A DNA stretch of 64,000 bases from Deuterostichococcus epilithicus. Lineage: Eukaryota; Chlorophyta; Trebouxiophyceae; Prasiolales; Stichococcaceae. Location of the stretch: positions 1,166,501 through 1,230,500 of the forward strand of contig JAVTLE010000005.1 in assembly GCA_033439295.1 (NCBI GenBank). The letters are read 5' to 3'. Of the stretch, positions 1 to 64,000 are shown in pieces. Every line of letters starts with the position of its first letter. Position 1 is the stretch's first letter. The position numbers and the translations under genes were made by a program. The notes under the pieces are model-generated. The model searched no databases. It worked only from the letters and a program-made list of their open reading frames with translations, and was not told the origin of the DNA.

Positions 1-88
1 TGATGGGCTCTTGACGATGCCCACTAGAGTCGTGTCGTGTGCAAGGCAGTGTCTCACTTACTTGATGCGCTGGCGTCACACGCTGTAG

Positions 89-3000
89 GACGATGTGCTG
101 CTGGCGCACCAGATCGGTTTCGACCTGTTCGAGAACGAGATGCAGTCGTTCAGCAAGCAGGTGCGCTTGCTTGTGTGGTTTGATGGCTTGCGCCCCCCGC
201 CCCTCGCTCCATGTGCGATACAGCATGCTAACGTGCACATCGCAACTGCTTACGTGCACGGCGAGCAGCGGGGCAGCAGTGGGTGCTCATGTCGTAGCCT
301 CACCACACAGGTCAGCACACACCTGTCGAAGCTGGCGCCAAAGGAGCCCGCCGCGCCGCCCGCGCCTGCCGCAGCGGACGCTGCGCAGCCCGGTGCGGAC
401 GCCGCGGCGCCCACCGCCGATGGCGCTGCCGCTGCCGCGGACGGCGCTGACGGCGCAGGCGACATGGACGCCTCAGAGGAGTCGGCGCCGCTGCTGGGCG
501 GCGAGCAGGAGGCGCAGCTGGAGGTGCCGCAGCAGCCACCGCAGCAGCCGGCAGTGCCGCCGCCGGAGCCGCTGAGCCCCGAGGACGAGCGGTACCTGGG
601 GCACTACCGGCGGCTGGCGGGCATCATCTCGGGGGAGCTGCCCATCTCGCTGCACCTGGACTTCATGTTCAGCGCCAACCACGCGGACCTGCAGATTCTC
701 AAGAACATGAAGGCGGCGGTGGAGGTGCGGGATGCTTTAGCTTGCATGACCGCAGGGCACAGTCCTGGTGCACGGTCGCACTCGTGTGTGTGGCGTGCCC
801 ACAGTCGCGGTTTTGGAAGCCCGTTTGCCGCTTGGGCAATGACGTCCACTGCTCCTGCCTACACCCGCTGCACTGTCGGCCTCCAGCAAGCAATGCCGCT
901 GCGTCAAAGCCTGCCGAGTCCGCTGACCTCCTCGCTGTCGCGGCGCCCCGCAGAACCGCAACTCCGTGTGCCACTCCGCGATCATCTTTGCCAACGCGCT
1001 GATGCACAAGGGCACTACCGTGGACGCCTTCCTACGCGAGAACCTGGAGTGGCTGTCCCGCGCCACCAATTGGGCCAAGTTCTCCGCCACCGCCGGCCTC
1101 GGCGTCATCCACAGCGGTCACCTGTCCCAGGTGCTTTTCATGCCCGCCGCTCATGCAGCTGGCGTCTTGCATTTGCTCTGCTGCATGTGTTGGATTTCGA
1201 TACACGCCGCTGCACCCCTCTCCCCTTGCAGCCACCGAGTCGCGGGACGCCGTTGGTCATGCATTGTCTGGCGGCTCCCTGTGTGGCGGCCACCATCTGC
1301 ATGGGCGTCCCACCTCTCTAGCTGCTGCATGCCCGTAAAACCAGCACTTCACCACGCAGCAGCTGATTCCCGTGTGCACCCAGGGGCGGGCGCTGATGGG
1401 GCCGTACCTGCCTCGCGACGGCGCCAGTAGCAGCCCCTACTCGGAGGGCGGCGCCCTCTACTCCCTGGGCCTCATCCATGCCAACCACGGCACCGACATC
1501 CGGTGCGCCTCACTGCAGAGAGCTCTCCGGCCCGTGCCGATGGCCTCGTCAACGCTCATCTCAGCACCGCAGCCTGTCGGCAGCCAGGCATGCCGGCTCG
1601 TCTTCTCTGCTGTGTGGGATCCTTCCGCACCCAACAGACGAAGATTTGAATTCGCATTTTATGAAGCTCAACCATCAACCTGCTCTTGTCAAAACCCCTC
1701 GTTCCCCACCTGCAGCGACTTCCTGCTGGAGTCGCTGCGGGCGACGAGCAATGAGGTGACGCAGCACGGCGCGGCGCTGGGCCTGGGCATTGCGGGGCTG
1801 GGTTCCCAGGACGAGGAGATTTTCGAAGACCTCAAAAACGTGCTGTATACCGACTCCGCCGTCGCCGGCGAGGTGAAAGGCCGTGTGGCCCTGTCGTTTT
1901 CGTCTCCTCATCACTTGCTGTTTGCCGATGCCGCTTTGGCTGGCACGCTGGGCTCCAGCGATTCATTCGAAATCCCGCCCTGCTGTGCTTGTGTGTCCAC
2001 ACCTGTAGCCCAAAGAGCCGGCCCGGGTGCAGGGGGATTGGACAGGCCATGTCGCGCACATGGCTTGAGCTAAACCAGCCATTGCGAAGTCACTGATATG
2101 ATCCCCCAAGCAAGTCCGGCAGGGTCCTGCAGGTGTGCACAACTGTGCGCTCATGCATAAATGGTGATGTCTGCCAGGCGGCGGGACTGGCGCTGGGGCT
2201 GCTGTACTGCGGCAGCGCCACAGACAAGGCGGCGGAGATGCTGGCCTATGCGCACGACACGCAGCACGAGAAGATCATTCGTGGCCTCTCCCTGGGCCTC
2301 GCCCTCACCATGTATGGCAGGTGCGCGCCCAGGGGTTTTGCTGCGACACAATCGCGCTTCGCCTGAGGCAGACGCCTTTGCAAGCTTCCATCACGGCTTC
2401 CCTGAGAGTGTACTGCTCTCCCAGAGTGCACAGCTGACCCGGCTGCCGGGGCTCCATGCCGCGTGTGCTCGAACGTGCCTTTGCGGCGCTTCTCGCCTAA
2501 GTGACCTGCCCCTGCGCGTGTGCATGCTGCAGGGAGGAGGGCGCGGAGACTCTCATAGAGCAGATGACGCGGGACCTGGACCCCATAGTCCGCTACGGCG
2601 GCATGTTCACCGTCGCGCTCGCATACCGCGGCACCGCCAATAATGCCGCGGTGCAGCGCCTGCTGCACTTCGCGGTGTCGGACGTGAACGATGACGTGCG
2701 CCGCGCCGCGACGCTGTGCCTCGGCTTCCTGCTGCTGGACTCGCCGGCGCAGTGCCCCCGCCTCGTCTCCCTGCTGGTGGGCGCCTCCACAAGAACTCTT
2801 CACACAAACACAACTGGCGTGTGTGTGCGGCGGTCCGCCACGTCCCAGTGCCAGCACTGTTGCCTTGTCAACACGATCCGTCCGCACAATCCATTAGTAC
2901 GGTCTATCCCAACGCGGTCCAGGAGCCTGAGGCTCTGCCAGCAAGGCATTCGGCGCCCTCACCTTGCGCCCTCACTGCTGCCGCCCGCCGCGTTGTACAG

Positions 3001-6000
3001 GCGGAGTCGTACAACCCGCATGTGCGCTACGGGGCGGCCATGGCGGTGGGCATCGCCTGCGCGGCGACGGGCCTCAAGGAGGCCATCGAGCTGCTGGAGC
3101 CGCTGCTCAACGACCCCACCGACTACGTGCGCCAGGTGTGGTTTAGGGGTTAGGGTTCAGGATTTCTGATCCCTGACAGACTACGTGCGCCAGGTGTGGG
3201 CCACGCGATGCCGACGAAGCCACTCTGATCAAGGCACACGTCTCGCACCCTGCTTCAGCTGTCACACGTCTCACAGCCCAATCAGCCGCAGGCCACAGGC
3301 TTTGGAGCCCCCTTGATGCAGTGCTCCTTGCCAGAAACGACACGGCTCTGCTCGTCGAATCAGCTCGCGGGTCGATGCTAAGATCCGACTGGTGGAAACG
3401 GTTTCACATCTGGATCTGTCGGTGCCCTGGTGCCACAGGGCGCGCTGCTGGCGATGGCGATGGTGCTGGTGCAGCAGCCAACGGCGCGCACGGCCGCCTT
3501 CCGGCAGCGCCTTGCCAAGCTGTCCGCTGACAAGCACGAGGAGATCATGTGCCGGTGCGCACATCAACCCGCGCCGTCGGGAGCTGCTGTGCAGGGTCGC
3601 TGTCACCTTGACTCGCATCATCCGCACGCATGTCCGTTGGTCGACCTGCGGCGGGCACCCGACCGTGGCTCTCGGCCACTGCCAGCAGACAGCACACCGA
3701 CTGCAAAAGCGGCAGTGTGACGTCCCCACATGGCAGCCTCCTGATCACCATCGACCGGTACTTAAAAGTCCCAGCACACCGATTTGCTGTCGTGCCGTCG
3801 CAGCATGGGCGCCATCATGGCGGCAGGGCTGCTGGATGCGGGGGGGCGCAACACCACGGTGGGTCTCAAGTCGCGCTCCGGCTACTTCCGCCGCACCGCC
3901 GTCGTCGGCCTCGCCATCTTCGTGCAGTACTGGCGCGTCTCTTGTGCTCTGCTCTCTCTGTCTTCCCACCTGATCCGGGATCGCCGCCGGACGCAGTCGT
4001 GTGACACATTTGGAGGCTTTCATCTCCTCGCCGGTCGCGCGTGTGCTGCTGCCAGATCGTGCAGGCGGCACGTGTGAGTTGGCCCGCATGGTCATCCGCA
4101 CTTGTATTGCGATTGCGAGTTGTCGTGCAGACACATGAGACTCGCACGTTCCAGCCATCCAACAGCACGATGCTCACATACACATGTTCCCGGACAGGTA
4201 CTGGTACCCACTGTCCTACTTCTCCAGCCTCGCGTTCCAGCCGACGGCGCTGATAGGCCTCAACTCGGAGCTGCAGCTGCCCAAGTTCAGCCTGACCTGC
4301 AACATCCGGCCGTCAGTGTTTGCCTACCCGCCGCCTGTCAGCCAGGAGGCTGCGCAAGAGGTGCGACCTTGCGAACGATGATCCCTGGAACGCCGCCCAG
4401 CAGTGTCAGACTCTGGCTTGAAGACTGCGGCCGCTGTGACGCCGTCGACCCCATGCACATGGCTGACGGTCAGTCAGAGGCCTCAGGCGCTGGTCGGTGG
4501 GACAGCCAACCCCCAGCGCTGCCCAATGACGCTGCGGACGCCGAAACTGTCACTGCCGCAGCCCCACCGAGCAGCGCCTGCTGTCGAACTGCCTCTCCCA
4601 GTCAGCACGCCACCAGCAACGCCCCAGGCGCAGGGCGGTCCGATACCTGGACTGGAAGCCCTGACCTGGCCCGAGAACCGTGCTGCAGGCGAAAAAGGTG
4701 AAGAAGGCGGTGCTGTCGACGACTGCGCGCGCCCGCTCCAAGGCGCAGGCCAAGGCCGCCGAGAGGGAGAAGGGCAAGGCCGCCGCAGGTGCGACGCTTG
4801 GGCTGCGTTGCATTCTGTCAAACCTCGAAAAGGGCGAAGCTTTATTGTCGCTGCAGTCGCCCGCTGCAGTCTGGGGGACGATCGCCCTCGGATTCCCTGT
4901 GTAGGCTACCATCACCGCGCTGCGATCCTCCACGAGTGGAGTTTCATCCGTCCTCCGCCTGGCGGTGCCCTCTGAACATGTGCCCCCGCCCTCACTGTGT
5001 GCAGACGATGCCGCGGCCATGGACACAGACGCCAAGCCGGACGCGGCCGGCACGGCGGACGCTGCAGCAAAGGAGGGCAGCAAGGCAGAGGGCGCTGCCA
5101 AGGAGGAGGCCGCCGAGGGCGAGGGCGAGCCCAAGAAGGAGGCGGCGCCGCCGGAGCCCAGCAGCTACCAGATCGAGAACCCGGCCCGCGTGGTGCCCGC
5201 GCAGGTACCGTCAGCGGTCTCATAGTGTTCAGTCACAAGCGATCGTGTGATGAGTGGTGCCCGCTCAGGTACTGGCAGCAGTCTCGTACTTGTCAAGCAG
5301 CAGTCTCAGCCTGTTCACTCACAAGCAATCGTGTGATGAGTTGCGACTGGTTGATGCTCGAGTCTCCCTAATGGTGTCGGCGGCCTGCCCCGGCCACAAG
5401 GCTGGGCGGCGCCGGCATCGGCCACGACGCCTCGGCCAGTGCCAGGCTGCCGGCGTGCGCCCGCTAGCGGCTGTGCTGCATCTGCTTGGAGCCAGCTTCG
5501 GATGCGGCTGGCGCCTCAAGGTGTGTGCTGCGGTGCCGTGCGCAGGAGAAGTTCGTGACGCAGTCCGAGGACCAGCGGTGGCAGCCAGTGCACACAGGCG
5601 CCAAAAGCGGCTTCGTCGTCCTACGGGACCTGCGGCCTGGTGGGTTTCGCCACCACCTGCACTGTGTGCATATGTGACATTTTGCGCAAGGCTGCCGAAG
5701 CATGTGAAGAGCCTTGTTGAGGTTTTAGTCTGCAGTCGCGTAACAGCGTTCGAGACACATGCGGGCGATGAAATTACTTGGTCGTGACTCGGTCACTGTG
5801 TAGGCGAGCCGGTGGAGCTGGTCAGCAGCAGCGGGCCGCTGGGCTCGGGCGCGGCGGAGCCGCCGGCGGCAGCGGCTGGTGCCGCGGCGCAGCCCGCAGC
5901 AGCACCGGCGCAGCAGCAGGGCCAGACCTCGTCCGGCAACCAGGACGATGATGACGAGCCGCCGCCACCGGAGCCATTCGGTGAGCAACCTGCTGAGTGC

Positions 6001-6179
6001 TGTGTGGGTTCCTCTGAGTGCGCAATGCGCTTTGAGATCGCATGTGAAGAAGTCGTCTTTGGACACTCTTGTTCCACTTGCCAAGAGCGGAACAGTGTCA
6101 ATGAGATCGGGATGGCGGCAGAGTTGGTGATCGTGGACCGCGCACTTTTGCAGAGTACAACCCCCCGGCGAACCATTGA
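89..6179 (+). CDS. RPN2: 26S proteasome regulatory subunit RPN2 (PSMD1), 5'-partial
   Basis: Large scaffold subunit of the proteasome 19S base; it bridges the ATPase ring and ubiquitin receptors in cytosol and nucleus. Sixteen exons give one continuous frame: 89-160, 311-724, 954-1130, 1384-1502, 1716-1872, 2178-2320, 2533-2776, 3001-3135, 3439-3554, 3804-3932, 4198-4360, 4689-4788, 5005-5204, 5546-5639, 5804-5980, 6154-6179. Family landmarks seen in order are [38 protein letters not shown], the PC-repeat toroid with [12 protein letters not shown] and [15 protein letters not shown], a charged Lys/Ala/Glu insert, NPARVVPAQ, and the acidic tail ending [10 protein letters not shown]. The first exon matches the family near residue 100, so the N terminus lies upstream of the window. 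The intron after 3932 appears to be GC-AG. Introns after 3135 and 5204 carry copies of their own donor junctions. The adjacent AK6 gene is convergent. Confidence 0.97.
3121..3199. repeat. Donor-junction direct repeat around a telomere-like motif
   Basis: A 21-base sequence covering the last 15 bases of RPN2 exon 3001-3135 plus the first 6 intron bases occurs at 3121-3141 and again, identically, at 3179-3199. Between the copies, starting at 3142, is a TTTAGGGG-TTAGGG stretch resembling plant/algal telomere repeat. The copies lie at the start of the intron 3136-3438. Confidence 0.9.
5190..5340. repeat. Tandem duplication of an RPN2 exon/intron junction
   Basis: Positions 5190-5208 (end of exon 5005-5204 plus donor) recur at 5254-5272 with one mismatch in 19. 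The following segments also match: a CACAAGC(G/A)ATCGTGTGATGAG block ends each copy near 5254 and 5340. The second copy is longer because of an insertion. The duplicated donor is intronic; the first donor gives the frame used by the rest of the gene. Confidence 0.85.
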
Positions 6180-6773
6180 AGGCATCGAGGTGATGGAGCG
6201 GCAGGCATCCAGGGAGGCTCTCCCGCTGTGCTCGCGTGGTGCAACAGACCTGATCTATTCATAATCTCAGGAGGTGGTGTGGCAACACTCCCTCCAAAGA
6301 CCACTGCTAGGTTAATCTGTGGAGGTGTGATGCCCGTTACCCACGCTGGCCCTTCCTGATGCAGTCCGAATACCCTCTTTCGCAATTAAGAGAACTGCAG
6401 ACGACATGCAGTGAGTTGCAGCCCCAATGCCCGCAGCGCTATAGAGTCTTGCAAGCGCCTGCTGACGTGAGAAGGCTCGGGCACTGGCGCATCGCCCAAC
6501 CACTGACCCCCACTTCCGATCTCCCTCCCAGCTCCGTCGGCGCCGTCAACACCCCGCCACCTCTTCTCCATCATCTACGAGCAGATTTAACAGTAGAGCA
6601 AGATGCACAACCAGCATGTGAATTTGACAACTTGACCCGACAACCGATTGTGAGTGCATCTGCCAGATGTTGGGTGCTTTCGTCAGTCCTACTCACCACT
6701 AGGTTTCCCTACACTGCCACATGTGGAAGAGGATGAGCTCGTGAAGGCATTGCTGGGCGACGAAGCGCCGCCG
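6180..6773. other. Convergent 3' region between RPN2 and AK6
   Basis: Both flanking genes end here, so this holds two 3' UTRs. I see no conserved coding frame, and the algal polyadenylation signal TGTAA is not evident on the plus strand. Confidence 0.6.
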
Positions 6774-7858
<1,085 letters not shown>

Positions 7859-8763
7859 CGAGCTGGCGATGCGCAGTTTCCAGTGAACTGAATGTGAAGA
7901 GCGAGGGTGGAGCCAGCAGCTGAAGTGGCTCAGTTGAGACGCAAACTCGAGCTGCAGTGCTTCAGCAGAAAGTTCAGCAGAAAGGAGGTGCAGCTGCTTG
8001 TGATGGTGACTCTTGCTGAAGTGCTGTAGTGCGGTGAAGCGTTTCCTGTTTGTGGCAGCAGGGTGGTGCAGATGCTCCTTTCGGCAACAACCACCGAGCA
8101 AAACCGCCACAATGGTGTGTGCGCGGGAGGATGGTCTCGATGCCTGAGAATTGTTAAAGGGTACCCGTGGTGCTTTGTGCAGCCGTCAAACTCTCACGGG
8201 CGCGCGGCAGGCATGCATTGCTTGGCGACTGTGTCTCCACCGACTGCAAAGTCCGAGAGACCGAGACACACACCTGCGAGTTTTCACGCATGTCGAACAA
8301 CGCACGGAAGACGTGACACCCTGAAATTGGATTGCTTTTGTCCAGGGAGGAGAGTGGGAAGGCTTTGCCAGGTTGAACACTCTTGGTCGCGTCCGACTTG
8401 GCATCGTGCACCTGTCGCGTGTCTGGAAACTTGCCCGCAAATTGATACCGTCAGCTTCTGAAGCTGCTTCCACCTCTGATCAGCATTGTGCAGGCTGCGG
8501 TGTTGCCACCGTCTTATCAGACGCAGACAACCTACCAGGGGTCAGGATGCTTCAGGCCAGGTGCAGCAGGGCCACAGCAGACGTGAGCGAGATGCGGCAA
8601 ACGGCTTCAGCATGCAGCAGAATGCCGGTTACATCCGCAAGCGCAGCAGCGTGCTCCCGCGACAGACACATGGCAAGCATGCGCCAGGGTCATGCCCTGC
8701 CGCGACATGGCAATGCAGCACGGTGCGCCCGCATCAAAGAGGGCACTCCACTGTGAAAGCATC
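7859..8763. promoter_or_regulatory. Divergent promoter/5' region of AK6 and DEG1-type protease
   Basis: About 0.9 kb separates the two proposed start codons, which point away from each other, so both promoters should lie here. No convincing TATA box or other element was identified. Upstream 5' exons of either gene cannot be excluded. Confidence 0.5.
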
Positions 8764-11646
8764 ATGTACATGCGCTCAAATGCGAGACGTCCAGTGCTGA
8801 TTATACCGATGCACATACGCAGTGGGCGCCGCCGGTGCTCAGCAATTACAGCCGCACTGGGCGGCCCTTCAGATTCAAGGCAGCCTCAGGCCCAGCAGCC
8901 GATGTCGCTCGCCCAGCGCCTGAGCGGCGCCATTGCGCCCGTGCTCGCCTGCGCAGCCCTGGCCAGCCAGGTGGGTCCCGTGCGGTGCTGCCTCTGGCCA
9001 TCAGGTCAGAAGCATGTAAGCGGCGCTTGTTGCGGCTTAGCTGGCACCCCGGTTGGGACGTACCCTGCCTGCACGTTTGCAGATACTGTGGACGGGCCCG
9101 AAAGACGTCGCTCTGGCGAGGCATTCGCCGCTCACGGCGGAGGAGAGGGCGACTGTCACCTTGTTCAAAGAGAGCACTCCAGCGGTGGTATACATTACCA
9201 ACCTCAGGCAGGGGTGAGCAAGCCTGGTCTGCATTCGCAAAACGGAACCGGACGACCTGTTGACGATGTTGCTGGCGGACAGATACATACATGACTCCAG
9301 TCGAACTGTGTCTATGCCTCTTGGCTAAAGGATCTGCATGCTGTATCGCAGGCAGGACCGCTTCACACTTGACACGACAGAGATGCCGCAGGGCGCCGGC
9401 AGCGGCACCATCTGGGACGACCGCGGCTACATCGTGACTAACCTTCATGTGCGGCCTGCCATGCGCGTGCAAATGCATCGTCACAGCCATGTCTTGGCCA
9501 GCAACTCCCAAAGCACATGACAACCACATTCCTTCTTCCTTGCTGCAGCTGATCTGAACGACTGGTCTTGACGCCTGCAGGTCGTCAAGGACGCATCAGA
9601 TTTGCAGGCGCGTGCCTGTACTGCACAAGGCTCTGATTTACTTTTGAAGACATGAGCATGGCGGATTTTCCCTGCTTGCGTCACCAAGGTCAGGCGTCAT
9701 CAAGTCTCCCTGTTTCATCGTCCAGGTATCACTGACAGGTGGCTTTGTGCGGGGCGGCGCGGATGATTTCAAGGCCAAGGTCATCGGCTTTGACGAGGAC
9801 AAGGACATTGCAGTGCTGCAGATTGATGTGCCAGACAAAAAGGTCAGCCAGCTTGCATGCACTAACATCTGAATGTCCGACTGCGTTGTTGTGCGCACGC
9901 ACACATGCAACTGCGAGACAGCTGACCCGTGTGCCGGGTTTGCCGCAGCTCCTGCATCCGCTAAAGCTGGGCGACTCGGATGATCTCCTGGTCGGCCAGC
10001 GGGTGTATGCCATCGGTGAGTGCTGCGGTCTTGCTGCTACTGATGTGCTACAGCTTGTTGATGTGTCGCATCTGGAGCAGCTCGCCCCACCTGGCACACT
10101 GGTCACGAGCTTCAAGATTCAGCTCGCACCCGCTCGTCAGCACTGCCAGCCCTCCTTTGTGTCACGAGCAATTTCAACACAGAATTCGTGCGGCGCTCCA
10201 GGCAACCCCTTCGGACTGGACCACACGCTGACCACGGGCGTCATCAGCGGCGTCGGCCGCGAGATCACCAGCGGCATCAATGGCCGGCCCATCCAGGGCG
10301 TCATCCAGATCGATGCAGCCATCAACGTGAGGCTTTCGAGCCGGGCTGAAAGTGGTCCGCTGCGCTGCAGTCCAACAGACAGCATGGAACGTGTATTTTG
10401 CTTCACGGTGGCTGGGGTGCACACAGAGACGCGTCTCACCTAACGCTCGTATGCTCTCTCGCGTGCAGCCTGGCAACTCCGGCGGACCGCTTCTGGACAG
10501 CGCCGGCGAACTCATCGGTGAGCAGGGCTGATCGATGCATGCAGCACTTGTCAATGCAAAGCACCTGGTCTCGCCATTAGCATCTCCTGCTGCAGCAGCG
10601 CATGATGCTTCCGCCGTGCCGTCCCTGGACTACCGAACGATCTTCCTGAAATCTTGCAACAGGCATCAACACCGCCATCTACTCGCCGTCGGGAGCCAAT
10701 GCAGGCGTTGGGTTTGCAGTGCCCATCGACATCCTGCGATCCAGCGTCAGCCAAATCATCGAGCACGGCAAAGTCGTCCGCCCAATCCTGGGCATCGCCT
10801 TCGCCCCAGAGCAGTCGGTTGAGCAGGTGCGCTCAGGTCGAGCATGGGCAGGCAGGCTTGCCCCTTGATTTTCGCATGCTGTTGCCTCCTCTGAGCTGAA
10901 CGTACCCTGCCTTCGCTGACGCCGCAGGGACCAACAACTGCCGCATGCATCTAATGCACCAGCCACTGTCCATTGTCGGCGATGTCGCATTGCAGTCGAG
11001 CAGGCGCAGCGCTCCCTCTGAGGTGTGCCTTCGACTCAGCCCTCAATTGAGCATGTTTCCCTGTTGCCCAGCAGCTGGGGGTGCAGGGCATCCTGGTGCT
11101 GGACACGCGGAAGGGCGGCCCCGCGGCAAAGGCTGGCATCCTGGGCACCAGCCGCGATGACAACGGGCGGCTGGTCCTGGGGGACATCATCGTGAGGTTC
11201 AATGGCAAGACCATCAGGTGGGCGAGAGTGCCAGAAGTTGTCGTTTCTGGTGATTCTGGCGCTGCATCAGTATGCAAGTGTAGTGCGCGCCTGTAGCAGA
11301 CCAGCCCCCACTGCGCAGCACACATTGTCCTTGTATGAAACAGTTGTGGCGTAGGCTTGGAACCCAAACAAGAGGTTGGATTGCAGGTCGAGCTCGGATC
11401 TATACCGCGGCCTGGACCTGTGCAAGATAGGTGCGAACCGTCCTCCGTCGACTTGAAGCGAACTGCATAATTGACTGCTGGTAATCTATGCGGGCGGATT
11501 CTCGCAGCAGTGCCTGATGTTCGAGCCACCACAAGGTCTGTGAAAGTCTGCTCCAATCACTTGCACCAGGTGACGTCGTGGACCTGGAGGTGCTGCGACA
11601 GAACAGCCGGGAGCATATCAACATCGTGCTGGAGCCCAGCAGCTGA
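8764..11646 (+). CDS. DEG1: DEG1-type (DegP/HtrA) serine protease, chloroplast lumen
   Basis: Trypsin-like protease with one PDZ domain that degrades damaged thylakoid proteins, including PSII subunits in plants. Twelve exons fit one frame: 8764-8970, 9083-9207, 9352-9448, 9581-9607, 9726-9842, 9949-10015, 10202-10326, 10469-10517, 10663-10826, 11075-11217, 11387-11430, 11570-11646, about 413 residues. The catalytic triad is visible as His in VTNLHV, Asp in DEDKDIAVL and Ser in [25 protein letters not shown] and the PDZ segment [17 protein letters not shown] follow. The N terminus is Arg/Ser-rich, then a hydrophobic stretch before VALA, as expected for a lumen-targeting bipartite signal. Exon 9581-9607 is only nine codons. 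Introns after 9207 and 9607 are GC-AG. The start is uncertain: 8692, 8764, 8770 and 8809 are all in-frame ATGs. Confidence 0.94.
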
Positions 11647-12096
11647 GCCGCCGGGCGTTACGTCGGCACAACATGTACACAATGCTGGCGCCCATAGCGC
11701 ACTCGCAGCATCTTGACCAATGATGGGCTGCATCTTCGAAAATCCAATGGACGTTGCATTGCAGTGTGTGGCTGAGCAGTCTCTAGGTGTATATGACCAT
11801 GAGCGCGAGTTTGAGCGGGGCGCTGCTGTGAGAGGAAAAATTACTGCTGCGCAGGCATGATTGGACTCGCAATCCTGGCCAATCAAAAGGGCAAGTCACA
11901 GTTGCAATGTCATTCACATTTGAAATACGAGTTCGCAAGCAGTGCTGACTATCCACCAGAGCACCCCGCATGAGTATGACAGGGTGCAAGACCGCAGGTG
12001 TTGTTCAGTGCCTGCACAAATTCGTACAGTAGGACAGTTTTGCTGACAGGTGCATCCTGATGCTGGTTGTTAATCGCAGTGACTATGCTCACACGC
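11647..12096. other. Convergent 3' region between DEG1-type protease and SMC genes
   Basis: Holds the 3' ends of two convergent genes. No further coding frame or RNA gene recognised. Confidence 0.6.
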
Positions 12097-15000
12097 TCAC
12101 ATCTGCGCGGTGGCATCCGGCGCTGCTGCCACGGGCGCCTGCTGCGTGGCCTCAGCGCCGCAGTGCAGCACGACGGCCTTGGAGCCGTGCAGCGACGGGA
12201 AGACGCCCACCAGGCTCGCCTTCTCGTACATCTGCAACGAGGAGCCTGGACCGTCTTATAAACGTGTTTGGACTATTTACTGGCATCTCGTGAACTGCCA
12301 ATTCGAACACTTCAGCCGCGAGCAGGCCACCATCAAGTCGGCGATTTGCGGAGCAGCTGCAGCCAGACACTGTCGCCGCAGCGCAGTGCTATCCCTGCAC
12401 GGAGGCATGCGTGGTGCCACCAGTTGACCATCGAGCCCCAGAGTATCCACCAGTCCCTGCGCCTGTGCAGCCTGGCCTCAGGCGTGCGCAACCAGGTGCA
12501 TGAACGCGGAGACAGGTCCCTGCGGCAGGCTGCACGTGGAGCGGGCAGTGCCGACATGCAGGGTGGCTCTAGGGCTTTGAGACTTATTTGCAGGAGTCTG
12601 CGATTTCACCTGGGGACGGTGCGTTACCAGCAGGTACTGGGCGCTGCGCTGCGCCGCTAGGTAGTCTGCAATGCGCTCCACATTGGCGGCGTCCAGTGCT
12701 GCGTCGACCTGCGGTGCGATGTGGCGGCAAGGTTATAGGCCTGGCTTTCAAGTCCGGTTTTCGGAAGCCAGCTGGCCAGCAGCCTGGGGTGCTGCTGGGG
12801 CTGAGCCCGCCGTCGTCGGCGCACGACCGCTGCCCTGCGGCAGGGCCTGTTCGCGGCAGCAGTGAGGCGCTGCCAGGCCGGGCAAGAACGAGCCGCTGGC
12901 TGTCAGGCGCCACCACCACTCCACATGCGCCCGTGCACTGCAGGGCACTGCAGCTGGGCACACAGGCAACCCAAGCGGGGGTTTGCAGGGTAACCTACCT
13001 CGTCAAAGTAGTAGAAGGGCAGGGGGGCGGCCGCCTGCACCGCAAAGGACAGTGCGGCGGAGCACACCGCTTGCTGCCCGCCGCTCAGCAGCTGGAAGGG
13101 CCGCCACCGCTGGCTGTCCGGCCTACGCAGGCAGGGGCGCGCCCATCGCCTTCCCATGCTCACATGCTCATCCGTTCATCATGCACGGAGTCACGCACCT
13201 CTCAGTTCCAGAGGAACCATGGCAGGACGATGCAGACATCGCAGTATGCTGGGGTGTGTACCGGCTGGCATACCAGCATGGAACGGGCGCGCACCTCACA
13301 TGGAGCGACAGGCCCGACAGGAAGCACAGCGCAGGGTCGCGGCAGTAGCTGATGTACGCATCCCCCTGCTGCCCCGTCAGCTGCCTGCACCAGTGAGGAA
13401 CGACTTGACACGCTCAACGAACCGTTCGCTGCTTGGCGTGCATCTTGTCGACTGACTGCCTGCCATTCTGAGTGTCAAGACTGACAGAAGGCGGGCGCAG
13501 GACGCCAAAGCGCCTAGAGCACTCCCGGTTGCAATCAGGTGGCGCGCGCGGCGGGCACCTGTAGATCAGGCCCAGGTGCCGATTGACGGCGGCCATCGCG
13601 GCGTCGAACAGGGCGTAGCGCTGTGTCACGAGTGCCGCCTCCTCTGCCTCCAGCCTGCCAGAAGAAAGCTGCCCAAGCTCTATCAGGGCAGAAAAGTCAC
13701 CACCGTGGTGCTGCTGGTCGAGTTCCCACAAAAAAGCAACGCGATTATGCAGACTGCGAGTGCTTCCGCCAGCCTGTGCGTCAGTCACCGCACATGCTGC
13801 TTGCGCCACCGCCGGCGCACGGTGGACCCCCCCCAAAGAAAAGGATTGTGACGGTACTGAGCTGTCCGCTGCACATCGAGCCAGAGCCTGCCGGGTGGCC
13901 TTGGACGAGGCCGCCAGCTGCGCCGCCTGCCGCATGCAGCCCAGGTCCGCCTCCAGCGCGTCGCAGTCAATACTCGCCCGTCGCTCCTGCGATGGTCAGC
14001 GCAGGATTGCCGCGAGGGAGGCTTGATGCTCGCGAGGGAATGTTCAGATTTCCCGCGAGGATACAGGGGATTCATAGTAACGAGAGCCTCGGACGTGCTT
14101 CACGAGCCAAGTCCTCAAAGCCGTTGCCCGCCCGCCACACCTACATGCAGGGTCATGGGAGCCTCAAGATCATTACGTCAGCATGGTCATGAGCCAGATC
14201 CTCTCCAGAATGAGGCGTCGCATCTTTTGTGGCTCGCGCTTAGGGCGATCTGCTGCAGCACTGACTCATAGCAGCACCGCATGTGTGTCTTGACGCCAGC
14301 AGCATCGTGGCCAGCGGAGTGCCGGCATGTTCACCTCAAGGCCGGCTCGGGCTGCAGCATGCGCGTCGATGGCTTCCAGCACATCCTGCAGCGTCAGCAG
14401 CGCCTCGCCGCCGCGCCCCCGCCGCCGCCGCGTCAGGCGCGGTGCCTGCTCCTCGCCACAATCGGCCGAGTCAGCTGCGGCGGGATTGCCTCCGCCAGCA
14501 TCGTCAGGCCCTGTGGAAGCATGCACCGAAAACTTGGTTCTGATTCTGTGATGTCATGAGCTGGGAGCAGTGTTCGAGCCCAGAATACACGGCCCCAACA
14601 TCAGGGTTCGTTGCATGTCGCAACCCTCACGCTGCACGACCAATGCTGGTCCCAAGATCAAGATGTCACGTGTCACCCGCTGTGGCGTCTGCGCTGCCCG
14701 CCGCCGCCTTCTCGGCCTGCAGCTGCCGCTGTGCATCTGTGACCAGCCGCAGCTCCTGAGCCGCCTCCTCCAGCGCCTGCTCAGCCGCCTCGCGCGCCTC
14801 GGCGGCGGCGGCCAGACCTCTGCGTGACGAGACCGCCAGGACCGGCTGATGCGCAGCGCTGGACCACATGTGCAAGGCATGCTTTGCTTGGAGACAAGCT
14901 GCCGCAAAGCACCAAAAGCAAGGCTGCGATGCATTGCGCCTGCGGCATTGCAGAGCAAGGGCCTAGGCATCACGGTCGCCGTCGAACCCTGCAGGGCACA

Positions 15001-18000
15001 CGGCGTGTTGTTCTCCGCGGCTTGTTTCCGGCTCCACTCCGTGCCTCTGCTGCTCCTGCGAGATGCGCAGAGCTGCATTGAATGCTCTGCCGAGCCTGCA
15101 TGTCGCTCACCGGTGGCGGGCCCTGAGCCGCCGCCGCTGATGCGTCTCAGCTGCCCGGGCCGCCGCTTCGGCCTCATGCGCCGCAGCGGCCACTGCCTGC
15201 GCCACCTCGAAGGCCTCGTCCAGCTTTGCTGCCTCCCGGCGCATGGCGGCCAGGTCCGCTGCACAAGCCATCACAGCGAACTCATCTGCAGACTCTTCAG
15301 ACGCATACAATCGCATCAGTGAGCTCTTGTGCAGCAGATCCGCATTCCATCCAGTGGAGGCTCGGTATTTTAAAATCTTGTAGATTCCTTATACATCCAA
15401 AAGGAGCTGGGCGTCATGCATATTGCAGGCGTCGTGCAGAGCCGACGGAACTCTCTGGCAGCGTCAGCAAAGGTGTGAAGCTGCTCGCGGCAAGCTGTGG
15501 TTGCACTTGACAGCACCATGCCCACAGGCAACTGGTGAGAAATCCTCACTTGCCCCCCGCTGCGCTGCGACCTGCGGCAGCTGGTCGCACAGCTGCTGCC
15601 AGCGTGCCTCCTCCAGCTGCAGCGCCGTCTGCGCCTCCGCCGCCGCCGCAGCTGCCTGCAGCCAGGGCAACATTGGGTTCCACTTGCGATGCTGCAGCCT
15701 GGGAGAGCTCTGCGTGGGAAGAGCTTTGTGCAGGTCCCAGCTCTGTTTGGGGCTTGACTTCCGACGCAGCCGTGGAAAGAGCGCTGCGTGATCCGACCTA
15801 GCGCCATCCGGCATTGCCGGCTGCCCGGCCCTCACCTCGGCATGCCGCTGTCTGACGCCCCGCAGTTCGGCCTCCGCCCGCACCACCGAGTCGTCGCCTG
15901 CGGCGGCGGTGCACGCTGCGCAGTACGCGGCGTGTGCAGCTTCCAGGCCCGCGGCCAGCGGGACGCGCTCCGCATCGCTCTTGGCGCCGGCCCTGTCCGG
16001 GGGGTCTAACGGGGGTGAAGGGGGCGCGGACATCAGCCGCCATTTGCCATATGTCACCCGCTGGCGATGGATGCGCGACTTCTCAGGGCGACTCTTCATC
16101 TTGACGCGTACAGCGTGCTCACATTGCCTGTATGCCTTAGATGGTTCTGTCCAGCCTGACTGGAACCCAAGACGAACGTTTGCTGGGGTCGAGTGGCGCA
16201 GCGCACCTTTGCGTTGCGAGCTCCTTTGAGGCGTACACGAGGCTGCGTTGCGCTGCCGAAAGCTTTGCCTCCAGGCATTCACCCTCGGCCTGCAGTTGGA
16301 CACACACGACTGGCAGGCACATGTCGGGAAACTATGCAAAAGGCAGGCAATGGGCAGGCGGCCTCAGTGGCTCATGGTTAAGCGCTGAGATGTTGCCAAT
16401 CAAGTGCCCTGAGGCGTGCACACCTCAGTGTGGCGCAGCTTGGTCTGCGCCTGCTGCAGCACCCGCTGCGTCGCCTGCTCGCCAGCCTCCGTGTCTCGTT
16501 GCTGCTTCTCGACACCGTGCATCTGCGCAGAACGCAGGGCAGCTTCACGCAGGTCGTGCAGGTCCCACCTGCACAGCGCTTTCCTGACCAAAACAGCGAC
16601 CTGGACGATGTTCTTTTCCCATCAGTTTAAAGGCGGGAGGTCGGATCCCTCATTGCAAACATTATGGATGGCGACGGTGGCAGTCCCCGCCTTGTCCTTG
16701 GCAGCCCGCAGCTGCGCTGTGACGGCCTGCAGGTCGTCTGACGCGGTTGCGTTGGTGTCCGCAGTGGCGTCCTGCTGGGTCTGAGCAGCCTGCCCCTCGT
16801 CTCCTGCACCAGTTTCATTCGACTCTGCAGTGCAGTAGCCGGCAGCAGCTCACGTTGCCGCAGGTCAAAAGACTTCTGATTAGCACTGGGCGCAGGTTGA
16901 TGGGGCGCACTGCGCATCACCATCCATTAGGGATTGCGTCATCGTGCCCCATTGTGATATCAGGCCAACTGTATGCGTGCACATTGCGTGACAACAGACC
17001 TGTGCACTGCAGCACACATGGTGCAGCCTGGCGGCTGATGCCGCAGCTGCTGATGACCTCGCCATCAGCTTTGAAGATCTCGCCCTGCAAAGTTGTTTTG
17101 GCGCTTATTATATAGCGGCCAAGTGAAGTTCAATGTGCAAAGCATGTGAGCATCCACCTCCGCCTGGGAAGCAATGCAACAGATGTGCATTGGTCCTTGG
17201 TGGGCCTTACTGCTTTTGTCACGAGGTTGAAACCCGCAGCACCGCCAGCCGAGATGATGCCGATGGCGGCTGCAGGCAGCACAACAATCGTGATCCATTG
17301 TGAGCTCCGATCGCACAGCCAGACGATGCAGCTCGACGCATGGGCTGCGCCCGCTGATAACGTATGGCTGCACTGCTGCTGCCTCGCCAGCTGAGTATTG
17401 CCGCAGCCCGAAGCAGATGTTCAATTCCGCACATGACTGCTCTGCTTGCGAGGCCGCACAGCGCACTCTGGCGGTCTGGGATCAGGGCCCAGGAGCTGAG
17501 CACTGCCGCCAGCGGATTGAGCGCCCCGGGATCATCGACCCTGCCGGCGATGAAGCCCGTCAGCGGCTGCGCCCCCAGCGGCGGCTGGCGCTCGGGCCTG
17601 CAGGACGCCGAAGGAGGATGCCGAAGGGCTGACATAGCCACTTGTTACATGCATAGGCAGGTGGCAAGGTTCTGGGCAGTACAGTAACACAGACTGTTCC
17701 GCCTTCAATAGAGAGTCGCAGAACCTGCGAGCGTCCCACCTGGGCCTCGTCTCATCGACGATCTTGCAGTGCACCAGGCCCACGCGCTTGGCGGCATAGT
17801 GCTTGACGACAGCTTCGGCAGTGCGGCGGTTCGAGACCACCACAGTGGACGCCTGTGGGTGAGGCAGACGCACTCGTCACTTTCTGACATGATGTTCGGC
17901 TCGCAAAATGCTTCAGATGGTGTGCAGAAGCCAGCGGCGGCAGAGGTACAGGTCAAGGAGATGCGCAGGCAGATGCTGCAATGCCCAGTCCGAGCATTGG

Positions 18001-21000
18001 GTATCGAGAAACATGAAAGCCTCAAGCGAAACCACAAGGCTTGGCACATCAGGGGGCAGGCGCACAGCCGCGTGACTGTTGACCTGCAGTGTGCACTCAC
18101 CAGCTTGCACGAGTGCGACAGCACGGCATTGATCGGTTCTGCCACTCGCGCCTCTGTGACAGCCGCAATGTCGCAGAAGCGGCCATGCACGGTGCCGGGC
18201 AGGCTCCCTGCGCTTCTTCCTGTCTCTGGTCACTAGCCCCGGCCGTTTGCATTTGAAAGTGATGTGGCCAATGCACGACAGTGGTACCCTGGGTCGCATT
18301 TGACATTGGGTGCACGACTCACATGTCGGCAGCCGATGTTGCAGATGCGCTGCAGTGTGTGCGGCTGCAGTTCCAGATGAAGTTCATTGCAGGCGTGCGT
18401 GGCTGCAAAGCACCTGTGCGACTCTGGCAGCGCAGCGCCGCAACGGAGTCCTCCGCACGCCCAACGCCCCGGCGCGGCGCAGCCCTGGCTTGCTCCTGCT
18501 CTAAGCCATCCAGCCATGCCTGCAGTGGGGACGAACATCACCTTCAATACCATTCAGGTGCCATGCCGGCCGGCTGGCGCCACCCAGCCGCTGGTGCTGC
18601 ACGCTCAGACACAAACAAGCGTAGCAGGAGCTGGCCCTCAGCTGCCCTCAGCTGAAGTTCTTCCTGCAAGCGCTTGGCCCCCAGGACCTCGCCTGGGCGT
18701 CTGCCGCCTCTGCTAGCAGCTGCGCCCGCCGCACGACGAGGCCGACCGCTGCTTCCTGCAGCCGCTCCAGCTCCGCCCGCGCCGCAGTTTCCCGCCCCCG
18801 CTCCGACGCCGCCTGCATGCCGAACAGCGAGCTCAAAATGTGCCATCAGGTAGCTGAGTCGGCACCGACACAGAGGATGGCCCCCGCTGCCCACGAGCTG
18901 CCGTGTCTGCTCGCCTCAGGACATGTGGCTCGTCATGCGATCGTGCTCTTGTGCACCTTCTCATCGTGGCCCTTCACGGCACCGGCGGCGTCCGCTGCCT
19001 TGGCCTCAGCCCGCTGCACCTTGGCCTCGGCGGTCTGCACCCGCTCGCGCTGTGCCGACTGCGCCGCGTCCCAGCGCTCGAGACGCGCCTCGTGCCTCTG
19101 GATCTCCACCTGTTTGCTTTGATGAAGGGCAGACTTGTGCACTTACTTGTGTGGTTGTTGCTGTGGAAAAAGACAAAAAGGTGCATGTCAGCCAGGACGG
19201 GGACTAGCATGACTGCGTGGCTGCATGCACACCCCCAATGTCAGAGACACTCTCAGAACGGCCAGACACGGTGGTGGGCTGCTGGAGTGCCTTGAGATCG
19301 TCCAGGTCGCTGAGGTCGCGGCCGGCGCTCAGGGCTGCATGCATGTCCTGCAGCTGTGCCGCCAGCGCAGCCTCGGCGGATGCGAGCCCCTCGACCGCTG
19401 GCTGCAGCGCTTCCATTGCTTTTCTGCAGACCATTCAGACGCCGCTCTGGACTCCGACAAGACCTGTCTCCAGAAAGTCAAGCACGGTATTGAATGTGTT
19501 TGGCCCTGCGAACACATAAAGCACTCTGCCGTCCCGGAGCTGCTGCAAACGCTGCACCAATGCTGAACAGGTTGGGCATGGCTCCCTGGCCATGACCGCA
19601 CCGCTAGGGGCACAGGGTGCAGCACCAGGAGATATGCAAGGCACCGAGCCTCCATTGGGGGCCGGCGCCCTGCACCTGGTGTCTTCCACGACCCGCTCTT
19701 GGTCCACGATCGACTTCTGCAGCCGCTTCTGGCGCCGCAGCGCTGATTTGCGGTCCGCCTCTGCGGCCTGCGCCTGCACTGCGTTCCTCTCGCGCTCCAC
19801 CGCCAGCTCGTCCAGCTGGCTGGCGGCCTGCAGCAGGCGTTACTGGCATGTAGCCGGTGAGGGCCAACCCCGTGCCAGTCTGTGCTTGCTCTTCGGTAGA
19901 GCTCAAGCTGAAATTGAGAGCTCATGGTGGTGTGTCGGCTGAGTTTAGGGTTTGACAGGTGTTCTGTGAAGCTCGTGCAAGGCCACCGCAACGCTCAGCG
20001 ACTGCAGCTCGCCGGCTGCCACGCTCCTCGACTGGGACAGCCGATGGCACCTGCGGTCTTCCTCCCAAGCCAGATCAGGCGGCCCAACTATCGCCAACCT
20101 GGCGGTGGCTGCGCTTGGCGGTGTGGAGCGCCGCCTCCAGCTGCACTTGGGCGGCCTCGGCATCCGATGCCGCCTCTTGGGCGGCTGCCTCAGCAGACGC
20201 GGCACTGTCGCGGTCCTTGCTGCAGCCTGCAGCCGCCTGGACGGCGGCAGCCTTCTTGCTGTCCAAGAATGCGAGATGGCTCCTGGGCATGCATGCACAT
20301 AAACAAGAGTTTCGCTGGGGAGCGTCCAAATTTGCGATGTCTGGATGGCGCAGCGGCTCTGCAGGACCTGCAGGCTGAGCTCAGATGCCCAGAATCACAT
20401 GCAGCATCCGCCGTGGGAGGTTGCACTGCGCAGGCAGGTGTGGCTGGCGCTCATTGTAAACAGCTTTTAGACGTCAGGTCACCTGACGGCGCGCAGCCGC
20501 TCCTGCAGCAGCGCCTTGGCGTCGGCACTGTACTCCTGCCACACCTGCACCTGCGGCGCCAGCTGTCGGCGCCTGTCCGCCAGTCTGCAGCACAGACGAG
20601 CTCCCGTGAAGATGGTGTCCTGAGGCAGAGAGGGCACGGCATCCTTGTCAATCAAAAGAACCATACTTACATGCAGGACCGCTATCGATGCTGGTTCACA
20701 CGGTCAGATGCCCTTACTCGTCGGCCTCTGTGGCCATGCGGTCCAGTCGCGTTTGCTCGCCGGCAGCCGCCGCGGCCTTCGCATGGATCTGCGTCGCAAG
20801 CGCGTCGGTGCCGATCGCAGCCTCGAACAGCCCGCACAGCTGCTGCTCGTCGTGCACCTGCACCGGCGGGCGCCCCTGCCGCACGATGAACCTGCGCTGC
20901 TTAGGACCTGCCAAGTCAGTGTGGCACCGCGCATGGCCAAGAAGCTGAGCCAAACCTGCACAGTTGCGCAGCCTCACCTGCATGTGTTGATGAAATCAAG

Positions 21001-21879
21001 AGCAAGTGAAATAGTGCTGGCTGATAAAGGAGCATCAGCGCAACGCGTCAGCACAACGCATGCACCTGTCGGCCTTGTCCGGGTCGATGCCAATGGCCAG
21101 CAGCTCGTGTCTCAGGTCCGCCTGCGGCAAATCAAGCATTTAAGTCTCGAGCATGCATCCAGTCAGATGTACATGGAGGACCAAGCGCATCAATCTCAGC
21201 ATCATTGGCGAGCGCGTACCTCCGACAGGGGCCTTGTGCCGCCGTGCTGGTCCCGCATGTGCACTGTTGCCTTTCTGGACGACGAGCAAAGGCGGGTGAG
21301 CTCGATGAGGTGTGGCGGCTGCAGAGCCGCGGCATGTGCGGCATTCTGCTTGGGCGCCGGCAGCTGGAAGGTGACCGTGACTGATAGTGGCGGCCGGCTG
21401 CTGCTGCCGCCATTCCGCTGCATCTCCTGGTTGGCAACATCGGCAAAACTGCCGTGCAGCCCCCGCAGGACGAAGTGGATTGCGTCACCGAGCACACTGC
21501 GCCCATATAGGTAGTACGGCATTCAGCATATATAATTTGCAAGTGCCGATCCAGATGACCTACTATGCTGCTTTCAATGATGCATCGTCATTTCAGGCCA
21601 TTTATGCCGCGCGATACGGTCATCATCCCTCACCTTTTACCGAACCCGTTGCATCCAATGATGCAGCAAAAGTCTGTCAGAGGCCCAATGTCGGCATGCT
21701 GGAACGTCTTGAAGCCTGCTTGCCAAGACCAGACGAGAATCCATGAAGCTCCTGTTCATCGTGAGAGCTTCAGCTTGCGGCAGGCAGAGTTTCAATATGC
21801 AGGCATTCAAAATCCCTGCACCTGTCAACGACACTCGATGCAACCTTGCGCGGCCGACGTAGCCGGCATGTACATTCAT
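12097..21879 (-). CDS. Divergent SMC-family ATPase
   Basis: Complete SMC architecture spread over many exons. The N-terminal head has exons 21822-21879, 21634-21715, 21220-21496, 21066-21121 and one starting at 20891, giving LHRVSLTGFKTFQHADIG, Walker A GCNGFGKS, VLGDAIHFVLRGLHG and DKADRFIVRQGRP. Ala/Glu/Arg-rich coiled coil follows to about 18.2 kb. The hinge (about 18.2-17.4 kb) shows GTVHGRFCDIAAV, AEAVVKHYAAKRVGLVHC and GAQPLTGFIAGRVDDP. A second coil leads to the C head at 13.9-12.1 kb, with RHLGLIYRQLTGQQGDAYIS, signature LSGGQQAVCSAAL, Walker B PFYYFDEVDAALD and THRPQMYEKASLVGVFP. The last exons are 12999-13122, 12610-12708 and 12097-12231. Its role is presumably chromosome organisation or repair; which SMC class is unclear. 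Most coiled-coil exon boundaries were not resolved. Confidence 0.9.
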
Positions 21880-22293
21880 CGTTGTCCTGCCGCGTAAACA
21901 TGCAAGCGAGCGATAGTCCTCCTTGCAGACTGGAGACGGGACGAAACGAGCGGTGATATGAAGTTATGTCGTTCAAAGTTTCTGCCTCCTGGTGGAAGCT
22001 GTTCCAAGACTATTGAGTTTGATGTCGAGCCGAAGCGCAACTGAGTAGCGTTCTGCTCGTGCCAATGTCGTCTGTGGATCTGCGTCCGCAGGTAAATTGC
22101 TCGACGGCATCAGCAGTCTGCGCCCGGTCTCGCTGGACTTCTGGTCACTGCAAGCTAGGGTATGTTCACCTATCGCAGCCTCCGACTCAGTCCTTTCCGT
22201 CGTCTCAATGCCTTGAAACCGCAGCGCCGCCCGAACTTGACTTTAGCGAGCCAGGTTGAATAGCATTTGCATGCATGAACAGCATCGTCGTGT
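21880..22293. promoter_or_regulatory. Divergent promoter region of SMC and PUS5-type genes
   Basis: About 0.4 kb lies between the SMC ATG and the first in-frame ATG proposed for the pseudouridine synthase, transcribed away from each other. No specific element recognised. Confidence 0.5.
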
Positions 22294-24298
22294 ATGCGGT
22301 CGAGCGGTCACAAATCTGCATCGATTCGTGGACTTATGCTGGGCTGTTCCGCAATGAGACGTGACCAGCGTCACATGCCTCAGCTGGTGCCAAGCCATCG
22401 AGCGCAAGCCCCAGCTGCTGGGTCCATCATCACCTGCAGATGGCCCGAACTCAGCACTGCCATCTTTACGGATCATATCACCGCCCGCCACGGGACAGGA
22501 GGCACGCTGCTTGAGTACTACAGCAGCAGGCACTGCTCGACTGCAGCGTCAGCCGAGTAAGTGCGCCAGCCCCAGCCGACAGACGCCATTTGCATGCACA
22601 AAACTGAAACGAGTTGTGCTGACGTCCATCGATGAAGCTGCGTCTCATCTGCGCTACAATAGGTGGCGCGAGCGAATTGAGAACGGCCAGATCAGCGTAA
22701 ACGGCGTCCCGATGCTGGATGCGACTTTCAGGCTCCGGTGCGCAGATGTGACCCGGCATGGCGCACTTTTCGAGCTGAGAGTGCAGCTGATTACCACTGC
22801 TGGAGCACGCAACCTCACACGGCTGAGGGAGTCACTGCAGGAAGCAAGCGCTGCTGGAGTATCAGCGCACTGCGTGGCGCGAGGCACCGGCGCCAAACTT
22901 CCTGGAGGTCCTGCATGTAGACGAACACGTGGTGCGACATTACCTGCACTGCCAGCATGCAGGAATTCGTGCTGCGACACTGGGTTCATGCATGGCCCTC
23001 GGGCACGTGTAGCAATGGCTTGATCATGCATGCGTCCTGGTGCATGACAGGTGGCTGTCAACAAGCCGAGCGGGCTCCAGGTGCTGCCAAATGGCGCCTT
23101 CCACCACCGCTGCGTGCTGACCATCCTACGGGAGCACTTCACGGGGGCCTGCCCACCTGCGCCAACACACCGCCTGGGACGCGGCACCTCAGGTCAGTTG
23201 ATGCTGGGAAAAAGTTGATGTCTTCAGGAGTAAACAGATCCAAATTTGTTGGGATTGTCAGTGGAGCAATTGCAGTCATGCAGAGGCGAGCCTCTGGGCT
23301 GGAAACGTGCTGCCTGCCGTCCGCAGGCGTCCTGCTGTGCGCGCGCTCGCTGGAAGCACGCCAAAAGCTGGCGGCAGACTTTGCGGCGAAGACACGGCAG
23401 AGCGGCAGCGCGGCGGCGGCGGGCGATACAAGCCTCAGGAAGCTGTACCTGGCGCTCGTGAGCGGCAGCCCTGTGACAACCAGCGGCACCGTGGACGTGC
23501 TCATAGGCCCGCTGCAGCACGCCGGGCTGTGCACTGGGCTCTGCGCGGCCGACCCTCACAACGGCAAGCCGGCGCGGTCAGCGTGGCACGTGCTGAAGCG
23601 CCTGCCAGAGCAGGGCTCCTCAGTCCTCGCGGTCGAGATCTTCTCAGGTGACTCGATCGCTCAGCAGTGCTGCCATGTGTTGGTCCGGCTGCACATGTGA
23701 CCTGGGCTGGACGCCTGCTGTGCGCGCCTGCATTCAGACGTCTGCATGACACAACCTGTAGGGCGGCTCGGACAGTAGCTCCTTGCGTGGCAGTGCCTTG
23801 CGCCCCTGCTGCGCAGCAGGTCGACCTCATCAGATACGCATACACATGGCTGCGATTGGGCACCCGCTGGTGGGCGACCCGTTGTATGCGCCGGGAGGCG
23901 GCGTGTTGGCAGCCGCGGCGGTGCCGGAAGGGACGCCAGGCTTGGTCAGGGGAGCGATGCCAGGGGACACAGGCTACAGCCTGCACAGCTGGCAGCTGAA
24001 GCTCAAACACCCGATGACAGGTGCTTTCGGATGTTTCACGACTGCTCCATGCGGGTGCACGAGGACTACCGCCCAGATGGCGCCAGGCACAGTCAGGCGG
24101 ACGCCACTGCCGGCAGGACAGCGGTGGTTTGCTGAAGTTTCAGCTTGCGGAGGGGCAGCAGGTGGGCATCAGATGACATCGGACGCTCATTGCAGATATA
24201 CTGGCTGTGCAGGCGAGACCATGCACCTGGTGGCGGAGCCGCCGACACCTTTCAAGGAGGCCCTGCGGGAGGGAGGGCATGGCTGGGTGTGGCGCTAA
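22294..24298 (+). CDS. PUS5: RNA pseudouridine synthase, plant PUS5 type (RluA family)
   Basis: Converts uridine to pseudouridine in RNA; organelle or cytosol location unknown. Exons 22294-22556, 22663-22737, 22841-22931, 23051-23192, 23327-23647, 23820-24020 and 24213-24298 join in phase to about 392 residues, the length expected for plant PUS5. An S4-like RNA-binding segment WRERIENGQISVNG precedes the catalytic domain, which has VNKPSGLQVLPNGAFHH, THRLGRGTSGVLLCAR, SGRPHQIRIHMAAIGHPLVG and LHSWQLKLKHPMT. The motif that is HRLDR in most RluA enzymes is HRLGRG here, so the usual catalytic Asp is Gly. From memory, plant PUS5 carries the same change. The start is uncertain: in-frame ATGs are at 22294, 22336, 22354 and 22375. 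The gene is convergent with RPC4. Confidence 0.92.
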
Positions 24299-25434
24299 AC
24301 CCTTCAGCGCATCTTCTCGGCATTGCCAAGCCACGTCCCTCGACGGATCGATGAGCCGGCACTGCACGGTTTGTCTCATTTCTTGGCATCGGTGCTCGAA
24401 ACTCCTCCGAAATGGACCCGAGCGTCCGTTTGCCCCATGTCCTCGCTGCGACATGCCGATCAGCGGAACTGATCACACGCCAGTGCATCGCAATTGGGGG
24501 TTCAAGGCAACAGAAAGAGGATGGCGTTGCTGCAGGGGAGCGAATAGGTTTGTGTTGCGACAAAACGACCTGACGCGTCCAATTGCGCTTCTCGTGCAGG
24601 CCAAAGTTCTGCTCGTCGAGGTGGCAAAGCGTCCGAAGGACGGCATGCAGTGGCATCGCCGGTGCAGTCGGGCGCCCTCACAAGGCAAGCAATCATTGGA
24701 CACAACCAAAAAGTTGAGAACTGCTCCACGACAGCCGCTCGTGCGGAAAACCACCTGCAGCTCTCATCACTTGAAAACATGCACGCAGCCATCCACGACA
24801 TTGACGCCCATTTGCTGTCTTTCTGCATGCAGATGTACGGCTGATGCGTCCAAAGGAAGCTCGGCGAGGCCCAACCGGCCCTTCTAGGGGTCCTATCAGG
24901 AAGAACCGCTCAATCGCAGCGGGAAGCCCGACGACCCCGCACCAAAGTGCAGCGTGCTGCTGCAACTTCCTTCTGAGCGAACACGATCTTTCAGCAACAG
25001 TGGACCAGTTCTGGCTGCAATCAAGCAGAGACTCTTAGCTACCTAGCTTGAGTGCGCGGCCAAGCCGGTGAGGCGGTATCTTGCCGCAGTAAAGGCGCTG
25101 CCCCGTATGCACAGGAGATACTAAAGAAGTAGCTGCAGAGACTGGTGCGTAGGCGAGTGCGAGATGGTTTTTGAAAGCCATTGGTTGCACCACGAGGACT
25201 TGTGAGATTTGCCGCTTGGGATCTACAACCTCAACATGTGCAATTGGTCGTCCAGCTGCATAATTCTGCAGTGGCAATGCATGCAGCGACAGGACCTTCC
25301 TGAGGTCACAAGCCCAGCACGCTGGCAGCATGACCTGCACGCAGGGCGCTGCCAACAGCCGCCCACCCCAATCCTGATTGTCACCAGCAGATACACATTT
25401 ACAGGGTTCATTAGTTATGTGTCACGCAGTGCTG
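24299..25434. other. Convergent 3' region between PUS5-type gene and RPC4
   Basis: About 1.1 kb with open frames on both strands, none of which shows a recognisable domain or a family match. Most likely two long 3' UTRs plus spacer; a small unknown gene cannot be excluded. Confidence 0.5.
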
Positions 25435-28093
25435 TCATTGTAGCAGCGCATAGACATCTGGAGTGCACACGAGGCGCTTCTCGATGTCGCCCAGCAGCAG
25501 GCCGTCGCCGCCGCTCTTTGAGTTGGTGTTGATCACCACCGCATCCTGCCGCACCTGCAAGCGCCACATCGGCAAGCTGTCAGTCAGGAGGGCCCCCACC
25601 TCGCAGACGCTGTGTGACGGTAGAGGATCACTGCAAAACAGAGCCATACATGGCAGTTGCCGGATCACCCAGGCCGAAGGACGCAGAGAGCAAGGAGCGG
25701 AGCAGAAGCCGACGCGCAGCAGCAGCGCCTTTATAGACGGTGTGCTGAGGCACACCTCGCAGGGGATGCCCTGCGCCATGCTGAAGGTGACTTCTCCCAG
25801 TTGCAGCTTGACTTTGCCGCTCTTGTACACACGCAGCTTCCCCAGCTGCGCATGTGCCGAAGAGTTGCCGTCAGATCAATGCCGGTGTTGAGTGCGCTCA
25901 GGACGATCAGGTTGCAGCAGGGCAGTCGGCGCATTGCACTCCCAACGATTGATCTTCTCAATTACCTGTGACCATCACAGTAGCACGTTCCCAGCATGCC
26001 TGGCTGGCAAGGAGCTACTGCTGTCGTCAGCCTTGGATGCACGTATCGAGATGGCGGCGGCTACAACAGTGCAAAACAGGCGCCAACCAGGTGTGAACGC
26101 CGCGCACCTTGCCGCCGGGCGCCAGCTCGATGGGCAGCGACTTCGGCGGCGGTTCATCCTCCTCTGCATCTTTCAGCTGCAGGCCGGCGAAGGCCGGTTT
26201 GCGCTGCCGGTTGTGTGCTGGCACCAGCGGAGGCAGCTGGAACAGCATCAGCTGCTCTGCATCTTCGGCTGAGTCTTCCAGCCGCATGAAGCCCGCGACG
26301 CTGGCGTCGCTCTCCTGCACAAGGACCACGATCTACTCCTCGGCAACATTTTGCTCGCAGGCAACCTCGTGCAGTTGTGGGCAGCAGTCTTGCGCCGCTG
26401 CAGTGGACGACCGGCACGTCGCTGGCGGCAGCATTTTCAGCTGCTGCTGTGCATCTCCAGATTTCCGGCTGCTCAAGCGCGACCGCAAACAACTCGACCG
26501 GGCCTCCTGCATGCGTCGCCTCAAGTCTCATGTGCATGTGATCAACGCCCTCCGGCACGAAGGCCTGCTGCTGCTGCCACTGACGCGCCCCTTGTGCGGC
26601 GCGAGTCGAGAATCACATGCAGGTGGGCTACCGCCTCCGGCAGGTAGGTTTAGAAGCTGTAGCCCCAGAAGGCTCACATGCATGTGGGCGACATCCTCCG
26701 AGAGGAAAGCCTGCTGCTGTTGCACGCCCTGCAGCTCCGCCTCAGCGTCCGGCGCCAGGAAGGGCAGCATGGTGGGGTAGTACTGCCGGTAGTCAAGCGC
26801 CCCGGTCGGTGCCTCGTCCTCCGAAGCGTACATCTCTGTCGCGTCCGCCGCCGCGCCCGGGTCGGCTCGCCTGGATGATGTCACGACTGTGTCATTTGCT
26901 TGATCCCGAAGGCTGTGAGCAAAAAGCTGGGCCGGGGGCCGTCTCCAGGTGTAGGGAGTACCGAGGGCCATAAATCAGGATCTCCACTGGCCTTATGGTG
27001 CAGCGGAAGCCTCTGCCACAGCCAGCAGCAACGCTTGAGGGGGGCTCCTCACCGCACTGTTGCGGTGCTGCCGCCCTTCTTGCTGCCGCGCCCGCCGCCG
27101 CGGCCTCTTCCGCCGCTGCCTCTTCCGCCGCCGCTGCCGCCGCCGCCCCACCCGGCCTTCATCCCATCTGACTTCGCCTCTGCACCCGGGGCACGTCGAG
27201 CGTCACGCTCTGATGCGCACTGGCCATGCATAGTCCAGCAGAAGCGCATCGGCCGGTGCAAAGGCAGACGAGTTGCCACGTTCAGTGGCAGCTGTCACAC
27301 GTTCGAGACAAGCCTGTCGTAACTGGTGCATGTCCCGATTCCAGTGGCACCTGACTTGACGACTTGTCCACCAAACACCACCTCCGCAGGCCCCTGGTTG
27401 GCAAAGCGGTCAAAGCCCCTGCCGGACCGCTTGCGATTGGCCCGCCATGTGGCATCGCTCTGGGCCTGCACATGCGCCGGCTTGTCTGTGAGCCAGCTGC
27501 AGCCCGGAGGGTGTCAGAAGGGTATCAAGACCAAGACCAAGGCCTTGTTGACACATGTTTCGCAGGAGATCGTCTGCCTGTGTGCATGCTCCAGCACTGA
27601 TCAGCAGAAAAGGCGCACATTCTCAATGAGCGATTTGAAGTCCTCGCCGCCGCCGCCGCCGCTGCTACCAACAGCGTCCTGCCCTGGCGGCCCTGCAGCC
27701 GCCGCCGCCGCAGCAGGGTCCTTCTTTTTCCGGGCGGCTGGCACGCGCGGCGCAAACTTGGGCTGCAGGGGGAACGCGTCGGTGCATGAGCGGGTGTGCT
27801 TTCATCACCTTGTCGTTGCAGGCCGTGGATGCACCGCGTAACGGCCATCTGTGTTTGCTGCGTGGCCGCATCGCCCTGGCATGGTGGCCTGTGATGGTGG
27901 ATCAAAGGCCAGCTGCATCGCGATGAACGCCCACCTTTGGCTTTGCCGCCGGCACGCTGCCCGAGGCTTCGCCTGATGGTCCTGCGCCTACGGCTGTGTG
28001 GTCTGCACTGGCGGCTGCGCCGACCCCCCCGGAGCGCAGCGCGCCTATTCGCACGACACAATGCATGTGCCTCGTGACATCAGGAACAGTCAA
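25435..28093 (-). CDS. RPC4: RNA polymerase III subunit RPC4 (RPC53/POLR3D)
   Basis: Pol III-specific subunit that acts with RPC5 (RPC37) in initiation and termination at tRNA and 5S genes; nuclear. Eight exons join in phase: 27935-28093, 27619-27762, 27351-27465, 27053-27179, 26693-26870, 26108-26314, 25756-25845, 25435-25554, giving 379 residues against about 400 in animals. Seen in order are a basic segment PKFAPRVPAARKKK, a Gly/Arg-rich stretch, DYRQYYPTMLPFLAPDAE, LMLFQLPPLVPAHNRQRKP, then the conserved C-terminal core LGKLRVYKSGKVKLQLGEV and LGDIEKRLVCTPDVYALL. The start is not certain: ATGs at 28093 and 28066 are both in frame. The gene faces away from the tRNA methyltransferase gene next to it. 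Confidence 0.92.
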
Positions 28094-28857
28094 AGTCGTC
28101 TAGCTGTGGTGCATATTCAAAATTTCGCAGGAGCTGCTCACCTAGCCTGCCAGTCTTTTCGCCCTTGTCAGCTGACAGCGAGCCGAGCCGCTGCCGGGGG
28201 TCCCTGCCGGTGCCTCTCCCCGACATGTGTGCTGCTGTGTGCCGGTCTGCTGTGTCGATCGGATGCTAGGGCTGCAACTACGTGCATGCACTGACACCAG
28301 CTTCTCTGCAGGCCCTCGCACTCGTATACGGGCGATGCAATTATGTCAAACTGTGTGCCAGCCAGCAGTTCGGCGCGCAAACTTTCTGCGGGATGCTTTA
28401 CAGAAGAGTGAAAATAGAGCTGCAGCAGCAGCAGGGTGCGAACGTCGCGTCTGACGTTGCGGAATTTGGCTTGCAAATTGACTACGGAGTATCTATGGAG
28501 GGCTGACCTTGACTCTTCGGCCTGCCAGAAGGAAGAGCACCGAAGAACCCTCAATTGGTCATGGTCCAATTGCTCATTTCCTTTCATTGCCGCTGGCACT
28601 GGCCGTTCTCTCGTTCTCTCGTTCCCTGAACAGCTGCCTCAGGACTGTGGACAAACATCGTAACAGTATCTTTGCCTGGGCTGCATCGCGTATGCCCTGC
28701 ACTGCCAACCCGGGGTGTTGCAATCCCTGCGCCGCCACGGCTACGCTTCCTTAGCAGCCTGAGCGGCTGAGCGGGTTATTGTTTCAGCGCAAAACTGCAA
28801 TAATCCGGATGTAGTTCTGGATCATTTGCAGGGCTTCAGTGACTCGATTTTGCTCAC
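28094..28857. promoter_or_regulatory. Divergent promoter region of RPC4 and TRM140-type genes
   Basis: About 0.76 kb between two divergent start codons. It should contain both promoters and 5' UTRs; no element was identified with confidence. Confidence 0.5.
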
Positions 28858-31800
28858 ATGTTCAGCTACACGCCGCGGGAGCATGTGACGGCAGAGGCAA
28901 AGGGTGAGCTGACGGCCGCGTGACCCGCATCTTGATGAGCGGTAGGATCAACTGTTCCTTTGAACTCATATGATAATCACACATCTCGATGAGCTGAAAC
29001 CTGCAGAGGAGCTGGACGCCCGCGCAGCCCGCAACTGGGAGTGCTTCTACCAGCGGCACGCCGTGAAATTCTTCAAGGACAGGCGAGCTCCGTTCTCTTT
29101 TTCTGAACTCGAAAGCAGCAGGATCTTCACCGCTGGAATGAATAGGCATTTGCAGCGACAGAGGACTTGGCGGTCTGGATGCTGACCATGAGTCATGCCC
29201 CTGTGCGGCAGGCACTATCTAGAGAAGGAGCTACCGGATTTGACGACCGCGCGCACGATACTTGAGGTGGGACATCTCGCCAATGGGCTGCAGCACGCGA
29301 TGCGGCCCGACGTGCGCAGCTTGGCCGTTTGCCGCTCCAGGCCGACAGGGTATCAGAATTGCGCAGGTGGGGTGCGGCGTGGGAAACTCGGTGTTCCCGC
29401 TGCTAGAGGTGTGCAGCCCGCAGGCAGTCATCTACGCCTGCGACTTCAGTGACACCGCCGTCGACCTAGTCAGGTGTTGTGTGTGCCGACTTTCGCCTGC
29501 TGCACCCGAAATGGCATTTAGACTTGACCGTTTCTTACATGCCCAGCCGGCGGCCGGACGGTGCCACTGAATCGCACCAGCACGCGGCAGGCAGCGCCTG
29601 GCTGCCCACCGATGCTTTTGGCCGCCCACACGTCTTCAGGCAAGCTCCAAAGGCAATCCAGTACATGTGCAGGAGCCATGAAGAGTACGACCCTGAGCGC
29701 GTGCGCGCCTTTGTGGCGGACCTCACTTGCGACAAGCTGACGAAGTCGGTGCCGCCCGCCAGCGTGGAGATCTGCACCGTTGTTTTCGTCATGTCGGCCA
29801 TTGCGCCAGCCAAGATGCCGCAGGTGGGAGCGTTTTCACCAGTGCACGCCGTTTGTTCAGCTTGCTCGTGCAGACGCGACATCGAAAGCATTCACTTGCA
29901 AGTTTGGCTCACAATACCCTTGGCTGCCGCGCCGCAGGCAATCCGCAACATTGCCAGGACGCTGGTGCCCGGCAGCGGCCGGGTGTACTTCCGCGACTAT
30001 GCAGAGGGGGACCTGGCCAAAGCGCGGCTGCACAAGGTGCACCCGTGTGGGGGGCGGTCGGTGTGCAATGCACACGCTGCGTAATGGCGCCATGGCGGTA
30101 CAGCCTCGAGTTGCAAGGCCTGACACTTGGGCCTGTCCGTACAGCAGGCGCTCTGCACCACCACCAGCTGGCCTCTGCGACACCGGTGCCAGGCTCTGAG
30201 CGCCAATGGAATTTGACGCCGGGCTGAGATCGGCAGCAAAACATCCTGTCAATCACGCATAGGCTCACAGTGGTATAGCCGTGTGCGCAGATGGGCAGGA
30301 CTCGGCGACTGGAAGAAAATGCCTACTGCCGGGCCGACGGAACCCGCACCTACTTTTTCAGCCATGTAAGACTCTCGCACTATGACTCCATGCTGCAGTG
30401 TGCATGCCGTTGCAGTGCGACCCCACATCCCGGCTGCCTGCCCCTGCAAAAGCCCCCCCCAATGCCGTGTGAGCGCCAGCCCGCTTGCCCCCGGCAGACC
30501 CCGCCTGGGGTCGCTCCGCCACCAGATGGTGCGGGCCCATGGGGCGCACTGCGCCATCGCAGGACGCATGATCGACACATTTCAACGGTCACGGAGGGTT
30601 GCTGAAGTTCCCAAGGTCGTGTCGGAAACACAGGAGGAGCTGCGGGCGCTGTTTGCGGCGGCGGGCTTCCGGTGCGACACCATGCGCACTGAGCGTCGCA
30701 CCGTCGCCAACCACGCGCTGCAGCTGGAGATGGAGCGCCTCTGGGTGCAGGCCACCTTCACCTACATGGGCCCAGGTGTGCCTCGTGTGTGGGGCACAGC
30801 ATAAGGCGCTCGTGCAGCCCGAAAGCACAGGCTGTGCTGTGCTCTGAGGGGTTCCAGGCGGTCGAGGTTTGGAGCGCCGTGCAGCGCTGAAATGTGCAGG
30901 ACCATCAGAGGAAGCCTCCTGCACCGGTGGATCGCACCCCGTGCTCGTATCCACGCAGGCCAGAATGCAGCGGAGGCAGCAGACGGGGCAGCAGGCGGCG
31001 CAGCAGCAGGTGGCGCAGCAGCAGGCGGCGCGGCACGCGTGTCCCAACGCTGTGCAGCGGGCAGCGCAGCAGGCAGCACGCCCAACGGCACGCCGGGCGG
31101 CGCCGCCGAGGCTGATCACGACGCGATGGCACATCCCGCAGCCGCGGCCGCAGCCGCAGCAGCGCACGAGCACGAGTGGGCCGGCGGCGCCGAGGGCGGC
31201 ATCTTGGGCTCGGAGCTGTCGGAGCTGTTCCACGAGCCCGTGGAAATGCAGGTGCACTCCCACTCACTTGGTGTGTAAACGCCACAACTCCATGCCGTCG
31301 CAGTGTCGCCAGCTCACGAGCGTATGTGTCAGGCCACCCTTCACCCTGCACGGATCCCCAGCTGGGTGCCTGTTTGCGAGTCCGAAACATGCACTGTCCC
31401 TGCCATAGGAGACTGTGGAGGAGCTGCAGCCGGGTCTGAGCCTGCGCCTGGCGGTCATGTCGCGGCAGCACTGCCACACGCAGAGCCACACAGCGCTCAT
31501 GGTGTGGCAGGCGGCGCGCCCTCTGGCGCAGCTCCTGCTGCGCTGCCCGGCCACCCTGCAATGTGAGCCGCTGCCAGACACTGCCTCATGCTGTACAGTC
31601 CGAACTGCAAATCGGATCGCTCGCTGTCGAAGTCTTTCGTGACCCAAAGTTGTGCCAGCCCGCCGTCATGACCGCCGTCCACTCAGCCCTCGGCAGCACG
31701 CGACATTGCCCCTAGTGATGGCGCCATCAGCCAGTGCTGGAGCGGTCAGCAGCCTGTCTGCCGGCCAGCGGCCTTCCGACCGGCAGGGGCAGCCTCGAGT

Positions 31801-32528
31801 GTCGTCCTCCCACCCTGGCGGTTCAGGGGCGAAGGTGCTGGAGCTGGGGTGCGGCGCCGCGGGCCTGTCTGCCGTCGCTGCCAGCCGCGCCTGCCGCCGC
31901 ATGGTGGCCACCGACGGCAGCCCCGAGGCGCTGCGCCTGCTGGCCGTCAACCTGTCGGCAAACTCGGCGCAATTCCTGGCAGAACGCGTGCTGCTGCGGG
32001 AGCTTGCCTGGGGCAACGCCCGCCACATCGCTGCGCTGCAGGTGCTGGGTCGCATTCGTGCTCCGGGCCGACACGCTCTTCCCATCTCGTGCGAGTCTGG
32101 CAGCGGATCACCGCAGCTGCACCTGCAGGCGAATCAAGCGAATGTGCACATGTTGCTGGGCTGCCTCAGCTCTGTCTTCTGGCTGGCCCAGCTCTGAAGA
32201 CTGATGGATTGCTGTGGCACAGGAGGAGTTACCATCCGGCTTCGACATCGTGGTCGGGGCGGATGTCGTGTACGCTGCTGCCGGCATCCCGTCCCTCTTC
32301 CAGACGGCAGTGGCCATGCTGTCGGACTCGCCGCAGTCGATGCTCATGCTCTGCCACACAGCCCGCAGCGTCAGCGAGGACGTCATCATCGGCCACGCCG
32401 GGCGGCATGGCTTGGGGCTGGTGACATGGCCAGAGGAGATTGCGGCAGCAGCTGCAGCGCAAAGGATCTCGGCAGACAGCGCATTGCGGCTGTTGTGTTT
32501 TCGCAAACAAAGCCATGTAGCTTTGTGA
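28858..32528 (+). CDS. TRM140: TRM140/METTL2-type methyltransferase fused to a FAM86/METTL21-like domain
   Basis: N-terminal half matches enzymes that make 3-methylcytidine in tRNA anticodon loops; the C-terminal half matches class I lysine methyltransferases. Twelve exons fit: 28858-28903, 29007-29082, 29212-29266, 29367-29473, 29673-29823, 29938-30036, 30291-30365, 30634-30775, 30959-31251, 31409-31562, 31800-32041, 32223-32528, total 581 residues. Domain one shows NWECFYQRHAVKFFKDRHYL, the SAM motif LEVGCGVGNSVFPLLE, YACDFSDTAVDLV, VYFRDYAEGDLAKARL and ADGTRTYFF. After WVQATFTYMG comes an Ala/Gly linker with an AHEHEW patch. Domain two shows SHTALMVWQAARPLAQ, KVLELGCGAAGLSAVAAS and GFDIVVGADVVYAA. 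A similar two-domain layout is known to me from Arabidopsis At2g26200. The intron after 29082 is GC-AG. Confidence 0.94.
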
Positions 32529-33049
32529 GATCGTGAGCTGCTAACATGGTACTGTCTTAAGCGTCCGCACTTGTTCACCTCGTGAGAAAGGGTTCATGAA
32601 CCATTCAGGTTCCCTGAACATCAAATGTGAGAAAGCACCCGCTTGTGACAAAATCTCTGACACCAAATCCTTCTGCCTCACCAAAATTTGTGGAGAAGAC
32701 AAACTGGCACAATGGCCTGTCATGTGCAGGTTTATTGTTGATCAACACTCTAAAACCAATCCCAAGTGAAGCACCATGTGTGCACACACAATGCGGACAG
32801 CGTACCACTAGATTGCAGCGGTGCGTGCCCTTTCACGGCTCTGGTACACCAACAATCTGCAGCGGGGCCAGGATTTCGCAAGCTGCCTTGCCCAGCGACT
32901 TTGCTCTGGCGCCTGGACAGCGGCGCAGCAAACGACCATGCCCCTCCTGCTCCCCTTTTCGAAGCCGAAGCCCCTGCTGAGAAGGCAGCCCTACTGCGGC
33001 CCACCCTACCACTGCAGCGCTCAGACCTCTGTCGTTTCCTGGACGCCCA
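32529..33049. other. Convergent 3' region between TRM140-type gene and GID4
   Basis: Contains two 3' ends. Slightly more AT-rich than flanking exons; no coding frame or RNA gene recognised. Confidence 0.6.
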
Positions 33050-35473
33050 TCAGTGATATTGGTACGCCGATGATGAGAAGCCATGGTGGCTGACGGGCAC
33101 CGCCTTGAGCACCAGTTTCTGGAAGGGCTGGCTGGCGCTGTCGAAGTAGTACCCGGACATGTCGCCGCTTGTGCAGTCGAGGCATAAGTAATAGAAGCCC
33201 TGCACCGTGAAGTGTAACACCTGAGCTCTTCAAAACATCTGCTATGTCTCAGGGTGTGTTTGACGCCTGAGCCTTAATCAACTCATGTGCAGCCTTTGGG
33301 CTGACTGCGTTGTGACGCCTGAGATAGCAGCGGTTGCTACCAGCATATTTGTCGCACAGCACATGCTGGACCCTTGCTGCGGCAGTGAACCGTGACTCTC
33401 GACATACCGCCCCGCTGCCATGTAGAGTTCGTGGTGTCCTGCAGCAAATATACATGCCGATCCCTCACCGCGATGGTGAGGCCGCAGCCCTCGCCATACT
33501 TGGTCTCGAACGACTTCTCCTTCCACCGCATGTATACCACGTCGTCGCCTGGCCCCGGCGGCGGCGGTGGCGACGCCTCCGCCGCCTCGTTACTGTCGTC
33601 CTCGGAGCCGCCCGCCTCCCGCCCCAGCTGCTGCTGCAGCCGCTGGAAGGCTGGGAACCTGCACCATAGGGGGGGCTTTGCAAGGTTCACAGGATGCAGG
33701 CTGAACAGAGGGGGTGAGACCTTTTCACAAGCGTATTGTGAGGCTGTGAGATGTCATTGGACAAACCGTAATGATGGGAGGTTATTGGACAGACAGTCTG
33801 AATGAGGAGAAAGCGTACTTCTGCCAGTGGGCCCAGTCGGAGCCCTTGTCGGCGCCCCAGTCTTCAGTGGCAAAGGTGTGTTTTCCGGCGCCCACAATGT
33901 TGCCTTCGAAGAACGTGCTCACAGGCGAGCTCGTCTGCGGCACATTCTCTGCAGGGCAGCACACACAGACCTTTGCTCATGTGTTTTCTTGACAGCGAGT
34001 CATGGACCTGAAGCAGGTTGACAACAAGGGCGGCATGCCGGGCCAGGCCACAGCACGACTCTTCAACGCAGCAGCCACAGACTGACCTGCTGTCATGCTG
34101 CCGCATATGTAGCCAGTCGCCCAGTCGCACTCCTGCCGGCAGGCACATTGTGTCAGACTCTGCGAGGCGGCCTCACACACCGCAGGGCAGAGCTGCAAAC
34201 CTACTGCGCATCCGGGGAAGCTCCGGCAGGCTTGAACTCAAGCAGTCGTTGGAACAACACACTTGGAGTTCCACAGCTGCTCGTTTCTTGTTTCTTGTGC
34301 ACTTGTTTCTGGTTCGCTCACCTCGATGCGCACGGAGACCTGCCAGTCCTCGCAGGCGCTGCCGCCGCGGCTGACGCACTGGTGCCCGTGGAAGCGCGTG
34401 CCCGGCCGCAGCAGCGTCGGCCTACTGCCCGGCGCCACCGCTTGCTGCAGTGCAAAGGCCGGGCACGGAGCCTTTGAGCCTTAGGTCCAATCAGAGGGCA
34501 GCAATCCATTTCTCATCTGTGCAACACCAGGACGCCCCACATTACACCCCAGCATGTGCAGCCATCACTAGGAAACCTCAGGCAACGACATGCACGCAAT
34601 GCCCTCACAGCACCGCCGCGGCGCCACTCCTTGCGAATGTCGCTCACGCGCTGGCCGCCGGGCTTGAGGTCCAGGTCCATGAGGGCGCCGTGGGCGGGGT
34701 GCAGGTCGTCCAGCAGCTGCCACTCGTCGGTCAGGATGGGACAGGGGTCGCCGGTGTACGCCCCGGCGTCCAGCTCCGCCCGCAGCGCCCGCCCCGCGTC
34801 TAAATCCGTGCGCATGCCGCGTGCCCGCATCTCCCGCTGCGGCCAGGGCGGCGGCTGTGTCTGTTGACAAGGGCTTGGGACTGCCGTCTGGGCGGCCGGG
34901 ACGGTCCGCGGCTGTGCTGCCTGCTGGCTGCTGCATGCCGTGCAGCGTCTGTGCGCAACAGTGTGGCTCCTCTGCAAACCCCAGCGCCCATGCTGTTGCG
35001 GCGCTGCATGTCCCACCCTTGTTCGCTGCCAGCTGCCCTGAAGACACGCTGGCATGCGGCACTGTGGCAGTCGTGTACCATAACACGACAGTGAAGTCAA
35101 AGACGCACCAGCAGTCGCAGCTGCCGCATTGCCGCCGCTCGTGCGGCGTCGACGGCCGTGGCGCTGCCCTGCCGGATGCCTGTGAGCATGAGATCGTCCC
35201 TGGCGGCATGGGCCGGCGCCACTACGACGCCCTCCCAGTCCTCGTCCAAGTCCTGAGGTGCAATCACAGCAGGCTCAGAGCTGTAGACGCGCAGGCCGGG
35301 GTGAACACGGCGACATACCAAGGCCCCAAGGCTGCATGCACTTGCAACCGGTCACTCGCAAGATGCACGACAGGTGGCAACGCAGTCACCTGCAGCCCGC
35401 GATAGGCGATGATACGGCCTCCTCGCTGCGCTGACAAGCGGTCGGACGGCTGGTGCGGGGCTTCAATAATCAT
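33050..35473 (-). CDS. GID4: GID4/VID24 degron receptor of the GID/CTLH E3 ligase
   Basis: Substrate receptor that binds N-terminal Pro degrons and delivers targets to the GID/CTLH ubiquitin ligase; in yeast it controls gluconeogenic enzyme turnover. Eight exons join in phase to 379 residues: 35390-35473, 35109-35252, 34609-34860, 34322-34444, 34087-34132, 33819-33948, 33469-33658, 33050-33220. The conserved beta-barrel begins LLRPGTRFHGHQCVSRG, then WATGYICGSMTAENVP, STFFEGNIVGAGKHTFATED, WGADKGSDWAHWQKFPAF, the hallmark VVYMRWKE, and QGFYYLCLDCTSGDMSGYYF. The loop before VVYMRWKE is a Ser/Glu/Pro-rich insert. About 170 residues precede the barrel, including VSDIRKEWRR, which resembles a segment upstream of the barrel in fungal GID4 proteins. 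The first exons and start rest on splice phase and frame, not on strong similarity. Confidence 0.9.
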
Positions 35474-36184
35474 GGCTACGCTCTCGTCCAACTGCTGGAC
35501 CCCTCGCAGTGTCCGCCGCTGCACAAGCTCTGCGACGCCGCAGAGGGTTCCTTGTCGAAGCCGATGGTGCCGCAGACTGGCCAGCCCTGTGAAACCCGCT
35601 GTTCTGGGCGGTTGCAAGAAGGGGGCACGTGCTCAGACAGGTGCACCGCAAACTTGTGCCACAGACAGGCTGGCCGATGAGTCGTGTGCGAGCCTCTGAC
35701 AATCGGCAGGTGTCCAACAGAATCGATCTGCCGTGAGGTTTGCAGGCTGCTGCAAGCGTTTGGACGTGGAAAACACCTGATGAGCAAGGGGGGATGCAAG
35801 ATCGGAGAGTTTGCTCTTTCACTCCCCTTGCTCGCAACTTGTTGCACCTGTTCTCGCTCAATGATGACGAAAATTCGCAAAAAGAAGATTGAAAACTGAC
35901 TGAAAGATGCTGTAAAGTTGACTTGTTCGTTGCAGCGCACCGGCGATCGGCTTGAACAGATCTTCCAGACCGGATCTGCTTCCGGAAAAGCACGTCATCG
36001 CGAACCATGAGCTCCCAGTCGGATATCTCATTGCCAGAGCGCTCGTAAAATTTCCGAGAGTGGCATTGGACCGCGTGCACCGCGTAATCCATCACCTGAT
36101 GAGCCAAGTCGGAAGATGCATGAGCGCTGCGCTGCGGGCTGTTGTCAGATGATGTGAGGCTCGGTCGAGCCGACTTGGAGAGCC
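35474..36184. promoter_or_regulatory. Divergent promoter region of GID4 and RIC1
   Basis: About 0.7 kb between divergent starts. A noncoding, locally AT-richer stretch is present around 35860-35920. No specific element recognised. Confidence 0.5.
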
Positions 36185-39100
36185 ATGTACTTTGCGTACG
36201 GCTGGCCACGGGTGCTCAGCGTCGAGGGCCATGACAGAACAGAGGCCGATGGCGCCGCGCCTGATGCTGGCGCAACAAATGGCATTGCAGCAGCTGCCGC
36301 CAGCACCGATACCAGCCGCCACGTCGTGCAGATCCTGGCAGACGACGAACTGTTCATCGTCATCATCGGCAACGGCGTGCAGGTGGGGCACAGCCTGCTG
36401 GCCGTATCTGGGAACATGATGTGCGGAATGGGCTTGTCTTCCGACCATGCCTTCTTGAAGCCCAAAGCCTTAAGAAACCACACGTTCTCGGAGCCACTGA
36501 TGTGCTCAAGATAATTGGATCATAATCCTGATATTTACCCAGCATGCTGCAGATGTGGTCCGGCGGGCAGAACCGCATCCACCTGGGCGGCACGACGCGC
36601 TCGGTGGCCGCGGTGCAGACGGAGGGCGCCAACAAACGCGCCTTTTGGAGCTCCTCGCGCCGCCTGCTGGCTGTGGTGGTGAGCTTCAGACCCGGGAAGT
36701 TAGTCGGGAGGCCATGCAGCCAGACGTCGGGGCGGAAGCCAGATGCACTCAGCACAGTGTCTCTCACGCGCAGAGCAGCCGCCCTGGAGCGATGCGCTGG
36801 GCAAGCCCGGCATGTGCCGGGCGCCGTTGACGAGCTCTCTCACGGGGCTGCAGGCGGCACCGCGTGCATCTGAGCTGCTGATGCCGTTCCCGACGCCTCG
36901 CAGACACGGCACAACGTGCTGCACTACTACGGCGTGCGCACCTCGAAGGCGGACGCGGTGCCGCCAGGCGCCGCCGAGGCCGCCACGGCGCACGCGCCGC
37001 TCAAGCGGCTGGACGTGTTCCTGGAGCGCAGCGTCGTGGTGGAGGGCGCCTCCATGTGCGCCGACGCCGCAGGCGACAGCCGCGCGCTGCTGCTGGGCAT
37101 GGCGGACGGCTCGCTGCGCACCTACTCCTGGAACGCGCAGGTGGGAGCGGAAACAGCATCCAGCGGCACAAGCGCAAACAGCAGTCAGCCGCCCTCTTCC
37201 CCGACCAAGTCACCGGCAGCTTTTTCCAGCGCATGACAAGGCGCCATGGGCAGTTTTTAGCAACGCTGACATCCGCATGAGGTTGATTTGACCGAAGCCC
37301 AACCTCACTACAGCAGGCTGACAGGTATGGGTGGGAGCAGCAGGCAGGGCTGCTGTCGGGCACGGCGGACAGCTTGGTGCGCGCCTGCCGGGACGGCCAC
37401 TCGCCTGGTCGATCGTGCAGGGTGTCGAGCAACATCCAGACCACGCAGACCTGACGCGCTGGCTGGGCATGGGGCATTGCTCGCAGCCACAGCACATCCC
37501 GTCATCGGAGCTCTTGTGACAGCGGGGGTTGCGTTGCGGCTGGGATGGTGGGGGTGGCATGTAGCAAGGGGACACTGTTGTTGGGTACGGCCATGGCGGT
37601 GTGGTGAAGGAACGTCTGCGCCTGCTACTGCAGCTGAAGAGCATCGTGGAGCCGTTCAGCTTCCATGATGACAGCCAGCGGCTGCGGCAACCGCTCAAGA
37701 GCCGCTCCGGCGACCTGCGAAGCACCAGCAGTGCGCTTGCCCCCGCCGGACATCCAATGTCGATGCAGATGCTGCCTTCACACGTCTCTGCAGCTGTCGA
37801 CTGGCCGACTGGTTTGGCTGGTCGACTGCCAATGTGAGTTGAATGATCTGCGGACCGTTGGATCAGGTTTCGAACGGCTAACTTTAGTAACGATTGGCCA
37901 GCAACTCCGATTGGTTTCTACTGGTTTCAACAGGCAGCAGCCTTGGGACTGGGCCACCGACGCCGGGATGGCCGCCGACGCAGCACGGCGTAGGATCGTG
38001 GTCCCAGCATGGTCTGGGGTCGCCACTGCAGTCTACCACATCTACCACATCTGCAGAGCTGCCGCCGCCGCCGTCGCCGGCCGGGGCGGTGGAGCCGGCC
38101 AGCATTGTGGCGCTCGACTACGCACTAGTGCTGCGGCTGCTGGTGAGCGGGGTGACGCACTGACAGCGGCAGTACAGCGCTCTGCCTTCAGCCAAGGCTT
38201 GTCGCAGGCAGCAACCCGCTCAGCCTGGAGTCAGCGCTGCCGGCTGAGAAGTCGTGGTTGGTCGCGCTGCACGCATGTGCACGGACATGGTCGACCCGAT
38301 AGCCATTCTATGCACTCCGCAACTTCACTCTAGGAATTTCAGCCAGCAAGTAAATAAAACCAATGAATGCAGGCGGTGGTGTTGGCAGACGGCCGGTGTG
38401 CGATCTGCCGCGCCGCTGACGGTGGCCTGGCATCGTCCGAGCCCATTCAGCTCAGCCATTTCGTCTGCCGCGCCGGCAGCGGCGCCGTCAGCGCCCGCAT
38501 CGGTGCGGCCATGGTCACGATTGCCCTAAGCCAGTGTGGATGCCACCGGCCTCGTGCATGCACCCTCATCACCGCTAGGCCCTGGACTGAACTCATCGCT
38601 GACGTCTGTCCGCCGTCAGCTCACCGCTGACGCCTGTCCGTAATCAGCCACCACGCCATCTAGATCCGGCAGCCGGCGCCCAGGCGTGGTGGCCTGCCCA
38701 ACGCGCCCCGCATCCATCTGGAGGCTCGTGATGCACCAGCATGTCGTGCTGTCACGCCATGTCCCGTTGTGCCCCGCGTCACAGGCCTCGCCGCGCAGTT
38801 GGTGGCGGTGGGGCTGGCCTCGGGCGATGTCGCACTGCACAGGCTGTTCGGCTTGGGTCGGGCGGGGCGGCGCTCCAATGACGCCGCCTACGCTGAGCCG
38901 CTGCGGGTCCTATCCATGCACGACTGGGGCTACGGCCCCGAGGTGCTGGGCCCTGTGGCGGCGCTACAGTGGTCGCCCGACAACCGAGCGCTCGCGGTGA
39001 GCGTGCGCAGGATGCATGTGCAGAAACGTGTGCGTGCCCCCGACGAAGGAAGGTCGTCTGTGCTGGAGTGATCGTCCGACGGAACTGGCGGGCTTTGATT

Positions 39101-42100
39101 TGTATGTGCTTGTTTGATTCCCGTCGCTGTGTGTCTCATGTTTACGGGCGTTGTGCCGCCGTGTCATGCGAGCCGTGCCGGGCGCCTCGTTCAAAGCAGA
39201 GGTTTCGAGGAACGGCTCTGTTGTTTTTCTTTGTTGCTCCGGAGGCCGGAGCGCTCAGATGGTGCCGACTCGAGGTAGAGCAGATGCTGGTCCTGGGTTC
39301 TGCTGCTTGCACCTGAATCCCGCTCCTGCGGCACTGCATCTGCAATGTAGCGCGCCCTGCAGTGTTGGCGTTTGCTTGCTGCCCAGGTGGGCTGGGAGTG
39401 GCGGGGCGTGGCGGTGTGGTCGCCATCGGGGTGCCGCCTCATGTGCTCACTGCGGCAGGCGGCCCGCGCTGCGGCCATGACGCCGCACGCCGCGCAATCA
39501 CTGCTGTCGCCCTTCTCGCTGGGGCTGCCGCAGGACGAGCAGGCGCTGCCGCTCGAGGTGAGATACGCTTTGATGATGATGTACTGGTCTCGCTGAGCCC
39601 TCTGTTGCAGTGCGCGTCACGTGCGTCTGCCTGCCAGGCACTGGCTGCTGTCGTGCTGGCACCGGGGCCAGTACTCATATGGGGGCCCTGTCTATCTCTG
39701 ACATTTGAAGACCGAAACGGTTTCTTATTCTCTGATTCTTTACCATCGAGTCAGGCTGCGCCCTACAGCTGCTAGTGTGGCGCTACGTGCGACTGATCAC
39801 TGCGAATGCGAGTTGCCAGCTGCCTCTGGAGTACCGTGCGTTCGCTGTCTGCTGCAGTCCGGCATTGCGACGCTGGCGTGGGGCGCCTCCGGCTACGCGC
39901 TGCTGCTGGCCGAGGCGCCGGGGGCGGGAGCGCCGCAGCTGCTGGAGCTGTCCTTTGCGCATGCGCTGGCGGGCGCGCACCGCGTGCACCACTTCGGCGG
40001 CGGCTCTGCGGACGCCGCAACGGCGCCCTTGCGGTCGGTCGTCAATCGAGAGGCCCACCTGCTGCTGGTGCGCGTTCCTGCATGGCTCGGTCAACCAGAG
40101 GTCGCCAGGGGCCTGGCGGGTCGAGTGGGGGTAGCACAGTTCTGCGCCACGTCGGTTGAGCAGCTTACAAGGCCGACGGCGTCAATTACCGATGCAAAGA
40201 GAGGCAGGAGCCCGTGCTTTCGATGAGGCAGACCCTGAATTCGGGACGTTGCACTGCCAGCCTCATGTACCCTGTCTGCCAGATTTGCACGCTGCGCCGG
40301 ACGTGTGCCTCTGTCACACATCCTCATCGGAGCCGTCACCCTGCTGGCAGGCGGCGGACCGGGTGCTGCTGGTCACGGAGCACCCTGACGGCAGCGCCTC
40401 CGGCAGCGCGTTTGGCGACAGTGGGCGCAGCCCCAGCGCCAGCGACCTGACGGTGAGCACGTCTGAAGTTGCAAGTTTGCGATCAGTCCCCCCGAGGTGC
40501 AATGCATCTGGATCGCACGCAGACCCGCTGCTCCGCAGCATGGCACCCGATGATTGGATGTGCTGGTCGCGACCCGCAAACATCCACAGCAGGCTCTGTA
40601 GACCTCGGTCGGTGAATCCGATGCCGCTGCGCCCCTCCCAGGTGGATCACCAGCGACAGGAACACTCAACCCTGCATGCTCATGACACAGGTGCACCACC
40701 TGAGGCCGCCGGCCGCATACCTGGTGGCCAACTGGCCGCTGCGGCACGCGGCGCTGTCGGCGGACGGAGCGGACCTGGCCGTCGCCGGCAGCAGGGGGCT
40801 CGCGCTGTTTGGCCGCCGCTCCGGGCGCTGGCGCCTGTTCGGCGACGTCAGCCAGGAGCGCAGCCTTGCTGTGCAAGTGGGCGCTTCACGTTCCTGAATG
40901 ACTCACTTCCGAGTGTCACGCTTGTACCATCGTGAATTTGAGTGAACCTTCGTCTAAATTCCGTTGAGTCAGTTGAGCCGACACTCAAGGCCATGCCTGG
41001 TGCTTGCGTTTGCTGACGGGTCGCCGCGGCGCGCTGGAACGAGCATGCTGCGCGCCTCCGGGAAAGGGCCGCTCCCGACTGTGACACTTGCATCGAGGCT
41101 GTCCAGTGGCCAGCACTGAACACAGACAGCAAGAGGGAGCTCAGGCACCAAGGTGATCGTCTCCATCATCTCCAGGGGCTGCTATGGGTGCCGCGCATCG
41201 TGGTGGCGTGCGTCCAGCTGGCGGCGCCGGTCGCGCACAAGCCGGCGCTGCAGCCGGGCGCGCAGCTGCGCCTGTACCCGCGGTCTCACGTAGACGAGGC
41301 CTCCTGCCTCGCCCGCTACCCGCTGCACACGGTGTGCCACCGCCTGGCTGCTTGCGGATCTGTCTGCATGCAAGTGAGGCACGAGGCCTGGTGCGTGTGT
41401 GGCACTGGCGGGCTGCAGCATTCCAAACAAGGGTCGTATTGACGCTCGAGTCTCGAGAATGCTCGACAATGCTCTGCACGATGCATCCTGTGGACGGCGC
41501 CGCGCGAGTGCTGCACACCTCTCCCTGAACTCACGGCCCTAGACGAGATTACCACCTCTTGGCACGTTCTGAGCTTGATGACGCGGGCGGTGCCCCGCGG
41601 GCAATGGTCAGGCTAGGGACAACCACACGTTTTGTTGTTGTTGTTATAGATATTATTATATATTTTTGGTTTTTAAACCATGGCGATGGTATCCATCCTC
41701 CTTCAAACCCTCAGCAACCCTAACCCCTCGACCCTCAACGAGCTCTTGAAAGCAACACACGCGCAGGTGCCGCTGGCGATGGACAGCCTGGAGTACCACG
41801 TGGTGGTCATCCTGCCGCCGCTGGACATCCGGCTGCTGCGCGTGGAGCTGCAGGCGGGCGGCGCCAAGGGGGAGGCCCCCACCGCGCGCCTTGTCGTGAC
41901 CCGCGAGCTGTCCATTATGAGCGTTGGCGCGCCGCTCACGGTGGGGGGCCTGCTGCAAGGCCGCCGCCCGCATTCTCTGCCCCAGCTGATGCTGATGCTG
42001 TCGGTCAAGCGACTGTCTTACATCCGGTGGGCGACCGAGCTGGCACGCGAGCGGCGAAACAGGGCGTCGATGGTTGCATCTTGGCTCGATCTGTGCAGGA

Positions 42101-45100
42101 CATTCCTCTGATTGCACTCCTATGCGCCACGTTGCCTGCAGGACATCGCAATCGTGCAGCCGCAGTCGGTCGGCAGCCGCAGCGGCAGGGACGGCGCCTC
42201 CACTGAGCCGCGGCACTGCGTGCTGCTGCGCGCCGGCGGCATCATGACCGTCCTCGACCTGGACCAAGGTGGGCACTCTGGCTGATGGCGGCTCTTGAAA
42301 GGCACAGTGCCAGTTGCGCTACGATGGCATCCTGCATCTTCCTGCATGCCAGCAGTGGCTGTCAACATTCCCTCTTCTTGCAACTTTGCGAGGATCCTGC
42401 ATGACACAGCAGGCACGCCGGCCTTCAGAGCGTCACGTCAGCACAGCCAAGCTGGTCAGTCGCATTTCCGGATGCTGCAGGGTCCGAGATCACAATTGCG
42501 GACGATGTGGAGTGTTTCTGGCTCTCCGACACCACGTCGCCGTCACGAGCAGATGCGCAGGACGACGCAGCATCAGACGCTGACGGCGGGTCCTTGGTGA
42601 GCGGAAGCCATGCATGTACCGAGACGCAAGCTACCTGGTGACATTGTTTGGGACACCTTTGGGAGTTCCAGATGTCTTTCGATCTTCTCGTCATGATGAC
42701 GCGTTTCGCTTGCTGCAGCATATGACGGCATCCGGCAGCGAGGCGCTCAGCCGAAGCAGCAGCATGTCGCTGCCGGACGGCGGCCCATTGGGGCTGCAGG
42801 GTCTGCGGCCCAGCGACAGCGATGTGCAGCTGTCGCTCGACTTGCGGGCCGGCCTCGCGGACAACGCCGAGCAGCCTGCAGCACCAGGTGTGCCTCCTGC
42901 AGGGCTGACTCTCACACACAAGGTTTCCTTCAGGCTGTTCCATCAGTTCAGCAACACTCGCTGGTTTGCCCATCGTGGAGCTGGATGTGTCGTCATTGCA
43001 GACTCAGGCTGCACTCATTGCTTGCACAGCATTCGCCATGAATGCCGACCGCAGGCACACAACCTGGCAGCGCCAAAAACTCATGGTTTTGGGGTCTCAC
43101 GGTGTCGAGCTCGACTTGCTTTTGCTGCTGCAGGCTACGGTGATGTGGAGATGCCGTGGTGGACGTACGGCTGGCGGGGCATGCAGCTGTGGTTCCCCTC
43201 CTCCCTGGCGGAGCCGCTGTCCTCCTCCACGCGCGACTCCATGGGCTTTGGCGCGTCCACCGACCCGGAGCTGGAGTTTGACCGGGAGGTGTACCCCATT
43301 GGCATCTCCCTCTCCGAGGTCGCCATCCTGGGTGCGCCCTGCCTAGAAGACTGTCCGTCTCTCTATCTCTCGCGGGGACGCACAAACACGGTTAGAGCCA
43401 GGGCGGCAATGCGCATTCCATCGCTGAGGATCTCCAGCGCCGGGGCAACATTGGTCCCAGTTGCGGAAGGAAACTCCAGCGCTTGAGCCTTGCTGGTGCC
43501 CGGCGCTGATCGGGGGCTGCCAAAACCTCGTGCACGTCCCACCATTGCAATGGCGGCGCCGCGGCATCGGAAGTCGAGCTATGGCAGACTTGTCCCGGTC
43601 CCTGGACCGGCAGCCGCGGTGAACCCTCCCCGATACCGCCGCAGGCGTCACGCAGCGGACCGTGCGCACGCCGGGCGCCGGCGCGGGCACCGCTGCGGGG
43701 CGGGATGCGGACGGCGCCTTTGGCCACGGCGCCTACCCGTGCTTTCACGCGATGCCGGAGAGCCAGCCGGTGCTGCCTTGCCTGCTGCGGCGGCTGCTGC
43801 AGAAGGGCAAGGCGGATGCCGCCGCCGCGCTGGCCGCCCGGCACAGCAGGTGTGCATGTCACGGCTGCGCGTCTCGTGCTGGCGACCGACGCCCAGCGCT
43901 GTTCCACATCAACGAACGAGGTGGCATGCGTCGCAACTCTGAAACAGAAGACATTGTGATGAGGCGCAGCAGGGGTCAAGAAGCCAAGGAGACAGGCTGT
44001 AGGAAGCAGCACACTTGCTCCCCGTGATTGTTGACTTTGACCCCAAGGCACTACTGGTGCAAGTGACCCATGCCTGACACCCCTCCGAGTGTGCTGCCCC
44101 TAGTGTTCACTGCTGATGGTCCCGTCCTCGTACGCCTGCAGCGCACCGCACTTCAGCAGGTCGCTGGAGTGGCTGCTGTTCACGGCATTGGAGGCCAATG
44201 CGGAGGGGCAGCCTGCCGTCAGCCACCCTGGAGCGCAGGCGCAGCGGCCCAGGTGCGCCGCCCACTGCCCAGGGCCCCACATGGCATCCTGGCGTCTAGT
44301 TGCTGAAGCCAGCTCTGTCAGGTCGTGGCGTGCCAGTCGTGTGGACCGGCGCGCCAGAGTGCGGCACGCATCCGGCGACATGTGCACGAGCAGGCGCTGT
44401 GGCTTCTCCAGCCAAGGTGACACTGTTGCCTCTGCTGAGACAACGCCTGATCCAGCAGAAGACAGCAGCACAGCTGAGCGCTCCCTGGTCGCGCAAAGCT
44501 TGAGCCAGCGTGTCTGCCTACAGGCCGCGGCTGGCGCGGCGCAGCGGCGGCGGCGCTGAGGCTGCATCCAGCCCGCAGCGCCAGTCGGCGCCCAACGGCG
44601 CACTGAGCCTGCGGGCCTCGCCAAAGCAGGCCAGCGGCCAGACGAAGCCGGCGCCTCCGCCGGCGGGGCCGCTGCTGGTGGCGGCTGCGCAGCTCATCCG
44701 CAACTTCAGCCAGGTGCGCACTGTCGGCAGGCTGCCGTCAGATTGCGCTAGCAACTGCCCCCACCCGGGCTCGACTCCAGATTTTTCCTGCTGACTTTTC
44801 GAGATCAAGCACTGCACAGACCCTGCAACAGGTGCAACACGAGGACAATCTCGTACAATGCTGCGGGTGACTATTGCCGCAGCGATGCCAGCCTTGTAGC
44901 GTTCGCCAATCAAACGCATCCTGGCGGCGCAGTACGCGGACGTGGTGGTGAGCGTGGCGCGCAAGATGGACGCGGCGCTGTGGCCGGCACTGTTCGACGC
45001 GGTCGGCCCGCCCGATGCGCTGGCGGACGGCCTGCTGGCGGCAGGCCAGCCCGTCTCCGCCGCCTGCTGCCTGCTCATCGTGGACAGGCTGCAGGGCGCG

Positions 45101-46909
45101 CCCGCGGCGCACGCGCTTGCGCTGCGCACCATCCAGGTGCAGGCCCTGAACCAGTGTCTCATGCATTCAGTATATCAAGCATCAGCCCCCTGAGGTGCAT
45201 CGCTTGTGGTGTGTGCATTGAGACCATCCGAGGCGAGGCCGCGGGGCGAGGCTTCCCCATGCTGTCTCAGCACAGCAGCCACGCCTCCTCCCTCCAGCGT
45301 TGCATGGCAAGACGTCTTCCCGCTGGTGCCAGGCTGCGCATCTGCAACGCGGTCGTCGGGCGTCCGCCAAACATCGTATGTCATTGGCCACCTGCAGGCG
45401 GCGGTGGACGGCGTCCAGTTCGAGCTGGCGACGGAGCTGCTGCGATTCCTGGTGCCGCCGGGCAGCACAGACACCTTCCTGGCAGCGATCCGTCGCCCCG
45501 CCGCGGCGGTTCCCCCTGCAGCGGACGCACCCCCCGGCACCGATGCGGGCGCGGCCAGCGCGGCAGAGGAGCCGACGAAGAGCGCAGGGGTGAGGCGCGG
45601 CTCGAGATGTGCAGTGCGCGGGCCCAGGCCTGCGCCGTGTGACCTCTCAGCCTGGCATGAGGGTCTCAGATCTCGTCTGCGCGTTGCACCTCCGGGACAG
45701 AGAGCGATGGCATGGCCGTGTGAGCAGGGTGTGGCTGCTGCATGTGCAGTGGCTGTCAACGCTCTTTGGAGGCGGCCAGCCAAAGCCGCCGACAGCCAGG
45801 ACTGCAGCCCTCAGCATCAACACAGGTGCTTTCGCATATTGGGAAGCACCCACAGCGCCTTCATGCAGGCCTCTCGCTTTGCTCGAATCAACAGGGCTCA
45901 CGGATACGCGATCTGCTTTCACAGTCGACGCACATGCCCCGGATTAAACCCCTGACCCCTGACGAGCGCTGCATGGCATCCCTCGACGATGAGCCAACTT
46001 TCGCCATAGACCAGACTGCAGCGCCAAAGTCCAGCTCACTGCTTTCGGCATTGCTATGCCCAGGCACAGCCCCCGGCAGCGGCGGCGGCAGCGGCGGTGG
46101 CAGCGGCGACGCAGGACTGGAGACGGCGATGGCGGCGTGGGAGCTCATCGCGGCCGCGGCGCACCGGTTGCTGGACAGCGGCTGCCTGCGCGCGGCGGTG
46201 CGGCTCGGCCAGGCGCTTGCGGCGCTGGGAGCAGACCTCAGCGACCTGCTGGCCTGCGGGCCGTTTGACCAGCCGCAGCGCCCGCCGGTCAGCGTGCCGT
46301 ATGGTGCGGGCTCCTCAGTGCTTTCCAGCTCCTATTGGGATACATCAGCCGTAAGCTCCTGGACCTGTTGTGAACCACTGCTGCAGCTCTGCAAGCACTT
46401 GCTGCAATCCCATCGGAGCTTGCAGGCCTTGCTTGGCTTGGTCCTGGCCACTGTGCCGACCCGCTTGTTAATTGCAAGGTTTTGGTGTGCAGCGCTGGAA
46501 ATGGCGAGAGCAGAGTTTGCGGCGCTGCCGGATACGGATGCGTGGGCAGACGCAGAGCTGCTGCTACGCAGCTGCGCTGACACAGCCATCGAGCCTTGGA
46601 CGTCTGTCCTTGCGCTCCTGCTCGGCGACGCCGCCGCGCTCGCAGGTGCCTAACACTCCTTGTCAGCTTGCAGCAACCCGTCACGTATTACACAAACTGC
46701 TAGGTTCTGCAATCTCGACCTCCATGGACAATGCTGCAGCGCTTCATATTGTTCCTGCGCGCACAGATGCAGGCTGCCGCGACAAGGACGCGAGCGTCTG
46801 GAGGGAGCTCGTCAGCTGCATGCTGTCCGACCCGCAGTGCGGCGAGCTCTGGAAGACTCTTGCGGCGGCAGGGCTCGCCGAGCCTGCACAATCTGTGCCG
46901 GATATCTGA
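36185..46909 (+). CDS. RIC1: RIC1 homologue, RAB6/Ypt6 guanine-nucleotide exchange factor subunit
   Basis: RIC1 works with RGP1 to activate RAB6/Ypt6 at the Golgi for endosome-to-Golgi traffic. The start MYFAYGWPRVLSVEG matches the family N terminus. The first exons are 36185-36382, 36553-36678 and 36904-37140. Beta-propeller segments follow across many exons: MWSGGQNRIHLGG, NVLHYYGVRTSKAD, LHDW-type MHDWGYGPEVLGPVAALQW, SGIATLAWGASGYALLLAE, AAYLVANWPLRHAALSADGA and RSGRWRLFGDVSQERS. The C-terminal RIC1 region shows WWTYGWRGMQLWFPSSL, DREVYPIGISLSEVAILG, PESQPVLPCLLRRLLQKGK and HFSRSLEWLLFTALEANAE. The last exon is proposed to end DKDASVWRELVSCMLSDPQC through QSVPDI at 46909. Middle and C-terminal exon borders were not all fixed. 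It is the only gene followed by a neighbour on the same strand. Confidence 0.9.
38593..38648. repeat. 28-base tandem duplication in a RIC1 intron
   Basis: Copies at 38593-38620 and 38621-38648 match at about 23 of 28 bases (CTCATCGCTGACGTCTGTCC versus CTCACCGCTGACGCCTGTCC at their starts). No coding role is apparent. Confidence 0.75.
41629..41678. repeat. (TTG)n and AT-rich tract in a RIC1 intron
   Basis: A run of TTG repeats followed by TATTATTATATATTTTTGG stands out in otherwise GC-rich sequence. It lies in the intron before the exon that begins at 41767. Confidence 0.8.
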
Positions 46910-47957
46910 CTTTCTCGGCAGATGAGTCTCGCGGCATGTTAGTTTGATCGCCTTTTCTACTGCATGCTGTCATACTCCTTAATCTCGTGTGGCCGCAATA
47001 CGGCGCTACCTGCTCCTGGTTAACGAGTCTGACGACCCCGCCAACACAGCACAGTGAAAGCTGGTTCTCAGGAACGACGCACCTGTCTTGAAAGAGCCGC
47101 CCAGGGACCTGGAGCAGAATGAGAGAGTAGGCTGTTGGAGACAGACACTGGTGCACAGCAGGCACAGCAGGATGCTTTGCAGAGTTCCTGACTGAGTTCA
47201 ACTCGCTGTACCCCTGCTAACGGTGTCCTCCGCAGTCGCCGCCGCCACCTCCGTGCACCTGGTGCCCTTCCGGTGAGCCCAGCACCTCAGGTCAGGTGCC
47301 CCTCTGAATGTGTGTGTATGCTGCTTGCCCGACCCCGTTCGAGTTCATTCCACGCTTTGGCGCCTTGGGGACGACAACACATTGATCGGAAGAGCCGCCG
47401 GATATTCTGCACGATGGATGGGGAATTTGTCCTCCTTCGCTCCAGGTTCTCGGGGGAAAATGCGATGCGGCAGGAGCGAGCAGTTGTTCAGATGCTGAAT
47501 TTGCCCGGGAGCCGATGCCAACGGTGACTCCACGCAGCTTGTAATCTGTTGCGATCTCGATTCCATTGTGGGCAGCATCGTGCAGGCGTTGACCGGCTGC
47601 TGATCGGCAGTTTTGGCACCATGTTACTGTCTCGCACGATGGGAGCCTGCGGCACGGCAGACAGGACAGCAGTGCTAGACCTGTCTCACTGCAGCCGCTT
47701 CAAGCTTCCTGCAGAGTTGCGGTCTGCTGGATGCAGCCGGAAAAGAGCCAGTCAAGCACTCACGCCGGTGAGTGCAACCCCGACATGCAGGCTGCGATCG
47801 CGAGAGCATCCACTGGATGTGTCTTGTCCATGACCAAATTGGTCATACACTGGTCGCGACATCTCGTTGCAAGCTGAGCGGTGCTAGCTCAGATACGATG
47901 CGAGCGATTTGCTTGTTTTTTCGATCATCAATGGATCTGGCTGCTGCAGCTGCACGC
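46910..47957. other. Spacer between RIC1 and AGPase (RIC1 3' end, AGPase promoter)
   Basis: About 1 kb with several open frames but no recognisable domain. It must hold the RIC1 3' UTR and the AGPase promoter. It is the only head-to-tail junction in the window, so an unrecognised minus-strand gene here would complete the strand alternation; I found no evidence for one. Confidence 0.5.
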
Positions 47958-50900
47958 ATGGCATCACCATCATCATCACCCGCAAGAAATTCCACATGCG
48001 GAAACAGTTGGCTCGGCTTCTCAATTCCTTGTGCATGTGCGCTGCAGCGCGCAACGGCCGCGGCAGCCCCACAGCGGTCCGCCACGAAGTGAGGCTGAAA
48101 CGATGTGCATGATGGGCTATCGTTTCGCACAATGCACAATCTAAGGCGCATCAGCATTTACTGGGATCACCCGTCAACACTCGTCAGACTAAAGGGCGCT
48201 GCCTCCAGGCCGCAAAATGGCGTGCTAGCGAGCGGAGACCGCAGTGGGGTGTCGCAAGCCGACATCTCCAGCACAGTGGCAGCCCTGGTGCTGGCGGGCG
48301 GCTCGTCCGACAACCCGCTCGCGCGCAATCGCGCCATGCCAGCCATCGAGATTGGCAAGCGCATGCTGCGGCATCTTGAGTGATACCCTCCATCTGCATC
48401 TCGTACACGTCTCGTTGCTGCCGCGAAATTGCAGATTGGTAAATGTTTCTGAGCCTTTGTGTGTTCGGTCGCTGCAACAGGCTCAAATTTGCGGCTTATT
48501 GACATCCCCATCAGCAACTGCATCCGGTCAGGCGTCAACAAGATGTGAGTGCCTGCATGACACTGCGGGTGCCTCCCTCGGCTCGTCCTAGTGTTGCGGA
48601 GCTCAGTGTTGTGGGGTGCACAGACTTGTGAAATTCTGGCTCGTTATCGAGAAAGCGCTGCTGCCTTGTGCCGCAGGTTTGTGCTGACGCAGTTCAACTC
48701 AAACGCACTGAACACACACATCCACACGTAAGCCTTTGCCTGACAGCTTTGCAAGACACCAGCTCAGTCATTTGTAGCTGCCTCAAGCTGAATAAGAGGC
48801 AATTTTTTCGACATTAATGCGACATCGCAGGTGCTACCCTCCCGGTACCTTTGGCAATGCCAGGCAGCGCGGCTTTGTCGATGTGCTGACGGCCAACCAG
48901 ACGCCCAATTCCACAGACTGGTGAGCAGTCCGAGCCTGCAGCAGCCGCACAAATGCGGATGATACCACCAAATGCAGCATCAGCCGGGTGTCCGCGCCGC
49001 GCCATCAACCGAGCCCTTGACTCCTGCGACGGCGCTTCACCATATACAACATCACCCAGCCGTCCGCCATGCGCCATGCAACCCTTCCCTCGTGCGGCTC
49101 TGCACAGGTACCGCGGCAGCGCGGACGCAGTGCGCAATAACCTGGAGAACATCACGGAGGTTTTTGACGGCGAGCCGGTGGACGACCTGCTGGTGTGTAT
49201 GATTTTAGGGTTTTAGGGACAACCTGCTGGGACAGAGTGTCTGTGGCTGGATGTGTGCGAGTTTGCGACATGGTGCGCCCCTGCCGGTTCATCCTAACAT
49301 ACGTATATGTATGCACGGTTGATGTTGTGCGATTGCAGGTGCTGTCAGGCCAGGCATTATACAACATGGTGCGCGCCCCGCCATTCACACAATCGTGCAT
49401 TCTCATGTGTGCACTGGTGTTACCAGACCGCTGGTGCTGTCAAGGCGGGTGCCGAGCAACACGGTGTGCCCGCCGGTGGCACTTTGCATTCCTCTGGCTG
49501 CTGGGTTTGCCTCTCAGCGGATGCGCCTGGCAGGCCCCCTGTCATAGATTTTGAGGTCTGGAAGGGGGACAAGCTGCATCGCGCTTCCAGCCGGGCACCA
49601 GCACAGCTTGCAAAGCACACGAGCGCTAGCACTTGGCGCCGGCCGCGCCTCGAGCCTCAAGCCCTGCGGCAGCCCGGCGCAGCGCACCATCGCAGCAGCG
49701 AGGGGCGACAGTTTGGGCCGCTCGCAACCCCACGCGACGCCTGCGGAGCAGCCTCGCGGCACGCTGGGCGCCAGCGGTCGAGTTCTGCTGCTGCTGTCGA
49801 CGCCCCGGCAGCTGAGGCCGCCACACCCGGGCTGCCCGCAGGACTACAGCCAGGTGGTGGCGACGCACCGGCAGACGGGCGCGGACATCACCATCGTGAC
49901 GCACTCCATCGAGGAGAAGGATGCCGGGCGGCGCGGCCTGCTGCGCGTCAACCCTGACAGTGGTGCGTGGTGGAGTGTGTTTGTGGGATGTGCGCGGCGC
50001 CGGGCCTGGCACACGCCCCGGACGCGTGGCCGTCTCAAGGGTGTTGCGTCGCAGGCAATGGGCATGTGCCGGCCGAGTCGGCCAAGGCCACAGCTGCCGT
50101 GCCAGTTTCGCAGTCTCCTGATGCTCCAGACGAGGGCTCCCCCGAAAGCAGCCCGTGACGCAATCGCGCGTCCCGCAACGGCTGTGCGCCCTGCTGTGAC
50201 TCAACCAGCTGGCCAGGCATGCCCGCTGCGAGGGGACGATCACATGCGCCCAGCCAGCCTGCACGCGGCAATGTGTCTTGTTTCTTTGAGAAAGTGAGAA
50301 AGGCTCCTGCCGCTGCGAGGGCGTGCAACACGACAAGGGGCGACACGCGACCTGCACCCATCACAATGGCACTGGCGGCCTGCCGCAGGCGTGGTGGAGA
50401 AGTTCGCAGAGAAGCCGGGCAAGGCGGCGCTGCAGGAGCTGTCCAAGGGCAGCCGCCACTCCACCGAGGCGCAGCCCTTCGAGGTGCCCCTCCAGCGGCC
50501 AACCCCTGTGGGAGGACGCGCCCCCTTGACCTTTGTGCGGTGGTCTGCGCCGCCCGACGCCGCGGGGGCATGGCCGCAGCGGGACCATCACTTGAAACCA
50601 TACTGTATGCGTCCCCAAACTGGATCCTCAGAAATGCTGCGCAGACCACTGGGGTCATTCGGTGCCATACTGACATCAACTGCGAGCTTCTTTCCTCGCT
50701 GCGCCCTGCAGGCGTCCATGGGCATCTACCTGTTCAAGCGTGCGGTGCTTGAGGAGCTGCTGGAGGACAAGAACCCGGGCGGCACCGGGCGCCAGGACGA
50801 GCACTTTGGCTATGACGTCATCCCGCACGCCCTGCGCAACGGCGCCAAGGTCGGCGCCCGAAGACCCCATCCCCCCACCTCGCCTCTCCTCCCCCATCCC

Positions 50901-52856
50901 TCCCCCAACATTGTCACTGCGTGCTTGTGGCTGCTGCCAGAGGACCCCGCTTGTTCCCCAGGGCTGGCACGCCGCACTCGCGGCGCGTGCGGCCCGGTGA
51001 CGCCTGCAAGCAGCCGCCCCCCTCCCCCCTGCGCGGCGATGGCTGGAGGGCGGCCCGGCACGCAGCTCAGGCTGCTTCACGGTCGATCAGGCTGCTGATT
51101 TTTGCACTAGTCAGGCATTGATCAGGGTTTGGCGGTGCCCTCCGCAGGTGGTGGCGCACCACCACGACGGCTTCTGGCTGGACGTGTCCACGCTGCGAAA
51201 TTTCTTCGACATCAACCTGTCGCTGGCGAAGCGCGACGCGCCGCTGTCCATCGAGGAGATCCACAAGGGCATCGTCTCCCGCGGTGAGTCGCCCGCCTGA
51301 CCACCCCTGCCACAAACCGCCGTGCCCGCTTTCCAAAAGGGGAGGTCTGCAAGGGCATCCTCTCCCGCGGTGCGTGTTCAGGCCCCTTCCGCGTCGTCTG
51401 TCCGTTCCTGCGGCGCGCCCTCCGTGCACTGCACCGCACCGCACTGCCGAGGTTCCCTCCTGCCTGTTGTGCGCATGGTCCGCACCACCGCACCACACAG
51501 GCCGGCTGCCCGGCTGCCGAGCCGCGGCGCAAGGGTCACAGTGTAGCCGCCTGCCTGCCAACTGGGAACTGCATGGAACTGCATATGTCATCCTGTACCT
51601 GCCGCGACGCAGCAAGGGCGTCGAACACCTGGCTAACCGCCTCCTTCCAAGCTCTTCCAACACGCCCTTGCAGCACCCCCTTGCCCCTGCCGCAGGCTCC
51701 TTCTGCCCGCCGGCCATCATCAGCCACTGCGAGCTGGACAACGCCCTGGTGGGCGAGGGCTGCGTGCTGCGCCACTCCACGCTCCGCAACGTGGTGCTCG
51801 GCTCCAACGCCTTCATCGACGCCGGCTGCGTCCTGGAGGACACCATCCTGATGGGCAACAGGCGCGTCGCAGGGATCGAACGGCGGCACGCTGCATGCGC
51901 TGGCACAAAGAGCTCACCTTGTGAGATGTACAGCGCTTGACTGCGGCGTCTGCGGGCGCCGATGTCGCCCGCCGAGAGCAGTGCTGGAGGAGGTCAGGGG
52001 GGGAGGATTGCAGCAAGGTCACCCTGCCGGCTGTTGCCTGCTGCATGCACGTTGCGACCAGGATGTGGTCCTGCCGCCACCAGCGGCGCCTGTTCCTGCC
52101 GCAACCGGCGAGCTCCCCTTCCCGTCGCTGCTGCAGCTTCTACCAGAACGACGCGGCGCGCGCCGAGACGCGCAAGGCGGGCGAGCCCGTGCTCGGTGCG
52201 TTAAACCCTAAACCCTAATCCAAAGCAGCTCGGTGCGGTGCCATGAGCTGTTTTGGCCACAGAGGATGGCTAGTTCCGTCGTTACTTGACGCAAGCTTTG
52301 TATCTGGGTGCCGAGAGAGCAGCACCCCTGTTCTTCCGTGTCCACATGCGTCCGTGACCGTCAAGGTGTGTGTGCTTTCCACCCGGTTCAGAGGATGCTG
52401 TGTCCATCTGCAGGCATCGGGCGCAACACCCAGATCCAGGGCGCAATCATTGAGAGCAACGTCAGCATCGGGGCCGACGTAACCATCCGCAACGCCGCCG
52501 GCGTGCAGGAGGCCGACCGCTCCGAGACCGGCGGCTACATCATCCAGGTGCGCATGGGAGTACCATTGCTTTATTTCCCCTGCACCTGCATGCAGTACAA
52601 ACCTATGACACTTGACTCCATCGGATGCAGTGGCTGCCCCATGTTAGTAAAGCTGGTGTGCACACATTGTCTAGTGGCTTGACACAGCACGGTCGCGACT
52701 CTGAAGCCGAGATCAGCCGGGTCCGGTGTCTGGCTTGGCACAGATGCCAGCCTTGCCCAGTGCACGGCTCGGTGTCTGATGTGCTTGCGCCTGCTGCAGG
52801 ACGGCGTCATCCTGGTGCTCAACGGCGCAACCATCTTGGACGGGACCCGCATCTGA
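47958..52856 (+). CDS. ADP-glucose pyrophosphorylase-like subunit, probably catalytically inactive
   Basis: AGPase makes ADP-glucose for starch synthesis in the chloroplast. Fifteen exons join in phase to 507 residues: 47958-48088, 48188-48354, 48481-48544, 48677-48727, 48831-48920, 49108-49192, 49339-49368, 49842-49962, 50389-50483, 50712-50849, 51148-51283, 51696-51861, 52137-52195, 52414-52547, 52800-52856. The first exon, MASPSSSPARNSTCGNSW, looks like a transit peptide and fits by phase. Core landmarks are RLIDIPISNCIRSGVNKM, FVLTQFNSNALNTHI, YRGSADAVRNNL, VVEKFAEKPGK, ASMGIYLFKRAVLEELL, DGFWLDVSTLRNFF, and a left-handed helix domain ending GVQEADRSETGGY and ILDGTRI. The nucleotide loop reads LAGGSSDNPLARNRAMPA instead of GGGxGTRLYPLTxxRAKPA, and the GDH motif reads SGQALYNM. 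Introns after 48354 and 51861 are GC-AG. Confidence 0.94.
49181..49230. repeat. Donor-junction repeat around TTTTAGGG x2
   Basis: The end of exon 49108-49192 plus one intron base (GACGACCTGCTGG, 49181-49193) recurs as GACAACCTGCTGG at 49218-49230. Two tandem TTTTAGGG units occupy 49203-49218 between them. Confidence 0.88.
51255..51372. repeat. Duplicated exon end and splice donor in AGPase intron
   Basis: The last 29 bases of exon 51148-51283 plus GTG (51255-51286) recur at 51341-51372 with about 28 of 32 matches. Both copies carry a usable donor (GCG|GTGAGT and GCG|GTGCGT). Only the first is needed for the conserved frame. Confidence 0.85.
52191..52237. repeat. Donor-junction repeat around CCCTAAA x2
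   Basis: GCTCGGTGCG spans the donor of exon 52137-52195 (52191-52200) and is repeated exactly at 52228-52237. Between them 52201-52220 reads TTAAACCCTAAACCCTAATC, two units of the TTTAGGG telomere repeat in reverse orientation. Confidence 0.88.
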
Positions 52857-53484
52857 GCCCCAACGCACGACGAACTCCCCCTAAACCCAGCTCAGGAGCA
52901 GCCACAATCTGGGAAGTCATCAGGGAGCACAGTGAGCTTTAGACCAGGGCGCCAGATTCAATGCCCCCGATTGGAACAAAACCACAGATGCAGCTTCAGT
53001 CTCGTGAAGTTCTTATTTCCGCTGTTGCATATGATGCTTGGCTTCCCAGTGCGTGCAGGATCTTTTAGGCACCTGTCTGATTGTATGTGCACAGGGGCCT
53101 CAGATTTGAGTCCACAAGGCAGGTACGATCCTAGAGGTACCTAAAAAGAGAGGCCGTCCATTTCACATGTGAGGGGAGGCGCCGTGCAGTCCATCGCTGA
53201 TACCTACGAATGAATGGTGTAGCCAGCTGAACCTACTCACCAAGCTTCGAGCTCTGTCCACCAGATGTCCCAGTACACTAAGCCAGACAAAATCTGTAGT
53301 GCATGCCAGCCTTGCTAGCGAGATCAGGTTGCAAGCGGCGCTTTGGGACTACTATTGCCAAGTCTGCATGCACTGCTGCAGCCGCATACCAGTCGCCGAT
53401 GGGCCAGCGACCAACCCTTAAAGCCGGCAACAGCATTCCGTTCGTGACCGCACGATTCGCTGGCGCTCCGCCTCGCCTGGCGGT
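52857..53484. other. Convergent 3' region between AGPase-like gene and TBL1
   Basis: Two 3' ends; no recognised coding or RNA feature. A single CCCTAAA-like unit follows the AGPase stop. Confidence 0.6.
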
Positions 53485-53994
53485 TCATTGGCCCGCCACC
53501 CCCACGTTGATGACGGCGACGGTCTTGTTGGAGAAGCATGCGGCGACGTAGCTGCCGCTGCGCTCCCAGCACACCTGCAGGCTCATCAGGGTTGCCGGCT
53601 CTTTAGGGCACTGGTCCCGCATAATGCACCCCGCGGCACCCACGAGACCTGGGGCCCCTGTGATTTCCGAAGACAGCTCAGCAAGCGGCAGGCTGCCGGC
53701 GGCACAGCGCGGCCTGCCCCAATGCCGCACCTCGAAGATGCCGCCCTGCCCCTGGTAGGTCTTGAGTAGCGAGCCGTCCTGCACGTTCCATATGTCCAGC
53801 GTCTTGTCGAAGGAACCGCTGGCCAGGTACCTGCGGATGGGAGGAATACTGCACATCATAACGACTCCAGAGTGTGGAGGCACAAGCTTGCTTGAAGCAG
53901 CCAGCCCGTGTCCCAAGCAGCGCTGCTGAACGTCAGCACTCAGAATTCGTAGTCATGCCACAGCGCCTCACAACTGGGCATGAGTCGTTCCGAG

Positions 53995-54040
<46 letters not shown>

Positions 54041-57000
54041 AACGCACATGCCCTGAGAGCTAGGGACAGTGCACATATGCACAAGGCGACTACAGGGTGG
54101 CGGGGGTGGCGAGAGAAGAAACGCGCCGGCCATTAGGGCTGAAGGCGACAGAGTACACCGGCTGCGTGTGGCGCGTGAGCGCGTAGATGCAGGCGCCGCT
54201 CTCGATGTCCCACAGCCGGATGGTGGTGTCGAATGACGCGGTGACCAGCATCTGCGGCTGGCTCGGGTTGGCTGAGCCCGGGCCTGCAGCGCGGTGTGGC
54301 GGCAGCTGGTTCAGGGCAGTCCGGGCAGGTGGAGCCAAAACGACCGAGGTGGGCACAGGGGCGGCACCCTCCTCGGTGGGGACACTGGCGCCAGACCCTC
54401 ACTATAGCTGTACCACGGCACGCGCTGGGCGACATGCAGGAGACGCAGGCACAGCACGACGGTGCCCGTCATTGATGGCTGTCACTGCCCCGCGCCGCGC
54501 AAGCAGCGGCTCCAAAGACAGCTCTGTGGGAATCGTAGGAGTCAAATGAACGCGCACCAGTGGGAGACCACTTGATGGTGTAGATCTCCTTGCTGTGCAG
54601 CGTGAAGTCGTGCACCGGCTTGTCGCTGGCGAGGCTCCAGATTTTCGCTGTGTGGTCGTCCGAGCACGACGCCAGCAGCTTGCCTGCGGACGGAGGGACC
54701 GGCAATGTGAGCCGCAGCACCAGCCGTCAGCATGCAGTCCCGGGGGGCTGGCAGGCAGGCGGGCTGCCGTGCGCCAGAGACAGCAACAGGCCAGCGGCGC
54801 TGTGCGCCTGATTGCCTCCAGCTAGGGGGCTGGCAGGCCGCCTGCGTCTCAGCAGGGAGCTGAGGATCGTGTCAACCCCTGCTGTACTTGATGCGCATCC
54901 GAGCTCTGCTCGCCTGGGCTGGGCTGCGCCAGGGCACTCGTCAGCAAATGGGGTGAAACTTCCACCAGCGCTGTCCTGCTCGACTTGACCTCGTCCTTCT
55001 GCTCATCCTGGTGGCCCTGACGCTGTTATAACGCACTGCAGAATCACGATTCCGATCAGGGTTTCGAGCCGCACCTGCCGGGTCCCACTTGACGGCGTTA
55101 ACCTCGTCCTGGTGGCCCTGGAAGCACTTTGTCGGCGCCGCCTCGCCCAGCTTGCACACGAAGATACGCTTGTCGGTGGAACAGGTCGCGAAGGAAGTCT
55201 GATTGCGCCAGTCCACGTCCAGCGTCGGCGCTGGGGGGTGCAGCAAACAGGAAATGCTCAGAGGAACATTCAAATTCGATGTCGGACCACGTCCAGCGTT
55301 GGCGCGCAGGGCCGCAGGGCGCTCTGGACACCCTTCGTGATCATGTCAGAGCCACGACCATGTCTGCGCGTGCCACATGTGAGGCGCTGACGGAGGGGTG
55401 TGACAGAGCCGTCAGCGCAGTTGCAGTGCAGACATTTCTTGCTGCGCCCAACAGGTTTCGTGCAGCGCCTCCCCTGTCCTTGACCAGGGCCAGGAACGCT
55501 GCCCACCTGAATGAAACTCGAACTGCTGCTTGACCTCGCCGGTGCGACCGTCCCAGATGATGGCCGTCTTGTCGACGCTGCCGCTGAGGAGCAGGTCCCC
55601 CTTCTTGTTCCACTTGAGCGAGAAGATGGGACCCTTGTGCGCATTCAGGATCTGCTTCAGCTCGCCTGCGGCGGCAGCCAGGCAGCACGGGAGTGAGCCG
55701 CTCAGGGCCAGCGAGCTGGCCTCCAAGGCCGCAGGAGCCATGCAGGGACAGCCTTCAGTGCATCTTCAGTAGACATCCCTGCGCAGGCCCACGCCGCCAG
55801 CACCAGACACTCTCTGCTTTAGTGTGCAAGTGACGCATTGCGTCGTCAGCCCGCTCCACTCTGCCTGCACTGCCAGCTCAGGCCCCAAACACTGGGCCGG
55901 CACCCCGCCAGGGCACCCCTCATTCGATTCGTGGGTCCGTCTGTGCGGCCCCGCACCGTCTTTGGACCAGATGCGGGCGATGCCATCGTAGGAGCCGGTG
56001 GCGAGGAGGGAGCCGTCGCCGTTCCAGTCGAGCGTGGTGACATCCTTGCTCTGCTGGTCTCGCTCGATGGTGTGCTGCAGCGCCTGCGCGCGCACCTCCC
56101 CGCCCGAGCCCAGCCCGCTGAGATCCCATATCCGCGCCGTAGAGTCCCCCGACCTGCGGTCCGCGCGCCGATCCGGCCTCAGGCTCTGGGCCTTGGACGC
56201 ATGAGCTACAGGCCAGCGATGCGGCAGCTGCAAGCTGGCGCGCGCAAGTGCTCAATAGGCAGTGGCTAGAGCGCCTTGGCAAGTGCGCCCCTCATCAGGG
56301 GAGGATAACTGCACATGCTGACTCGCAGCCTACGGTCCCATGCCCCCGTCGTGGCAGGCCCGACTCGAGCAGAGTAACAGCACGGTCAAGCCGGCTGCCA
56401 TGCGAGCGGCGCATACACCGCCTGCACCAGGCTGGAGGCCTGCGCAGCTTCACGTACGAGGTTTCCGGCTGTGACAGCACTGTCTGCGCACCCGGAGGCG
56501 AGCAGCGGCGCCGTGGGGCTCCATGCGCAGATGAACACCTCGTTGGTGTGCCCCTCCAGTGTGGTGACGTGCGCCGCCGGAATGTCCGTCGGCCCCTCGC
56601 CGCCGGGCGCTGTCGGAGGCGTCGCCTGCTGTGCCGCCGCCGCCGGCGCGGCCGCCGCAGCCGCTGCCGCTCTGCCGCCGCCGCCGCGCCGCCGCCGCCG
56701 CGGGTGCGCGCCTCTGCCCGCGCTGCCGCTGCGGCCTCCACGGCAGCTTCTTTCCGTGCCGCCAGTGTGATCTTCAGCTCCTCCAAGTCCTTTGTCAGGA
56801 GCTCCCGCGAGGTGAGCGCTGAGTAGTCTGCATCGGGGTTTGGCCCCTGTGCCTCCTACGGACGCATTATCGGACCAGTGTTCAAGCTGTAGCATGGAAC
56901 ACCTCGTACTGTTGACACGCCAGGTGCACGATACCCAAGGTACCCTCATCGGAGAAGCACATGCCAGAGTCAGAGAGGTTGGTCTGCAGGAAGGCGGAAG

Positions 57001-57375
57001 CGGTTTTGTGCGCCGCTCTGACCACTTCCAGGGGTCCTCCCCTCATCCAGGCGGACGCACCTCGTTAGCGAGGTTCGCCTCCATCTCCAGGTACTGCAGC
57101 CCCTTTTGCACAAAGGACACAAGGGCTCCCGGTGGCACATCATTGCTGTTGATGTCTGTCTTGTGCACAAAGCTCTCGTAGCCGAAGGTGAAGGCCGAGT
57201 GCGTGAAGCCTGCAGGAGAAAAGCTCATGATGATGAGGTCCAAGCCCTCACAACCTGACTATGACGCCGCGTACATAGCGAACTTTGACGTAGGAGTGTC
57301 GGCAGACAGGTCCTCACCTGACTCTTGGAGGTACCGGTACACCAGAAAGTTCAGCTCGTCACTGGTGACTGCCAT
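53485..57375 (-). CDS. TBL1: TBL1/HOS15-type LisH and WD40 corepressor subunit
   Basis: WD40 adaptor of histone deacetylase corepressor complexes; the plant member HOS15 links chromatin to stress and degradation. The start [19 protein letters not shown] is the family's LisH motif. First exons are 57318-57375 and 57061-57209, with [19 protein letters not shown] and [19 protein letters not shown] linker rich in Ala, Glu and Gly follows from 56846. WD repeats include [103 protein letters not shown] and [13 protein letters not shown]. The last exon, 53485-53574, encodes [20 protein letters not shown]. The frame of the Ala-rich linker does not run straight into the WD frame, so a cryptic intron or an indel is needed there. 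The gene is divergent from RPL12. Confidence 0.95.
53998..54036. repeat. (GCT)13 microsatellite in a TBL1 intron
   Basis: Thirteen uninterrupted GCT units on the plus strand. On the minus strand this would read poly-Gln in one frame, but it lies between WD40 exons and interrupts no conserved repeat. Confidence 0.9.
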
Positions 57376-57782
57376 GACGCTGAGACAAGTGTCAGCACAG
57401 TTGTAGCTCCATGGAGCGTCGCTGTTGTTGTGCACGATTTGCAAATGTCGCACGTGACAGCCAAGACTCAAAAGCGTTTTGTGCGATACGAGCACAGTGG
57501 TACGACTGGGCAGTGATAATTGCTGAGGAGCATGTCTGTGTGCTTTTGCGGACTGCAGAGTCTGAGGCAATCTGTCACCGGCGCAGCCCGGACGGTGAAG
57601 TTCCCGAGCTTGCAGTAGGGTTTACGCCAGCGATATGCAATAAACCCTTGCTGCAACTTATTGCAATAGGGCTAATCGACTTGACACGCTTGTGCTGCGA
57701 GCCGGCGCTCGGGCTCCGTCTCTTTCGCGTCCACGCGAGCTGTGGTTCGGGGCTGCGGCTGGTGTAGGAGCAACCCGTCGTC
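57376..57782. promoter_or_regulatory. Divergent promoter region of TBL1 and RPL12
   Basis: About 0.4 kb between divergent starts. It should hold the strong ribosomal-protein promoter as well as that of TBL1; no specific box recognised. Confidence 0.5.
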
Positions 57783-59359
57783 ATGGTGCGTGTGCCATCA
57801 GCGACGCTGTGACACTGGCTAGTCACAGGCGTGCGTAGGCGGCGATTGGCGAGGCGCTCTGCTCAAGCAGCTAAGCTTCAGGACGGGCCGCGTGGAGCAG
57901 CGGCAGTGCAGCAGACATCTCACGTGCATGCTGCAGCAGCCGCTGGAGCATCACCGAGGTTGGCAAGCGAAGGCCTGACCAGAGGTGGATGCTGCCTGGT
58001 GCAGGCTCCCAAATTCGACCCCTCGGCGGTTGTGGAGGTGTACGTTCGTGCTACGGGTGGCGAGGTTGGCGCAGCGTCGTCGCTTGCGCCCAAGATCGGC
58101 CCGCTGGGTCTGTCGCCCAAGAAGATTGGTGAGCGGCTGCGCCCAGCAAATGCGGGCGCCATGCGCTGGGAGACTGGGCATCGGGCGAGCATGGCATACG
58201 AACGCCACACCCAGCTGCTGACGCCGCATTCCAGCTGCTTCGGGCACGCTGCAGAGCATGCGCATCCGCGGCGTTGGGCGGCTCCAGCCGGTTGCAGCTC
58301 GCCATAGGCAAAGCATGAACCACCGAGGCTGGACCTGACGTTTTCATGCGCACAGGTGAGGACATTGCAAAGGAGACGGCCAAGGAGTGGAAGGGCCTGC
58401 GCGTGACCGTCAAGCTGACGGTGCAAAACCGTGTGGCCAAGGTCTCGGTCATCCCCTCTGCCGGCGCCCTCGTCATTAAGGCGCTGAAGGAGCCGATCCG
58501 CGACAGGAAGAAGGTCAGTGGCGTCTCGTGACAGAGCATCCTGTCACTACCGTCCTATGGCATCTGGCTGTGGAGTGGAGGCCATGGGAGTGGCGGGGCT
58601 CGGCAGACGTGCACAGACAGCACCCCCTCCGTGCTGTCTGCACGGAGGGGGTTGTAGCGCAGCGCAGCGCTGGAGTCAGCATACAGCAGGAATTTTGCTG
58701 CGATGGTCTAGCATGCAGCAGGAAGCCGCTGTGACGAGCTGGGCCGCCAAGCCCACGCTCTGCAGCACGGCGCCCTTCCATGCCAGTGACTACGAAAGGA
58801 GGAATCATACCAAGAAACAAACATCCTGCTGATGCATGTTTGCCCTGCTCGCTCCCAACCGCAGGAGAAGAACGTGCTGCACAACGGCAACCTGGCGCTG
58901 GACGATGTCATTGAGATCGCGCGGATCATGCGGGACCGCAGCTGCGCGCGGGAGCTCAAGGGCACTGTCAAGGAGATCCTGGGCACCTGCCTCTCGGTGG
59001 GCTGCACCGTGGATCACGAGGAGCCACGCGACGTGCAGAACGCGGTGCGCGCCCTCCCTTTTTCTCTAAAACCCTTTTTCATCTAACAAAATTCCGGCCG
59101 GTCTTTCAGCTCAATGTAAACAGTTACGAGTGTGCAGATGATGGCGGGGGCAGCTACTGTTTTCAGCCTGCGAGCATCGAGTGGCTCATGTGTGCCTGGC
59201 GAATAGATGCAGAGACTTCTCCGACCCATGCTTCGGCGCTGCTTTGCCCCAGCTTCAAATGAGAACAACCAATGTCGGTTTGCTGTCATGACACCGTCAT
59301 GACAGTCAATTGCATACATGCAGATCGACGAGGGCGAGGTGGAGATCCCTGAGGCTTGA
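57783..59359 (+). CDS. RPL12: 60S ribosomal protein L12 (uL11)
   Basis: Forms the base of the ribosomal P-stalk and binds 28S rRNA at the GTPase centre. Exons 57783-57785, 58005-58128, 58356-58513, 58865-59044 and 59324-59359 join to 166 residues, the length expected for the family. Conserved segments are [109 protein letters not shown] and the tail [11 protein letters not shown]. The proposed first coding exon is only the ATG, followed at once by a GTGCGT donor; this is supported by phase and length, but an ATG further upstream is possible. Intron 58514-58864 contains a strong hairpin. Confidence 0.96.
58622..58652. repeat. 13-bp perfect hairpin in RPL12 intron
   Basis: ACCCCCTCCGTGC at 58622-58634 is the exact reverse complement of 58640-58652, with the loop TGTCT between. 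No snoRNA boxes are visible beside it. Confidence 0.85.
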
Positions 59360-60075
59360 GCCTCAACAGAGGCTGCAGGCAGACAGCGGAAGGTCGTGGG
59401 ATTGGTTGTAGCATGGCAGGGTCTGCTGGTAGGCAGTGCGCCGGATGCGACATCTGCACAATCAATGCCGTGGCTGTTCACGAGTGGACTGTAAAGCACA
59501 CCTTCGGGACAGACGAAACAACACCAAGGCTACATGCTCGAACGGCAACATGCAGGATTTTGAATTTGCGCGTCTAATTCATAAGGGAAATGAAATCGCT
59601 TGTCCCAGCTCCTCCAGCTGCTGGCATCCTATCACATTGAACCATTCGCAACAGTGGATTCGTCTGCAACAGTGAACTCACATATCGTCCCGGCGGCGAC
59701 CGGTCGGCTGAAGTTTTGGCAGCGTCGTCCTGGTGGCAATCGGCCGGCTGCTGGCCGGCTGCAAATCGGAGGGACTGATGCCAGTCGCTAAACTTCACTG
59801 CCTAACATCAAACGCATCCTTATCAGCATGAATCTATTGGAGCTCAGCCTCCGATGCTGAATCCATGACGCTCATCCCACGCCTGCGGTGGGCAATTCTC
59901 TGCGGTCTCTCACATGGTCTCACAAGCGCACGCCGTGAATAACTCGCAAACGCAACAGGCTGCAAAGTTACAGCTTTTGGTTAGCACCTCTTGCGGTGGC
60001 TCACGCTGGCAGAGGTTGTGAAGCTGATGCCGAGTTTGACGAAGTTCTCGGGCCAAGTCGTCTGAACTCTGTCAG
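59360..60075. other. Convergent 3' region between RPL12 and GPATCH11
   Basis: Two 3' ends. No further coding frame or RNA gene recognised. Confidence 0.6.
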
Positions 60076-61377
60076 TCAGTGGTCATCTTCTGCTGGGCCG
60101 GGGCAGTTCTCGGCCAGGTCGTTGGCGCCGTTATACTGTGCATGGAAACATACAGATGCTCAGGTCCTGTTCAGTTCACACTCCGCTCCAGGTAAGCAGG
60201 TGCGCACACGGAAAGGTGCCTCCCTTCCCCCTTTCCGCTCACCCCACATGTTGCCGCACCTGGGCTCCGCAGAAGAGGCAGTACCAGTGTTGGTCTCGCA
60301 GGTACTGCAGCACGTCTGCCAAGCGCTGCTGCGCAGGCAGTAGCTCCCAAGGGTGCTGCTCTCCTGGCTCGCTGTCGCATGTGGCCTCCGGTTCTGCTGG
60401 TGGCGGCGGCGGCGGCAATGGCCACATGTGATGCCGCGGGATGCCGCTCCGCTCGTCAAGCGTCTCCATGGTCTACCGGCAGGCAGGGCACCACTCGTTA
60501 ATAGTCCAGTGCCCAGTGACGCCCTTCGGCATGATTGGCCATAAATGCACGCATGGAACACTTCAAGGGGAATGCACCTTACCTTTCTGGATGTGGCAAT
60601 GTGCCTCTCAGCTGTGGCACTGCTGAACTTCTCAGCGGTCGTCTCTCGGAAGCTGGCATGATACTGCTGGTGTGCTTTGGCCCGCTTCGCCGCTGCAAGC
60701 GGATAGAACGACAGATTGGGATGCGCATATGCACACGACATTGCACCCCGGTTTCAGCAGGAGGCAATCCGCACACACGGCAGGCAATCCAGCCTGCTTA
60801 GCCCCACCTCGTTCCTGCAGCAGCAGCTCTGTCTCTGCCAGGCGCCGCTTGCGATCCTCATCGACGCCCAGGCCAGTGCGCTTGGCCTTCAGCTCGACGT
60901 CCAGCGGCACCGCCCGACCGCCGCCGCTGACACCCAGGCCTTCGCCGTCAGACCAGCCCATGCGCTGCAGCAGCTTGAAACCCCTGCCATGGAAACATGT
61001 AAAGTGAGCGGCGGAAAGCTGCTCCGCCTGCATTGCATCAGTAGTTGACCAAGCGTTTTCCACGTCTCGTGATGCAGCATGGCATCTCTAGGCATGTCTC
61101 ACTTGTTTTCTGCGGGCAGCGCCGTTGCAAGACCCTCACTGCGCAGCTCCGCCATGCCCTTTTGCTTTAGCGGCTTGTTCTGCTGATGCTTGTTTACAAC
61201 GGCTTGCGTGCTGGCAGCGGCTTCCGCTGCATACTGCGACGTGAGCCTCTCCAGTTCGTCATCCGCATCCGCAGCATCCGCACTGCTGGGTGCCGGGGCG
61301 TCGGCTGCGGCGCTGGCACGCCCGGGAAGAGGCAGGGGTTTGAGCTTGCGCGTCCATGGTGCTGGAGCATCAGTCAT
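60076..61377 (-). CDS. GPATCH11: G-patch domain protein GPATCH11 (CCDC75)
   Basis: G-patch proteins activate DEAH-box RNA helicases; GPATCH11 is linked to splicing and centromere or kinetochore roles in animals. Exons 61103-61377, 60808-60983, 60583-60692, 60260-60472 and 60076-60135 join in phase to 277 residues, against about 285 in human. The G-patch is GFKLLQRMGWSDGEGLG followed by GGGRAVPLDVELKAKRTGLG. A basic helical region, SFRETTAEKFSSATAERH, and a Pro-rich stretch lead to the family's C-terminal signature, LADVLQYLRDQHWYCLFCGA and LAENCPGPAEDDH, a short Cys-containing tail resembling a zinc-binding hook. The start at 61377 gives MTDAPAPWTRKLKPL; an ATG at 61461 is also in frame. The gene is divergent from the TPR gene. 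Confidence 0.93.
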
Positions 61378-61861
61378 GTGACTCTGGTGGCCACTGCGGT
61401 GCCGGTGACGAGGTGCACTGCGCTTCAGATGTTCAAGCTTTGACTTCAAGCTTCCGACCAACTGATCCCAGGCAGCTCACGGGCCCGCGTTACTCTGAAC
61501 AGATTGGACAAGATTTGCAAACGTATTGTGGGGCGTTCGGTGCAGCAGACCCCATATTTCATCCAATTTCGTCATTGCAAGATCCAGTGCCTCTTGCTGG
61601 CACGCTCACAAGATGTCCTTTTGCAATTCTGCCTTGAAATCTCAACTCCCAAACCATCGTTCTGTGTCGCTTCACTCGGCCACTGTTTGGCAGGCTCGCA
61701 CTAGGCCCAGCACCTTCTACAGCGCCAACAACCACTGCACCTAGTATATAGCAGGTGCAGCTGAGTAGCAGTCATCGCAAACAATCAGCGCAACCGTTTG
61801 CTTGATGCCAGTGAGCGCCGCGAACGCTAATGCCCACTGAGAATCTAAGCCAGACTTCGTA
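61378..61861. promoter_or_regulatory. Divergent promoter region of GPATCH11 and RGG-TPR genes
   Basis: About 0.5 kb between divergent starts. Contains AT-rich patches near 61740 (CTAGTATATAGC, a possible TATA-like element for the plus-strand gene about 115 bases upstream of its ATG). That assignment is tentative. Confidence 0.4.
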
Positions 61862-63747
61862 ATGGGGCGCCGCGGCGGCGGTCGGGGAGGAGGGCGCGGC
61901 GGCGGGGGCGGCCGCGGCGGCGGCGACGGCGGCGACGGCGGATTCGAAGACCAGTATGGCGCCGCCATGGTGTCACAGGACCGAGACAGCGGTGGCCGCG
62001 GCGGCATGGGCAGGGGCGGCAGCTTCAGCGGCGGCGGCGAGGCGGGCGCGCCAACGAAAGGCCCAGACCTGAAAGGTGGGAGAGAGCCGCGCTCGCCAGG
62101 CGCCATGGGCTTGCTGGCCTCAAAGTCGTGAGACACTGTCGCGGCGTGCCACTGAGGGATTGTGGCCGCGCTGCAGTGACGGCACATGTGCCAGCGTTCC
62201 TGCGCGCACATGCGCACCTGCTGCATGGCAAGGCTCATAAGGAGTCAGAGCCAATCGTCGACCAGGGGCCCGATGACGACAGCGACTTTGAGCGTGACGA
62301 CGGAGTGAGTAGCGTTGCTGCCAACTGCCCAAACCTGCTTTGTTGTAGTCCTGTATCACCTCGAGATGGTAAACAAGACCTGACCCAATGGAGTGGCTCT
62401 GCATCGTAGGGTGCGCTGGCACGTGCCATCGCGGAGAATCCCGCGCTTGCAGCACAGGACACAGCCCTGCAACGACGAGCCGACAAGGCCTGTCACGCTT
62501 TCAACACTTGGTCAAGTGCTTGCATGCGAGGAGGCTCAGCCAAGTGCGTACATAGGCATCCTTTCACTCCTTTGACTACTTTGACTCCGGACCTGTCCTG
62601 CCCTACAGGGCAAGGCCGAGGAGGAAAAGGCAGCAGGAAACAGGGCATTCGGTGCAAAGGAGTATGACAAAGCCGTTGGCCACTTCACGCTGTGCATACG
62701 CCTAGACCCTGAGTGAGCACCGCTGTCTGCGGCAAGCACACCTTGATGACGCTATTAAGACATGAGCAACATCGCTTGCTTCTGTGGCCGGCGCTGAAGT
62801 GACTGGAGGCTGGCGGTCCCTGTGCCGGGGCATGCATCGCGCTCTGCTGCTTGGTCTTAGCAACGGACACTCTGGGTCGCAGGAACGAGGTGTTCCGCAG
62901 CAACCGCTCGGCGGCGCTCATGGCCCTCGGACGGCACCGTGAGGCGCTGGCGGACGGGCGCAAGGCGGTGGAGCTGCGCCCCGCATGGGCCAAGGGCTTC
63001 GCCCGTGTTGGCGCCGCCTTCTTCGCCCTTGAGCAATTCACCGAGGCACCGCCCGCCCATCTTTGGCCGCACAGCGGTCCTGCTGCTGACACGATTCCGT
63101 GCATGCGGGAGAGCATGCGGGAGATGGGGTCCACGCCGCACGCCGCGGCTGCAGAGTTTCTCGTTCTCGGCGCCCACCTGGCATTGTCGGCATAGGCGCT
63201 GAGGCGACAGCGGCGCCTGCGATGGCGGCGCTTGCACCATGGCAAAACGCTATCCAGCACTGACTATTTGCCGTCCATGCTAATATGCGGTCGCAAACTT
63301 GCAAGCCAGAGCTTGCGGCAACCTCTGTGCATATGCATCCGGCGTTACCGGCGGCCAGGCAGCCAAGAGTGAAACCGACACCTGCTGCAGGCGAAGGAAG
63401 CATACAGAAAGGCGCTGGACCTGGAGCCGAACGACGCGCAGCTGCAGGACCTGGTGCACAAGGCGGAGGTGGCGGAACATAAGGCGCTGGACCAGCGCAA
63501 GCACCGGTTTCGGCCGGGCGGGGGTAGCGGCGCGGCAGTGGGCGCGGCTGGTCCTGCACGGAAGAAGGCCCGAGGACCTGATGCGAGCGGTGATGGCAAG
63601 GACAGAGGCGGTGGCGGCAGCAGCGGTGGCAGCAGCAGGCCGAGCGCCGGCAGCAGAGGCGGCGGAGGTGGCGGCACGGTTGGGGCGGCAAAGAGCGGCA
63701 GCAAGGGCGGACGGGGACCGTTGCTGTCCTTTGAGGATGACGAGTGA
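61862..63747 (+). CDS. TPR-domain protein with RGG-rich N terminus
   Basis: Six exons join in phase to 341 residues: 61862-62075, 62195-62304, 62410-62487, 62609-62712, 62883-63045, 63391-63747. The N terminus is MGRRGGGRGGGRGGG with repeated RGG/GGR, typical of RNA-binding low-complexity tails. A short acidic segment with DDDSDFERDDG and a helical ALARAIAENPALAAQDTALQ follow. The TPR block shows KAAGNRAFGAKEYDKAVGHF, FRSNRSAALMALGRHREALA, AWAKGFARVGAAFFALEQF and KEAYRKALDLEPNDAQLQDL, the clamp style of Hsp70/Hsp90 co-chaperones. The C terminus is again Gly/Ser/Arg-rich and ends SFEDDE. Introns after 62487 and 63045 are GC-AG. I do not recognise a specific orthologue; an RNA-linked co-chaperone is an inference. 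Confidence 0.87.
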
Positions 63748-64000
63748 AGCCTACACAGTCTAGATGAACGCCTGTGTTTAATTAATGGCGAGGTGCTCCC
63801 CATCCAATTTGAAAGGGGAGGCTCAGCGGCCCCAATTAAAGGGCTGATATATGACTTCTGGCCCCCAAGCTGACCAATTCGAAAACTGCGAGGTTTGCGT
63901 ATCCAGAAACAGCTTCAAGTCACATTCCTCACCTCTGTGTCACCTTCCGCAAGCGCTTGCAACTCCGCTGGCTGACGAGGTCGTCACCTTGCGCAGCATG
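63748..64000. other. 3' flank of the RGG-TPR gene
   Basis: Presumed 3' UTR and spacer, with a locally AT-rich start (TTTAATTAATGG near 63778). An ATG on the minus strand at 63998-64000 opens a short frame, but nothing supports it as a gene. Confidence 0.5.

Follow-up and report, generated by a model that had tools for sequence, protein, structure and literature searches.

Short interstitial telomeric sequences in mammalian genomes are attributed to break repair, and microhomology at the break implicates telomerase in their origin (PMC2246262); addition or capture of telomere repeats at breaks has been described for mammals (PMC2246262, PMC7215372). Judged from loci with known empty sites, a minority of these insertions is accompanied by target duplications, 4.6% in rodents and 16% in primates (PMC2246262) and 4.5% of the loci in horse (PMC7215372). 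Human tracts are reported as absent from exons and as intronic in 31% of cases, a placement judged compatible with random insertion, and the authors call an effect on splicing interesting to test (PMC7215372). In Arabidopsis and rice, telo boxes are reported to favor 5' UTRs and to occur at or below expectation in introns overall, and in Arabidopsis the first two introns contain more of them (PMC3022908). For Daphnia, a gain of introns with short direct repeats is discussed, and the status of this process in Drosophila is given as doubtful (PMC3443670). Our searches of open-licence papers turned up neither a description of telomere tracts that cluster at splice junctions nor a named mechanism by which telomere repeats would come to lie at splice sites.

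The genome of Deuterostichococcus epilithicus contains short tracts of its own telomere repeat at internal sites (terminal arrays of TTTAGGG and internal 14-mers), and these tracts are concentrated at exon edges. Its AGPase, the TTTAGGG telomeres, the GC content and the style of its introns point to a green alga. The three cases that prompted our analysis lie in a window of 64,000 nucleotides, by which we mean the whole stretch of DNA that was analyzed first. The clearest of them is in the RPN2 gene, where the following features adjoin (the slash marks the splice junction here and below):

3121 to 3141, forward strand: junction copy 1, the last 15 bases of an RPN2 exon and the first six bases of the intron (CAG/GTGTGG); donor in use.
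3142 to 3178, forward strand: telomere-like insert of 37 bp, starting with TTTAGGGGTTAGGGTTCAGG; G strand in gene sense.
3179 to 3199, forward strand: junction copy 2, an exact repeat within the intron; splicing from it would lengthen the message by 58 nt and put it out of frame.
3136 to 3438, forward strand: RPN2 intron holding the insert and copy 2, from gene model and protein join.

The sequence GACTACGTGCGCCAGGTGTGG forms both copies, identical in 21 of 21 bases at an offset of 58 bp, and the 37 bp between them read TTTAGGGGTTAGGGTTCAGGATTTCTGATCCCTGACA. An unsupervised gene finder placed the exon end at 3135 and the start of the next exon at 3439, and the spliced RPN2 product aligns across this join to the PSMD1/RPN2 homolog 8amz_N (E 3.9e-204); since the join is backed by homology, the first copy is the donor in use. 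The flank duplication has a score of 21, whereas none of 872 controls with cross-paired flanks (109 sites × 8) scored 12 or more, which rules out a chance origin. The initial annotation, which had described this junction as duplicated exactly around a telomere-like stretch, is thereby borne out. Two repeat variants of the insert, TTAGGGGTTAGGG and TTCAGGG (the latter as TTCAGG), also occur in the terminal array of contig C1, and TTCAGGG follows five of the 106 telomere tracts that we sampled (see below); variants common to the insert and the terminal array fit a telomeric source. The insert has no clear likeness to the sequence after copy 2 (p 0.105). Its left part may carry G-strand-like repeats and its right part C-strand-like bases (TGATCCCTGACA), an arrangement that extension of both broken ends ahead of their union might have left. 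Taken as a whole, the RPN2 feature is probably a repair scar.

The second and third cases are in AGPase, as judged from a match to 1yp2_A (E 1.6e-61):

49180 to 49193, forward strand: junction copy 1, with the exon end at 49192.
49194 to 49216, forward strand: spacer with TTTTAGGGTTTTAG; the telomere-like tract, 49203 to 49218, runs into copy 2.
49217 to 49230, forward strand: junction copy 2, 13 of 14 bases, donor GT missing.
52191 to 52200, forward strand: junction copy 1, GCTCG/GTGCG, with the exon end at 52195.
52201 to 52227, forward strand: spacer TTAAACCCTAAACCCTAATCCAAAGCA; C strand in gene sense.
52228 to 52237, forward strand: junction copy 2, 10 of 10 bases.

The first pair scores 9, with 2.5 of 109 sites expected at 9 or more, and the second, C-rich in gene sense, scores 10, with 0.5 of 109 expected at 10 or more. 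The RPN2-like arrangement previously noted for these introns is present in both, but in weaker form (13/14 without the GT, and 10/10). The window holds only three tracts with at least two relaxed units and at least 12 nt, and all three adjoin a donor. No known structured RNA was found in the window at gathering scores.

To place these cases in the genome we used the 14-mer TTTAGGGTTTAGGG, which has 318+301 occurrences in the 46.8-Mb assembly, terminal arrays included; its reversed control has 0 occurrences there. Our sample comprises 106 sites with two exact TTTAGGG units, all away from contig ends. On contigs C1 and C3, 22 internal sites were found among the first 100 14-mer matches listed. 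The others stem from 85 listed places on other contigs, for which a non-T base was required seven places upstream, so that internal sites with a T there were left out; one of the 85 (L092), near a contig end, was dropped. The sites lie in loci of 10 kb (22), 1 kb (20) and 221 bases (64), the direction of introns being less certain in the last. An unsupervised exon/intron model, trained on the window and 20 loci (L035–L054; 264 kb in all), yielded 583 introns with a median of 227 bp, donors like CAG/GTGCG and acceptors like YGCAG/G. It agrees with homology at the RPN2 exon end and places the AGPase ends at 49192 and 52195; it overlooked one AGPase exon of ten residues, and the exons and introns of other genes are predictions. 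A doubtful 40-bp predicted intron of L044 was kept in the counts.

Predicted introns contain 97 of the 106 sampled tracts; nine are intergenic and none is in a predicted exon. When the exon lies 5' of the G strand, tract density is 2.2 per bp at 5–9 nt from the exon, 2.8 at 10–14, 1.8 at 15–19, 1.2 at 20–29 and 0.25–0.33 at 30–99 nt, compared with 0.2–0.8 within 30 nt and 0.15–0.27 beyond on the other side of the G strand. Both intron ends are known for 35 of the 42 sites in the longer loci, and 24 of these 35 tracts lie at most 30 nt from an edge, where 10.8 are expected; this number was reached in 0 of 20,000 simulations. Of the placements within 30 nt in this set, 19 have the exon 5' of the G strand and six have it at the opposite side (5.9 expected each). 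Chance placement is ruled out by the simulation together with the permuted units described below. The even spread along introns that the initial annotation had named as speaking against its proposal was not observed; tracts are concentrated near donors. Its wording that they lie always at a 5' splice site was too narrow, since the 97 intronic sites give 25 placements within 30 nt of an acceptor (G strand directed away from the exon in 22, toward it in 3) besides 36 within 30 nt of a donor (24 away, 12 toward), and 37 of the sites have no placement within 30 nt of either. Acceptors thus show enrichment as well, in the CCCTAAA orientation that puts no AG ahead of them, which rules out a donor-only effect.

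The reading we favor, and hold to be rather more probable than its competitors together, is that a known process, the repair of breaks with telomeric filler, is concentrated at exon edges in this genome. At RPN2, a break would have straddled the donor with its ends offset by about 21 nt, and filling in of the staggered ends would have duplicated the junction. Short telomeric DNA, either made by telomerase or taken from a chromosome end, would then have been joined in. The outer junction copy would have stayed the working donor, the net effect being 58 bases more intron, and such inserts would be tolerated, as splicing removes them. The edge bias has two candidate causes, more frequent insertion at edges or better retention of inserts there; we infer a break and a telomeric source of the DNA, and insertion rather than retention may be the cause of the concentration. 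As to the original suggestion that breaks near donors were healed by telomere capture, the donor concentration agrees with it and it names the best available mechanism, but acceptors are enriched too and duplication is mostly absent.

Known systems match this picture in part. The tracts resemble mammalian short interstitial telomeric sequences, described as short internal repeats with flanks that are unmodified, deleted or, in a minority, duplicated, and as absent from exons in human. Unlike the human tracts, whose reported placement, 31% intronic, is compatible with random insertion, the tracts here crowd intron ends and are far more numerous than expected within 30 nt of exon edges; the fit of human tracts to random placement with regard to introns counts against edge-concentrated break repair (PMC7215372). 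Random placement is a trait described for the human tracts and does not define an origin by break repair. Plant telo boxes are likewise short telomere motifs in genes, for which telomerase activity at free 3' ends has been proposed, but they are reported to favor 5' UTRs, whereas the enrichment here is at intron ends (PMC3022908). Intron gain by break repair shares the staggered break, the fill-in, the direct repeats around a filler and the tolerance through splicing. There, however, the repeats flank the whole new intron, whereas copy 2 of RPN2 (3179–3199) lies inside the pre-existing intron 3136–3438.

Motif counts made without gene models give a similar picture for tracts. The word GGTGNG precedes the G strand of a tract at 4.6 times background at 5–15 nt (10 cases) and 6.5 times at 0–5 nt (7 cases), and follows it at 0.5 and 0 times background at these distances. 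The acceptor core CTGCAG, on either strand, precedes tracts at 3.8 and 2.8 times background (8 and 3 cases) and never follows them; the antisense donor CNCACC follows them at 1.8 times background. For single units at a gap of 0–12, the genome has 249 GGTGNG..TTTAGGG (reversed pattern 34), 112 GGTGNG..CCCTAAA (23), 105 CTGCAG..TTTAGGG (10) and 39 TTTAGGG..CTGCAG (3). About 90 are expected per pattern, by arithmetic from the 3473 genomic TTTAGGG (terminal arrays included) and the word rates, so that the respective ratios of observed to expected are 2.7, 1.2, 1.2 and 0.4. With single units, then, only the G strand at donors is clearly in excess, and ahead of acceptors the G strand is depleted. 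That the excess at GGTGNG is 2.7-fold in one orientation and 1.2-fold in the other, and 1.2-fold at CTGCAG, weighs against break repair at edges.

Because the longer loci were picked for carrying a tract, introns with a sampled 14-mer were left out of an independent test, although even then the loci were not drawn at random from the genome. In this test, telomere 6-mers were compared with the mid-intron rate in those of the 542 remaining introns that had at least 160 bp. At 4–40 nt from donors there are 52 on the G strand (6.4-fold) and 38 on the C strand (3.9-fold); within 40 nt of acceptors there are 40 on the C strand (4.3-fold) and seven on the G strand (0.9-fold). At donors, 19 further composition-matched 7-nt units gave ratios of at most 2.0 (G) and 2.5 (C; two more above 2), and the best control on the C strand at acceptors, AGGTTTG, reached 3.6. 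Since controls stay at or below 2.0- and 2.5-fold at donors but reach 3.6-fold at acceptors, the donor effect is telomere-specific and the acceptor effect partly is not; telomere specificity is weak there, which counts against the favored reading, and the enrichment is in part a general preference for C-rich words. With sampled tracts included, donors have 11 of the 17 G-strand tracts within 30 nt (1.8 expected) and acceptors have none, while 11 of 25 C-strand tracts are near acceptors and four near donors (3.8 expected each); for the control TTGAGGT, six of 12 C-strand tracts are near acceptors. When donor placement was compared with that of controls, Fisher tests gave p 0.007 and 0.006. Intronic telomeric tracts of at least 9 nt other than the 14-mers lie within 30 nt of a donor in nine of 13 cases, the window's three included. 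The window alone has 17 (24.8-fold) and 20 (6.6-fold) donor-side telomere words, which overlap within one tract, are counted more than once and include the three prompting cases.

Across 61 edge placements, the G strand is directed away from the exon in 46. A strict polarity rule, by which telomerase would always extend the exon-side end, is ruled out, as both orientations are enriched at donors (24 versus 12 placements; 6.4- and 3.9-fold), the G strand more so. TTTAG before an acceptor would bring a false AG, and the G-strand orientation is scarce there, so that AG avoidance explains much of the strand bias. We also observed that CTGAC is 3.6-fold enriched near acceptors in introns of the window and L035–L054; it is likely the branch-point word of the species. 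In L126 and L139, tracts follow apparent GC-type donors (AAG/GCAAG). At about 4950–5060 of L040, by eye, a telomere-rich stretch lies between CCATCCAG/GTTTAGGG and GCCCGCAG/GCTGG; it looks like a short intron built largely of telomere repeats, and the donor of the gene model lies elsewhere.

The preferred orientations bear on a different explanation, namely that tracts enter introns anywhere and are retained close to splice sites for their aid to splicing, as G runs at donors and as CTAAAC or C-rich sequence at acceptors. The G strand is indeed favored at donors and the C strand at acceptors, C-rich words in general are enriched near acceptors, and G-quadruplex motifs are reported as about 3-fold enriched near animal splice junctions (PMC9065059). 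Yet GGG is not raised near donors (1.81, 1.11, 1.21 and 1.28 per 100 at 6–56 nt versus 1.85 at 56–86 nt), which speaks against G runs being generally required and rules out general G-richness near donors as the cause. Moreover, the C strand is also enriched at donors, and the non-telomeric junction duplications described below would be left unexplained. Such selective retention is a possible but rather unlikely account.

Flank duplications are rare among the tracts. For 109 sites (the 106 and the window's three), cross-paired flanks give an expectation of 0.5 at a score of at least 10, and four sites reach it: 3136 (21), L107 (15, donor), L050 (10, acceptor) and 52196 (10). Among sampled sites these are two of 106 (L107 and L050), a lower bound, as they were detected without empty sites; so small a share counts against the favored reading. 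As in mammalian break-repair insertions, target duplication thus marks a minority of loci; most sampled tracts have no detectable flank duplication, which rules out that tracts are always duplicated and leaves donor-copy flanks, once thought a general pattern, as the exception.

Duplication of junctions, at donors and acceptors alike, is a more general trait of this genome and occurs without telomere repeats as well. With a strict filter (introns of at least 150 bp, no low-complexity copies, some filler between the copies), we found copies of the junction inside the intron for 10 of 436 donors and nine of 436 acceptors. The same filter gave 3 of 436 each at 15 nt inside, 0–1 of 333–437 per offset at 30–120 nt inside, six of 2571 overlapping windows tiled over intron interiors and 12 of 1287 intergenic windows, the last falling in five of 41 stretches. 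The junction rate is thus about nine times that of intron interiors but only about twice that of intergenic DNA. Under a looser filter, intergenic DNA reached the junction rate (14/432 versus 18/558 at donors and 16/561 at acceptors), but these counts take in low-complexity copies and very short predicted introns and are superseded by the strict ones.

These rates also bear on whether insertion is even and old inserts merely persist longer at intron edges than in the middles. Intron edges are commonly more constrained, as such slower turnover would require, and a conserved exon copy should roughly double the time over which a duplication is detectable. The strict counts at donors and acceptors, however, exceed those of interior windows by more than a factor of two. 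In addition, tracts peak at 5–29 nt, largely outside the donor core, and the roughly 7–11-fold drop beyond 30 nt would seem steep for turnover alone. We consider this explanation improbable, more so than selective retention.

In the window and L035–L054, 17 distinct duplications span a junction, nine at donors and eight at acceptors, with copies of 13–39 bp. Many of the copies stop 3–5 bases into the intron, at GTG or GCAG. Only one filler, at 3121–3199, is telomeric; most junction duplications carry non-telomeric filler. Examples without telomere repeats in the window are:

5190 to 5221, forward strand: copy 1 in the RPN2 model, with copy 2 at 5254 to 5285 (28/32); filler like the sequence after copy 2, a plain tandem duplication.
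26674 to 26700, reverse strand: copy 1 in a minus-strand gene, with copy 2 at 26613 to 26639 (23/27); 34-bp filler.
51264 to 51286, forward strand: copy 1 in AGPase, with copy 2 at 51350 to 51372 (22/23); 63-bp single-copy filler.

Near 2671 of L036 and 465 of L052, direct repeats of 56 and 49 bp flank short predicted introns of 93 and 68 bp, respectively; these introns may have arisen recently by insertion accompanied by duplication, or the gene finder may have misread coding repeats.

The fillers speak to the two remaining alternatives. A break-free origin, in which the junction was duplicated in tandem or by template switching and the filler later lost its likeness, would suit the three of 17 fillers that resemble the sequence after copy 2 and are plain tandem duplications, including 5190–5285 of the window. 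The other 14 show no clear likeness to it (four with uncorrected p of 0.015–0.07), and at 3121–3199 the copies are identical in 21 of 21 bases although the filler lacks clear likeness and is telomeric; this account is very unlikely. Least probable of all is a mobile element with telomere-like ends and target-site duplications of variable length: target-primed insertion leaves copies around inserts like the 13–39 bp ones here, but the flanks of the 106 tracts share, by eye, only telomere variants, and the two of 17 fillers searched (121 and 65 bases) are both single copy, which rules out for these two that they were copied from elsewhere; neither of the two shows the multi-copy shared sequence of introner-type elements.

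Break repair with telomeric filler remains our preferred reading. A broader version of it is tentative and in our view more doubtful than not, in part owing to the comparison with intergenic DNA: exon/intron junctions could be favored places for break-and-fill insertion, whether the filler is telomeric or not, and each event would duplicate the junction while the outer copy stays in use, so that introns would lengthen stepwise from their edges. Telomere additions would then be a visible tracer, and selection would remove mainly those that place an AG before acceptors.

The findings touch on how introns gain length and on whether splice junctions are mutational hot spots. As inserts with a known source and a readable orientation, telomere tracts can trace where breaks are filled. 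They also call for caution, since in such genomes repair debris close to splice sites may be mistaken for a splicing signal in motif searches.
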